Positions 1 through 48,878 of a stretch of 48,878 nt of DNA are shown one piece after another; positions within the stretch are counted from its first letter, which is position 1, and every line of letters begins with the position of its first letter. Origin of the DNA: an uncultured Clostridia bacterium (lineage in GTDB: Bacteria > Bacillota > Clostridia > Christensenellales > UBA1242); assembly GCA_947629745.1 (NCBI GenBank), contig CANREZ010000007.1:1-48878 (forward strand), read 5' to 3'. Below the pieces are notes generated by a model. It ran no database searches. It saw only the letters and a list, made by a program, of their open reading frames with translations, and was not told the DNA's origin. The translations under genes and the position numbers were made by a program.

Positions 1-129
1 GGTAAAACTACCTTTCTCGTGCGGACAAATCTAAGACAATAGTAAGTTATTTAACTATTGAATTTCAAAACTAATCACTTCTTGGGATCAAGACGATATT
101 ATATTTTGATACTATATAATACCACACTA

Positions 130-139
130 CCCCCCCCCC
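130..139. repeat. homopolymeric C tract (10 C)
   Basis: Ten consecutive C residues in an otherwise very AT-rich non-coding stretch. No reading frame that I believe crosses it. The rest of bases 1-348 shows no gene; from about 240 to 345 it is A/G-rich with loosely repeated GAGATA and GGATA words. Confidence 0.8.
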
Positions 140-348
140 AGCAAAACATTTTCGACTAATATTTACAAAAAGTTTAATTTTTTTTATAAGTATATATTAT
201 AATATATATAATAAGTATACTTGATATATAAGTAACTAATATATATAAGAGAGATACAAGTGGGTAACAAGAGAGATATAAGAGGAGGGATATAAATAGA
301 TAGTGGGATAAATAGTAGGCTAAATAGGATGAGGATATTGATATATAT

Positions 349-490
349 AATAAGAGGGTTCTAAGTTAGCTCTAAATAGGATAAGAAATATATAGAGATA
401 GGGATAAAAGTCGGGACCAAGGCGGGAATATAAGCACGCTCAATCCCCTCAGGCGGTAGTTACCACCAGCTCCCCCTACTACGGGGCGCC
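349..490 (+). repeat. double-hairpin repeat, copy R1 (with long 5' arm)
   Basis: The core at 438-490 reads GCTCAATCCCCTCAG, then a short inverted repeat (GGCGGT/ACCACC), then AGCTCCCCCTACTACGGGGCGCC given here in pieces: AGCTCCCCC, TACTA, CGGGGCGCC. The second half can form its own CCCC/GGGG hairpin. The 90 bases before the core align by eye with those before copy R3 at 1502, so the repeat unit is about 140 bp, with a purine-rich arm and a GC-rich hairpin end. Confidence 0.85.
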
Positions 491-656
491 TATAAGCGGT
501 CGCTATTAAATATAAAATCATAATAGGTATTATTCAAATGAAGAAGCGAGAATATAAGAAAAATCGGTTGAAGATTGAATGAGTGAGTGGAGAATATAGG
601 CACTAATCGGTTAAATACAATATATGAGGGGAAAAGATGGCTTAAATCGGTCACTT

Positions 657-670
657 CCTCATAAGGCGCC
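657..670 (-). repeat. solo end of the hairpin repeat family
   Basis: On the minus strand this reads GGCGCCTTATGAGG, the same bases that lie at and just beyond the GGCGCC end of copy R3 (1634-1647). No hairpin core follows. An AAATCGGTC word precedes both this site and copy R2 on the plus strand, suggesting an eroded or partial copy. The 491-779 interval otherwise shows nothing gene-like. Confidence 0.5.
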
Positions 671-779
671 AAGACAAAAACTAGGTCAAAAGACCTAATT
701 AAGAAAAAAAAATAATTAAGTAGTAAGAATATAATCGAAAATAATGGTGCAATAGATGGTAATAAATCGGTCCTCACAA

Positions 780-880
780 GGCGCCCCGTAGTAGGGGGAG
801 CTGGATGCGTATGCAGACTGAGGGGATTGAGCAAGCTCCTCCACCCTATTCAGGTTCCAACTATACCCTCTCTATAATAT
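780..880 (-). repeat. double-hairpin repeat, copy R2 (inverted)
   Basis: Core 780-832 is the reverse complement of the R1/R3 core: the GGCGCC end points left, followed inward by the CCCC/GGGG hairpin, a variable middle and GCTCAATCCCCTCAG. The adjoining 833-880 (with TATACCCTCTCTATA) resembles the reverse complement of the purine-rich arm before R3. The inner inverted repeat is poorer here than in R3 and R4. Confidence 0.8.
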
Positions 881-1045
881 AATCTACAACCTTAATTACC
901 TACCCCCAACATCCAACTATAACGCATCGCCGCCTTATGAGAGAAATAATAAGTAAAAAAGTACAGCCGATAAAAGAGGCGAGCGTGGCGTGATGTGCGA
1001 AGTCGTCGTGCCGTGCCCGCTAAATGCAGGTTCCATCTATATTCC

Positions 1046-1405
1046 CTATCTTCTCTTACCCCTCACATAGTTATCTATATACTCGCAAACTGCTTGAAAC
1101 TGTGTATTAATCCAATTATTAGGGATGCGGATAACAGTCAGGCCAAATTGTTCAAGAAATTCAGTGCGAATTTGGTCATGTTTTAGGCCTGCTTCCTCAT
1201 AATGTTGTGATCCATCCAATTCAACCACAAGTTCAGCATTTGCACAATAGAAATCCGCAATATATTTATTGATAACCGCTTGTCTACGGAATTTTACAGG
1301 ATAATTCTTCAAAAAATCATGCCAAAGATGTCGCTCTTCCTTAGTCATGTTGTGCCTAAGATTTTGGGCGTTATTTATTAAGGATTTATTGTATTTTCGT
1401 TCCAT
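1046..1405 (-). CDS. DUF559 endonuclease-like protein
   Basis: 119 residues. The sequence fits the DUF559 family, a Vsr/restriction-endonuclease-like fold: an N-terminal helical segment with LRHNMTKEERHLW, then KFRRQAVINKYIADFYC, then the core ELVVELDGSQHYE, and a late FGLTVIRIPN strand. In this fold the Asp of IADFYC, the Glu and Asp of VELDGSQH and nearby polar residues would form the nuclease centre, and all are present, so it looks intact. Start supported by AGGTGA five bases before ATG. It lies alone between inverted copies R2 and R3, and the bases around its stop codon resemble the repeat arm. Nuclease activity and any role in spreading the repeats are inferred from family and position. 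Confidence 0.85.
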   Translation of the reverse strand: MERKYNKSLINNAQNLRHNMTKEERHLWHDFLKNYPVKFRRQAVINKYIADFYCANAELVVELDGSQHYEEAGLKHDQIRTEFLEQFGLTVIRIPNNWINTQFQAVCEYIDNYVRGKRR

Positions 1406-1501
1406 TTGTCACCTATACTAGTTTAACATAAAACGTGGAATATATTGTAATAAAATGAGGGTAAAAGTTAGGATAAATGCGGATATATGATATTAATTAT
1501 T

Positions 1502-1645
1502 AGAGGATACTAAGTTGGCTTTAGATAGGATGAAGAATATATATAGAGAGGGATAGAAGTCGATACCAAGGCGGGAACGTAAGCACGCTCAATCCCCTCA
1601 GGCGGTAGTCACCGCCAGCTCCCCCTACTACGGGGCGCCTTATGA
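1502..1645 (+). repeat. double-hairpin repeat, copy R3 (with long 5' arm)
   Basis: Core 1587-1639 is nearly identical to R1, but its inner hairpin is a perfect GGCGGT-AGTC-ACCGCC where R1 has one mismatch. The 85-base arm before it (CTAAGTTGGCTTTAGATAGG and following) aligns with the R1 arm. It ends GGCGCCTTATGAGG, shared with the solo end at 657-670. Confidence 0.85.
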
Positions 1646-1716
1646 GGTGGAATGCTTATTTGAACTTGTAGAGTCCATTTTATGGGTCTATTTTCCCTAG
1701 GAAAGTGGCGTGCCAC

Positions 1717-1743
1717 AAAAAAATTACACCGAAGTGTAATTTT
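1717..1743 (-). terminator. intrinsic terminator after the HTH gene
   Basis: AAAATTACAC and GTGTAATTTT pair around a TTCG tetraloop (as read on the minus strand), with further T residues. It lies just past the stop of the HTH gene; the plus strand also ends in T-rich sequence, so it could act both ways. Confidence 0.85.
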
Positions 1744-1754
1744 CTTTTTTATTT

Positions 1755-2102
1755 CTAACCCTTATAATAAGTCTTGTAGTAAGTAATCATATTCCTGAGC
1801 ACTACGGCGTCGGAAAAGTCGCGGATGTCGAGACCTATTAAGTGCTTTATCTTATCCATCCTATAGATTAGTGTATTGCGGTGCATAAAACCGGCGTTGC
1901 TAGCCTCGGTAGTATTGAGGGAACTTGCAAAAAACAACTCGCATGATTCCACTAAATCCCTACTCTCAAGCACGGCAAGGACGTTCTTATTGCCAAGCAA
2001 TGCCTTGCACCTCGTGCGAATCTCGTCGGCTGTCGTATTAAAAATATTCTTGGTATCAAATAGCGTATAGCATTGATTCCTTAAACTCTCCACTTCACTC
2101 AT
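1755..2102 (-). CDS. PucR/CdaR-type C-terminal HTH protein
   Basis: 115 residues. The C-terminal half (about 48-110) matches the helix-turn-helix ending PucR/CdaR-type regulators: residues 69-85 (NAGFMHRNTLIYRMDKI) followed by IGLDIRDF and a terminal helix. In that family the HTH sits behind sensor domains; here only a short N-terminal part exists, so any sensory input must come from a partner. The gene overlaps the upstream ABC-ATPase-like gene by 8 bp and shares its promoter at 2763-2791, so the two are probably translationally coupled and may form one regulatory unit. DNA binding is inferred from the fold; target unknown. Confidence 0.75.
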   Translation of the reverse strand: MSEVESLRNQCYTLFDTKNIFNTTADEIRTRCKALLGNKNVLAVLESRDLVESCELFFASSLNTTEASNAGFMHRNTLIYRMDKIKHLIGLDIRDFSDAVVLRNMITYYKTYYKG

Positions 2103-2742
2103 TGATTGCTACTCCATACTCCATTTTAATATATCTATCGCCCAATACCTTGATGAGTGTGTCATCATTTGTCGCAACTATGCTAGTCGCGTTATTTAGT
2201 TTCACCAGTCGCATAATCTCGTGAGATACATAATCTCGCTCTTTGGCACTAAGCTCGCCAAACTTGATATCCACCAGCACTATATCTAGTGGTCTTAGGG
2301 AAAGCCTAGCTAGGCTCACCACCACTCGGGTGAAATAATCTAGGTCTCTACATGGCTTATCTGCAACTGCTGCTAAATTGTACTCAATAATGGCTTTGTC
2401 CACCTTGGCACGGCGCACGTCACGAGATATGTGTCTGATGCGGAGCACGTAGTCGAGATTTTCCCTAACAGTCTTATGCTCAAAAAACGTGCCAGCACTT
2501 GAAATATAGCCAAGAGACGCATCGTGCTTTGGGTTAAAGCGCTTTATCTTCCTGCCACGGAGGAAATATGTGCCACTATCGGGCGTCTCAAGACCAGCAA
2601 TGATACGGAGCAAACTACTCTTGCCACTATCATCCATGCCATAGAGGACGACATGCTCCCCTGCCATGATATGCAATGATACATCAGACAGAGTGTATGC
2701 GTCTTTCGTGAAACTGAAATAAATATGCTCTAATTCGATCAA
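2095..2742 (-). CDS. degenerate ABC-type ATPase domain protein
   Basis: About 215 residues with ABC ATPase layout. A Walker A motif, GMDDSGKSS (about 35-43), is intact. The other catalytic elements are not: the Q-loop Gln is absent (GYISSAG), the LSGGQ signature is replaced by YFTRVVVSLARL, Walker B reads VLVDIKFGE without the DE pair, and the H-loop His is Asn (ATNDD). It may bind but probably not hydrolyse ATP. No membrane partner is adjacent; instead its end overlaps the HTH gene. I chose TTG at 2742 because AGGGTGA lies seven bases upstream and the promoter at 2763-2791 would start RNA near 2756, after the alternative TTG at 2760. A regulatory nucleotide sensor is one possible role (inference). 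Confidence 0.7.
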   Translation of the reverse strand: MIELEHIYFSFTKDAYTLSDVSLHIMAGEHVVLYGMDDSGKSSLLRIIAGLETPDSGTYFLRGRKIKRFNPKHDASLGYISSAGTFFEHKTVRENLDYVLRIRHISRDVRRAKVDKAIIEYNLAAVADKPCRDLDYFTRVVVSLARLSLRPLDIVLVDIKFGELSAKERDYVSHEIMRLVKLNNATSIVATNDDTLIKVLGDRYIKMEYGVAINE

Positions 2743-2762
2743 GTGATCACCCTCACACAATA

Positions 2763-2791
2763 ATTTTAGAATATAATATACTATTTGTCAA
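2763..2791 (-). promoter_or_regulatory. sigma-A promoter of the ABC/HTH pair
   Basis: TTGACA (2786-2791), a 17-base spacer and TAAAAT (2763-2768) on the minus strand. Predicted RNA start near 2756. Confidence 0.75.
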
Positions 2792-2810
2792 TACCCAAAA
2801 TAGTCCGTGC

Positions 2811-2840
2811 AATGAAAAAGGGCAATTAGATCTTGCCCTT
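2811..2840 (-). terminator. intrinsic terminator after hpf
   Basis: AAGGGCAA/TTGCCCTT stem with a 7-base loop followed by TTTTT on the minus strand, 13 bases past the hpf stop codon. Confidence 0.85.
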
Positions 2841-2852
2841 ACCCATCTAAGT

Positions 2853-3383
2853 TTAATAATCTAATTCGATTAGTCCGGTCTTGCCATCACGTCTCTTGTA
2901 GACTAGATTTACCTCACCGGTCATTTGATTGAGGAACGCATAGAAGTCGTGATCTAGCGCCTCCATGTGGAAGATAGCGTCCTCCACCATCATTGGCTCG
3001 AGGGTAAATTTCTTCTTCTTAGCAATCATCGGCACGGTGTTTTCTTCCTCAAATACCTCGAAGCTTGAGAATATAGTCTCATCCGTTCCTGCGCGCTTCC
3101 TACTCTTTAGCCTACTGCCAAGTCTTGTCACCTGGCGCTCAAGCTTAGGCAAAACTAGGTCAATATTATTGTACATATTGTCCGACACAGCCTCTGCACG
3201 GAAATAGTATGAGCCGCTGGAGATGGTGATCTCGAGCTTTTCCCTACGATCCTGAGCCTCGCAATTTACCTTAGCAGTGACGGATTTGTCAAAATACTTG
3301 CTAAATTTATCTAGTTTCTTCTCTAAAATTTCCTTAAACTTAGTAGAAACTTTGTAATTCTTTGAAACATAATTTACTTTCAT
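2853..3383 (-). CDS. hpf: ribosome hibernation promoting factor, long form
   Basis: 176 residues, the usual length of long HPF in Firmicutes. The N-terminal domain (about 1-100) has the beta-alpha-beta-beta-beta-alpha pattern of the S30AE fold, which binds the decoding centre of 30S subunits. After a linker, the C-terminal domain (about 120-176) carries KKFTLEPMMVEDAIFHME, DHDFYAFLNQMTGEVNLVYK and RRDGKTGLIEL, typical of the dimerisation domain that joins two 70S ribosomes into inactive 100S pairs. AAGGAGAA lies 7 bases before ATG. It follows clpC with no visible terminator and has its own promoter at 3409-3438, so it may be transcribed both with the CtsR operon and alone. Confidence 0.95.
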   Translation of the reverse strand: MKVNYVSKNYKVSTKFKEILEKKLDKFSKYFDKSVTAKVNCEAQDRREKLEITISSGSYYFRAEAVSDNMYNNIDLVLPKLERQVTRLGSRLKSRKRAGTDETIFSSFEVFEEENTVPMIAKKKKFTLEPMMVEDAIFHMEALDHDFYAFLNQMTGEVNLVYKRRDGKTGLIELDY

Positions 3384-3408
3384 GCAATACTTCTCCTTGA
3401 TTTTTAAG

Positions 3409-3438
3409 ATTATATCATAGAGATTATATTTTTGTAAA
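3409..3438 (-). promoter_or_regulatory. sigma-A promoter of hpf
   Basis: TTTACA (3433-3438), 18-base spacer, TATAAT (3409-3414) on the minus strand, in the short clpC-hpf gap. No CtsR operator is visible at this site. Confidence 0.7.
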
Positions 3439-3446
3439 ACATTTTG

Positions 3447-5918
3447 CTAGGCCAAAACAGGATTATCCACTCGAAGTGACAATTTGTCCCCACGAGCGGA
3501 TATGACTATCACACTGCCCTCCTGGATATTGCCGGAGAGCATGCCCTCTGCGATCTTGTCCTCAATCTCCTGCTCAATTAATCTCCTAAGTGGTCTTGCG
3601 CCAAACTCCGGATCATAGCCCTTGTCTATTAGATATTTTAGTGCGCTTTCGGTCACTTTTAGGCTACATTTTGAGTTGGTCAATCGTTTATTAAGGCCAA
3701 CGATGAAGATTTTGGCTATCTGCGCCAATTGTTTGTATGAGAGTGGGTGGAACACGGTGACAACGTCGATCCTATTGACAAATTCCGGCTTGAACGAGCG
3801 TTTGAACGCGCTAACAAGAGTTTCCCTAATAGTATCATAGTCGAGTGTGCTATTCTCGCCATCCGACATATTGAAGCCAAAACCTTTTGTGGCCTTTGGC
3901 AATTCGTTGCAACCGACGTTGCTGGTCATGATGATAATAGTATTTTTGAAGCTAACTGTGCGGCCCTGGCTATCGGTGAGTCTGCCATCGTCAAGTATCT
4001 GAAGCAGCATATTGAATACATCCGGATGAGCCTTCTCTATCTCATCGAATAGAACCACGGAATATGGCCTCTTCCTCACAGCCTCAGTGAGTTGGCCTCC
4101 CTCGTCAAACCCGACATATCCTGGAGGTGAACCGATGAGCTTTGAGACCGAATGTTTCTCCATATATTCGCTCATATCGAGGCGGATGACAAATTTTTCG
4201 CTATCAAACATAGCCTCAGCTAATGCCTTGCACAGCTCAGTCTTTCCCACACCGGTCTGACCTAGGAACATGAATGAGCCGATAGGACGATTGCTATCCT
4301 TTAGGCCAATACGATTCCTCCTAATAGCCTTGCACACAGCCTCGATCGCTTCATCCTGACCCACAACACGCCTATGGAGAATCTCCTCTAGGTGCATGAG
4401 GCGGTCCTTTTCGTTATCTGATATCTTGGTCACTGGTATTCCCGTCCACTTGGAGATAACGTCACAGATATCTTCCTCGTATATAGCTATTCCATTAGCA
4501 CTATACTTCTGATCCAACTGCTCGTGGAGGGAATATGCGTATTTTAGTTTATCCCTAATGGTGGAAGCAAGCGCAAAATCCTCGTTCATGAGGGCTTGTT
4601 TCTTATCCCTCTCAAGTGCGGCAATCTCGGCATCTAATTTCTCCACCTCGACAGGTTTCTTACTGCCCTTTACCTTTGCCTTGCTACAAGCCTCGTCGAT
4701 TAGGTCAATAGCTTTGTCCGGCAATGCGCGGTCCATGATGTATTTCTCCGACAAATTAGCTGCCGCATTGATAGCCTCATCGGTGATGGTCACGCCGTGG
4801 AATTTCTCATAAGTTGGCTTGATACCATTCAAAATCTTGATAGTATCCTCTATCGATGGAGGATTGACCATGACAGGTTGGAACCTACGCTCGAGCGCCC
4901 TATCTTTCTCGATAAACTTCCTATATTCCTCAGTGGTTGTAGCGCCAATGGTCTGGAATTCTCCACGCGCTAGATATGGTTTTAGCATATCCGCTGGATT
5001 GACTTCGCCCTTGTCTCCACCTGCCTGCATGAGGGTGTGAATCTCATCGATAAAGACTATAATTCGCTTATTATCCTTGATGCAAGATATTAATTTCTTT
5101 AGCCTCTCCTCTAGGTCTCCACGATATTTCGTGCCTGCCATGAGTCCGCCTAGTTCGAGTGAAAAAATTATCTTATCTTTGAGTAGATCCGGCACGTTGC
5201 CCGAGACAATTTTTAGGGCTAAACCGTCCACAACTGCGCTCTTGCCAACACCTGCTTGGCCTATTAGCACAGGATTATTCTTGGTCTTCCTACAAAGAAT
5301 GTCGATGAGTCTATCGGTCTCTTCATCTCGGCCGATGACTGGGTCGATCTTGCCTTGACGAGCCTTGAGTGTCAAGTCCTGCCCCATCTCAAGGAGTGCG
5401 GGGTCGAGTTCGCTGCCAGCGTTTGCGTCGACATTTGGGCTATAGGAGGCACTGCGCATTGAATCGTTGTAGGCATCACTCTTTAGGAACCTAAGCAAAG
5501 ATTGCTTCAGCCCATCGATATCCACGTCGAATACGCGCCTTAGAATCCCCACAGCATAGCTATCGGTCGATAGCAGGAGAGATGCAAGTAAGTGCTCAGT
5601 GCCGATGTAGTTGTGGCCAATTTGATTTGCAAATTGGTTGGCAACTAGGAATATTTCCTTTGACCTTGGAGTAAGGTCGATGCTGCCCTGTAAGACGACT
5701 TCGCGTGACGGGCTATTGCGTTCAAAAATTTTTACTAATGCCTCAGGTGTGACACCCACGGACGACAAAAGTTTCGATGCAACCGATGCCCTGACACTAG
5801 CAAGGCCATATAGCAGATGCTCAGTGCCGATCTGGGTATTGCCAAAATTCACGGCGATGCTACCCGCGTTTGACAGTGCTTGATTTACCTGTTCAGTTAC
5901 TCTTATTCCAAAATTCAT
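3447..5918 (-). CDS. clpC: ATP-dependent Clp protease ATPase subunit ClpC
   Basis: 823 residues, typical ClpC size. The double Clp N-domain carries the two GTEHLL sites (first Glu at residue 33) that in B. subtilis ClpC dock phosphoarginine. Two AAA+ modules follow: Walker A GQAGVGKSAV with Walker B IIVFIDEIHT, and later GQTGVGKTEL with SVVLFDEIEKAHP, with arginine-finger segments (ERRFQP, FVNRID). A UVR-like middle domain (about 425-470, KLDAEIAALERDKKQALM) lies between the modules. It is an unfoldase that hands arginine-phosphorylated or adaptor-bound proteins to ClpP; clpP is not in this window. It is last of the four CtsR-regulated genes, 11 bases after mcsB. AGGAGGAGAGGAT before ATG gives a strong ribosome site. 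Confidence 0.98.
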   Translation of the reverse strand: MNFGIRVTEQVNQALSNAGSIAVNFGNTQIGTEHLLYGLASVRASVASKLLSSVGVTPEALVKIFERNSPSREVVLQGSIDLTPRSKEIFLVANQFANQIGHNYIGTEHLLASLLLSTDSYAVGILRRVFDVDIDGLKQSLLRFLKSDAYNDSMRSASYSPNVDANAGSELDPALLEMGQDLTLKARQGKIDPVIGRDEETDRLIDILCRKTKNNPVLIGQAGVGKSAVVDGLALKIVSGNVPDLLKDKIIFSLELGGLMAGTKYRGDLEERLKKLISCIKDNKRIIVFIDEIHTLMQAGGDKGEVNPADMLKPYLARGEFQTIGATTTEEYRKFIEKDRALERRFQPVMVNPPSIEDTIKILNGIKPTYEKFHGVTITDEAINAAANLSEKYIMDRALPDKAIDLIDEACSKAKVKGSKKPVEVEKLDAEIAALERDKKQALMNEDFALASTIRDKLKYAYSLHEQLDQKYSANGIAIYEEDICDVISKWTGIPVTKISDNEKDRLMHLEEILHRRVVGQDEAIEAVCKAIRRNRIGLKDSNRPIGSFMFLGQTGVGKTELCKALAEAMFDSEKFVIRLDMSEYMEKHSVSKLIGSPPGYVGFDEGGQLTEAVRKRPYSVVLFDEIEKAHPDVFNMLLQILDDGRLTDSQGRTVSFKNTIIIMTSNVGCNELPKATKGFGFNMSDGENSTLDYDTIRETLVSAFKRSFKPEFVNRIDVVTVFHPLSYKQLAQIAKIFIVGLNKRLTNSKCSLKVTESALKYLIDKGYDPEFGARPLRRLIEQEIEDKIAEGMLSGNIQEGSVIVISARGDKLSLRVDNPVLA

Positions 5919-5929
5919 ATCCTCTCCTC

Positions 5930-6925
5930 CTATTCTATTAGTGTTCCTCTAAATATTTGCCTTAAGTATTCCGCGCGGAATCTATCTCGCGTGGTGTCAT
6001 TGGTTTTTGCGCCAAATCTATTTGCTATATGATATGGCTTGATATTATTGGTGATATCCTCAATTGTTGAGGCGTCCTTTATCTTGATGAGCCCTAGAAC
6101 TACTCCCACTCTTAGTGCGGCCAATTGCTCAATAGCCTCAGCCGATGAGATGCTATATGCGTGAGATAGTATGCCATAGGCGCGATGGGCTTTATCCATA
6201 ATGTAGTCGAAGTTATTCTCTAGCAAGTCCTCACGTGCGGATTTCTCGAGCTCCACCAATTTTAGGACAGTATTTTCTATCATGGTGATGAGGTCTTGCT
6301 CGCTTTTGCCAAGGGTGACTTCATTTGACACCTGATATATGTAGTGGCTAGCACCACTGCCCTCACCTCTACTGCCGCGCAAGGTTATTCCTCGGCTATC
6401 TAGTGTGGTGACTATATCCGGAATGCTCCCCGCCATAGTGAGTGCTGGCAGGAACAGCATGACACTCGCGCGCATTCCCGTACCAACATTTGACGGGCAC
6501 GCTGTGATGTATCCGAGGTTGCCCGAGTAGCAATAGTCTAGTGTGCGATTGAGCTCAGTGTCTATATCTGACGCTATGTCATAGCATTTCCTAAGAGACA
6601 AGCCATCTAGTATGCAGGATAGTCTAATGTGGTCCTCCTCGCACAGCATGATGGTCACAGTGTCGTCATTCGACCTAGCATATGCCCCATATGGGCTAGA
6701 AAGTAGGCCTGCGGATATCACATTATCCTCCACCAGCATTTGTCTAGACGATTCATCCATATCAGACAGTCTGCGATAGGAAAAGTCACCTAGTTTGTCA
6801 ATAGCACGAAGAGTGCGCTCCACAAGTGTCTTCGCCTCATCGCGTGACAGTTTGTGTGGAAACTTTTGCCCACGGATATTCCTCGCTAGTCTTATTCGTG
6901 ATGAAATAATCACATCGGATTCCAT
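5930..6925 (-). CDS. mcsB: protein arginine kinase McsB
   Basis: 331 residues; guanidino (phosphagen) kinase fold acting on protein arginine. Visible elements are VIISSRIRLARNIRG near the N-terminus (nucleotide-binding arginines), CEEDHIRLS (usually NEEDH; the acidic residues remain), the reactive-Cys segment ACPSNVGTGMRASVM, and RGSRGEGS followed by YQVSNEVTLGKSE. All catalytic positions I can align are present, so it looks active. It marks misfolded proteins and CtsR for ClpCP. It starts one base inside the mcsA stop (TAATG), indicating coupling to its activator McsA. The phosphatase that would reverse it is represented here only by an apparently inactive homologue at 40565-41005. Confidence 0.96.
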   Translation of the reverse strand: MESDVIISSRIRLARNIRGQKFPHKLSRDEAKTLVERTLRAIDKLGDFSYRRLSDMDESSRQMLVEDNVISAGLLSSPYGAYARSNDDTVTIMLCEEDHIRLSCILDGLSLRKCYDIASDIDTELNRTLDYCYSGNLGYITACPSNVGTGMRASVMLFLPALTMAGSIPDIVTTLDSRGITLRGSRGEGSGASHYIYQVSNEVTLGKSEQDLITMIENTVLKLVELEKSAREDLLENNFDYIMDKAHRAYGILSHAYSISSAEAIEQLAALRVGVVLGLIKIKDASTIEDITNNIKPYHIANRFGAKTNDTTRDRFRAEYLRQIFRGTLIE

Positions 6926-7401
6926 TAATCCTCTCCATTCCTAATATTTTCTATTTGTTTCTTCAGTTTCGCTGCTTCCTCATAATCTTCTCTATCCACA
7001 GCCTGATTGATCTTCTCGCGAAGTTCCTCAATTCTTTCGTCCTTAGTAAGAGTCGACCTATCGAGAGCAGCTTTGCCCACATGATAGTCTGCGCCTTGGT
7101 TGCGCCTAATGACATCGATTAGGTCACTAAATTCGTCATAGCAATGTTCGCAGCCGACCAGTCCACTGGATCTAAATTCGTCAAAACTCGTGCCGCAATA
7201 TCTACACACATCTTGAACGGGATCGAGCAGGCCATATTCGTGGTCTGCGGATAGTATCTCGCCAAATTCCTTCATAGTACTTAGTAATGCACCCGAATTT
7301 GCCGCACATTCCTCACACAGGTGAGTCTCGGTGACCTTGCCATTTATATTGGTTTTGCTATGAAAAGTTGCTGGCCTTATGCCACATTTATCACAATACA
7401 T
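6925..7401 (-). CDS. mcsA: McsA, zinc-finger activator of McsB
   Basis: 158 residues. Four CxxC pairs form two zinc modules: CDKC and CEEC in the first 35 residues, CRYC and CEHC at about 67-92. The C-terminal third (about 120-158) is a UVR-type coiled segment, LREKINQAVDREDYEEAAKLKKQIENI, given here only as a pattern of 27 residues whose core is DREDYEEAAKLKKQI. In B. subtilis McsA binds and activates McsB and connects it with CtsR. Strong ribosome site AGGGAGGAAGAT before ATG; it lies 10 bases after ctsR. Confidence 0.94.
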   Translation of the reverse strand: MYCDKCGIRPATFHSKTNINGKVTETHLCEECAANSGALLSTMKEFGEILSADHEYGLLDPVQDVCRYCGTSFDEFRSSGLVGCEHCYDEFSDLIDVIRRNQGADYHVGKAALDRSTLTKDERIEELREKINQAVDREDYEEAAKLKKQIENIRNGED

Positions 7402-7411
7402 ATCTTCCTCC

Positions 7412-7858
7412 CTACAAAATATTTTTGATAATATTCGCTAGTATTTTTGCCCTCATTTCATCCTCATAAGATATAGGCATCTTCAGTGAATTTGGGCTAA
7501 TTGCCGAACGTATCACGCCGGATGTTACTTCATCTATTATTCCCCTAGATTTTAAGTTCTCTACGATCTGCAACGCGTGATTGTAATCCACTTTGCTTGC
7601 TAGGTCGTCTTTTAGCAATTTTAGCAAGTATTCATCGCTAGTTGGCTCGATCTTCACGATCCTCACATATCCCCCGCCACCTCTATGGCTCTCGATGAGA
7701 TATCCTCTAGCATAGGTAAAACGAGTGGATAGCACATAATTTATCTGGCTAGGTGAGACGTTGAAGTAATCCGCGAGCTCATTGCGTGAAATATCCAGAC
7801 TATCCCCACGAATAGCCTGCAAAATAAAATTCTCTATCATGTCGCTCATATTTGCCAT
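7412..7858 (-). CDS. ctsR: CtsR, class III heat-shock repressor
   Basis: 149 residues from ATG 7858, chosen because GAGGAA lies just upstream and because the promoter and operator at 7882-7936 lie upstream of it; an in-frame extension to 8062 would run through the promoter and is rejected. The N-terminal winged HTH has ISRNELADYFNVSPSQINYV, and the wing has RGGGGYVRIV, the hallmark of CtsR whose wing arginine is the McsB target. The C-terminal helices form the tetramerisation domain. It represses its own operon and is removed on heat or protein stress through McsB and ClpCP. Confidence 0.96.
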   Translation of the reverse strand: MANMSDMIENFILQAIRGDSLDISRNELADYFNVSPSQINYVLSTRFTYARGYLIESHRGGGGYVRIVKIEPTSDEYLLKLLKDDLASKVDYNHALQIVENLKSRGIIDEVTSGVIRSAISPNSLKMPISYEDEMRAKILANIIKNIL

Positions 7859-7881
7859 AATAGTTCCTCGCAAAATCAAAG

Positions 7882-7898
7882 TTTGACTATCTTTGACC
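7882..7898 (-). promoter_or_regulatory. CtsR operator
   Basis: Minus strand GGTCAAAGATAGTCAAA, an exact match to the tandem heptad form RGTCAAA-NNN-RGTCAAA. It begins about ten bases past the -10 box and overlaps the predicted start of transcription, so bound CtsR would block polymerase. Confidence 0.93.
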
Positions 7899-7907
7899 TT
7901 CAACAAA

Positions 7908-7936
7908 ATTATAGCACTGCAATATGTGTGCGTCAA
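7908..7936 (-). promoter_or_regulatory. sigma-A promoter of ctsR-mcsA-mcsB-clpC
   Basis: TTGACG (7931-7936), 17-base spacer, TATAAT (7908-7913) on the minus strand. Confidence 0.92.
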
Positions 7937-8077
7937 GGCAATATATTGTGCACTTTGCACAAAAATTTTGTCCTCACAATATTTTATGATAATCACCCCA
8001 GCTATAATATCTCCCACGCATATTTTTGTGGGATTAAATGCTCGGTAGAAAGTAATAGCCACTTGGATAAAAATTGT

Positions 8078-8198
8078 ATATTTAGAAATAAAAAAGTCCT
8101 AAAAATGATTACATTTAGTAGTAAAAATACACTATATAGGATTGGACATTTAGCAATTAGAAAGTCTTATATAGAACTGTGTATTTAGCAATAAAAAA
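8078..8198. repeat. four imperfect 33-35 bp tandem repeats
   Basis: The word TTTAG recurs at 8081, 8114, 8149 and 8184 (spacing 33, 35, 35), each within a related context of the form GTATATTTAGAAATAAAAAAGTC or ACATTTAGCAATTAGAAAGTC. The last copy runs into the terminator at 8191. The array fills the gap between the ctsR promoter and the amidohydrolase transcription unit; no gene is seen in 7937-8241. Confidence 0.6.
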
Positions 8199-8216
8199 GT
8201 CCCTAAACCAGGGACT
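8191..8216 (-). terminator. intrinsic terminator after the 19-codon gene
   Basis: AGTCCCT/AGGGACT stem with a 5-base loop followed by TTTTTTATTG on the minus strand. Confidence 0.9.
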
Positions 8217-8241
8217 AAAAGTCATGTGAAAATGGGCTAAA

Positions 8242-8301
8242 TTACTTAGCAAACATCCTAAGGATATAGATTGTTAGGAATATGATTAAGATATATTGCA
8301 T
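8242..8301 (-). CDS. 19-residue hydrophobic mini-protein
   Basis: ATG at 8301, stop TAA at 8242-8244. The peptide is MQYILIIFLTIYILRMFAK: a single hydrophobic stretch of about 14 residues ending in R-M-F-A-K, as expected for a membrane peptide with a basic cytoplasmic end. A strong AGGAGG site, formed partly by the stop codon region of the amidohydrolase gene, lies 6 bases before ATG, and the terminator at 8191-8216 follows, so it sits between a good ribosome site and the end of the transcript. I recognise no family. An alternative is a chance frame, but the AGGAGG has no other use. Confidence 0.6.
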   Translation of the reverse strand: MQYILIIFLTIYILRMFAK

Positions 8302-8311
8302 AATTAGCCTC

Positions 8312-9469
8312 CTATGACCTATACACCACCTGTCCATGATGTATCACAGTCGATATTGCAGATACCCCTCTATGATATATCACGTCATCTAGCACGCATC
8401 TAGCATCTAGAGTATCCACAATATTATCTAGTAATATTATATCAGCAAATTTACCTTTTTGCAATACCCCTCGGTCGGATAAATGTAAGACCTCGGCAGC
8501 ACGCGATGTTGCCATGGATAGTAACTCATATGAGTCAAACGGATCAGTCATTGCAAGCATCGCTCTCTGGTTGTCGCACGCACGCGCCATCTCGCAAAAT
8601 AAATTAGTACCCGTGTAGCCCGTGCCAAGGGCTATACTTATATCCTTATTCTTCATAGCATATAGTGGGCACATACCTCCCGCTAAGTGCAATTCGTCAC
8701 TTGGGGTTACCACAATACTTGCCCCAGACTCTGCGATTCGCTCTAGATCCTGCCTATCTGCATGAGTGCAACCTACAAGGACTGCCCTATCACTTAGTGC
8801 ACCATATTCCTCAGCAAGGCCAATTGGTGTGGTGTTAAATCGAGCGTCACACTGCCCCACACTGCTAAGATTGGTGCTAATGCGCATGAATAGTGATAAG
8901 TCGCTTTCCCGTGCATTTTTCATTAGGCGCATATACTCTCCTTCGTCAAATATCGCGGAATCAGCACCGTACATCGCAAGAGTTCCTTCGTGCGATAATT
9001 CGCGAATTTTAATCTCTATCTCCTCGTCAGTTAATATGTGAGATGGGGTACTTCCTAATAATTCTATGATAGAAATCTTGCCTGATACTGGCGCTACACC
9101 AAGTCTATCTATATTCCCGTCATCGACTAGAGTTGTCACGCCACACCTAGTGTACTCGTCCAGTATTTTTGTGACAGTAACGCTTGATATTTCCTCAGTC
9201 GGGGCAAGTATCTCGCTTATCTTCCTCTCGCAATCTTCGTCACAAATGTGGTCGAATTCCTGCATAAAACATCTAGTAAATACACTGGAAAATGCGTCAA
9301 TTAAACCTGGGATAAGCAATCCCCCATGGCAGTCGACTATGGTGTCAAATTCTCCCTCAATATTACTAGATATATCGATAATTTTCTCCCCATCAACTGC
9401 TAGGTCACACTTATTTATCTTATCATCTAGCATCGTTAGGATATAACAATTGGTATACTTCGTCCTCAT
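8312..9469 (-). CDS. amidohydrolase-superfamily protein lacking metal ligands
   Basis: 385 residues, laid out like the deaminase/chlorohydrolase branch (MtaD, SsnA, guanine deaminase): N-terminal beta-sandwich strands, LLIPGLID at 52-58, the TIM barrel, and the returning sandwich with GVLQKGKFADIILLD near the end. The HxH pair expected right after PGLID is replaced by residues AFSSVF (59-64). The later His of the HxxE segment is missing (residues 196-208 read RISTNLSSVGQCD), and the GTD segment reads ALGTGYTG, so the catalytic Asp is gone. One TH (235-236) remains. Metal-dependent hydrolysis is unlikely; binding or scaffolding is more plausible. Start supported by AGGTGA and the promoter at 9489-9518. 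The 19-codon gene follows at once. Confidence 0.75.
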   Translation of the reverse strand: MRTKYTNCYILTMLDDKINKCDLAVDGEKIIDISSNIEGEFDTIVDCHGGLLIPGLIDAFSSVFTRCFMQEFDHICDEDCERKISEILAPTEEISSVTVTKILDEYTRCGVTTLVDDGNIDRLGVAPVSGKISIIELLGSTPSHILTDEEIEIKIRELSHEGTLAMYGADSAIFDEGEYMRLMKNARESDLSLFMRISTNLSSVGQCDARFNTTPIGLAEEYGALSDRAVLVGCTHADRQDLERIAESGASIVVTPSDELHLAGGMCPLYAMKNKDISIALGTGYTGTNLFCEMARACDNQRAMLAMTDPFDSYELLSMATSRAAEVLHLSDRGVLQKGKFADIILLDNIVDTLDARCVLDDVIYHRGVSAISTVIHHGQVVYRS

Positions 9470-9488
9470 CTCTCACCTACAATAATTG

Positions 9489-9518
9489 ATTATAGCATAA
9501 AATCTCTCATCCAATCAA
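9489..9518 (-). promoter_or_regulatory. sigma-A promoter of the amidohydrolase-like gene
   Basis: TTGATT (9513-9518), 18-base spacer, TATAAT (9489-9494) on the minus strand. Confidence 0.75.
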
Positions 9519-9540
9519 GGTAATTGGCAACGAGCCTAAA

Positions 9541-9567
9541 TAAAAAGAAGCCCTATATTTGGGCCTC
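9541..9567 (-). terminator. intrinsic terminator after lysS
   Basis: GAGGCCC/GGGCTTC stem (one G-U pair) and 7-base loop followed by TTTTTATTT on the minus strand, immediately after the lysS stop. Confidence 0.85.
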
Positions 9568-9569
9568 AA

Positions 9570-11045
9570 TTATTTCATATTAGGGAATAGTATGACATCC
9601 CTTAGAGTTGGCTGGTCGAGCAATATTGCAATAAGCCTATCAATTCCAAGCCCCAGTCCACTCATTGGTGGCATGCCGTGCTCCATAGCAAGTAGGAAGT
9701 CCTCATCTAGATTAAATGCTTCCTCATCACCTTTTGCCTTATTCCTCATCTGCTCCTCAAATCCTGCACGCTGGAGTGCTGGGTCGACTAGCTCAGAATA
9801 AGCTTTGACTAACTCTGTGCCTGCTACCAACACTTGGAACATCTCGGTTGTCCTAGGATCCTCATCGTTTGGACGGACTAGTGGCACTAAGTTTGGATAA
9901 TGATATAGCACCGTTGGGCGCACGATATTTGGTCTTACTTTTCTCTTGTAGACTAAGTCAAATAGTTTGTCTAGGCCGACTGTTGCATCGAGTTCACTAT
10001 CCTCGATAATTCCTAGTTTCCTCACATCCTCACGGAATTTGTCCCCATCGGTGTAGGATAGGATATCTAGCCCCAGTACGTCATTTAGCGCTTTGATGTA
10101 ATCTACCTTGTCCCATGTGCCGCTAAAATCTAGTTCTACACCCTGATAGGTGATCTTTTGTGTACCCTTGAATTTATCTAGTATGGACTGGATAAGCTCG
10201 GTCACAAAATCAATATTCTTGTTGTAATCCCAGTAACTTGCGTACCACTCTAGCATGGTGAATTCCTGCAAATGGCTAGCATCCATGCCCTCATTTCGGA
10301 AGTTCTTACCTATCTCAAACACTCTAGGTATTCCCCCACAAACGACTTGTTTTAGGAATAACTCCGGTGCGATCCTTAGATAATAGGTCTTGTCTAGTGC
10401 GTTGTGCTTCGTGATAAATGGTTTTGCTGCAGCGCCACTAGCAATATTTTGAAGTATAGGGGTCTCGACCTCGAGGAACCCATGATCTACTAGGAAATTC
10501 CTGATGAAACTGATCACCTTGGACCTTGTGACGAATATGTCCTTTGCGTCCTCATTGCTTATCATATCGAGATATCTTTGGCGATAACGAGTCTCCATAT
10601 CACTAAGCCCGTGGAATTTCTCAGGTAGTCCACGCAGCGCTTTGCTAAGTAGTTGCACAGAATTTGCGCGGATAGTGAGCTCGCCAGTATGTGTGTGATA
10701 TAGTTCCCCGCACACTCCAATAAAATCGCCAATATCTATGAAATTTTTAAAGAAATCATAGTCCTCTACAGGTAGTTCATTGACGCTGACGCTAACTTGA
10801 ATTTTATTGTATATATCGCTAATTTGACAGAAAGATAGTTTGCCGAATATTCTCCTAAATACCATTCGGCCTGCGACTTTTACCTTTGCCCCATCAGGGA
10901 GCGACCTACAAGTAGTGATATCCTGTTCTTGGTCAAACTTTGGCGCATAAGGATTGATGCCGTTAGATTTTAATAGATCAATCTTGTACTTCCTGATATC
11001 AGTTTCCTTAGTGAGTTTCTTGAAATCATCTCCAAATTGTAACAT
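9570..11045 (-). CDS. lysS: lysyl-tRNA synthetase, class II
   Basis: 491 residues, standard length. The N-terminal OB-fold anticodon-binding domain (about 50-150, KVKVAGRMVFRRIFGKLSF) precedes the class II catalytic domain: motif 1 around FLVDHGFLEVETPIL, motif 2 RVFEIGKNFRNEGMDASH with the ATP-binding Arg, and motif 3 SGLGLGIDRLIAILLD. It charges tRNA-Lys. A weak GGGGT site precedes ATG. No T-box leader is visible. It lies alone between its terminator and the transglycosylase gene about 100 bases upstream, which has no clear terminator, so read-through from it is possible. Confidence 0.97.
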   Translation of the reverse strand: MLQFGDDFKKLTKETDIRKYKIDLLKSNGINPYAPKFDQEQDITTCRSLPDGAKVKVAGRMVFRRIFGKLSFCQISDIYNKIQVSVSVNELPVEDYDFFKNFIDIGDFIGVCGELYHTHTGELTIRANSVQLLSKALRGLPEKFHGLSDMETRYRQRYLDMISNEDAKDIFVTRSKVISFIRNFLVDHGFLEVETPILQNIASGAAAKPFITKHNALDKTYYLRIAPELFLKQVVCGGIPRVFEIGKNFRNEGMDASHLQEFTMLEWYASYWDYNKNIDFVTELIQSILDKFKGTQKITYQGVELDFSGTWDKVDYIKALNDVLGLDILSYTDGDKFREDVRKLGIIEDSELDATVGLDKLFDLVYKRKVRPNIVRPTVLYHYPNLVPLVRPNDEDPRTTEMFQVLVAGTELVKAYSELVDPALQRAGFEEQMRNKAKGDEEAFNLDEDFLLAMEHGMPPMSGLGLGIDRLIAILLDQPTLRDVILFPNMK

Positions 11046-11148
11046 AACTTACCCCGTTTAATAATTATTATCGTTATGTTATCATAGGTTATATTTTTAG
11101 TCAACTCAAAAACAATCTAAGTTATTAATCCTTCAAAATTCATGGCAT

Positions 11149-11688
11149 TTATTTCCCTATAAACCAATTTGTCCCATAGATGTGCTTGTATTTAGCTACA
11201 CGAGATAAATATGCTTTTGTCTCGCAAAATGGGATAGTATCTATATGCTTGCCGTCACTAGAATACTTGATATCCTTTTGCCAAGCAAGCACACTGCCCA
11301 TGCCAGCATTGTATGCCAGTATCACCTCGTTTTCGTCAAATATTGTGCTAAGATAGGATAAATAGTATACCCCAAGCCTTATATTATCCTCGGGTTCAAA
11401 TATGTCGAATCCAGACATATCTAGCCGCCCTGCCATATCCTTTGCCGTGTCAGGGAGCAATTGCATCAGGCCACACGCACCAGCGGAACTTGTGACATTT
11501 GGGTCAAAATTGCTCTCCACCTTAACAATGCTAGTAGCAAGTGCGGGGTCTATATGATACATTGCCGAATACTTGTAGATGATGTCTAGACATTTTGGAT
11601 ACAAAATAACGTGTACTGCAATCATTATAGATAGCATTATAGCGAATATTACGGCCCAGATGATGATACATATCTTCTTCACATTCAT
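11149..11688 (-). CDS. membrane-anchored lytic transglycosylase (SLT domain)
   Basis: 179 residues. The N-terminus has one hydrophobic segment (about 6-30) serving as uncleaved signal anchor. The rest is an SLT domain: the catalytic Glu in IVKVESNFDPNV, then SAGACGLMQLLPDTA, and ILAYNAGMGSV with AKYKHIYG near the end. It would cleave peptidoglycan glycan strands outside the membrane to give 1,6-anhydro products, which implies a walled cell. Length and layout resemble the short SLT proteins of Firmicutes. No ribosome site precedes ATG; instead TATAAT ends five bases before it, so the mRNA is probably leaderless. Confidence 0.9.
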   Translation of the reverse strand: MNVKKICIIIWAVIFAIMLSIMIAVHVILYPKCLDIIYKYSAMYHIDPALATSIVKVESNFDPNVTSSAGACGLMQLLPDTAKDMAGRLDMSGFDIFEPEDNIRLGVYYLSYLSTIFDENEVILAYNAGMGSVLAWQKDIKYSSDGKHIDTIPFCETKAYLSRVAKYKHIYGTNWFIGK

Positions 11689-11693
11689 ATTAG

Positions 11694-11724
11694 ATTATAT
11701 CGAAAATATTATTAGTTTATTCAA
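11694..11724 (-). promoter_or_regulatory. promoter giving a leaderless transglycosylase mRNA
   Basis: TATAAT (11694-11699) is followed by CTAAT and then ATG on the minus strand. The best -35 is TTGAAT (11719-11724) with a 19-base spacer. Transcription would begin at or next to the start codon. Confidence 0.6.
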
Positions 11725-11748
11725 AAAATAGAGGGATAACCCTCTATT
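11721..11748 (-). terminator. intrinsic terminator after polA
   Basis: AATAGAGGG/CCCTCTATT stem with a TTAT loop followed by TTTT on the minus strand, touching the polA stop codon; its T tract overlaps the -35 region of the next gene. Confidence 0.92.
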
Positions 11749-14298
11749 CTAATCTTTTAATTCAAACCAATTCTTGCCGCGTGCCACATTCACTGTGAGT
11801 GGGACAGACAGATTTACTACATTTTCCATGCAATCACGCAGGATTTCAGCAATTTTATCTTCCTCTCCACTTGCCACATCGCAGACTAGTTCGTCATGCA
11901 CTTGCACGACTATTTTTGAGCGAAGATTATTTTTCTTTATCTCGTTTGCCACATTTATCATTGCAATTTTTATTATATCACTCGCGGTCCCCTGCAGCGG
12001 CATATTCATGCTGGCGCGCTCGCCAAATTGACGCAAGTTGAAATTGCTACTCTTTATCTCAGGGATTACACGCATTCTGCCAAATAATGTCTTGACATAG
12101 CCGTGTTCCTTGCAAAATGCCACATTGCTATCCATGTACTGCCTGATTTTTGGATGTTCCTCAAAGTACCTGGATATATACTCCTTTGCTTGCTTTAGTG
12201 GAATCTTTATATTCTGCGCTAGACCGTAGTCACTGATGCCATACACTATGCCAAAATTGATAGCCTTGGCATCGCGCCTCATGCCGGCTGTGACATCCTC
12301 ATATTTTACGCCAAAGATCTTGCTTGCAGTAGCCGTGTGGATATCATCACCATTTTTGAATGCCTCTATCAGTGTCTCATCTCCACTCATGTGAGCAAGG
12401 AGACGAAGCTCAATCTGGCTATAATCAGCTGACACGATAGACCCTTTTGGGTCACTTGGGATGAACATACGCCTAATATTCCTGCCCTCCTCGGTGCGAA
12501 TAGGAATATTCTGCAAGTTTGGATCAGAACTAGATAATCTGCCCGTAGTGGTCAGTGCTTGATTAAATATTGTATGAATCTTGCCATCAGCTTGTATCAG
12601 ATCTTCTAGTGAGACGATATAGGTGGAATAGAGCTTGAATAATTGTCTGTAGTCGAGTATCAGTGGCACTATTGGGTGCATATCTTTTATCTCTTCTAAT
12701 ACCTCGTGATTGGTGGATAATTTCTTTTTCTTCCCCGCAAGACGAATGCCAAGGTCAATGAATAGCACGTCTGCTAATTGCTTGGAACTATTGAGGTTAA
12801 ATTTTGACCCGGCAAGCGTGTAGATGTCATTTACTAGCTTCTCTATCCTTGTCTCATAACTGGACTTCAATTCATGAATCACATCGCGATTTATTAGGAA
12901 TCCTGCATTCTCCATATCATATAGCACAGTAGATAGCGGGAGTTCAATATCAGTATACAGTGACAATAAGTCATTATCTTTTACCAATTGTAGATATTTT
13001 TGTGACAAATTGTACATAGTGTATGCAGGCTGGCTCATTGCGAGATTTTCTTCATATGCTATGTCACTAAATTTTGTGACCGTCCTTGCATTAGTATTGT
13101 ATAGGTATCTTAGTAGCATCAAGTCTACTACTCTACACGACCTACTATATGTTACATTCATACGGTCTAGACTATGGAGGAAATTCTTGTAGTCAAATAG
13201 ATACAGCGTATAATTCTTATCCATCACAGCTAGCACTTTTGATAGAATATCCGCAGCTGACACGCTATCGATATTTGGATTGAAATATTCTACCCCACCT
13301 ATATATAGATGGAGAATTGCACCATCTAGATATAGAGATAGTTCTTTTGATTTCTTTAGTCCCTCAAGTAGTGCATCTATATCATCTAGACTATTTATCT
13401 CCACTTGAGTGCATTTCTGCTCCTCTATCTTTGAGACAGAATGTTCGTTGAATAACTCATCGCGTTTTAATAGACTATTGAATTCGTATCTGACGAATAG
13501 ATCCCTCACATCAATTGACCAAGGGAATGTGTACTCGAAGTCGCTAAGTGTGCAATCTATATCCACATCACGCTTGATAGTAGCGAGCACGTAGGATAGA
13601 TATGCATCGTCTTTAAATGTGGAAAGTTTCTCCTGCTGCCCTTTTGGAAGGTCACTAATATTCTCATACACTCCATCGAGTGTCTTGTATTTCTCAAGGA
13701 GCGTTGTTGCGGTCTTTGGCCCTATACCCTTGACACCTGGGATATTGTCACTCGCGTCTCCCATGAGAGCTTTTAGGTCGACAATCTGCTTTGGCTCTAC
13801 TCCAAATTCTTCCTTTAGGTTACTAGCAGTGTACAGCACAGGGTCGACTTTGGCTGACTTTGGCGCATACACACAAGTATGAGGTTTGATTAGTTGTAGC
13901 AAGTCTTTGTCGGCCGAGACTATTATATTCTCAGTGTCAAATTTCATCGAAAGCGTGCCAATGATATCATCAGCCTCAATGGTTGGCATCTCAATGTATG
14001 TGATATTCATGGCTTTTAGCATTTCCTTAATTATCGGGAATTGCATGATAAGTTCACTCGGCGCTTCGTCGCGTGTGCCTTTGTACTGCCCATACAATTC
14101 GTGACGAAATGTCTTGCCTGGGCTATCAAAAGCCACTGCGATGTACTTTGGTTGATACTTCTCAATTACTCGAAGCAATGTGTGGACGAAGCCAAATACG
14201 GCATTGCTGATCTCTCCACGAGCGTTAGTTAATTGCGGCAGCGCATAAAATGACCTAAAAAATATGTTGTTACCATCGATTATCACGAATTTATCCAT
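11749..14298 (-). CDS. polA: DNA polymerase I
   Basis: 849 residues. The 5'-3' nuclease domain (about 1-290) has VIIDGNNIFFRSFYAL, VAFDSPGKTFRHE, IEADDIIGTL, LMGDASDNIPGVKGIGPKTA. The middle 3'-5' exonuclease-like domain (about 300-460) lacks the DxE metal motif: the expected strand reads LSLYLDGAILHLYIG, so proofreading is probably absent, as in Taq-type and Bacillus enzymes. The polymerase domain is complete: motif A VSADYSQIELRLLAH, motif B RRDAKAINFGIVYG, motif C VQVHDELV. It works in Okazaki fragment processing and repair. AGGTGA precedes ATG; promoter at 14318-14345. Confidence 0.98.
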   Translation of the reverse strand: MDKFVIIDGNNIFFRSFYALPQLTNARGEISNAVFGFVHTLLRVIEKYQPKYIAVAFDSPGKTFRHELYGQYKGTRDEAPSELIMQFPIIKEMLKAMNITYIEMPTIEADDIIGTLSMKFDTENIIVSADKDLLQLIKPHTCVYAPKSAKVDPVLYTASNLKEEFGVEPKQIVDLKALMGDASDNIPGVKGIGPKTATTLLEKYKTLDGVYENISDLPKGQQEKLSTFKDDAYLSYVLATIKRDVDIDCTLSDFEYTFPWSIDVRDLFVRYEFNSLLKRDELFNEHSVSKIEEQKCTQVEINSLDDIDALLEGLKKSKELSLYLDGAILHLYIGGVEYFNPNIDSVSAADILSKVLAVMDKNYTLYLFDYKNFLHSLDRMNVTYSRSCRVVDLMLLRYLYNTNARTVTKFSDIAYEENLAMSQPAYTMYNLSQKYLQLVKDNDLLSLYTDIELPLSTVLYDMENAGFLINRDVIHELKSSYETRIEKLVNDIYTLAGSKFNLNSSKQLADVLFIDLGIRLAGKKKKLSTNHEVLEEIKDMHPIVPLILDYRQLFKLYSTYIVSLEDLIQADGKIHTIFNQALTTTGRLSSSDPNLQNIPIRTEEGRNIRRMFIPSDPKGSIVSADYSQIELRLLAHMSGDETLIEAFKNGDDIHTATASKIFGVKYEDVTAGMRRDAKAINFGIVYGISDYGLAQNIKIPLKQAKEYISRYFEEHPKIRQYMDSNVAFCKEHGYVKTLFGRMRVIPEIKSSNFNLRQFGERASMNMPLQGTASDIIKIAMINVANEIKKNNLRSKIVVQVHDELVCDVASGEEDKIAEILRDCMENVVNLSVPLTVNVARGKNWFELKD

Positions 14299-14317
14299 AA
14301 ATTCACCTACTAGTAAT

Positions 14318-14345
14318 ATTATATAAAATTATACACATTTTTCAA
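14318..14345 (-). promoter_or_regulatory. sigma-A promoter of polA
   Basis: TTGAAA (14340-14345), 16-base spacer, TATAAT (14318-14323) on the minus strand. Confidence 0.6.
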
Positions 14346-14457
14346 AGTAATAACAGTCACTTTGTTAAGTTGTATGCTTTTGCTCATCACTCGCTACCAA
14401 GATTAGTATCAATGGAAATAAAATACCCTGCAATAGACAAATACCTTTAAAATATAA

Positions 14458-14486
14458 TTGCAAAATGGGAAAAGTTATGTTAAGAT
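14458..14486 (+). promoter_or_regulatory. promoter of tRNA-Leu
   Basis: TTGCAA (14458-14463), 17-base spacer, TAAGAT (14481-14486); the tRNA begins 18 bases later. Confidence 0.7.
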
Positions 14487-14504
14487 ATATCTAGCAATAT
14501 TTAT

Positions 14505-14591
14505 GCCGAAGTGGCGAAATTGGCAGACGCAGCAGACTCAAAATCTGCCGAGAGCAATCTCATGCCGGTTCGAGTCCGGCCCTCGGCACCA
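14505..14591 (+). tRNA. tRNA-Leu(CAA)
   Basis: 87 bases with encoded CCA. Acceptor GCCGAAG pairs with CCTCGGC (one A-C mismatch), the D arm contains GGCGAAATTGGCAGACGC, and anticodon stem GCAGA/TCTGC holds loop CTCAAAA with anticodon CAA. The long variable arm (GAGAGCAATCTC region) is typical of class II tRNAs, and the T arm is CCGGTTCGAGTCCGG. Confidence 0.97.
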
Positions 14592-14600
14592 AGTAATTAT

Positions 14601-14650
14601 AATCCGAACCAAATACTCGTAACGAGTGAATGGTTCGGATTTACTTTTTA
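14601..14650 (+). terminator. intrinsic terminator after tRNA-Leu
   Basis: AATCCGAACCA (14601-14611) and TGGTTCGGATT (14631-14641) pair; an internal ACTCGT/ACGAGT hairpin lies in the loop, and TACTTTTTA follows. Confidence 0.85.
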
Positions 14651-14671
14651 TCTATGAGCATTATTTCAGGC

Positions 14672-14700
14672 TTGGTTTATGCGGAGTTTTATGCTATAGT
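14672..14700 (+). promoter_or_regulatory. promoter of a candidate small RNA
   Basis: TTGGTT (14672-14677), 17-base spacer, TATAGT (14695-14700) preceded by TGC, an extended -10. There is no plus-strand gene before the terminator at 14753-14793. Confidence 0.5.
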
Positions 14701-14706
14701 ATTATA

Positions 14707-14793
14707 ATGATAAACAGGAATTTAGCGAGAACAAGTAAGTAATTAAGTATAGAAAAAGACCAACCTAACGATTCGAATTAGGTTGGTCTTTTT
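14707..14793 (+). ncRNA. candidate small RNA of about 87 nt
   Basis: Bounded by the promoter at 14672-14700 and the strong hairpin at 14753-14793. It contains one 11-codon frame starting ATGATAAACAGG at 14707, without a ribosome site, so a leader peptide or leaderless mini-gene is an alternative. No known RNA family recognised. Confidence 0.35.
14753..14793. terminator. bidirectional terminator between cysS and the candidate RNA
   Basis: Sixteen-base arms at 14753-14768 and 14778-14793 (AAAAAGACCAACCTAA and its complement) with a 9-base loop. The A/T ends give T tracts on both strands, so it can end cysS (minus) and the candidate RNA (plus). Confidence 0.9.
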
Positions 14794-14842
14794 AATACAT
14801 CCCTACTCTTGACACTTATTGAGCAAATTTTTTAGACTATTT

Positions 14843-16264
14843 CTAGTACAAACTCCCTACATCCCAGGTCGTGCCACTAGGTGTGTCAAATAGGATTATT
14901 CCCATAGATTGCAACTCGTCCCTGATAGCGTCAGCCGTTGCAAAATCTCGTGCGCGCTTTGCATCCAGTCTCTGAGAAACTAACTTTTCTACCTTTGCGC
15001 TATCAATATTCATGCTGGATAAATATTTACTTCTCACACTGTCTATGAATTCTTTTGCCTTGCTCTTGAATATTCCAAGGACTGGTGATATCTCGTGCAA
15101 AGCATTTAAGAATTTTGTTGCATCTACACTAGATAACTTATTCTTCGAGATAAGTGCATTGACTTCCGCAAATTTTGTGAATAAATACCCGATAAACTCG
15201 GCCGTATTAAAGTCGTTGTCCATAGCCTCACGGAATGCGTGAATGACCTCTTCGTCCGCACCATTTGTGCTATTATCCACTAGACCTGCAAGTTTATTTA
15301 TCGTGGTGTAGAAGTAATACATATTCTTCTCCGATTGCCTTATGAAGTCATCGGATAAGTCCATAGATGAGGCATAGTGACTAGATAGAATTGCAAATCT
15401 TAGTACCTCTGGGCTGTATTTACTAAGCACGTCTTTTAGCAAGACAAAATTCCCAAGGGATTTGCTCATCTTCTGACCATTGATAGTGACTAGTCCATTG
15501 TGCACCCAATAGTTTGCAAGATTCTTGTCATGCAAGCATTCACTCTGCGCTATCTCATTCTCGTGATGTGGGAATATTAGGTCTTTGCCACCACCATGTA
15601 TATCTATCATATCCCCTAGCACGGACTCAATCATCGTACTACACTCGATGTGCCAACCTGGCCTTCCACGGCCAATCTCAGTGTCCCAGCCAAATTCACC
15701 AGAGCTTGCACTCTTCCATAGAGCAAAATCAAGTGGCGAGTGTTTATTCTCATCGTTATCCACTCTCACACTATCCTTTAGCTCATCAATATTCCTATTG
15801 GACAACTTGCCATAATTTGGGTCACGGCGCACGTCAAAGTATATATCTCCACTATCCACTTTGTAGGCAAAACCTTTTGCCATCAAACCTTTTACAAACT
15901 CTACAATCTGGGGGATATACTCTGTCACGCGGGTCATTATTATATCCCTGCACTCGGTGATCTCGTGGATTAGTTTGTCGGTCTCTGCGATGCGCTTCCT
16001 AGATAACTCCATTGGGTCGATGCCCATCTCGCTTGCCTGCGCTAGCAGTCTATCATCCACATCGGTGTAATTTCGCACATACTTCACATCGTATCCGATA
16101 TATTTTAGATACTGCACCATCATGTCAAATACTATAGCTTGCCTAGCATGGCCAATATGCGCATCACCGTTCACCGTGATGCCGCACGCATACATCTTTA
16201 CCTTGCCCTTCTCTATTGGTGTAAACTCTTCCTTTTTCCTAGTTAAAACATTGTAAATTTTCAT
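14843..16264 (-). CDS. cysS: cysteinyl-tRNA synthetase
   Basis: About 473 residues from ATG 16264, chosen because GAAGGT lies 6 bases upstream (the ATG 18 bases earlier has no such site). Class I synthetase: MYACGITVNGDAHIGHARQA has the zinc Cys and the HIGH motif; further zinc ligands lie in WHIECS and HHENEIAQSE; KMSKSLGNF is the KMSKS loop. The C-terminal helical bundle (about 330-473) binds the anticodon side. The usual CGPTVY segment reads CGITVN, a mild change. It loads Cys onto tRNA-Cys. Confidence 0.97.
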   Translation of the reverse strand: MKIYNVLTRKKEEFTPIEKGKVKMYACGITVNGDAHIGHARQAIVFDMMVQYLKYIGYDVKYVRNYTDVDDRLLAQASEMGIDPMELSRKRIAETDKLIHEITECRDIIMTRVTEYIPQIVEFVKGLMAKGFAYKVDSGDIYFDVRRDPNYGKLSNRNIDELKDSVRVDNDENKHSPLDFALWKSASSGEFGWDTEIGRGRPGWHIECSTMIESVLGDMIDIHGGGKDLIFPHHENEIAQSECLHDKNLANYWVHNGLVTINGQKMSKSLGNFVLLKDVLSKYSPEVLRFAILSSHYASSMDLSDDFIRQSEKNMYYFYTTINKLAGLVDNSTNGADEEVIHAFREAMDNDFNTAEFIGYLFTKFAEVNALISKNKLSSVDATKFLNALHEISPVLGIFKSKAKEFIDSVRSKYLSSMNIDSAKVEKLVSQRLDAKRARDFATADAIRDELQSMGIILFDTPSGTTWDVGSLY

Positions 16265-16342
16265 AAAATTACCTTCTAGCATAGTTTAACAAATTATACC
16301 CGCTAAATCAACTTAATTTGCATTATGAGTGCAACTTTGTTG

Positions 16343-16348
16343 TATAAA
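16343..16348 (+). promoter_or_regulatory. -10 element five bases before ATG of the membrane protein gene
   Basis: TATAAA followed by TAATT and ATG. The nearest -35-like word is TTGCAT (16318-16323) with a long 19-base spacer. No ribosome site is present. Confidence 0.4.
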
Positions 16349-16353
16349 TAATT

Positions 16354-17277
16354 ATGAATATTACACTCATTTTGTCCCTAATATTTTATCTATTGCTTAG
16401 TGCCATTTGCCTAATAGTCTTATCATCATTCACCACTAAGTATTCTTCGACTGATAGTGCCAAGAATTTTGGATCTATCAAAATACTCTTACTATCTATC
16501 GTCCTAGCCCCTACTATTGCAATACTATTCTTTAGTACTAGCTCCTATCACCTGCTCGGCTCAGTGATTGGTGAGAGTCTATTCAATTATTTCTTTATTA
16601 TAGGGCTTATTGTCACAATATATCCAGTTATTTTCAAAAAGTCCTATGATATTACCAGAATATCTCTATCGCACACAATAGTTGTAGGTATGTTCATACT
16701 TGCATTTTCGCTATTTTATGATGTGATATTTATTAAAATTCTATCCCTAATAATTGGATTAATCTTAACTATCTACACTCTAAGAGCTGTCATCTATACT
16801 GACATTAGCAAGATACATCATAGCATTAATCTCACCAATGCAAAATATTACATTGCTACACTCATCTCGACCACTCTACTAGTATGGTCGCTATACAATA
16901 TTAGTAGCATAATATATGAGGCGCTAAGCCCACTATCACTTAGCGCAAATGTGATAACTATCACAGTATCATCCTGCATCATCGGACTAGTCGACTTGTA
17001 TGTGTGTTTCCTATTTAGGCGGGTGCTCTCCTACTCTACAATAATAGATATCATACTCCTAGCCAATATCATATTGCTAGGAGTAGTCGCACCTATTTAT
17101 GGTCTCACGCACACGCTATCAAATACACTTCCAAGTAGCATACTCATCATCATGCCAATATTTTTCTTCAACTGCACTAGTTTCACCTACAAATCTTTTG
17201 TCCATGAGCGGTATGGCATATTCTCTACCCTTCCTATGATACTAATACTCCTGCTATATTATCTGTATATCTTCTAG
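16354..17277 (+). CDS. polytopic membrane protein, possibly a divergent Na+/Ca2+ exchanger relative
   Basis: 307 residues with about ten hydrophobic segments and few charged residues. The stretch at about 68-92 (LGSVIGESLFNYFFIIGLIV) resembles the GS-N-G-S-N-hydrophobic motif of an alpha repeat in the CaCA family, followed by a YPVIF segment as in those proteins. The acidic and Asn residues that bind Ca2+ and Na+ (GNxxPE-like) are not visible, so either the relation is distant or transport is lost. I am not sure of the family. The gene stands alone between divergent and convergent neighbours, and its mRNA may be leaderless. Confidence 0.5.
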   Translation: MNITLILSLIFYLLLSAICLIVLSSFTTKYSSTDSAKNFGSIKILLLSIVLAPTIAILFFSTSSYHLLGSVIGESLFNYFFIIGLIVTIYPVIFKKSYDITRISLSHTIVVGMFILAFSLFYDVIFIKILSLIIGLILTIYTLRAVIYTDISKIHHSINLTNAKYYIATLISTTLLVWSLYNISSIIYEALSPLSLSANVITITVSSCIIGLVDLYVCFLFRRVLSYSTIIDIILLANIILLGVVAPIYGLTHTLSNTLPSSILIIMPIFFFNCTSFTYKSFVHERYGIFSTLPMILILLLYYLYIF

Positions 17278-17423
17278 CGCAAAAATTAACTCTTTATGTG
17301 AGTTAGACTATTTATCGCTTGTTTGACAATAATCTTTTTTATAGGTCAATTATTTTATCATTCATGTTCACTTAGTTTTTTTTAATCTTGTAATTTAGCA
17401 AAACGGACTACATATTATTGGCA

Positions 17424-17455
17424 CAAAAAAACGGCTGGACTTGCCAAGCCGTTTT
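17424..17455 (-). terminator. intrinsic terminator after the Ppx/GppA-like gene
   Basis: AAAACGGCT (17428-17436) pairs with AGCCGTTTT (17447-17455); TTTTTTT follows on the minus strand. Confidence 0.88.
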
Positions 17456-17470
17456 AATTATTAGTAACGC

Positions 17471-18967
17471 TTATAAGATCTCTAGATTCTTGCCAAATGC
17501 TTTCTTAAACTCGCTGGTATTTAGCATCCCACATCTAATCTCAAGATCTGCTGGCTCCTCGGTGATAGTCTTCATTATCACACTATCCCCTAGTATGTCA
17601 CAGCTGATATCCTGGATCTTCCCAAAACCTGTGCAATCTAGGTCACAAGCAAGTTTTAGTATCACTGCTAGTTTCTTGATAGCAGCGAGGTCTTCCTCAG
17701 TCACTATATCCTTGTATTTCACCCAATTTGCTAGGCTAAAATTATCTGGGTCAGTCATAATAGCAGTGAATCCTGCAAGAATGATATCTCTATGACTTGC
17801 ACCATATATCTCACTATTTGTGATGATATCAAAGCTATTTGCTACCATATCCACACTGGATACTCGCCTGCCGGTATCATATAGGTAACTAGCAATGCGC
17901 AGCACCTTGATATACATACGATTTAGCTTGTGTAGTACTTTTAGTTGCTTGAATAGTAACATGGATAGGTCATAGATATGTAATGCGTGATTATCCGCTC
18001 TATCATAATGCTCGTTTAACACTTGGAGGGAGTAGCCTAAGTTGTCACTAATAGGTTTTTCTAGTGTAATTGGCAATGCATAATTTAGTAACAATCCATC
18101 GCCTACGCCGTATTGGCAGACACACATTGTGTCACGATTTACCTTGCTAATAATTGTGTGGATGATATCTAGTCCTGCAAGTAGCAGTGGGCTATCTATA
18201 GCGCTCACACCCTTTACCTTGCTATTGTGATTGATGCCAGCTTGGGATATTGCGCTAAACACTTTCCCCTCATCTTCCTTGCTAAATTCTAGATTGTGGC
18301 TAAGGGATAATGGATAACGCTTTGCGCGCTTTACAAGAGATGCTAGATTTAATGCAACATTTCCTGCTAGTATGAGGTCAAATTCTTCCTCAAGCTCGGA
18401 TATATATCCTGCATCTTTTAGACCATCTAGCACCCTAGCCTCAAGAGCAGCTAAGCCCTCATTGGCTATTAGTTCTGTGCCATTCATAGCACCAATATTG
18501 ATAGTTGTCACATTTAGAATATTTCGTCTATTGTATAATAATATTTGTGTCGACATATTAGACACATTAACGATTAACCCCTTTGGCCTATTAAAGGTAT
18601 TTATCACACTGGTGTATACGTGTGCTATTTCCTCTTCAGCTGGGATGATATTTACTTTAAAGCCTGTTGCCACAAAAACTTCGTTGATGAATCCTTGGTG
18701 ATTCTTTGCCTCAGCAAATGCACCGTTTGCATATGCTATCACATTAGTCACATTGTGAGAATTGCAAATTTGCTTTAGCGTCACAAGGATATCTATTGCC
18801 TCATGAATAGTGTTTGGCTTAATAATTTCTTCACTCTCAAGGTCACTTCCAAGTTTGATTGGCAAAGTCAGTCTATCAAATACTTTGTAAGACTTTGATG
18901 GATTGACATCGACTAATGACATCTCGATATAATTAACGTTTATTTCAATTAAAGCAATCTTTTCCAA
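17471..18967 (-). CDS. degenerate Ppx/GppA-family protein
   Basis: 498 residues with the layout of exopolyphosphatase/pppGpp phosphatase: two actin-like lobes (about 1-300) and a C-terminal HD-like helical domain (about 310-498). The phosphate loops are altered: the usual DIGSNS strand reads IEINVNYIE, and DIGGGSTEL reads VNVSNMSTQIL. The acidic AEEEIAHVY segment (normally GEEEA) is kept. In the HD-like part, LLHDIG is LYDTG and HHKHS is replaced by SVDMVANS. Recognisable family echoes are AYANGAFAEAKNHQGFINEV (two 10-residue blocks) and NIGAMNGTELI. Hydrolysis of polyphosphate or pppGpp is doubtful. TTG start with AAGGAG six bases upstream. Confidence 0.75.
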   Translation of the reverse strand: MEKIALIEINVNYIEMSLVDVNPSKSYKVFDRLTLPIKLGSDLESEEIIKPNTIHEAIDILVTLKQICNSHNVTNVIAYANGAFAEAKNHQGFINEVFVATGFKVNIIPAEEEIAHVYTSVINTFNRPKGLIVNVSNMSTQILLYNRRNILNVTTINIGAMNGTELIANEGLAALEARVLDGLKDAGYISELEEEFDLILAGNVALNLASLVKRAKRYPLSLSHNLEFSKEDEGKVFSAISQAGINHNSKVKGVSAIDSPLLLAGLDIIHTIISKVNRDTMCVCQYGVGDGLLLNYALPITLEKPISDNLGYSLQVLNEHYDRADNHALHIYDLSMLLFKQLKVLHKLNRMYIKVLRIASYLYDTGRRVSSVDMVANSFDIITNSEIYGASHRDIILAGFTAIMTDPDNFSLANWVKYKDIVTEEDLAAIKKLAVILKLACDLDCTGFGKIQDISCDILGDSVIMKTITEEPADLEIRCGMLNTSEFKKAFGKNLEIL

Positions 18968-19110
18968 ATTAATCTCCTTATACTAGACATAATTTTACAC
19001 CGATAGTATAACATATAAGATTTTTTTTGTATAGTCCTTTAAAACAATTTAATATAAGAAAATTTATTGCTCTAAGATTTACTCATTTTACTCGTCATTG
19101 CGAAGTCATA

Positions 19111-19545
19111 CTACTTATGCCGATCTAGATCGCGTTTCGTCCCAATCACTACCTTGTACTTGTATTTTCTCTTAGGTTTTGCTAGCATAGACCTTAGCGC
19201 TGTCACTATCTGCCATAAGCCAATTACTAGCAGGAATACCCCAAATAATTTCTGCAAAATTTCGTTCCTCAGTTTGCCCGCAAGTATTGACCCCGCAATG
19301 CTAGCACACACGCCGGCAGATGATATGATAAGACCTTTTTTCACATCCACCAAATGATTTTTAAAATGTATCACAAGGCTCACTACAGCTGTCGGTAGGA
19401 ATGCAAATAAATTTAGCGCCTGCGCTGTATGTTGTGGGATTTTAAAAAATATTGTAAGCACGGGGATAAGTAGAGTTCCACCACCCATGCCCATGCCTGC
19501 AATGATGCCGGATAGCACACTTGCTATCACATACCACACCCACAT
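19111..19545 (-). CDS. half-size TauE/SafE-family membrane protein B
   Basis: About 144 residues. One TauE/SafE (DUF81) half-unit: ASVLSGIIAGMGMGGGTLLI carries the glycine-rich first-helix motif, followed by HTAQALNLFAFLPTAVVSL and three more hydrophobic segments, then a basic cytoplasmic tail (KPKRKYKYK). Full-size TauE/SafE permeases contain two such halves in about 250 residues; here each half is its own gene. ATG 19545 overlaps the TGA of the preceding half (TGATG), so the two are coupled and probably assemble together. Family members export sulfite or organosulfonates; the substrate here is unknown. Confidence 0.85.
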   Translation of the reverse strand: MWVWYVIASVLSGIIAGMGMGGGTLLIPVLTIFFKIPQHTAQALNLFAFLPTAVVSLVIHFKNHLVDVKKGLIISSAGVCASIAGSILAGKLRNEILQKLFGVFLLVIGLWQIVTALRSMLAKPKRKYKYKVVIGTKRDLDRHK

Positions 19546-19949
19546 CACATCACCAACCTTATCCCGCCCGCGATTATGACGAAGGCGAATATTAGTTGCA
19601 ATATCACGTTATTTATGCGCTTTAGGGCAAGTGCCCCAATTGCGCCACCTACTACGAAAGATAGCGTGATAGGAGTGGCAAGTGACCAATCAACGAATCC
19701 TTCGACCAAGTACACCACAAATGACGCGATACATAGCGGCAGCATGACAAATATGGTTGTGGCGTGTGCACGCTTCTCGTCCCCACGAAGTAATAGCCCA
19801 AGAACTGGCACGCATAGCATCCCGCCACCGCCTCCCCAGAAACCATTCACAAACCCAATGAATAGGCCAATTAGTATCAAAAACCACCACTTTTCGTACC
19901 ATTTTGGCTCATCATCAAATACGCTGTCAAAATTTGAAAAAGTAATCAT
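19545..19949 (-). CDS. half-size TauE/SafE-family membrane protein A
   Basis: 134 residues. After a polar N-terminus (about 1-20, with WYEKWW), four hydrophobic segments follow. The first has GFVNGFWGGGGGMLCVPVLG, the glycine-rich TauE/SafE motif, then KRAHATTIFVMLPLCIASF, equivalent to the HTAQALN segment of the partner. First gene of the pair, coupled by TGATG to the second. No ribosome site precedes ATG, so a leaderless mRNA is possible, though the -10 is weak (ATTATT). Confidence 0.85.
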   Translation of the reverse strand: MITFSNFDSVFDDEPKWYEKWWFLILIGLFIGFVNGFWGGGGGMLCVPVLGLLLRGDEKRAHATTIFVMLPLCIASFVVYLVEGFVDWSLATPITLSFVVGGAIGALALKRINNVILQLIFAFVIIAGGIRLVM

Positions 19950-20060
19950 ACACTAATAATTTCCAAAATTTGTAAAAGCATCACATAAAATTGACACTTT
20001 TAGCAAAACCTAAAACAAACGGAAAGAGTGCAAAAGTTGTGCCGACTTTACCATTTTTAA

Positions 20061-20089
20061 TTGCTATAAATTATTATTTTATATATAAT
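20061..20089 (+). promoter_or_regulatory. promoter of the large surface protein gene
   Basis: TTGCTA (20061-20066), 17-base spacer, TATAAT (20084-20089). The leader contains a small inverted repeat around GTACGAGTACGTAC. Confidence 0.6.
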
Positions 20090-20144
20090 ATATCTAGCTA
20101 TGCATGTACGAGTACGTACTAAATAATATTTACAGGGTGGCTAT

Positions 20145-23100
20145 ATGTTTAACAAATCTAATATTTTTTCCAAAATTCAAACAATCACTATGCTTGGTGC
20201 TTTCCTTGGCACGAGCATTTCGGGTCTTTCTTTGTATCTCAATAACTCCCATGTGCTGCTAGCATCCGAGTTTCAATTCCAAGACCTGTCAAATTCTATT
20301 AGCAACTTGTCACTAAGCCTTGCATCAGGCAGCAGTGACGATGCTATTCGCACCCCATCCAATTGGATGGTGGTGAATCCTAATAACGTAAGTGCTGAGA
20401 ATATCAAGGCCGGCATCATCGACACATCCGAGACTCTCGGTGATGACCATAGTGATCTTGGGCTAGACAACACTACTTTCCCAGGCACTCCTACCCTACA
20501 GGCAGGTAGTTATGAGGGCAAAGAACAATCCCTTATGATAAATGCTGAAAGTAGTGGCAAGGTCTATGGATATCAATCAGGCACTTTCCCACTCAATACT
20601 CAGTCATACTATGAGATCCGAGTCACCGCTGCAGCAACAGATGCTGCTACGGGCACAATACTCCTTGATGGATTCAATAATGGTAGGACATACAAAATGA
20701 GCGTAGACTCCTCTTGGAGAGAATATTCGTTCTTCATCAAGACGGGAGTATTTACTCCTGAGAGTGTGTCGTTAAAATTATTCCTAGGCACAATGATTGA
20801 CGCAAACAATGGTGAGGGAAGCAGCGGCGCTGTATTCTTCAACCGTGTACAATTCTTCGAATATAACGAATCAAACTTTTATACTCAAAAATCCGCAACT
20901 ACGAGCGACAATACTCCAATTGACCTATCTAGTGGATCAGTCACGACCCTTTACGACTTTGAGCAAGGAGACGCTGCTCTATCAGGGTTCGAACTGACTG
21001 ATGTCGGTGGAGATGGCACAAATGACCGCATATTCGGTGTAAAAGAGATCGGCGAGGGATTCGAAAATGCCCTCTACACTCCACTTGGGATAGAAAATCC
21101 TAATTCCTATGGTGCCGCAAACAATCATCATGCCCTGCTCATGTATCAAAAGGATGAAGGCACAATGTCCTTTGCCACATCAAAATCAAGCGTTGTGCTT
21201 GAGCGCGGCAAAATTTATCGTGTGTCATTCTGGGCTTATGGCAAAACCACAAACTCCCCAGTGTGCACAATTGGTAATGACCAAAATGACCGAACGGCTA
21301 CAATCAATATCGATACTACTCCATCCACATTCACCTCAAACAATGGTTGGAAGGAATATGTATTCTACACCACAACATCTACCACAACCGATAGCCGCAT
21401 CACTATGAAGTTTGATTTTGGCACTGAGGAGACGGGAAATAGCGGCTTCCTCTGGCTAGATATGTTTAGAATCCAAGAAGTAACTAGTGAGGAAAAGTCT
21501 AGCGCTAACGGCTCCAATGAGACCAAAACGGATTATTCAATCTCATCAGATAGCACGAGTTCAGTCACCAATGGCAAATTTGACGACTATACCATTCACG
21601 ATGGCGTGAACGTGCCAAATAGTTGGACAGCATTTGAGGATAATGATGGAGATTCTAGCAAAATTATGGTGCTAGATACCACTAATTGGACTGAATCGTT
21701 ATTCAACCCTGACCAAAATAGTGCTGCAAAACACGGCAATATTTTAGTGCTACAAAATAAATTACCAGGTATCACCACAGGCATTAGGAGTGCAGACTTT
21801 ACGGTATCTGCTAATACCTTCGTGTGTGTATCATTCGATGTCAATAGTGCACTTCTAGATAGTGCAACTAATCTATCCGTCACTGTCGAGAATGACACAA
21901 CCAAGTTATTCTCAAAATCAAATATGAATACTGATGGACAATGGCGCAATATCAAGATATATATCAAGAGTGGCTCATCCGATCAGACCGTGCACTTCAA
22001 CCTATCAATCTCCAGCGAGACTGCTAGTGGATATGCTTATTTTGATAATTTCAAGATGGTCACATTCACTGCTCCAGAGTCAGATTCCAGTGGCACAACG
22101 GCTGAAGATATATTAGAATTAGATTACAAAGCAAATATCGGCAAAGATAGTTACAAATACGATTTTAGGACAGTAAATTTCGGTAACACAGTAAATAGCA
22201 ATACTACAAATGAGCTATACACCCCACTAGATTGGACAGCAACGGTTGGCGAGAATGGGCAGGCAAAGTACGGCATCAAGGATAACAGCCTATATCTTAG
22301 CTCCACCTCTATGGGTGATGTGCAAGTAGATTACCAGTACAACTATCCATTCACACTCGGTGCTAACAACTATTATCGAGTGGCAGTTACCCTGATGACT
22401 AGATCAATTAGCGTGGACGAGAGGAATGCTCAGTATGACGCAGACGGACATATCATTCTTCCTGGTGCTAGTATTAAGCTATCGGGTTACACCGACGGAT
22501 ATCGTGGCATCAATACTGCCCTATATCCAGATGAATATGTCAATACTAATGGCACTATCAAGTTTGGTACTCCTGCTAGTGAGCAGTATGTGACATACTA
22601 CTTCTTCATAGCAACGGGCGACACTACGACCAATTCTAATATCACTATTTCCCTTGGTGACGAAATGACTAAGGCATCAGGCGAAGTGTGGGTCAAGAGT
22701 GTGGAATTCTTCAACTTTGAGACTGAAGAAGCATTCAACGAAGGCAAAGATAGTGTGGACTTACTCCATCAGATATTGCTAGGCGATACTGATGAGGAAG
22801 ATGAGGAAGATACTGACACCTCCACTGACACATCGACTGAGACTAGCGGATTTGATATGAACTGGCTGATATTGCCAACAGTACTTCTCGCACTTGCAAT
22901 GTTAGTCGCTGTGGCAGGCACAATATTCCGCAGATTCCATGTCAAGAAACATGTCAAGGTCAAGACCAAGTATGACCGTAGGAAGACTATTGAGTCTGAG
23001 ATGAACAAGCAAGAGATGATCGACTATCGTAGATCAATCATCACCGAGCTCGAAGCTGAGATGACCGAGATTGACGACGAGATCGCAAGCATTCGCGCAC

Positions 23101-23897
23101 AATTTGCTCCAATTGAGGAAAAGACCGAGGCCGAGCATAAGAAACTCATTGAGGCCTTCCGTGTAGAAAAATCCGAGATTCAGGCTGAGCATGAGCGCGC
23201 TGTCAAGGAATATAAACAATCCATTGCTACTATGTCTGATCCTAATGACCGTGCACGCAGCGAGAGAGAATTCGCAAGATACATCCACAAATTGCAAGAA
23301 CGTGAAGAGCGCGTCAATATTAAACTCAATGAGAAGAATAAGCGCTTAGAGCGAATCCAAGCAAGGAAAGAAGAGCAACTGGCAAAATATCTTGCAAGGC
23401 AGAAGCAAATTCAAGAAGAAATTGCACGTGTTGAGGCTGAGATTGAGGAAATTGCAAGGCAAGATGCTAAGATCTGGGCAGATTACAAACAAGCAAAACT
23501 CGAAGCTAAGAAGAAGCGTGCTGAGTATCGTGAGCAGATGAAGCAATATCGTGCAAGCAAGAGGAATAAGTCAAATAGCGATACCGACACTGCAAGTGAG
23601 AAATCTGCAAATAAAGAATCTAAGAAAGCAGCAAAGGAAAAATCTACTTCTAAAAAAGATGCTAAGAAAGATACTGCAAAGGACAAAGCAAAGACCAAAA
23701 ACTCTAAAAAGTCAGCAAAAGACAAGCAATTATCAAAAGCACAAAATGAAAAGACGGAAGTACCAGCGCAAAATACAAACACTGAAGTAAATAATGAAAA
23801 TGCTGAAGTAAAAAATGAAGCAAAAGAGCAAAATGCAAATACTGAAGTAAATGAATCTACTACTCCGTCCACATCAGATGATAAAAAGAAAGAATAA
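20145..23897 (+). CDS. large surface protein: jelly-roll modules, one membrane span, cytoplasmic coiled coil
   Basis: 1250 residues. A hydrophobic signal segment lies at about 11-31. Four related modules of roughly 180-220 residues follow; each opens with a P-x-x-W or TPL segment (RTPSNWMV, YTPLGIEN, NVPNSWTAF, YTPLDWTA) and has strands such as WREYSFFIKTG, GWKEYVFYTTT, QWRNIKIYIKSG, closing with G-x-x-x-F/L-D/N-x-V/F. This pattern suits carbohydrate-binding-like jelly rolls (CBM4/16/22 type). An acidic linker and a membrane span (about 903-928, ILPTVLLALAMLVAVAG) come next, then a long Glu/Lys/Arg coiled coil (about 945-1140) and a Lys/Ala/Asn-rich disordered tail. The tail should be cytoplasmic. 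No LPXTG. CAGGGTGG precedes ATG. Function unknown; it could link outer ligands to internal structures. Confidence 0.75.
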   Translation: MFNKSNIFSKIQTITMLGAFLGTSISGLSLYLNNSHVLLASEFQFQDLSNSISNLSLSLASGSSDDAIRTPSNWMVVNPNNVSAENIKAGIIDTSETLGDDHSDLGLDNTTFPGTPTLQAGSYEGKEQSLMINAESSGKVYGYQSGTFPLNTQSYYEIRVTAAATDAATGTILLDGFNNGRTYKMSVDSSWREYSFFIKTGVFTPESVSLKLFLGTMIDANNGEGSSGAVFFNRVQFFEYNESNFYTQKSATTSDNTPIDLSSGSVTTLYDFEQGDAALSGFELTDVGGDGTNDRIFGVKEIGEGFENALYTPLGIENPNSYGAANNHHALLMYQKDEGTMSFATSKSSVVLERGKIYRVSFWAYGKTTNSPVCTIGNDQNDRTATINIDTTPSTFTSNNGWKEYVFYTTTSTTTDSRITMKFDFGTEETGNSGFLWLDMFRIQEVTSEEKSSANGSNETKTDYSISSDSTSSVTNGKFDDYTIHDGVNVPNSWTAFEDNDGDSSKIMVLDTTNWTESLFNPDQNSAAKHGNILVLQNKLPGITTGIRSADFTVSANTFVCVSFDVNSALLDSATNLSVTVENDTTKLFSKSNMNTDGQWRNIKIYIKSGSSDQTVHFNLSISSETASGYAYFDNFKMVTFTAPESDSSGTTAEDILELDYKANIGKDSYKYDFRTVNFGNTVNSNTTNELYTPLDWTATVGENGQAKYGIKDNSLYLSSTSMGDVQVDYQYNYPFTLGANNYYRVAVTLMTRSISVDERNAQYDADGHIILPGASIKLSGYTDGYRGINTALYPDEYVNTNGTIKFGTPASEQYVTYYFFIATGDTTTNSNITISLGDEMTKASGEVWVKSVEFFNFETEEAFNEGKDSVDLLHQILLGDTDEEDEEDTDTSTDTSTETSGFDMNWLILPTVLLALAMLVAVAGTIFRRFHVKKHVKVKTKYDRRKTIESEMNKQEMIDYRRSIITELEAEMTEIDDEIASIRAQFAPIEEKTEAEHKKLIEAFRVEKSEIQAEHERAVKEYKQSIATMSDPNDRARSEREFARYIHKLQEREERVNIKLNEKNKRLERIQARKEEQLAKYLARQKQIQEEIARVEAEIEEIARQDAKIWADYKQAKLEAKKKRAEYREQMKQYRASKRNKSNSDTDTASEKSANKESKKAAKEKSTSKKDAKKDTAKDKAKTKNSKKSAKDKQLSKAQNEKTEVPAQNTNTEVNNENAEVKNEAKEQNANTEVNESTTPSTSDDKKKE

Positions 23898-24010
23898 TGA
23901 TTGATGACAAATATTTAACTAAAATAACTATTTGTTATAAATAAAATTATTATCACAAAGATTGAAATCCTTATGATTAAACAAGTTATATTTGAACAAT
24001 ATTATTCACA

Positions 24011-24040
24011 AAAAAGGCACTAGTTTAGTGCCTTTTTGTT
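24011..24040. terminator. bidirectional terminator after the surface protein gene
   Basis: AAAAAGGCACTA (24011-24022) and TAGTGCCTTTTT (24026-24037) pair around a 3-base loop. Bases 24041-24193 show nothing further; bases 23898-24010 are AT-rich without a gene. Confidence 0.88.
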
Positions 24041-24193
24041 TGTTAGCTAATCTTCTATCGTAGATATTCCTATACCCTCATCCACAATATGAATATGATA
24101 TTTATCATCAATACATCTAATTGTCTATTTTTATATATAAGCTCCATTGTCTATAAAATATATTCAAATAATTTTTGCAATTAGGATGTAAAC

Positions 24194-24505
24194 TTATAGT
24201 TCCAGCAACTGACCTACAAAAAGTGTGGGATTAGACAGGCCATTACGGGTCATAATCCATTCTTTTGTCACTCCATAAGTGCTAGCCACACTATCTAGTG
24301 TGTCCCCCGGATGGACGACAACACGTGCACCAGCCTCGAGGATTGTGAGCCTGCCCTTGTCTGCTTCCTTATTCGACTTGCCAAATCTCAGTCTTGGCAT
24401 ATTGTCCACTATTAGTACATCATCGTCCTCGGTGTAACCATAAGTTGTGCCATTGATGACAAAGGTATTTTGTTTTATATTCTTATCTATCATTATGTGT
24501 TTCAT
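24194..24505 (-). CDS. LysM-domain protein without a signal peptide
   Basis: 103 residues. The C-terminal 40 (about 62-103) are a LysM domain: VVVHPGDTLDSVASTYGVTK, then RNGLSNPTLFVGQLLEL. The N-terminal 60 residues are polar, unrecognised, and contain no hydrophobic export segment, which is unusual for a peptidoglycan-binding module; spore-associated cytoplasmic LysM proteins are one precedent. No ribosome site precedes ATG; TATGAT lies exactly five bases before it, so the mRNA is probably leaderless. Divergent from the flippase gene, 86 bases apart. Confidence 0.8.
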   Translation of the reverse strand: MKHIMIDKNIKQNTFVINGTTYGYTEDDDVLIVDNMPRLRFGKSNKEADKGRLTILEAGARVVVHPGDTLDSVASTYGVTKEWIMTRNGLSNPTLFVGQLLEL

Positions 24506-24510
24506 ACGCT

Positions 24511-24516
24511 ATCATA
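24511..24516 (-). promoter_or_regulatory. -10 element five bases before ATG of the LysM gene
   Basis: TATGAT, AGCGT, then ATG on the minus strand. The -35 region is poor (TTCATA with an 18-base spacer). Confidence 0.4.
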
Positions 24517-24580
24517 TGCGGGACAATCATATTTTATGAATGGGACACACTTTCTACTAATAATTTATCATAGATAATAA

Positions 24581-24586
24581 TATCAT
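24581..24586 (+). promoter_or_regulatory. -10-like element five bases before ATG of the flippase gene
   Basis: TATCAT, ATTGT, then ATG, with no ribosome site and no convincing -35. Confidence 0.3.
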
Positions 24587-24591
24587 ATTGT

Positions 24592-26136
24592 ATGAAATCA
24601 TTATTTAAATCTGTTGCCATACTCACGTTCTTTTCCATTGCTACCCGAGCACTTGGGTTTGTGCTAAAAATTATTTTCTCCCACACCTTAACGGCTGAGG
24701 CAATTGGCGTGTACAGCATCATCTCATCCATATTTATGGTGCTATCCACCATGGTTGCAGCGGGACTGCCCCTAGTAGTGTCTAGGATAGTTGCCGCTAG
24801 CAACACACCAGATACTCGCTCTCGCGGATACCGGGCAGTCACTTGTGGCACAGTAATCGGCCTAGGCCTCTCTATATTCGTCAGTATGCTTGTCATATTC
24901 CTGCAACCTCTAATTACAAAAATTTTTGACATAGAGAATGCTTATGATATGTTACTACTAACCCTTCCTGGTGTCATATTCACCGGTGTGTATGCGGGAG
25001 TGCGTGGATATTTCTGGGGAAAGGAAGAATACACTACTCTATCGGTCGTGGAACTTGTAGAACAATTGGTGAGAATAGTCTCGTGCCTTGTACTATTCTT
25101 CCTAGTAGGATCAATCTCTGCAAAATATGTGCCTGTGGTCACACTATCCATATCAATCATTGTTAGCACAATTCTAGGATTTATCCTATATCTGCGCCAG
25201 TCTGGGAAATTCCCTCATGCTCATGCTAGGGAATATGGCAAGATTGTGGCAACCTATGCCCCTATTACAGCGCTTCGCATCACATCATCCCTGCTGCAAC
25301 CTACTATCAATCTAATACTGCCATATAGGTTAACTGTATCAGGATTCTCTAGCAGTCAAGCCCTTGCCCTGCTTGGCATCATGTCAGGCATGACACTGCC
25401 TCTACTATCTATCCCAAGTGCTATAATTGGCTCACTTGCCATGGCACTCATCCCAAGGATTAGCAATATGTATGACAAGCGGGATAACTTCGGCCTAGAG
25501 CGCCAGATACAGTCCTCAGTCGACTTCACACTATTTTGTAGTTTCCTGATACTTCCAATATTCCTATCTATGGGCGTGCCTATATGCAAATTTTTATTCG
25601 CATCTGAGACTGCCGGACATTATCTCGAGTTATCCGCAATACTACTTATACCTCAAGGAATATCCATGCTCTCAACTAGTCTACTTAATAGTCTAAACTG
25701 CGAGAAATCCAATTTCGTTCACTCACTAATTGGCTCAGCTGCACTCATTGCCTGCATCTATATATTGCCCCAGTGGTGCGATATCCAGAGTCTAATCTAT
25801 GGAATGGGGATAAATTATCTAATAGTTTCTATCCTAAATTACAGGAAGATAAGACGCCTCGTTGGCATCAAGATAAAGTTCGCCCGCACCATCACTCTAT
25901 CCTCTATCGTTACACTTGGGATTGTAATTTTTAGCAAACTCACTTTCCCACTACTAGTCACAATATTTGGCAACCTGGTATCCATCATCACCCTTAGCAT
26001 AATCGATGTGATAATATTTGTAATACTGATGAATGTCTGCAAAATAGTGGATATTACGTACTTCCGCAATAGGGTGAAAGCTAGTATCAAGGCTCGCACT
26101 CAGTCAAAAACAAAATCAAGTGCAAGTATAGACTAA
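24592..26136 (+). CDS. SpoVB/MurJ-type lipid-linked saccharide flippase
   Basis: 514 residues with about 14 hydrophobic helices, the size and layout of the MOP-superfamily polysaccharide exporters. The N-terminus (SVAILTFFSIATRALGFVLK, then FSHTLTAEAIGVYSI) is the characteristic first helix and loop of SpoVB/YtgP/MurJ proteins; AAGLPLVVSRIVA and GYFWGKEEYTTLSVVELVEQ are further family segments, and an Arg/Lys-rich C-terminal tail follows. Members flip lipid II or related undecaprenyl-linked sugars. Which of MurJ or SpoVB cannot be told by eye. DUF421 follows after 24 bases. Confidence 0.88.
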   Translation: MKSLFKSVAILTFFSIATRALGFVLKIIFSHTLTAEAIGVYSIISSIFMVLSTMVAAGLPLVVSRIVAASNTPDTRSRGYRAVTCGTVIGLGLSIFVSMLVIFLQPLITKIFDIENAYDMLLLTLPGVIFTGVYAGVRGYFWGKEEYTTLSVVELVEQLVRIVSCLVLFFLVGSISAKYVPVVTLSISIIVSTILGFILYLRQSGKFPHAHAREYGKIVATYAPITALRITSSLLQPTINLILPYRLTVSGFSSSQALALLGIMSGMTLPLLSIPSAIIGSLAMALIPRISNMYDKRDNFGLERQIQSSVDFTLFCSFLILPIFLSMGVPICKFLFASETAGHYLELSAILLIPQGISMLSTSLLNSLNCEKSNFVHSLIGSAALIACIYILPQWCDIQSLIYGMGINYLIVSILNYRKIRRLVGIKIKFARTITLSSIVTLGIVIFSKLTFPLLVTIFGNLVSIITLSIIDVIIFVILMNVCKIVDITYFRNRVKASIKARTQSKTKSSASID

Positions 26137-26160
26137 GCAATAATAGTAAAATATTTAAGT

Positions 26161-26880
26161 ATGACTTTTACAATGATTGTTAGGAGCATCTTAATATATG
26201 CTATAGTGCTAATACTCTTTAGGATTATGGGCAAGCGGCAGCTTGGTCAGATGCAGCCATATGAACTAGTTATCACACTCATTATTGCCGATCTTGCGAC
26301 TATTCCAATGTCGGATACTGCCCTGCCTCTTGCACATGGGATAATTCCTATTATCACCATATCTCTACTGCATTTCGTGCTAGCATTTATCAATAGGAAA
26401 TCTCTACACCTAAGGCGCGCCATCAATGGCAACTCCATCATTATCATTGACCCAATGGGGATAAATTACAATTCCTTAAAAGAACTAAACATGAATTTTA
26501 ACGACTTAATGGAGGCTTTGCGCACTGCAGGATACTTCAACCTAGAGGAAGTGCTATATGCAATCGTCCAAACTAATGGCAGTCTATCCGTCTTGCCACG
26601 CGCACCTTATGCACCTCTTACCGCACACGATATCAACCTGCCAAAGGAGCGCGCTGCCCTGCCAATCATAGTCTATGCTGACGGCAGGTGTGTTAAGGAA
26701 AATATGAACCTAGCCAAGATTGACGAAGCATTTCTTAGTTCATGCATACTCCAAAATGGTTACAAGAATCTAAAGGACATAGCCCTAATCACGCTAAATT
26801 CTGAGGGAAAACTATACTGTATGCCAAAAAGTGGCCAGTACTTCACAGTGGATAGTGGATACAGTGGAGGTGAATGGTGA
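26161..26880 (+). CDS. DUF421 (YetF-family) membrane protein
   Basis: 239 residues. Three N-terminal membrane helices include ILFRIMGKRQLGQMQPYELV, the family hallmark, and IIADLATIPMSDTALPLAHG. A cytoplasmic two-part domain follows with NGNSIIIIDPMGINYNSLKELN, ALRTAGYFNLEEVLYAIVQTNGSLSVLP (two blocks) and a C-terminal half typical of DUF421. The biochemical role of YetF proteins is not settled; related proteins are linked to spore membranes. There is no ribosome site; the gene begins 24 bases after the flippase gene. Its end overlaps the DUF4363 start by 7 bp. Confidence 0.9.
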   Translation: MTFTMIVRSILIYAIVLILFRIMGKRQLGQMQPYELVITLIIADLATIPMSDTALPLAHGIIPIITISLLHFVLAFINRKSLHLRRAINGNSIIIIDPMGINYNSLKELNMNFNDLMEALRTAGYFNLEEVLYAIVQTNGSLSVLPRAPYAPLTAHDINLPKERAALPIIVYADGRCVKENMNLAKIDEAFLSSCILQNGYKNLKDIALITLNSEGKLYCMPKSGQYFTVDSGYSGGEW

Positions 26881-27263
26881 CACGAACAATAACCACCTTT
26901 GTCCTATTTGTCCTCATATTTACCCTTGGAATATTCGAGTGCGTGGGCGTAAATAACTTCCTAAACGAGATGGAGGGAAATATCACCTACCTTATGGACC
27001 ACATAGATGATGATAAGGAGAATGTAGCATCATTATACGAAAAGGCTGATGCTAGCAGAGATTCATGGGAGACTGCCGAGCCTTGGCTCACCCTAATGTT
27101 CAATCACAAGGACTTAGCAAATATTTGTGATAGCCTAAGCCGCCTATGTACTAATATCTCAATCAATGATTACGAGGCAAGCAAAGTAGAGCTATATCTC
27201 CTTGCCGAAAACGCCTTTGAACTAAAAGACATGATGGGCTTTAACCTACAAAATATACTCTAA
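26874..27263 (+). CDS. DUF4363 membrane-anchored protein
   Basis: 129 residues. One N-terminal hydrophobic helix (TITTFVLFVLIFTLGIFECV) is followed by a helical, charged domain with ASRDSWETAEPWLTLMFNH, the recognisable DUF4363 segment (a Trp-rich helix in a four-helix bundle), and LLAENAFELKDMMGFNLQNIL. GGAGGTGA lies just before ATG inside the end of the DUF421 gene. DUF421-DUF4363 pairs recur in Clostridia, so the two products probably work together in the membrane; function unknown. Confidence 0.85.
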   Translation: MVTRTITTFVLFVLIFTLGIFECVGVNNFLNEMEGNITYLMDHIDDDKENVASLYEKADASRDSWETAEPWLTLMFNHKDLANICDSLSRLCTNISINDYEASKVELYLLAENAFELKDMMGFNLQNIL

Positions 27264-27534
27264 TTTTGGCAGTATAAATGACTACTAATACGCTAAAAAA
27301 TTTCTATAAATTAAAATAAATATTGAAATAAAATTTATCTATAAATTTAATAAAATTACTCTAAAAATTAAACAAAAAATATTTATAAATAAAATAAAAT
27401 TTGTTTATAATTTCAAATCAAATTGATCAATAAATTAAAAGATAATTCGTTTATAATTTTAAACTAAATTATCTAAAATAATTTTAGAAAATATTTGTCA
27501 TTTTACTCATATATTCCAGTATTATGCAAAAGTA
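27264..27534. repeat. very AT-rich spacer with imperfect direct repeats
   Basis: No gene in this stretch. It is almost pure A/T with recurring words: GTTTATAATTTCAAATCAAATT (about 27403) and GTTTATAATTTTAAACTAAATT (about 27450) are related copies some 47 bases apart, and AAAATTTATCTATAAATTT at about 27331 is a looser one. Confidence 0.5.
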
Positions 27535-27562
27535 AAAAAGTCTAGTATTTACTAGACTTTTT
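27535..27562. terminator. bidirectional terminator after uvrA
   Basis: AAAAAGTCTAGT (27535-27546) and ACTAGACTTTTT (27551-27562) pair around a 4-base loop, giving T tracts on both strands. Confidence 0.88.
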
Positions 27563-27577
27563 ATAATTTGCATAGCA

Positions 27578-30388
27578 TTAAGATTTTAATATCTTTTTAA
27601 TATATATTCCGGTGTAACTATTAGGATTTTTTGCAACAGTCTCTGGTGTGCCTGAGGCTACAATTGTGCCACCATTTTGTCCACCCTCAGGACCTAAGTC
27701 GATGATGTAATCAGCTACCTTTATCACATCTAGATTGTGCTCAATGACGACCACGGTATTGCCACCATTTACTAAGTCATTTATTATTCCAATTAGTTTG
27801 TGCACGTCGTACATATGCAGTCCCGTTGTTGGCTCATCTAGGATATAGAGAGTCTTCCCTGTACTGCGTCTAGATAATTCCGTTGCGAGTTTCACTCTCT
27901 GTGCCTCACCACCCGATAGTTCCGTAGCCGGCTGACCGAGTTTGATATATCCAAGTCCCACGTCGACAAGACTCTTCAATTTATTCTTAATCTTTGGCAT
28001 ATTAGCGAAGAATTCATATGCGTCGGAAATTGTCATATCCAGCACATCATATATGCTCTTGCCCTTGTACTTCACCTCTAAAGTCTCACGATTGTAACGC
28101 TTTCCCCCACACTCATCGCACGTGACGAATACATCTGGGAGGAAGAACATACTAATCTTGTTGATTCCAGCTCCACCGCATTTTTCGCATCTGCCACCTT
28201 TTACGTTAAAGCTAAATCTCCCTGCTGTGTATCCCCTCTCCTTAGCACCTGGCATACTAGCAAAGAGAGATCTGATATCGTTGAATAGCCCTGTGTATGT
28301 GGCTGGATTGCTACGAGGAGTGCGCCCTATTGGAGATTGGTCTATATTTATCACTTTGTCGAAGTTCTCTAGTCCCTTAATCTCTTTATACTTCCCCTCA
28401 GTTAACTGGGCACCATTTAGCCTATTTGCTGCAGCTGGATACAATATGTCGTTGATTAAACTACTCTTCCCGCTGCCGCTAACTCCGGTGATACAAGTGA
28501 ATACTCCTACCGGGATATCCACCTTGATATTCTTTAGGTTGTGTTGCTTAGCACCAACTATTGTGAAGAAGCCTTTGTCTGTGCTCCTACGCTTTTTCGG
28601 TACTTCTATCTTTAATTCCCCTGATAAGTATTTCCCAGTCACCGAATCTGGACAAGCGATGATATCCTTTACCGAACCAGTGGCCACTACTTGACCACCG
28701 TTCACTCCAGCATATGGTCCAATATCCACTATATAGTCGGCGTTTCTGATAGTATCCTCATCATGCTCCACCACAATCACTGTGTTGTCTAGATCCCTAA
28801 GATGCTTTAACGTACCCAGTAACTTGTCATTATCCCTTTGGTGCAGACCAATGCTTGGCTCATCTAGGATATACATCACGCCTGTTAGTCCACTGCCAAT
28901 CTGTGTAGCTAGCCTTATTCTCTGGCTCTCTCCACCAGATAGTGTGCCCGAACTCCTAGATAGTGTCAAATAATCTAATCCCACGTTTATTAGGAAGTTT
29001 AGCCTTGCGCAAATTTCCTTCAAGATTGGTCGAGCTATTTCTTCCTCAGTCTTTGTGAGCTTTAGTTTATTTAGGAATTTTAATATCTCATCCACTGATT
29101 TGTCGGTGAGTTCTATGATATTCACTCCGCCAATTTTCACATTCAGAGCGGATTCTTTTAGTCGCTTGCCATGGCACACAGGGCATTCCACACTCTCTAG
29201 CATCTTGCTAATAGCATCCCTGATTGTGTCATTGTGAGTCTCATTGAGACGCCTAATCAAGGCATTAACTATTCCCTCAAAGGCCATACTGCCATCACGT
29301 TTTAGCCAATACAGATATGTTGGGATCTTCTCACCCTTTGTGCCATAGAATAACATATCGTGTGCTGCACGTGGCAAATCCTTGTATGGAGTGTAGTAGT
29401 CTAGGTCAAAGTAATCTAGCACGGCCTGATAAAACATCTTGGCTGTGCCATTGTCAAACGCCCAAGCAGTGTTGTTGATAGCCCCGTCAAACAGAGAATT
29501 ATTTGGATTTTTCACAATCTTTGACTCTATCACGGTCTGTCTTAGGCCTAATCCTGCACACTCTGGGCACGCACCATATGGATTGTTGAAACTAAATAGC
29601 CTTGGCACGATCTCCTCTACCGAGTAACCGCATTTTGGACAAGCGTGTTTCGTGCTATGGAGATAGTCATTATCCCCAGTTTTCACTAACACTTTGCCAT
29701 CAGCTTCGGATATAGCGATCTCTATTGCCTCGGTTAGTCTATGCTCCACTTCAGGCTTTAGCACTACTCTATCTATCACTATATCTATATCGTGTTTCTT
29801 ATTCTTATCGAGCTTGATATCGTCTTCTAGTAAATATTCAGCACCATCCGCATATATCCTGATATATCCGCGCTTCCTATAGTCTTCCAATTCCTTTGCA
29901 AATGTTCCCTTTTTGCCACGAAATACTGGGGCGCAAATGATGACTTTCTCGCCCTCACCCTTTGACATAATCATGTCCACTATGTTGTCCACTGTCTGGC
30001 TAGATATAGGTGTCTTACAATTTGGGCAATACGCCACACCAATGTGTGCGAAAAGTAACCTAAGATAATCATATATCTCAGTAACAGTGCCCACTGTGCT
30101 TCGTGGGTTATTTGATGTAGTCTTTTGGTCAATGGAGATGCTAGGAGACAGTCCCTCAATACTCTCCACATCAGGCTTGTGCATCTGGCCTAGGAATTGC
30201 CTTGCGTAGCTCGATAATGACTCCATATATCTTCGCTGTCCCTCAGCAAAAATGGTGTCAAATGCGAGTGTACTCTTCCCACTGCCACTAACGCCAGTAA
30301 AGACGACCAACTTGTTCCTTGGGATAGTCAAGTTGACATCTTTTAGGTTATTCTCGCGCGCTCCTTTTATAATTATATTCTTTTGCAT
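27578..30388 (-). CDS. uvrA: excinuclease ABC subunit A
   Basis: 936 residues, normal size. Two ABC modules: Walker A GVSGSGKSTLAFD and GVSGSGKSSLIND; signatures LSGGESQRIRLA and LSGGEAQRVKLA; Walker B MYILDEPSIGLH and LYILDEPTTGLH. Zinc-binding Cys pairs are visible (CPKCGYSVEE with ACPECAGLG, and RCEKCGGAG with VTCDECGGKR). It forms the A2B damage-sensing complex of nucleotide excision repair and loads UvrB. It starts 3 bases after the uvrB stop with AAGGATTAAGTT before ATG, so the pair is one operon. Confidence 0.98.
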   Translation of the reverse strand: MQKNIIIKGARENNLKDVNLTIPRNKLVVFTGVSGSGKSTLAFDTIFAEGQRRYMESLSSYARQFLGQMHKPDVESIEGLSPSISIDQKTTSNNPRSTVGTVTEIYDYLRLLFAHIGVAYCPNCKTPISSQTVDNIVDMIMSKGEGEKVIICAPVFRGKKGTFAKELEDYRKRGYIRIYADGAEYLLEDDIKLDKNKKHDIDIVIDRVVLKPEVEHRLTEAIEIAISEADGKVLVKTGDNDYLHSTKHACPKCGYSVEEIVPRLFSFNNPYGACPECAGLGLRQTVIESKIVKNPNNSLFDGAINNTAWAFDNGTAKMFYQAVLDYFDLDYYTPYKDLPRAAHDMLFYGTKGEKIPTYLYWLKRDGSMAFEGIVNALIRRLNETHNDTIRDAISKMLESVECPVCHGKRLKESALNVKIGGVNIIELTDKSVDEILKFLNKLKLTKTEEEIARPILKEICARLNFLINVGLDYLTLSRSSGTLSGGESQRIRLATQIGSGLTGVMYILDEPSIGLHQRDNDKLLGTLKHLRDLDNTVIVVEHDEDTIRNADYIVDIGPYAGVNGGQVVATGSVKDIIACPDSVTGKYLSGELKIEVPKKRRSTDKGFFTIVGAKQHNLKNIKVDIPVGVFTCITGVSGSGKSSLINDILYPAAANRLNGAQLTEGKYKEIKGLENFDKVINIDQSPIGRTPRSNPATYTGLFNDIRSLFASMPGAKERGYTAGRFSFNVKGGRCEKCGGAGINKISMFFLPDVFVTCDECGGKRYNRETLEVKYKGKSIYDVLDMTISDAYEFFANMPKIKNKLKSLVDVGLGYIKLGQPATELSGGEAQRVKLATELSRRSTGKTLYILDEPTTGLHMYDVHKLIGIINDLVNGGNTVVVIEHNLDVIKVADYIIDLGPEGGQNGGTIVASGTPETVAKNPNSYTGIYIKKILKS

Positions 30389-30391
30389 AAC

Positions 30392-32344
30392 TTAATCCTT
30401 TAGTTCACTCTTTAATTCACTAATTCTCTCACGCAGTTTGATTGCCGTCTCAAAGTCCAATCTATCGCTAGCAAGCCTCATTGCGGACTTCAATTGATCT
30501 ATTTCCTTTGCAATCTCATCACGCTTCCTATTAGTCTTCACCTTCTCGACTTTCCTGATCTCCAAGGTGTTTGTCACAGGTTTTATTATAGTCTTTGGCA
30601 CTATATTATGTGCCTTGTTGTATGCCTCCTGTATGGATCTCCTCCTATTGGTCTCGCGGATTGCCTCATCCATAGAGTCGGTGATGACATCAGCATACAT
30701 TATGACATGCCCCTCACTATTTCGTGCAGCACGTCCAATGGTCTGGATGAGTGCCCAGCTGCTCCTAAGGAATCCTTCCTTGTCCGCATCTAGTATGGCC
30801 ACTAGCTGCACCTCAGGTATATCTATTCCCTCACGCAGTAGGTTGATGCCCACTAGCACGTCAAATTCGTTCATCCTAAGGGCTTGGATTATCTCCACAC
30901 GCTCGAGTGTATCTATCTCACTATGTAGATATCTCACGCGTATTCCATGCTCCATAAGGTAATTGGTGAGAGACTCGGCCATTTTCTTAGTCAGTGTAGT
31001 GACAAGTACTTTACCCTTGTTTGCCACGACGCTCCTTATCTCTCCCTCTAGGTCGTCTATCTGACCCTCAATCTTCCTCACCTCGACTTTTGGGTCAAGC
31101 AGACCAGTTGGTCGAATGATCTGCTCCACTACTTGGTCACTATGAGATAACTCATATTCGCCAGGGGTGGCTGACACAAACACTGCTTGCTTTATCTTGC
31201 TCTCAAATTCGGTGAAATTTAGCGGCCTATTATCATATGCTGCAGGAAGTCTAAATCCATATTCTACAAGATTTGTCTTCCTCGCTAAATCCCCTGCATA
31301 CATCCCACGCACTTGAGGTAGCGTCATATGGCTCTCATCCACGAATAACACGAAGTCATCTGGGAAATAGTCTAGCAATGTATATGGTGCCTCACCCGGA
31401 TTCCTGCCATCAAAATATCTACTGTAATTCTCAATTCCGCTGCAATATCCTACTTCTCTCATCATCTCAAGGTCGTAGTAAACACGTTGTTTGATTCGCT
31501 CAGCCTCGATCAATTTGCCCTGCTCGGTGAAGAATTTCACTTGTTCATCACAGTCATGCTTGATCTCGTCCATAGCTTTCTCTAACACATCCGAGCCTAC
31601 TGCATAGTGGCTAGCAGGCAGGATGAATGCGTGCTCAAGTGTGGCTAGTTTCTTGCCTGTCAGCACATCAATCTCGCTGATGTGGTCTATCTCATCGCCA
31701 AAGAATTCCACTCTAATGGCCATGTCACTAGAATATGCAGGAATGATATCTAACACGTCCCCACGGCTACGGAAAGTGGACCTGACAAGGTCTACATCGT
31801 TTCGCTCGTATTGCAGGGATATTAGTCTCTTTATTATATCCGACTTAGACACTTTATCTCCCGAACGCATGGATATACACATACTGCTGTATGTCTCAGG
31901 CGCACCAAGACCATATATGCAGGAAACTGATGACACAACTATAGTATTCCTCTCCTCAAATAGTGAACACGTAGCCGAATGCCTCATCTTGTCGATATCG
32001 TCATTGATGCTCATATCCTTGTCAATATAGGTGTCAGTGGAGACGATATAGGCCTCAGGCTGATAATAATCGTAGTAGGAGACGAAATACTCCACCCTAT
32101 TATTTGGGAAAAACTCGCGGAACTCGTTGCACAATTGTGCCGCAAGAGTCTTGTTGTGAGCAAGAACTAGCACCGGCCTATCAATATTCTTGATAATATT
32201 TGCCATAGTAAAAGTCTTGCCACTGCCGGTGACACCAAGTAGTGTCTGAAAACGCAAGCCATCTTCTATGCCTTGTGTAATCTTTTCTATTGCCTGTGGC
32301 TGGTCACCTGTCGGCTGATACTTGCTAACTAGATCGTATGGCAT
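30392..32344 (-). CDS. uvrB: excinuclease ABC subunit B
   Basis: 650 residues. Helicase-like fold with Walker [14 protein letters not shown], the beta-hairpin segment [11 protein letters not shown] that inserts into DNA, DEExH-type [11 protein letters not shown], and motifs V-VI around [14 protein letters not shown] and QTIGRAARN. The C-terminal UVR motif (about 610-650) binds UvrC. It verifies damage handed over by UvrA. AGGAGGACGCA precedes ATG. No LexA or DinR box was recognised in the short upstream region. Confidence 0.98.
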
Positions 32345-32436
32345 TGCGTCCTCCTATAATATTTTTACCATATTCTATCACAAAATAAGTTTGTATTCAA
32401 CAGTAAGGGTTCAATTCCTAAAATTTTGAATCCAAC

Positions 32437-32459
32437 AAAAAAGGACTACTCTATAGTCC
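32437..32459 (-). terminator. intrinsic terminator after the winged-helix pair
   Basis: GGACTA/TAGTCC stem with 5-base loop followed by TTTTTTG on the minus strand. Confidence 0.8.
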
Positions 32460-32466
32460 CTCATGT

Positions 32467-32826
32467 CTAACTAAATATAGCGGCAAGAATTCTTCCCACG
32501 ACGAACGCTACTACCGCTAGGAGTATAGTGCGGGTCAATATCCACACTGCGGTCTTCTTGTGATTCTTGCTATCACGGAGATAAGCCTCGCCCTTGGCCT
32601 TTAGCGTAATGCAATAGACAAGCTTTCCCTTGCTATCCGAATTGACTAATTCTATGTACTCGTCCATAGCAAGAGCGGAGAGAATCTGGTCAATCTCTAT
32701 ATTATTTAGCTCATATTTGTGCATAATCCCCTCTATTATCTCGTGAGGAGATATCAGCACTGCACCTTTGCCATTGCACGTATCGTATAGATATGTCATG
32801 ACACATTTTTCTTTCCTACTAAGCAT
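32467..32826 (-). CDS. winged-helix protein with C-terminal membrane helix (paralogue 2)
   Basis: 119 residues. Residues 1-80 look like a small winged helix (helices with MLSRKEKCVMTYLYD and EIIEGIMHKYELNNIEIDQ, then strands IELVNSD and KLVYCITLKAKG). Residues about 95-117 form a membrane helix (ILLAVVAFVVGRILAAIF), so the domain is tethered to the inner face of the membrane. It is paralogous in layout to the gene 6 bases upstream. AGGTAGG before ATG. No named family recognised. Confidence 0.65.
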   Translation of the reverse strand: MLSRKEKCVMTYLYDTCNGKGAVLISPHEIIEGIMHKYELNNIEIDQILSALAMDEYIELVNSDSKGKLVYCITLKAKGEAYLRDSKNHKKTAVWILTRTILLAVVAFVVGRILAAIFS

Positions 32827-32832
32827 ATTATC

Positions 32833-33195
32833 CTACCTAAACAAAAAACTAGCGAGCATCACTGCAAGGAATGACACCACCGCGCTCGTCACAATGGATG
32901 CGATGAACATTCGGCGGAACAATTTCGATTCCCTGTCGCTCTCTATTTGATTTTCAAAATACATTTTGCTCTTTGGCAAGACTCTAAGGCATATGACGTT
33001 ATTTTCCATATACTTTATCTCGATATATTCCCTATTTGCCAGCCAAGTCGCACACATCTTGATGCTGTCCTCGTCGAAGCTATATTTCCTCGGCAACTCA
33101 TCTATAAGGTCACTAAATTCTAGCACCTTGTATCCAGCATCGGCACCATATTTAGACAAAACTTTTAACATACTCTCAGTTTGCTTATCTAACAT
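32833..33195 (-). CDS. winged-helix protein with C-terminal membrane helix (paralogue 1)
   Basis: 120 residues from ATG 33195, chosen because GGAGG lies five bases upstream; an upstream in-frame TTG at 33207 lies before that site. It has the same plan as its neighbour: a winged-helix-like N-terminal domain (SMLKVLSKYGADAGYKVLEF, a helix with FDEDSIKMCATWLANREYIE, strands NNVICLRVLPKS) and a C-terminal membrane helix (FIASIVTSAVVSFLAVMLAS). The pair is co-transcribed and ends at the terminator at 32437. Membrane-tethered DNA binding, or use of the fold for protein contact, are both possible. Confidence 0.65.
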   Translation of the reverse strand: MLDKQTESMLKVLSKYGADAGYKVLEFSDLIDELPRKYSFDEDSIKMCATWLANREYIEIKYMENNVICLRVLPKSKMYFENQIESDRESKLFRRMFIASIVTSAVVSFLAVMLASFLFR

Positions 33196-33242
33196 ACATG
33201 CCTCCAATTATATTTTAGCATCAAGCAATATTTTTGTAAAAC

Positions 33243-33269
33243 AAAGTAGGCCGCCAATTTGCCTACTTT
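33243..33269. terminator. hairpin, possible terminator
   Basis: AAAGTAGGC (33243-33251) and GCCTACTTT (33261-33269) pair; T-rich sequence follows on both sides. It lies between the surface protein gene and the winged-helix pair on the minus strand and may be a second stop for the former. Confidence 0.5.
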
Positions 33270-33370
33270 ATAATTATTTACCAATATAACATATTTTTAG
33301 CAATGAATTATTAGTATTGATCTATTCCCGATGACCAATATTCTATCACTATCTGTCACTCCACCCTAAA

Positions 33371-33435
33371 GAACTATTTGTTGTTTAGTAAATAGTTATT
33401 TAGTAACTATTTGTTGATTAGTTAACAGTTTTTGA
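33371..33435. repeat. short AACTATTTG/TTAGTAA repeats
   Basis: AACTATTTGTTG occurs twice, each time followed by a TTAGT word, with an ACTATTT/AAATAGT inverted repeat in the first copy. The remaining non-coding bases 33270-33480 show no gene. Confidence 0.5.
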
Positions 33436-33477
33436 TGATCCTACAGTCCTTGCTAGTTTCTTTTTTCACTAATTAGT

Positions 33478-33508
33478 TTTAAAAAAGGTGCTACGCTAGG
33501 TAACACCT
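33478..33508 (-). terminator. intrinsic terminator after the Ig-like surface protein
   Basis: AGGTGTTAC/GTAGCACCT stem (one G-U pair), 5-base loop, then TTTTTT on the minus strand. Confidence 0.85.
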
Positions 33509-33532
33509 CTTTTATTCTATTAGTCTCTATCC

Positions 33533-36500
33533 TTATTTATTCTTACGGGATCTTGACTTTTTGCCTTTCTTCTTCCTATATGCGGAGATAATGAAGTATG
33601 CGACCACTCCTACTAATACTAGTGAGGATATCACAATGAGCACTGTACCAACAATTGTTCCCACATTGTTTGTATCAGCAGTCTCATCAGATACTGTGAT
33701 AGTCTCAGTGTAGACTTGGTAGTTACCAATGTCATCAGTAACTGTAATTGTCAAAGTATATTTGCCGGACTCACTAAGTGTTGCTTGGAACTTCTTGTGC
33801 TTTGCATCAGTTGCGTTCTGAGCGACATTCTCAACAGCGTTGTTTGAGCTATTGGTCATCGTGAGATTGACTTTTATCTTATCCCAAGTTGACTTATCGT
33901 CTGTGATATAATCCTTTAATGTCTCAGAATCTAGTATATAGGTGTCACCAGTCTTCACCTCAGTATGCAAGACTTCCTTCTTGGTATCAGCGTCTTGGAT
34001 GAAGAACTCAGGTTTCTGCACATCACCGACTGCCACACTCCATTCCTTGGTAACTGGTGAAGCACCGTTTTCCGTAACAGTGAATGTCGTGGTGTATGTG
34101 CCAGTGTATGTTGCCTTCACTATATAGCATCCAGATGCCTCGTCATAGTAGAATCTATTTTCATTGCCACCGGTCATTACGCCATTGTTGATTGTGATCT
34201 TGCCCCAAGTTGGGTCATCTACTGTGGTAGAACCAGTGTAAACACACTTGACCTCAATGGATAGATCTTCCTTGCCATTATTATCTGTGATTGAGATATT
34301 TGGCACTTTGATGCTCACTGCAGTGTCTGCATTAGTTGGGTTAGCATCAGCGAATTGATTCTTGTCGTACTCAGAATTGTACTCATCGACGAATTCTACA
34401 GTTGGTGCTGGATTGACTGCTGTGACCGACTTGGTAGTCCTTGCCACAATCTCATCACTCTTGTATGCAATATACTCGATAGTATATGTGCCTGCTACTA
34501 GTGGGGTAAATCCATATGCATCAGTCTCAGGTGTGATAATTGGATTTTCCTTTAACCACTCTGCATATGCGTTGTTCATATCAGTATCTTGTAAACTTTG
34601 ATCACCCATATGGTTCTTGTATTCTTCAAGGTTAAAGAAATACGATGGGCCTTTGTAGATCTGCCATGTGGTCTTGTACTCACTTGTCCCATCATTGACC
34701 TCTACAATCTTGCCATCAACATACAGGTCTGCCATTGGCACGGAGAAGTATTTGCCAGTCTCAATCTCAGCACTATTCCAAGTGGAGATGACAATCTGAC
34801 TGGTGTGCTCCCCTTCTATCTCAATCTTGAACGACTTGGATAGATAGTTGTGCACTTCTTGGCCTTGTGCATTCAATCCACGCTCGTGTGCAATGTATGT
34901 GATAGTGTACACGCCCATAGCATTTGCATTAAAGTAACCATTTTGAAGTGTTACTTCATATCCACCATTCTTGCTAGTAGATGTGGAGAAGCTATTGTAA
35001 ACTGTCCTATTGTTATTGGATGCATCACGCACAACCACGGATAGACCGATATTATTGTCTTTGTCATTTGATGCAGTAACTTTTGGTAAATATACGCGTC
35101 CTTTGTTGTATAGGCTGCTCTCATTAATCTTTAAATCAGCGTTTAGTTTATCAAACTCTGTCTTAAAGTCGCTTATATCTGAAGTAAAAGTAATATTTGA
35201 TTCTGCCACTAAGTCTTGTGGTAAAGTCTTCTTGAATATTCTGGTTGTGACACGCTGCTCACCATTTTCTGTGATCTTATCTGCGGTTGCTACCACTTTG
35301 ATTTGTAGTGTATCTTTGCCAATAGATAGAGGTATAGAATATTTGCCATCGTCGTTGGTCTTAGTTAGTTTGGTCCATTCATTTTCTTGAGCAGAACTAC
35401 CCTTATCCACAAACTGATAGAATGTCTCGACTTGGACGCGGGAGTCAAACTTGTCAGTTGCCTTTGGCACGTTAAATTCGACGTCTTTTGCGCTGGTCAA
35501 TACTTCGTTGGTTAGCTCTGTAGTGATAGTTGGCTTTGCATCATTATCTGAACCCACGAATACATCGTAGTTGTCGACAACTTTGATGGAGAACTTCCTG
35601 GTATTGCCACGTCCACTGGATGTCTCACTAGCATTGTGTGCTTCGTCCACTGCGTCAAACCAAATTGAGTAGTCTCCAGCTGTCTCGAATTTATATGTTG
35701 CTGCCTTGAATGGGTCAGCGTCAATCTTATTGGATGTAGTATTTTCTGTACGAACGGAACGAGTGAGAGTAATTCCACTGTATCCCGATACGTTGTCAGT
35801 TGCAAAGATTGCAGGAATGGTGACTTCCTCACCTACTTTTACTAGACTTGGGATGTTAAATTCCTCATTGCCTAGCATCTCTAGCAATTTTTCCTCAGTA
35901 GCATTCTCTGGCACAGCATCTTCGCCCACTTTTGTCACCTTGCCATTCTCTACTGTATAATCCTTCACAGCATAGATAGTAGGATAAACTGTATCACTCA
36001 CACCACCTAGGTAGTAAGATTGTGGAGTGCTGGTCTTATTGAATGCAGGAATGCTTGCACTATACTCGATGGTATAATCCCCTGCCTCGACGAATGTATA
36101 TTTGTAGTCATCGATGGTCTCTACTACTGGTTGGCCAGCTTTATTCGTATGAGAGATCTTCACTACGACATAAGCATTTGCTGAATTGCCGGTAGTCTTA
36201 TCTATGACCTCAGGTGCTGGAAGGGTTACTTCCGTCCCAAGCTTGATATCGGTAGTAGAAATTTTCGTCACTTTGTTAATCTTTAGATCAACGGAGTTAT
36301 TATCAAAATTATCTTCGACATTGAAAGATTGAGATAAACTGTGTTGGGTTTTATCCCCTGTCACATATTTGTATGTGATAGTGTATCTACTAGCATCACT
36401 TGGTGTGAATTCGAAATACACATGGCCATTAGCATCAGCCTTTGCTTCACCCTCATGACCTTTGGATGTAAATACTTCACTGTTTGCAGCATTCGTAACT

Positions 36501-37078
36501 ACGATTTGCACATCGCGAGTCTCGTTTGCTTGGTGAGTAACTGCATTCTCAGCACCCACGGTGTAGTAAGACTCAGCCTTGCCATCATACTCGGTGGTTG
36601 GCACCTCTATCTCTAGTTTCGTTCCCTTCTTTACTGTGCTTGGGATGACGTGGCTAGAATTGGTATTCACCTTCACTTCATACTCTGCATCGGTTACAGT
36701 GATTAGCATGACATCGCTAAGAGATTTCTTATTATTCGCCTGTCCAGTGTAATATTGGAGTTTGTATGTTCCCCTGGTAGCGAAGTTGTAGGTTTTGTCA
36801 TCACTATTCTCTTTCTTAAACTTCTCCTTAACGCTCACACCTGTGCTATCGGTAAGGGTATAATCTACTTGAGTAGAACCACTGCCATTAGCCTGAACAG
36901 TTGGTAGAGTCCAGTCTTGTCCAACCTTGACTGTAGAGACAAAACCCTTGACTGAAATGGTCTCGCCAACATTGTCCTCAAGTGCATTATACATATTCAT
37001 ACTCTGCACTAGTGCGGCAGATCCTGTAAGGCCAAACATAGCGGCAAGTGCAGGTATAATTACTTTCTTTCCTTTCAT
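33533..37078 (-). CDS. large Ig-like-repeat surface protein with C-terminal membrane anchor
   Basis: 1181 residues. A signal peptide (KKVIIPALAAMFGLTGSAAL) opens it. The body is a chain of beta-rich modules, perhaps nine or ten, with recurring VGEEVTIPAIFATDN-type openings and closing strands such as AGTYTIEYIAYK, AGDYTIEYSA, AGDYSIWFDAVDEAHN, SGKYTLTITVTDDIGNY, as in bacterial Ig-like and cadherin-like domains. A membrane helix at about 1139-1162 (TVLIVISSLVLVGVVAYFII) is followed by a very basic tail (YRKKKGKKSRSRKNK). No LPXTG; anchoring is by the helix. AAGGAG lies rather far (13 bases) before ATG. Likely adhesin or envelope scaffold; ligand unknown. Confidence 0.8.
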   Translation of the reverse strand: MKGKKVIIPALAAMFGLTGSAALVQSMNMYNALEDNVGETISVKGFVSTVKVGQDWTLPTVQANGSGSTQVDYTLTDSTGVSVKEKFKKENSDDKTYNFATRGTYKLQYYTGQANNKKSLSDVMLITVTDAEYEVKVNTNSSHVIPSTVKKGTKLEIEVPTTEYDGKAESYYTVGAENAVTHQANETRDVQIVVTNAANSEVFTSKGHEGEAKADANGHVYFEFTPSDASRYTITYKYVTGDKTQHSLSQSFNVEDNFDNNSVDLKINKVTKISTTDIKLGTEVTLPAPEVIDKTTGNSANAYVVVKISHTNKAGQPVVETIDDYKYTFVEAGDYTIEYSASIPAFNKTSTPQSYYLGGVSDTVYPTIYAVKDYTVENGKVTKVGEDAVPENATEEKLLEMLGNEEFNIPSLVKVGEEVTIPAIFATDNVSGYSGITLTRSVRTENTTSNKIDADPFKAATYKFETAGDYSIWFDAVDEAHNASETSSGRGNTRKFSIKVVDNYDVFVGSDNDAKPTITTELTNEVLTSAKDVEFNVPKATDKFDSRVQVETFYQFVDKGSSAQENEWTKLTKTNDDGKYSIPLSIGKDTLQIKVVATADKITENGEQRVTTRIFKKTLPQDLVAESNITFTSDISDFKTEFDKLNADLKINESSLYNKGRVYLPKVTASNDKDNNIGLSVVVRDASNNNRTVYNSFSTSTSKNGGYEVTLQNGYFNANAMGVYTITYIAHERGLNAQGQEVHNYLSKSFKIEIEGEHTSQIVISTWNSAEIETGKYFSVPMADLYVDGKIVEVNDGTSEYKTTWQIYKGPSYFFNLEEYKNHMGDQSLQDTDMNNAYAEWLKENPIITPETDAYGFTPLVAGTYTIEYIAYKSDEIVARTTKSVTAVNPAPTVEFVDEYNSEYDKNQFADANPTNADTAVSIKVPNISITDNNGKEDLSIEVKCVYTGSTTVDDPTWGKITINNGVMTGGNENRFYYDEASGCYIVKATYTGTYTTTFTVTENGASPVTKEWSVAVGDVQKPEFFIQDADTKKEVLHTEVKTGDTYILDSETLKDYITDDKSTWDKIKVNLTMTNSSNNAVENVAQNATDAKHKKFQATLSESGKYTLTITVTDDIGNYQVYTETITVSDETADTNNVGTIVGTVLIVISSLVLVGVVAYFIISAYRKKKGKKSRSRKNK

Positions 37079-37119
37079 AAATGTCGAAAATCTCCTTGTT
37101 TTATAAAATAGTCTAAGAT

Positions 37120-37148
37120 ATTTTATAATAATATAACATCAATGTCAA
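37120..37148 (-). promoter_or_regulatory. sigma-A promoter of the Ig-like surface protein gene
   Basis: TTGACA (37143-37148), 17-base spacer, TAAAAT (37120-37125) on the minus strand. Confidence 0.8.
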
Positions 37149-37235
37149 CGAAATTGTCTACATAAATCACAGGATTTGCAGATAGTTTGGTGACATATTG
37201 TTAACTCTAGCGTAACCAAAAATTTCCAAATTATG

Positions 37236-37268
37236 TAAAAAAATCTATCCCACGCTGTATGGGATAGA
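37236..37268 (-). terminator. intrinsic terminator after the Cys-rich mini-protein
   Basis: TCTATCCCA/TGGGATAGA stem with 7-base loop followed by TTTTTTT on the minus strand. Confidence 0.88.
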
Positions 37269-37332
37269 ACACATTTAGGATTCAAAATGTTTATGTATCA
37301 ATAATTTTCAAGTTAATTTGCAGGAATTTTCC

Positions 37333-37530
37333 TTAATTGCAGGTATTGCATCCGCAGGTTTGTAACAATAATATTAACATCACTAGCCAGCAGATATCAA
37401 TGTTGCAACCTGTGCCACAGCCATTGCCATTGCCTAGTAACAATAATAGGATTATCCAGCAGAGGCAGTTGTCACCGCCACCACAATTGTTGCCAGTTGG
37501 CATTCCGCAGCCATTGTTTCCAAAGAACAT
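37333..37530 (-). CDS. small Cys/Gly/Asn-rich hydrophobic protein
   Basis: 65 residues from ATG 37530, chosen because AGGAGGT lies seven bases upstream. It alternates polar Cys/Gly/Asn-rich stretches (MFFGNNGCGMPTGNNCGGG, GNGNGCGTGCN, QTCGCNTCN) with two hydrophobic stretches (CWIILLLLLG and CWLVMLILLLQ). Such proteins occur in Clostridia and are sometimes labelled chorion class high-cysteine protein, a name without functional meaning. Ten Cys in 65 residues suggest metal binding or disulfide cross-links at the membrane. Own terminator at 37236. Confidence 0.7.
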   Translation of the reverse strand: MFFGNNGCGMPTGNNCGGGDNCLCWIILLLLLGNGNGCGTGCNIDICWLVMLILLLQTCGCNTCN

Positions 37531-37718
37531 AATATTACCTCCTAAAATTTCTAAGCAAACCATGACCAAAGATTTTTTGGAAGGAGTTTATGTAAATAAA
37601 AATTTTTGTCATATTTTGCTTGTATACTTCATAATATACATTTGCCTTTGAATGTGTGACTGCTATTTTTATTTTTTTTGATGCTTTAGTTTATTACAAT
37701 TCTTGCCACCCTGCAATT

Positions 37719-39263
37719 TTATCTATTTTTCAAATTCTTCACAATCTCAGCGCGAAGGTCATCTAATCCCTCGCCCGTGATAGCCGAGATTCTTAGACCA
37801 CCGACTGTCTTACTATCGATTAAGTCACATTTATTGTAAACGCGAATAATCTTGGATTTTACTCCAAGTGAGGATAATAATTCCTCGACAACTCGGATAT
37901 GGCTCTCTCTTTGTGGGTCAGAGGCATCTATTACATGGAGCAATAGGTCAGCATACTTAGTCTCATCGAGCGTGCTAGCGAAAGCCTCTATGAATTCGTG
38001 TGGTAGCCTAGATACAAAGCCAACGGTATCCACTATCACTACCCGCCCTACGCCATCTAGATATAGTGCACGTGCAGTGGTGTCAAGAGTAGCAAATAAT
38101 TCGTCCTTGGCATAGACATTGGCCTTTGTGAGGCGATTTAGTAGAGTGCTCTTGCCACTATTGGTGTAACCCACAATGGCTATAACCGGTGTGTCATGGC
38201 CTCTAGTGGACCTAGCACTTGCTCTACGGCGTTCCAAATTCTTCAGTGATTTCTCGACATTTTGGATATTCCTCTCCACCACACGTCTTGATAGTTCCAG
38301 TTTAGTCTCACCCGGTCCGCGCATTCCTGCCCCACCTGAGCCAAACCTGCCCGCGGAATTTGACAATGCACTTAGTCGAGGCAAGGAATATTTCAGTTGA
38401 GCTAGTTGTACTTGGAGTTTTCCCTCGCTGGATCTAGCACGTTGAGCGAATATATCCAGTATCAGTCTAGACCTATCTATAACGCGCACGCCCAAGGCTT
38501 GCTCGAGGCTGTAAGTCTTGGTGCCAGATAATTCGTTATCGAATATGACAAGGTCAGCGTTATTTAGCTGGATTGATTCGCGAATCTCGCTGATCTTGCC
38601 CGAACCTATATAATATTTTGGGTCAATAGATGCCCTTGCCTGACTAATCTTATCCACCACTTCTATCCCACATGTGTCGGCTAGACTAGATAGCTCTGCC
38701 ATATCATCATAGTACTTGTCATTCTTCAATTTGACTGCGACTAGCACGGCACGAGTTTTGCCATCAAGATCCTCTCTATGAGATCTAAGGTAGTCCCTCT
38801 CATACTCTATCACTTTTTCGTTTAGGCCATATTTATTTAGGAACCTCGCATCAAGGATGTCACTGAGTATTACTTCTCCATTAAAAAATCCTACTTGTGC
38901 CTCATATGGCTTGCCGTCATGTGTACTAATTGCCACCATCATGTCAAGCCTATTATTCCTAAGACCGGAGATATCAATACTGGATAACTTCGCTGATGCC
39001 CTTGGATGAGTGTGAATGATGCGTGTGTGGCTTAATCCATTATAATTACTCTCCACACTATACTCTACTCGGTTATTTGACCCCGTTGAAATATCAAGGA
39101 TCTTGCCCGACCTATCTATCACTATTCCTATCTCACAATTATTCTCGTCGGATATCTTTGCGATAGTATCAAGCAACTCTTCATCTATCACTTTGTCCCT
39201 ATCAAATATTTGCCCGATATACGATTTTAATTTCTCTAAACTTATCTTACTAAGTGTGCTCAT
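37719..39263 (-). CDS. hflX: GTPase HflX with extended N-terminal domain
   Basis: 514 residues from ATG 39263 (AAGGA seven bases upstream; an ATG 30 bases earlier has no such site). The N-terminal extension (about 1-160) has RIIHTHPRASAKLSSIDISG and RLDMMVAIS, a HTH-P...D pattern seen in long clostridial HflX. The HflX domain has YYIGSGKISEIRE and SGTKTYSLEQALGVRVIDRS. The linker has GPGETKLELSRR. The G domain has Walker A GYTNSGKSTLLNRL, DTVGF and NKCD. HflX binds 50S subunits and rescues or splits stalled ribosomes under stress. No clear terminator follows. Confidence 0.95.
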   Translation of the reverse strand: MSTLSKISLEKLKSYIGQIFDRDKVIDEELLDTIAKISDENNCEIGIVIDRSGKILDISTGSNNRVEYSVESNYNGLSHTRIIHTHPRASAKLSSIDISGLRNNRLDMMVAISTHDGKPYEAQVGFFNGEVILSDILDARFLNKYGLNEKVIEYERDYLRSHREDLDGKTRAVLVAVKLKNDKYYDDMAELSSLADTCGIEVVDKISQARASIDPKYYIGSGKISEIRESIQLNNADLVIFDNELSGTKTYSLEQALGVRVIDRSRLILDIFAQRARSSEGKLQVQLAQLKYSLPRLSALSNSAGRFGSGGAGMRGPGETKLELSRRVVERNIQNVEKSLKNLERRRASARSTRGHDTPVIAIVGYTNSGKSTLLNRLTKANVYAKDELFATLDTTARALYLDGVGRVVIVDTVGFVSRLPHEFIEAFASTLDETKYADLLLHVIDASDPQRESHIRVVEELLSSLGVKSKIIRVYNKCDLIDSKTVGGLRISAITGEGLDDLRAEIVKNLKNR

Positions 39264-39392
39264 AGCCGTCCTTCCCAGTACTATGCAATACAAAATTTTT
39301 AGCCAAAGTAGGACAAATTAGTCAATTTGCATAGCACCAAGCACTAAATATAATCTATTTAATATTTTAGCACACATTGTATATATTACAAA

Positions 39393-39418
39393 ATAAAAAG
39401 TGTACTATCTAAGTACAC
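39393..39418 (-). terminator. intrinsic terminator overlapping the lipoprotein stop codon
   Basis: GTGTACT/AGTACAC stem, 5-base loop, then TTTTTATTT on the minus strand. The stop TAG of the lipoprotein gene lies inside the hairpin. Confidence 0.85.
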
Positions 39419-40091
39419 CTCTATCGGCTAATATTTCCCCTGTGTTGATATCTATGATGCACGTGAATTGCGAAGTGTCTAGGCAGAAGAAATTGACATA
39501 CCAATAATATTTGTCACTATACTCATCATCTGTTAGTGCCCGCACATATATCTCGCACTTTAGGTCATTCTCCGCTATATGCTTTTTTAGATCTTTTTCA
39601 AAATGTCTGCAGGCTATCTCGAGGGCTTGCTCCCCATTAATTTCCCACTCACTGCTAGGACAAGACAATGTGCACTCATAGTTTATGTCCCCTGCTACAA
39701 ACTTGGCCACAATGCTTGCACCTGTCCCAACTAATCTTCCTGTATCTGCCACATATGAGCCGTCGAATGGACTTCGCTCTAATTTGCCATCTAGCCTAGT
39801 TGTGCCGATGAGCAGCACATATTGTGGCTCGACCGATATCTCAGGGTCATTTTTTAGATAAAATGTTAGAACTCCAAAGTTTGTCTTCTCGCCCGACACT
39901 CCATCTATTTTGTATACATTCTCCCGTGTGCCACTATCAAATTTTGCTGTGATATTGTCGTCCTGATAGATATAGCACACTCCCCGCATCTCGGAGACTT
40001 TAGTTTTGGTTTGTTCAAAAATTTTGTTTGTGCATCCGGCAAGGAGCAGCGGGATGAATATAAGACATAAAAAAATAGTTACTTTTCTCAT
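39405..40091 (-). CDS. lipoprotein with PepSY-like C-terminus
   Basis: 228 residues. A lipoprotein signal (MRKVTIFLCLIFIPLLLAGC) puts the lipidated Cys at residue 20. The middle is beta-rich and unrecognised; the C-terminal 70 residues (GEQALEIACRHFEKDL, then YYWYVNFFCLDTSQFTCIID and INTGEILADRG) resemble a PepSY-type module in shape. Located on the outer face of the membrane. No ribosome site is visible before ATG. It follows rpiB by about 50 bases in the same direction, and may belong to that transcript. Function unknown. Confidence 0.7.
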   Translation of the reverse strand: MRKVTIFLCLIFIPLLLAGCTNKIFEQTKTKVSEMRGVCYIYQDDNITAKFDSGTRENVYKIDGVSGEKTNFGVLTFYLKNDPEISVEPQYVLLIGTTRLDGKLERSPFDGSYVADTGRLVGTGASIVAKFVAGDINYECTLSCPSSEWEINGEQALEIACRHFEKDLKKHIAENDLKCEIYVRALTDDEYSDKYYWYVNFFCLDTSQFTCIIDINTGEILADRGVLR

Positions 40092-40139
40092 ACATATATC
40101 TATGAATAATGTATGCTAAAAATAACTAATTAGTCGATT

Positions 40140-40568
40140 TTACTCCGAGATTGCTTTTAGCCTATCTATATGCCTGCCGCCCTCAAATTGTGTATTTAGG
40201 AACGTATCTATTATCCCTTTGGCTTTCCTAAAACTGGTATAATTCGCAGGCATGACTAGCACGTTTGCGTTATTGTGGAGACGGCCATAATATGCGTACT
40301 TTTTGTTTGGGCATAACACCGCACGGATCTTTTTATTCCTATTTGCTCCCATAGCCGTGCCAAGGCCTGTGCCACATAGATATATTCCGCGATTATTGTC
40401 GTCTGATGCGACTAGATCATTGGCTTTTAGAGTAAATGTGGCGTAGCTATCACTTGGATCTAAAGTATTTGCCCCCACTGAGACATATTCTAGGCCTAAT
40501 TTTTCTAGATATTTCTTGATCTTTTGCATGAGGTCATATCCCCTATGATCTGTAGATAAATATATCAT
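40140..40568 (-). CDS. rpiB: RpiB/LacAB-family sugar-phosphate isomerase
   Basis: 142 residues, normal length. STDHRGYDL carries the Asp-His pair of the active site, GIYLCGTGLGTAMGANR carries the catalytic Cys and the GTG loop, and GRLHNNANVLVMPA carries the next His. It interconverts ribose 5-phosphate and ribulose 5-phosphate in the pentose phosphate pathway, though a LacAB-type sugar preference cannot be excluded by eye. Its ATG overlaps the stop region of the YwlE-like gene by 4 bp. In B. subtilis ywlE is also followed by the rpiB gene ywlF, so the order is conserved. Confidence 0.9.
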   Translation of the reverse strand: MIYLSTDHRGYDLMQKIKKYLEKLGLEYVSVGANTLDPSDSYATFTLKANDLVASDDNNRGIYLCGTGLGTAMGANRNKKIRAVLCPNKKYAYYGRLHNNANVLVMPANYTSFRKAKGIIDTFLNTQFEGGRHIDRLKAISE

Positions 40569-41005
40569 AATTTCTCCTTAATTAACATTTCTAGCACTTC
40601 GTCTAGGATGAAGTTTAGTATATTGTAACATTTGTTGTATGCGGCAAGATCCTTGCCATACACATCCTCTATCTCTATCCCGCTTGGAAATTCGCTCATG
40701 CAGTACACGCGAGATAGATTAGATAGGAAGTTCTTCTCAGCATTTGTCATGGTGATCACTATGGTGTTTAGGTCTATCATATCGGCCTTTAGTTGCTTTG
40801 ACTTACGCCTCTTGCATTTCACCTTGTGAGCTTTTAGAGTGCGATAAGCATTACGAGATATCCTATCCCCATCGTTTACTCTAAGGCCACACGAATCAAC
40901 CGTGATACCTGCCCCGCCCATACGCTTTATCTTATCCATCAAGATATATTGCGACATCACGCATCTACAAGTATTGCCCTCGGATACGAAAAGAACTTTC
41001 TTCAT
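40565..41005 (-). CDS. YwlE-like low-molecular-weight phosphatase with Cys-to-Ser active site
   Basis: 146 residues, low-molecular-weight tyrosine/arginine phosphatase fold. The N-terminal loop reads LFVSEGNTCRCVMSQ. The family has C-x5-R-S/T (YwlE: FVCTGNTCRSPM); here the nucleophilic Cys is Ser 8 (codon TCC at 40982-40984) and the Ser after Arg is Cys. The Thr of GNT, which in YwlE favours phosphoarginine over phosphotyrosine, is kept, as is the Asp of the acid loop (EDVYGKD, without the usual Pro). Catalysis by the normal Cys mechanism is impossible; Cys-to-Ser forms of such enzymes typically still bind substrate. Position before rpiB supports YwlE ancestry. TATAAT lies six bases before ATG without a ribosome site. 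Confidence 0.85.
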   Translation of the reverse strand: MKKVLFVSEGNTCRCVMSQYILMDKIKRMGGAGITVDSCGLRVNDGDRISRNAYRTLKAHKVKCKRRKSKQLKADMIDLNTIVITMTNAEKNFLSNLSRVYCMSEFPSGIEIEDVYGKDLAAYNKCYNILNFILDEVLEMLIKEKL

Positions 41006-41011
41006 ATAATT

Positions 41012-41039
41012 ATTATATCAAATAATAATAATTTTTAAA
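41012..41039 (-). promoter_or_regulatory. promoter of the YwlE-like gene, probably leaderless
   Basis: TATAAT (41012-41017) six bases before ATG; TTTAAA (41034-41039) with a 16-base spacer is a possible -35. Confidence 0.5.
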
Positions 41040-41083
41040 AAGCAATTGGGCCTATATCCAAAACTTCTATATCCTCCCTATCG

Positions 41084-41112
41084 TTGACTAAAGCTAAAAA
41101 ATATTCTATAAT
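41084..41112 (+). promoter_or_regulatory. sigma-A promoter giving a leaderless mRNA
   Basis: TTGACT (41084-41089), 17-base spacer, TATAAT (41107-41112), then TAAAT and ATG. The expected RNA start coincides with the start codon. Confidence 0.8.
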
Positions 41113-41117
41113 TAAAT

Positions 41118-41681
41118 ATGAGCGAGAATTATTTTGGTATCAATTACAAATATTACCCTGAACAGGACTCTGATCATCCTGAGGCAATGTATGAAATGTT
41201 TAGGAATAACGAGGATTTCACCACATATATCAACAATCATTATGTGAGGAAAGATTATACCAACGAGAGTATCGTCCGCCTCATGCGCGAGCCTGAGATT
41301 TATGCCAAATATCTTGCCTCATACAATCACATTGATAGAGCAAGTCGTGCATATTATGTGAAGCACTGCAAGGAACTACTTGACGCCTTTATTGAGAACA
41401 AAGATTTCTTCTGGCTAGATGCAGAGGATGAGAAATTCGACCGCATCACACGTATGATAATTAGTGATGACATATCCACATCAGATATCCAATATATCGT
41501 AGAAATTGACAAATTTATGGCCTTTTTCACAGAAATTATGAAGGCGGAGACCAAGAAACATTATATCCGTGGTCTAAAGAAAAGGAAACTCACGAATAAG
41601 CGCAGGAAAGCAATTTCGAACAAACTCGATGAATTGCTGCAAGCACTCATGAATTTAGATAGTAAGACAAACACAAAATAG
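41118..41681 (+). CDS. unrecognised cytoplasmic protein, leaderless gene
   Basis: 187 residues, no signal or membrane segment, mostly helical by composition. The N-terminus is Tyr/Asn/Asp-rich (MSENYFGINYKYYPEQDSD), the middle has several Tyr-rich helices, and the C-terminus is strongly basic (KKRKLTNKRRKAISNK), which could bind nucleic acid. No family recognised. Divergently placed from the YwlE-like gene with back-to-back promoters 66 bases apart. Followed by the tRNA-Asn promoter, with no clear terminator between. Confidence 0.75.
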   Translation: MSENYFGINYKYYPEQDSDHPEAMYEMFRNNEDFTTYINNHYVRKDYTNESIVRLMREPEIYAKYLASYNHIDRASRAYYVKHCKELLDAFIENKDFFWLDAEDEKFDRITRMIISDDISTSDIQYIVEIDKFMAFFTEIMKAETKKHYIRGLKKRKLTNKRRKAISNKLDELLQALMNLDSKTNTK

Positions 41682-41729
41682 TTGTGTCAAAAAGTTTAAA
41701 ATATAAATATATTATAGATATCAAAAGTG

Positions 41730-41758
41730 TTGACAACGCTGCATTTTTCTTATATAAT
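41730..41758 (+). promoter_or_regulatory. promoter of tRNA-Asn
   Basis: TTGACA (41730-41735), 17-base spacer, TATAAT (41753-41758); the tRNA starts 22 bases later. Confidence 0.9.
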
Positions 41759-41779
41759 TACAACGTATCATGAGTATGT

Positions 41780-41854
41780 GCCTCAGTAGCTCAGCGGTGG
41801 AGCACTCGGCTGTTAACCGATAGGCCGTAGGTTCGAATCCTACCTGAGGCGCCA
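41780..41854 (+). tRNA. tRNA-Asn(GTT)
   Basis: 75 bases with encoded CCA. Acceptor GCCTCAG pairs with CTGAGGC, the discriminator is G, anticodon loop CTGTTAA gives GTT, and the T arm is GTAGGTTCGAATCCTAC. Confidence 0.97.
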
Positions 41855-41862
41855 AGTAAAAG

Positions 41863-41892
41863 TAAGTTCAAATAATGAACTTATTTTTTTAT
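41863..41892 (+). terminator. intrinsic terminator after tRNA-Asn
   Basis: TAAGTTCA/TGAACTTA stem with 5-base loop followed by TTTTTTT. Confidence 0.88.
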
Positions 41893-41908
41893 TTATTACA
41901 CTTGATCT

Positions 41909-41948
41909 GACTCGGATTCGAACCCAAGGGTTCGCTCCTGTCGGAGCC
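41909..41948 (-). repeat. T-arm-like double hairpin, copy 1
   Basis: On the minus strand CTCC-GACA-GGAG is followed by GAACC-CTTG-GGTTC and GGTTCGAATCC, a string identical to a tRNA T-arm half. It recurs at 42221-42258. It is not part of a foldable tRNA that I can find. Confidence 0.65.
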
Positions 41949-41981
41949 AAACCGCGCTAAAGCGCTCCCGCCTTTCCGCTA

Positions 41982-42004
41982 CAAATAGTCTACTAGACTA
42001 TTTG
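41982..42004. repeat. perfect inverted repeat
   Basis: CAAATAGTCT and AGACTATTTG around a 3-base loop, within the GC-richer hairpin patch downstream of tRNA-Asn. Confidence 0.8.
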
Positions 42005-42018
42005 CTTCACGCGCCGGC

Positions 42019-42033
42019 CCTACCTGAGGCGCC
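42019..42033 (+). repeat. 15-bp duplicate of the tRNA-Asn 3' end
   Basis: CCTACCTGAGGCGCC, identical to 41839-41853 in tRNA-Asn, 180 bases downstream. Such a copy is what site-specific integration at a tRNA 3' end, or loss of a duplicated tRNA, would leave. No integrase gene lies in between. Confidence 0.7.
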
Positions 42034-42109
42034 TCGTCAGAGCTCGAGTTCCTTTGGAGGGTTTATGCTATACGCAAAAATCCCTCGTTTCTACTCGGCT
42101 CTTCCTCTT

Positions 42110-42143
42110 CCCACAAAAGGCCGCCTTCGGCTATTTTTGTGGG
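42110..42143. repeat. long hairpin in the tRNA-Asn downstream patch
   Basis: CCCACAAAA (from 42110) pairs with TTTTTGTGGG (to 42143), with an inner GCCG/CGGC stem. Another weak stem (GAGGGTTT with AAATCCCTC, 42057-42086) lies just before. The whole 41893-42340 stretch has no gene. Confidence 0.7.
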
Positions 42144-42220
42144 AACCCTAATTTTTATTGTCTATAACTATTATAGTCTTAATATTAGTAGTCTTTTATG
42201 TTTGTACTTTTAGCACATTC

Positions 42221-42258
42221 ACTAGGATTCGAACCATCGGTTCGCTCCTGTCGGAGAA
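42221..42258 (-). repeat. T-arm-like double hairpin, copy 2
   Basis: Minus strand CTCCGACAGGAGCGAACC, then GAT and GGTTCGAATCC. It shares CTCCGACAGGAGCGAACC and GGTTCGAATCC with copy 1 at 41909, with different loop bases. Confidence 0.65.
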
Positions 42259-42340
42259 GTGATTTAATTATCCATATTTTATCTATTATTCTAATAGATA
42301 AAAATTTTGAAAATTTAGGCAAAAATTTTCGAAAACCATC

Positions 42341-42368
42341 TTGACAAATTCCGTATTTATTATATACT
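42341..42368 (+). promoter_or_regulatory. promoter of the small charged protein gene
   Basis: TTGACA (42341-42346), 16-base spacer, TATACT (42363-42368). Confidence 0.8.
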
Positions 42369-42404
42369 ATTAATGCATTAAGAAAATTGCATTAGGGAGA
42401 AGAT

Positions 42405-42749
42405 ATGAGAACTTTAAAAGAAATTAATAATGACTTAGGTGGCACACACAATGACCGCGCAAATGCTAGACAAAGTGAAGCATTACAGACAGGACAGAAT
42501 AAGAGATTGGTAAAAGATAGGAGAGCTGCAAAGAGTAAAAGAACTAGAGAAGATAAGAAGAAATTCTTTGAAAATCAGACAGCAAAGGCTGCAGATAAGA
42601 GAAAATCTCGTGCTATGAAAGACTTAAAGAATGAGATAAATCAACAAGCACTAAGGATGGGTATAAGCCCAAAACAACTACTAGAAATGCTTGCTCAAGA
42701 AGAATATGAGAACAATCTAGACGAAGACGAAGAAGAAGATGGTGAATAG
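42405..42749 (+). CDS. small highly charged protein, unrecognised
   Basis: 114 residues. Residues 1-75 are Lys/Arg/Asn-rich and helical in character (KDRRAAKSKRTREDKKKFF, KAADKRKSRAMKD). Then comes QQALRMGISPKQLLEMLAQE, which looks like a short ordered helical hairpin, and a run of acidic residues ends it (DEDEEEDGE). No signal or membrane segment. The basic body and acidic tail suggest nucleic-acid or ribosome association, but I recognise no family. GGGAGAAG before ATG, good promoter, own terminator: an independently and probably strongly expressed gene. Confidence 0.75.
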   Translation: MRTLKEINNDLGGTHNDRANARQSEALQTGQNKRLVKDRRAAKSKRTREDKKKFFENQTAKAADKRKSRAMKDLKNEINQQALRMGISPKQLLEMLAQEEYENNLDEDEEEDGE

Positions 42750-42764
42750 TAAGCTTTAGAAAGT

Positions 42765-42797
42765 AAAATAAGGACAAATTATTGTCCTTATTTTTTT
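42765..42797 (+). terminator. intrinsic terminator after the small charged protein gene
   Basis: AAAATAAGGACAA/TTGTCCTTATTTT stem, 4-base loop, TTTT tail. Confidence 0.9.
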
Positions 42798-42829
42798 GTC
42801 TAAAAAATGTAGTAATAAAGGTTACTTTT

Positions 42830-42993
42830 GCTTAGCAATATAATTTAACATACATATATTTGCGTGAGTCGATGCTCATCCTGAACTTTTGCCTGACTTA
42901 ATAGTGTAATTAAACATACATATAATTCCAAAAATTAAGAATATGGTAAGTAAGAATTAGCAACACTACTAAATTTACATATATATATTTGCA
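42830..42993. repeat. three imperfect repeats of about 63 bp
   Basis: ACATACATATA-type words at about 42849, 42914 and 42976, each preceded by related TTAGCAATATAATTT, TTAATAGTGTAATTA or TTAGCAACACTACTAAATTT sequence. No gene lies in 42798-42992. Confidence 0.5.
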
Positions 42994-43030
42994 CAAAAAA
43001 AATAAGACCGAGATATTAGTCTCGGTCTTA
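42993..43030 (-). terminator. intrinsic terminator of the 23S-5S transcript
   Basis: TAAGACCGAGA/TCTCGGTCTTA stem with 6-base loop followed by TTTTTTTT on the minus strand, just past 5S. Confidence 0.93.
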
Positions 43031-43039
43031 CTTGGAAGA

Positions 43040-43153
43040 CTGGCAATGCCCTATTTTCCCAGCTCGCTGCCAAGCAAGTATCTTCGGCACTCGAGGGCTT
43101 AACTGCTGTGTTCGGTATGTGTACAGGTGTTCCCCCTCCGCTATTATCACCAG
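43040..43153 (-). rRNA. 5S rRNA
   Basis: About 114 bases on the minus strand. The ends CTGGTGAT and ATTGCCAG pair. The conserved ACACCTGTACACATACCGAACAC region (in pieces ACACCTG and CCGAACAC) and GAGTGCCGAAGATACTTG are present. 92 bases downstream of 23S. Confidence 0.95.
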
Positions 43154-43245
43154 TCATGGCTGAATGCACTCTAGTACACTCACAACTACATAAATATTTC
43201 TTTCTATCTTTTACTAGATCTCCCTAGTTATATACTTCCTTATGA

Positions 43246-46182
<2,937 letters not shown>

Positions 46183-46414
46183 GTATATATTATCTTTTCA
46201 TCGATGCCTAGATTTATCTACTAAACGATTTTGAACTCTTATTTACTCATGCAAAATTGCATTCGTGAATTGAATATCTAACGTATTACTCGTAAATCTT
46301 TACTTAAATAAAATTTACTTTGTGTTCTCGTATTTATTCTTGAGTTAATAAAATATTTATGCAGTTGTCAATGTACTAGCATGACACAGAAAATATTCCG
46401 TGACACGCATTGTT

Positions 46415-46443
46415 AGTATATATTATTGGGTGGGGTATGTCAA
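46415..46443 (-). promoter_or_regulatory. strong sigma-A promoter of the 23S-5S unit
   Basis: TTGACA (46438-46443), 17-base spacer, TATACT (46415-46420) on the minus strand. The predicted leader is about 225 bases before 23S and contains no 16S or tRNA sequence. Confidence 0.88.
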
Positions 46444-46596
46444 CCCTTTTTTAACAAAATTTTATACTTTTTACACACTTTTTTCCCTATTCCTACCCCA
46501 CCCTCCCGGGTGTGTCTTAATTATGGTGGATGTATAGTGATAATATGAAGTAATATGTTACTATGGTTAATAATTATAAGGTACAATTATATAATA

Positions 46597-46696
46597 TTAG
46601 AGGGCTTAAAGTTGGTACATAAGATTAGCACAATAGCTTGCTCAATCCCCTCAGTCTGCACATTCGTGCAGACAGCTCCCCCTACTACGGGGCGCC
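46597..46696 (+). repeat. double-hairpin repeat, copy R4
   Basis: Core 46640-46696: GCTCAATCCCCTCAG, then a perfect inner hairpin GTCTGCAC-ATTC-GTGCAGAC, then the same AGCTCCCCC-TACTA-CGGGGCGCC end as copies R1-R3. The arm (46597-46639, with TTAGAGGGCTTAAAGTTGG) resembles the arms of R1 and R3. Confidence 0.85.
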
Positions 46697-46830
46697 TTAT
46701 ATTGAAGTAAATTAATTAACTTGTGGGCGCCATATGAGGAAAATATATGAGATAATTAAATTACCTTAAGTACGCCTTATGTGGAAGATATTAAGTAAGA
46801 TAATTTTATTAACTTGTGTGGGCCTAACAG
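46697..46830 (+). repeat. imperfect repeats of about 45-60 bp next to R4
   Basis: The words GCGCCTTAT, GCGCCATATGAGG and CGCCTTATGTGG begin three related stretches containing TTAATTAACTTGTG, GATAATTAAATTA and GATAATTTTATTAACTTGTG. The flank of R3 (1634-1675) also continues TTATGAGG...GAACTTGTAG, so these are probably parts of the same repeat family. No gene is seen in 46444-47065; 46840-47035 is AT-rich with several ATATATATC words. Confidence 0.5.
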
Positions 46831-47065
46831 GGTTAAAAAAATATGATAGCGATTGCTACCATATTTAATAAGGATATTATATATAGATTAAACTATTATA
46901 TATAGTTATATAGAATGTATCATATATACGTTTTGTAACTCGTTCAATATATATTAACTACAACGAAATAGTGCCATCAAAATATATATCAATTTTATAT
47001 CATCAAATATATATCAATTTAATTATATTAAGCCGTGCATCAAGTAGTTAATAATCACAATTTCT

Positions 47066-47629
47066 CTAGTCGGATATTTCGCGCTCAGGCTCAAGTACCC
47101 AGACACTATGATGATCCGAATGGTCACACGCGTGGAGCACTTCAGTCACGAGTTTTCTCATCTCGTGTAGATTCACTGTGCCATCTTTATTGTAAACATC
47201 AAGGATTACAGATTTTCCTGTAATGCGATCATACACATCACCTGGTCTTCCTGGAACTCTTTTCTTTGGGGATACAGACTTTGGCGCCCTTAAATTTAGC
47301 ACCAAATCAAAACCATTTAGAAGGTCAACAAATTTCTCATAATTGTATGAGTCAACCATATTGTCGCTGATATAATAAATGTAACTCGTCGATATCATAT
47401 CGCTAGATAGCACATCATCGACATACTGATATCTATTATAAGCTCGGCACTCGTCAATCTCGTCATCGCTAACGTCGTCGATTGGATAATAATCATCGGC
47501 TTTCCTAGTATTCAAGTCAACAATGGAGAAGCCTGTCCTCTCGCTTAACTTTTTTGCAAAAATATACTTTGCAGCTTGGTCTTCCCCAACCAAAATGATT
47601 GTAACTGGTCGCACACTATCTATTTTCAT
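47066..47629 (-). CDS. unrecognised protein with degenerate P-loop-like N-terminus
   Basis: 187 residues. The first 45 (VTIILVGEDQAAKYIFAKKL, then SIVDLNT) have the strand-loop-helix-strand shape of P-loop kinases, but the GxxGxGKS/T motif reads GEDQAAKYI, so phosphate binding is doubtful. The middle is Asp/Tyr-rich (RYQYVDDVLSSDMIS, YIYYISDN), then KFVDLLNGFDLVLNLRAP and a basic KKRVPGRPGDVYDRITGKS loop. A C-terminal helix has two His-Asp pairs (HACDHSDHHS). AGAGGTGA precedes ATG. Third gene of a minus-strand run (48605 to 47066). No family recognised. Confidence 0.65.
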   Translation of the reverse strand: MKIDSVRPVTIILVGEDQAAKYIFAKKLSERTGFSIVDLNTRKADDYYPIDDVSDDEIDECRAYNRYQYVDDVLSSDMISTSYIYYISDNMVDSYNYEKFVDLLNGFDLVLNLRAPKSVSPKKRVPGRPGDVYDRITGKSVILDVYNKDGTVNLHEMRKLVTEVLHACDHSDHHSVWVLEPEREISD

Positions 47630-47679
47630 AATTCACCTCTCTTGCCAATAAGTATTATATTATTGTCAAAAATAAACTA

Positions 47680-48279
47680 TTATCTCTCATAACCCATGGT
47701 ATTTAATATATTCGTTTCCGCATTCACAAAATCAGATACATAGTCTAGACACTTGTCTAAATGTCTGAATACTAATGAACTACAATCCACATAAGTCAAG
47801 TCATAAGTATTAATCTCGTAATCCCCTACGACTGTCCTTTTCCTCTTTTCGCTATCCATTGCAAGTTTTGCTAGCAATAATTCGGCTCTTGCAGATGTCG
47901 TTTCTATATCATCATTATGTTCTTCTATATTTGCTATATGTTTATCGTGGATTAACTTTGACGCATAAAGTCCACTGAAAGTACCAATTATTGCCAAAAT
48001 AAATTCGGCTGGCTGCTTCATATCAAACATCAATAATACATTTAGTAATGCAAACAGGAATAACATTCCACAGCATGGTCCAGCTAAAAATCTATTGTAT
48101 AAGCTAAGTTTCTTGAAATGCTGATCATAATCTTTTTTACCCAAGTACAGATGCTCAAAAATATCATTTGGCTGGCGGTCAATCATAAGGAGTAGATCTC
48201 TTGGGATGTCCTCTAGGAATCTGCGATCAATCGTCTTGCCGTCTCTTATATGCTTTTCAGAAATTATTTTGTCTATCAA
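47680..48279 (-). CDS. unrecognised membrane protein with two helices
   Basis: 199 residues. An N-terminal cytoplasmic part of about 65 residues (RFLEDIPRDLLLMIDRQPND), two closely spaced membrane helices (about 66-105, GPCCGMLFLFALLNVLLMFD and FILAIIGTFSGLYASKLI), and a long C-terminal cytoplasmic domain (ETTSARAELLLAKLAMDSEK, coiled-coil-like). The TTG start overlaps the TGA stop of the upstream gene (CATTGATAG), suggesting coupled translation; no ATG start is better placed. No family recognised. Confidence 0.6.
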   Translation of the reverse strand: MIDKIISEKHIRDGKTIDRRFLEDIPRDLLLMIDRQPNDIFEHLYLGKKDYDQHFKKLSLYNRFLAGPCCGMLFLFALLNVLLMFDMKQPAEFILAIIGTFSGLYASKLIHDKHIANIEEHNDDIETTSARAELLLAKLAMDSEKRKRTVVGDYEINTYDLTYVDCSSLVFRHLDKCLDYVSDFVNAETNILNTMGYER

Positions 48280-48605
48280 TGTCTCATCAGGAATGAAATC
48301 GCCATATATATATCCACTACCTCACTTCCATCCATGAGTGATGGCAAATAATAACCATTGACATAAATGTCGTTATCCTTAGCGCGAATGACATCTACTC
48401 CCCATACGAGATACATGGAATCAGCGTCCCAGAAAACTTCGTAAACACCATTATTTAACATTTCATTATGGCCTTCCAGAAATTCTGCTGGCACGAATTG
48501 ATCGTTAATCAATAGTCCTTGTTGCAAGATTTCAATAGTGTAATTCCCCGCTTGTATGGTATCACTGCCCTCTTCGTATGCTTCATCATTTCCAAATTCG
48601 TCCAC
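48276..48605 (-). CDS. unrecognised small acidic beta-rich protein
   Basis: 109 residues from GTG 48605, chosen because AAAGGAG lies seven bases upstream; a TTG at 48641 sits within a TATAAT-like -10 (near 48643) and is rejected. Acidic, with a short-strand pattern (NYTIEILQQGLLINDQFVPA, VYEVFWDADSMYLVWGVD, DIYVNGYYLPSLMDG), then a hydrophobic ending. No signal or membrane segment. First gene of the three-gene unit. No family recognised. Confidence 0.6.
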   Translation of the reverse strand: MDEFGNDEAYEEGSDTIQAGNYTIEILQQGLLINDQFVPAEFLEGHNEMLNNGVYEVFWDADSMYLVWGVDVIRAKDNDIYVNGYYLPSLMDGSEVVDIYMAISFLMRH

Positions 48606-48742
48606 GGCAATACTCCTTTGCAAAAATCTTTTCTTAATCAATTATAACAGAAAAATACCCACTTGAAAATACCCATTTCAAAAAAAGTTAAGATATTTCA
48701 ACCAAATAAGTTTCATCGTAGTTGTGGGCAGCCTATTGAGGA

Positions 48743-48766
48743 TAAAAAAGACCCTCATATGAGGAT
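48743..48766 (-). terminator. intrinsic terminator upstream of the three-gene unit
   Basis: GATCCTC/GAGGGTC stem (one G-U pair), ATAT loop, then TTTTTT on the minus strand. It would end a minus-strand transcript entering from beyond the window. Confidence 0.75.
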
Positions 48767-48783
48767 CTAAGTGTGTAAATGGC

Positions 48784-48818
48784 ATAAAAAAAGTACCGTA
48801 TACGAAGGCGGTACTTTT
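48784..48818 (-). terminator. second intrinsic terminator at the window edge
   Basis: AAAAGTACCG (48789-48798) pairs with CGGTACTTTT (48809-48818), and further T residues follow on the minus strand. Together with the previous hairpin it forms a tandem stop for a gene outside the window. Confidence 0.8.
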
Positions 48819-48878
48819 CCTATCTTAATTGCAATTATATTGAATGACAGACTAATTTACCTATTCTATCTTACTGTA

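Follow-up and report, generated by a model that had tools for sequence, protein, structure and literature searches.

The window, i.e. the entire 48,878-nucleotide stretch that was analysed, derives from an uncultured Clostridia bacterium and encodes, close to one end, an intact 119-aa protein of the DUF559 family (PF04480; 1046-1405, minus strand), which both profile and structural model indicate to be a putative endonuclease of the Vsr/EDxHD fold. Four copies of a repeat of about 55-70 bp are present in the window, two of which lie inverted around this gene: R2 (772-837, minus strand), a double-hairpin repeat on its 3' side, and R3 (1570-1650, plus strand), a double-hairpin repeat on its 5' side. 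In both, the CAATCCCC end faces the gene, while the GGCGCCTTATGAGG end of R3 faces out. Aligned as inverted arms (772-837 against 1582-1647), they are 83% complementary over 66 nt with identical outer 24 bases, and the DUF559 gene is the sole credible gene between them, as a first-pass annotation of the sequence had held. The other two copies are solo: R1 (421-491, plus strand), a copy of the R3-type end recovered both by repeat search and by its direct-repeat match to R3, and R4 (46635-46700, plus strand). The 24-mer AGCTCCCCCTACTACGGGGCGCCT occurs at exactly four sites in the window (468 +, 779 -, 1617 + and 46674 +) and at none in 100 shuffles. The left flank of the R2-DUF559-R3 arrangement is the contig end.

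Certain details of the first-pass annotation required revision. It had taken the arms for repeats of about 53 bp; their inversion and the match of the outer 24 bases stand, but the repeated unit is longer, as R1 and R3 agree over a 153-nt direct repeat (86%; 339-491 and 1488-1640), adding about 95 bp on the inner side in the form of an R3 extension (1488-1581, plus strand) shared with R1 (339-432). The double-hairpin structure holds for R3 and for R4, the best-folded copy in the window (DNA folding z of -2.5 and -4.1, respectively), whereas in R1 and R2 the first hairpin is imperfect and DNA folding is no better than that of shuffles. Likewise, R1 and R4 are indeed gene-free copies, but the supposed solo end at 657 is a 14-bp exact match to a piece of the outer end (CCTCATAAGGCGCC; 657-670, minus strand), with the rest of the repeat absent.

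The window protein matches PF04480 over its full length (profile positions 3-106 of 109; E=1.9e-29; 102.1 bits against a cut-off of 20.6) and retains the conserved residues D51, E62, D64, Q67 and H68; positions invariant across 40 relatives include, among others, D51, E62, D64, H68, D77, R80 and N96. An AlphaFold2 model (mean pLDDT 87) finds its closest structural matches in Neisseria NGO0050 (3HRL; Z 15.6), the homing endonuclease I-Bth0305I (Z 13.3) and Vsr (Z 11.7), followed by Hjc and TnsA at Z 7-8, a level that may reflect a common arrangement alone. The protein is accordingly modelled as a Vsr/I-Bth0305I-like nuclease (Vsr-like/PD-(D/E)XK fold), in line with the Vsr/restriction-like fold to which it had initially been referred. 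EDxHD and Vsr enzymes are metal-dependent DNA endonucleases. A DUF559 gene has also been assigned to the EDxHD homing family in the literature (PMC9403480). A single-sequence query with the protein retrieved no relatives from viral contigs, whereas an alignment query did find some. A defence-system reading was rejected: the PADLOC matches were just weak ones, to larger nucleases.

The repeat is abundant in the 973-kb genome that contains the window: a DNA search yields 54 matches and a covariance model 71, of which 63 are strong. An exact-pattern scan of the genome_contigs collection with a 25-mer from the window gave no match. The genome consensus consists of CAATCCCCTCAG, a variable hairpin and CAGCTCCCCCTACTACGGGGCGCCT, and the layout can be described as a pyrimidine leader CCCTC[A/C]G, the variable hairpin 1, a CA[G/C] spacer and a conserved hairpin 2 of the form CTCCC..GGGAG. 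Between copies, hairpin 1 shows strong covariation (in the model, helix 2 has 90% of its cells paired and five of six pairs changed on both sides), and the structure as a whole scores 0.264, compared with 0.076 when shuffled and 0.025-0.083 when slid. An outer stem CCTCA/TGAGG was rejected as a general feature, just 56% of its cells being paired. Rfam 15 holds no gathering-score match for the repeat, only chance-level matches appearing at E<=5. A second palindrome, GTGGCACGCCAC followed by TTTCCT, is found in the window (1705-1716, minus strand) and at many places across its genome, where it often precedes or replaces the variable hairpin (CAATCCCCTCAG-GTGGCACGCCAC), which makes for a mosaic of exchangeable modules.

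Neighbouring copies less than 500 bp apart in this genome are arranged '+ -' in 13 instances, with gaps of 4-270 bp, and '- +' in none. R1 and R2 form such a common '+ -' pair, whereas R2 and R3, with the DUF559 gene, constitute the only '- +' pair within 1 kb. Thus, gene-less and gene-bearing pairs in this genome are of opposite types, and the form in which the repeats multiply may differ from the gene-bearing one. As the genome has a single DUF559 gene, adjoined by one of about 63 copies, the case for the link proposed at first pass rests on other genomes.

There the link is strong. When the window's repeat model was run against 59 relatives, it matched four genomes of other families, and in all four the best match adjoins a DUF559 gene. 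We further collected 79 named loci, chiefly of gut Clostridia, by DUF559 protein alignment and independently of the repeats, 71 of them distinct, with other positions within the same loci as controls (n=1006 for the inverted-flank score; n=1171 for the double hairpin). A model-free inverted-flank score of at least 22 is reached by 52% of DUF559 genes as against 0.9% of the 1006 controls, though the score alone separates poorly in GC-rich plasmids, where 22% of controls reach 20 and a count of C-rich hairpins performs better. A double hairpin lies within 400 bp of the DUF559 gene at 61 of the 71 loci (86%, against 5.7% of the 1171 controls), on both sides at 36 (against 0.4%), and in the outward (-,+) arrangement of arms at 27 (against 0 of 1171); L113 shows the opposite arm orientation. 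After clustering at 75% protein identity the respective figures are 44, 25 and 16 of 52. Tabulated in this manner, the position of DUF559 between inverted copies, which had been suggested from the window's single instance, is a recurrent one.

The two also co-occur by genome. Using a general repeat model, we detected the repeat in 47 of the 53 genomes with a short DUF559 gene and in 32 of the 244 without, among 297 genomes of the order (Fisher p~1e-26); since this model was made from arms beside DUF559 genes, it may inflate such one-copy figures, but hardly the high-copy figure, i.e. at least ten copies in 31 of 53 against 13 of 244 of the same genomes (with counts reaching 20 per genome recorded as at least 20). 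By genus, the repeat accompanies DUF559 in 36 of 38 cases and is present in 10 of 88 without it (p=5e-20). Thus, the DUF559 gene and the repeat belong together far beyond chance, and in a preferred geometry. The 13 genomes with at least ten repeats and no detectable DUF559 gene fit gene loss, but also spread by something else. One genome from the window genome's own family (G208) lacks a DUF559 gene but matches the general double-hairpin model strongly at 17 sites, possibly as a relic of gene loss.

At many gut loci the unit takes a compact form of about 450-500 bp, in which the left arm stops directly short of the ATG and the right arm takes in the stop codon. The spacing is fixed: 15-17 bp separate the left hairpin from the ATG, and the right arm overlaps the last 13 bp of the gene, stop codon included. 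The left arm is of the CCCTCCGTC..GCCACCTCCC..GGGAGGC type in reverse orientation, and the right arm reads ACAATCCCTCAGTC..GACAGCTCCC..GGGAGCC, with the stop codon within it. The window shares the outward (-,+) geometry of these compact units, but its arm-gene gaps are 209 and about 165 bp instead of about 15 bp; hence, the unit in the window may represent a looser or a decayed variant. In L115, whose protein is the closest to that of the window (70%), the gene is followed by a very similar repeat, present three times in tandem. Six loci (L117, L119, L120, L122, L125 and L164) additionally display, beyond the right arm, a sequence of about 160 bp with hairpins of its own (ACTTGTCAATTTTCCTGACAAG ... 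TACGGCATA..TATGCCGTA), which is also found behind a different DUF559 subfamily and stands alone in the genome G116.

Beyond Clostridia, we considered 23 loci from plasmid records, E. coli, Neisseria, cyanobacteria, alphaproteobacteria, Deinococcus and two gut scaffolds. A C-rich hairpin lies within 300 bp of DUF559 at 17 of them (9% of control positions), and at least two at 15 (3% of controls); these loci being few, non-independent and with repeats that differ in sequence, the partnership of DUF559 with C-rich palindromes in other phyla is suggestive only. In E. coli, a sapF-ycjD-fabI query is matched over at least 80% of its length at one place in 3361 of 5426 genomes, and the DUF559 gene ycjD looks settled between sapF and fabI. 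The sapF-fabI interval was rejected as an empty site, because two inspected genomes that matched sapF only and lack ycjD carry multidrug efflux genes in its place.

Comparison of relatives shows that the units are gained or lost between them and that gene-less derivatives exist, as expected from the early suggestion of an autonomous element with non-autonomous derivatives. The genome G116 contains gene-less units composed of a left arm, about 20 bp and a right arm, with the same asymmetry as its full element, alongside many single arms. An orthologous human-gut locus occurs in three states: full (MT835756), reduced to a solo double hairpin (MT836752) and empty (MT835801), all three records being labelled unverified phage but possibly bacterial. 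In the neighbourhood of a mazF-like gene, DUF559 is present in 3 of the 24 species of one genus with a match there; in one of two sister species there are about 740 bp of extra sequence with a broken DUF559 gene, the flanks being otherwise collinear. The empty sites sought at orthologous loci are thus found in relatives, and at the relatives' empty, solo and full loci no consistent target-site duplication was recognised. In G307, G053 and G316, of one genus, DUF559 lies near the same mazF-like gene, upstream of it in two species and downstream in the third, which gives the site the look of a recurrent target.

Among Deinococcus plasmids, DUF559 lies between hpaB and an oxidoreductase gene in D. 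proteolyticus, where its flanking arms are near-perfect inverted repeats; between the oxidoreductase gene and hpaE, which overlap by 4 bp in D. proteolyticus, in strain NW-56; and at a third place in the hpa operon in D. aetherius. Two unrelated loci of one genome (L172 and L173) share 489 identical bp including the whole gene, beyond which identity falls to 107 of 120 positions on the right and 65 of 94 on the left, with the farther flanks unrelated; such uneven identity is consistent with one element copy serving as template for another, by gene conversion or in a homing-like manner. Taken together, these sequence comparisons indicate movement in relatives.

We propose, with a probability of roughly 0.6, that R2-DUF559-R3 represents a minimal mobile unit which occurs widely and is spread by nuclease-driven, homing-like break-and-copy. 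The unit would consist of a gene for a nuclease of about 115 aa with the Vsr/EDxHD fold between two inverted double-hairpin repeats. The nuclease is predicted to recognise its bracketing repeat and to break or nick DNA at or near it, whereupon host repair would copy the unit, or the arms alone, into the break, a break-and-copy and not a cut-and-paste route. The solo repeats, among them the 60 or so further copies in the window's genome, would then be non-autonomous products. If recognition or repair acts on a folded or cruciform form, hairpin 1 should change in sequence but stay paired, as it does. That the DUF559 nuclease drives the spread of the repeat is our inference from these patterns.

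The chief rival, which we regard as unlikely, is that a selfish homing-endonuclease gene invades pre-existing repeats, cutting at repeat pairs and being copied in between their two arms, with some other route accounting for the spread of the repeats as such. The gene-less two-arm units with their gap of about 20 bp could be its unoccupied form, L172 and L173 carry identical genes within diverged element flanks, some genomes are rich in repeats without the gene, and I-Bth0305I, the closest characterised fold relative with a role in mobility, is itself a homing endonuclease. However, high repeat copy number tracks the gene by genome and by genus more strongly than independent spread predicts, and the fixed overlap of ATG and stop codon with the arms suggests a long-standing unit. 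Both this alternative and the break-and-copy unit predict cutting of the cognate repeat; they differ on whether solo repeats need the gene.

Other readings fare considerably worse. The Vsr-like fold of the model and the Caulobacter DUF559 protein VsrA, an SOS-induced protein with a proposed role in mismatch repair (PMC12907096), would suit a repair or methylation-linked endonuclease, with the repeats as terminators or extragenic landmarks where small genes insert; but the repeats are missing at matched positions within these same DUF559 loci, and the fixed spacing, the many copies per genome and the gene-less two-arm derivatives make this a very improbable and already disfavoured account. Slightly less probable still is that the double hairpin acts as an RNA (a guide, attenuator or regulatory element) with the gene as its regulated or guided partner and mobility secondary: the strong covariation of hairpin 1 and the presence of the fold in the RNA-linked protein FASTKD4 speak for it, whereas the lack of an Rfam match, the dispersed solo copies in both orientations and the absence of any target-like variable stretch among the repeat copies seen speak against it. 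Finally, a chance juxtaposition of a common repeat with an unrelated gene might be read from the one in about 63 copies that adjoins DUF559 in the window's genome, but it is refuted by the (-,+) arrangement at 27 of 71 DUF559 loci and at none of the 1171 control positions, leaving it a negligible probability.

Extragenic palindromic repeats fill many bacterial genomes, and we know of no mobilising enzyme for those without a RAYT. On the reading of the window unit as a break-and-copy element, a wider proposal can be made, which we hold tentatively and at a little under even odds: single-domain Vsr-like DUF559 nucleases across phyla might partner a large class of orphan double-hairpin or C-rich repeats, forming autonomous break-and-copy units of about 450 bp, with the hairpins as recognition elements, as a non-HuH counterpart of the REPtron. 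If the tight partnership is true, it would supply a function for an uncharacterised family of nucleases with members in both E. coli (YcjD) and Neisseria; such units would be among the smallest candidate autonomous mobile elements, they would offer a new sequence- or structure-directed nuclease, and the origin of the repeats would become directly testable. A search covering open-licence journal articles found no paper linking DUF559 or YcjD to palindromic repeats, in agreement with the initial impression that a DUF559-based transposition system is undescribed. The evidence thus suggests that very common orphan repeats stem from a compact type of mobile DNA that has not yet been described.

Among known systems, Neisseria NGO0050 (3HRL) and E. 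coli YcjD belong to the same DUF559 family and their genes also lie beside C-rich palindromic repeats, but they occupy single, apparently settled loci in their species. The Vsr mismatch endonuclease shares the fold, whereas DUF559 is found with repeats and, on casual inspection of its loci, no neighbouring cytosine methyltransferase was noticed. The EDxHD homing endonuclease I-Bth0305I is alike in its catalytic fold (rmsd 2.5 over 95 residues) and gives a weak sequence-profile match (E=0.0036); the DUF559 gene, however, is intergenic rather than within an intron or intein, is bracketed by its own repeats and encodes one domain of about 115 aa with no separate DNA-binding region. As in a terminal-inverted-repeat transposon, inverted arms stand at both ends, in the window and in relatives. 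Empty and solo alleles occur in relatives, albeit without a recognisable duplication. The gene-less derivatives keep both arms like MITEs of classical insertion sequences, but the DUF559 unit has no DDE transposase and no recognised target duplication. A parallel in organisation is the REPtron, in which short extragenic palindromes in many copies, often in inverted pairs, accompany a single bracketed nuclease gene (RAYT, i.e. TnpA_REP, an HuH Y1 nuclease) and solo repeats are presumed non-autonomous units (PMC8266576, PMC3733652). Here, by contrast, the nuclease has the Vsr-like fold of DUF559 and not the HuH fold, the window's genome has no Y1/HuH transposase gene (PF01797) at E<=1, whereas 10 of the 14 controls have one, and the repeat is a two-hairpin structure whose alignments show a CCCTC[A/C]G leader, where a REP is a single palindrome tagged by GTAG/CGTC. 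The window unit thus works like a REPtron but fails its defining HuH feature.
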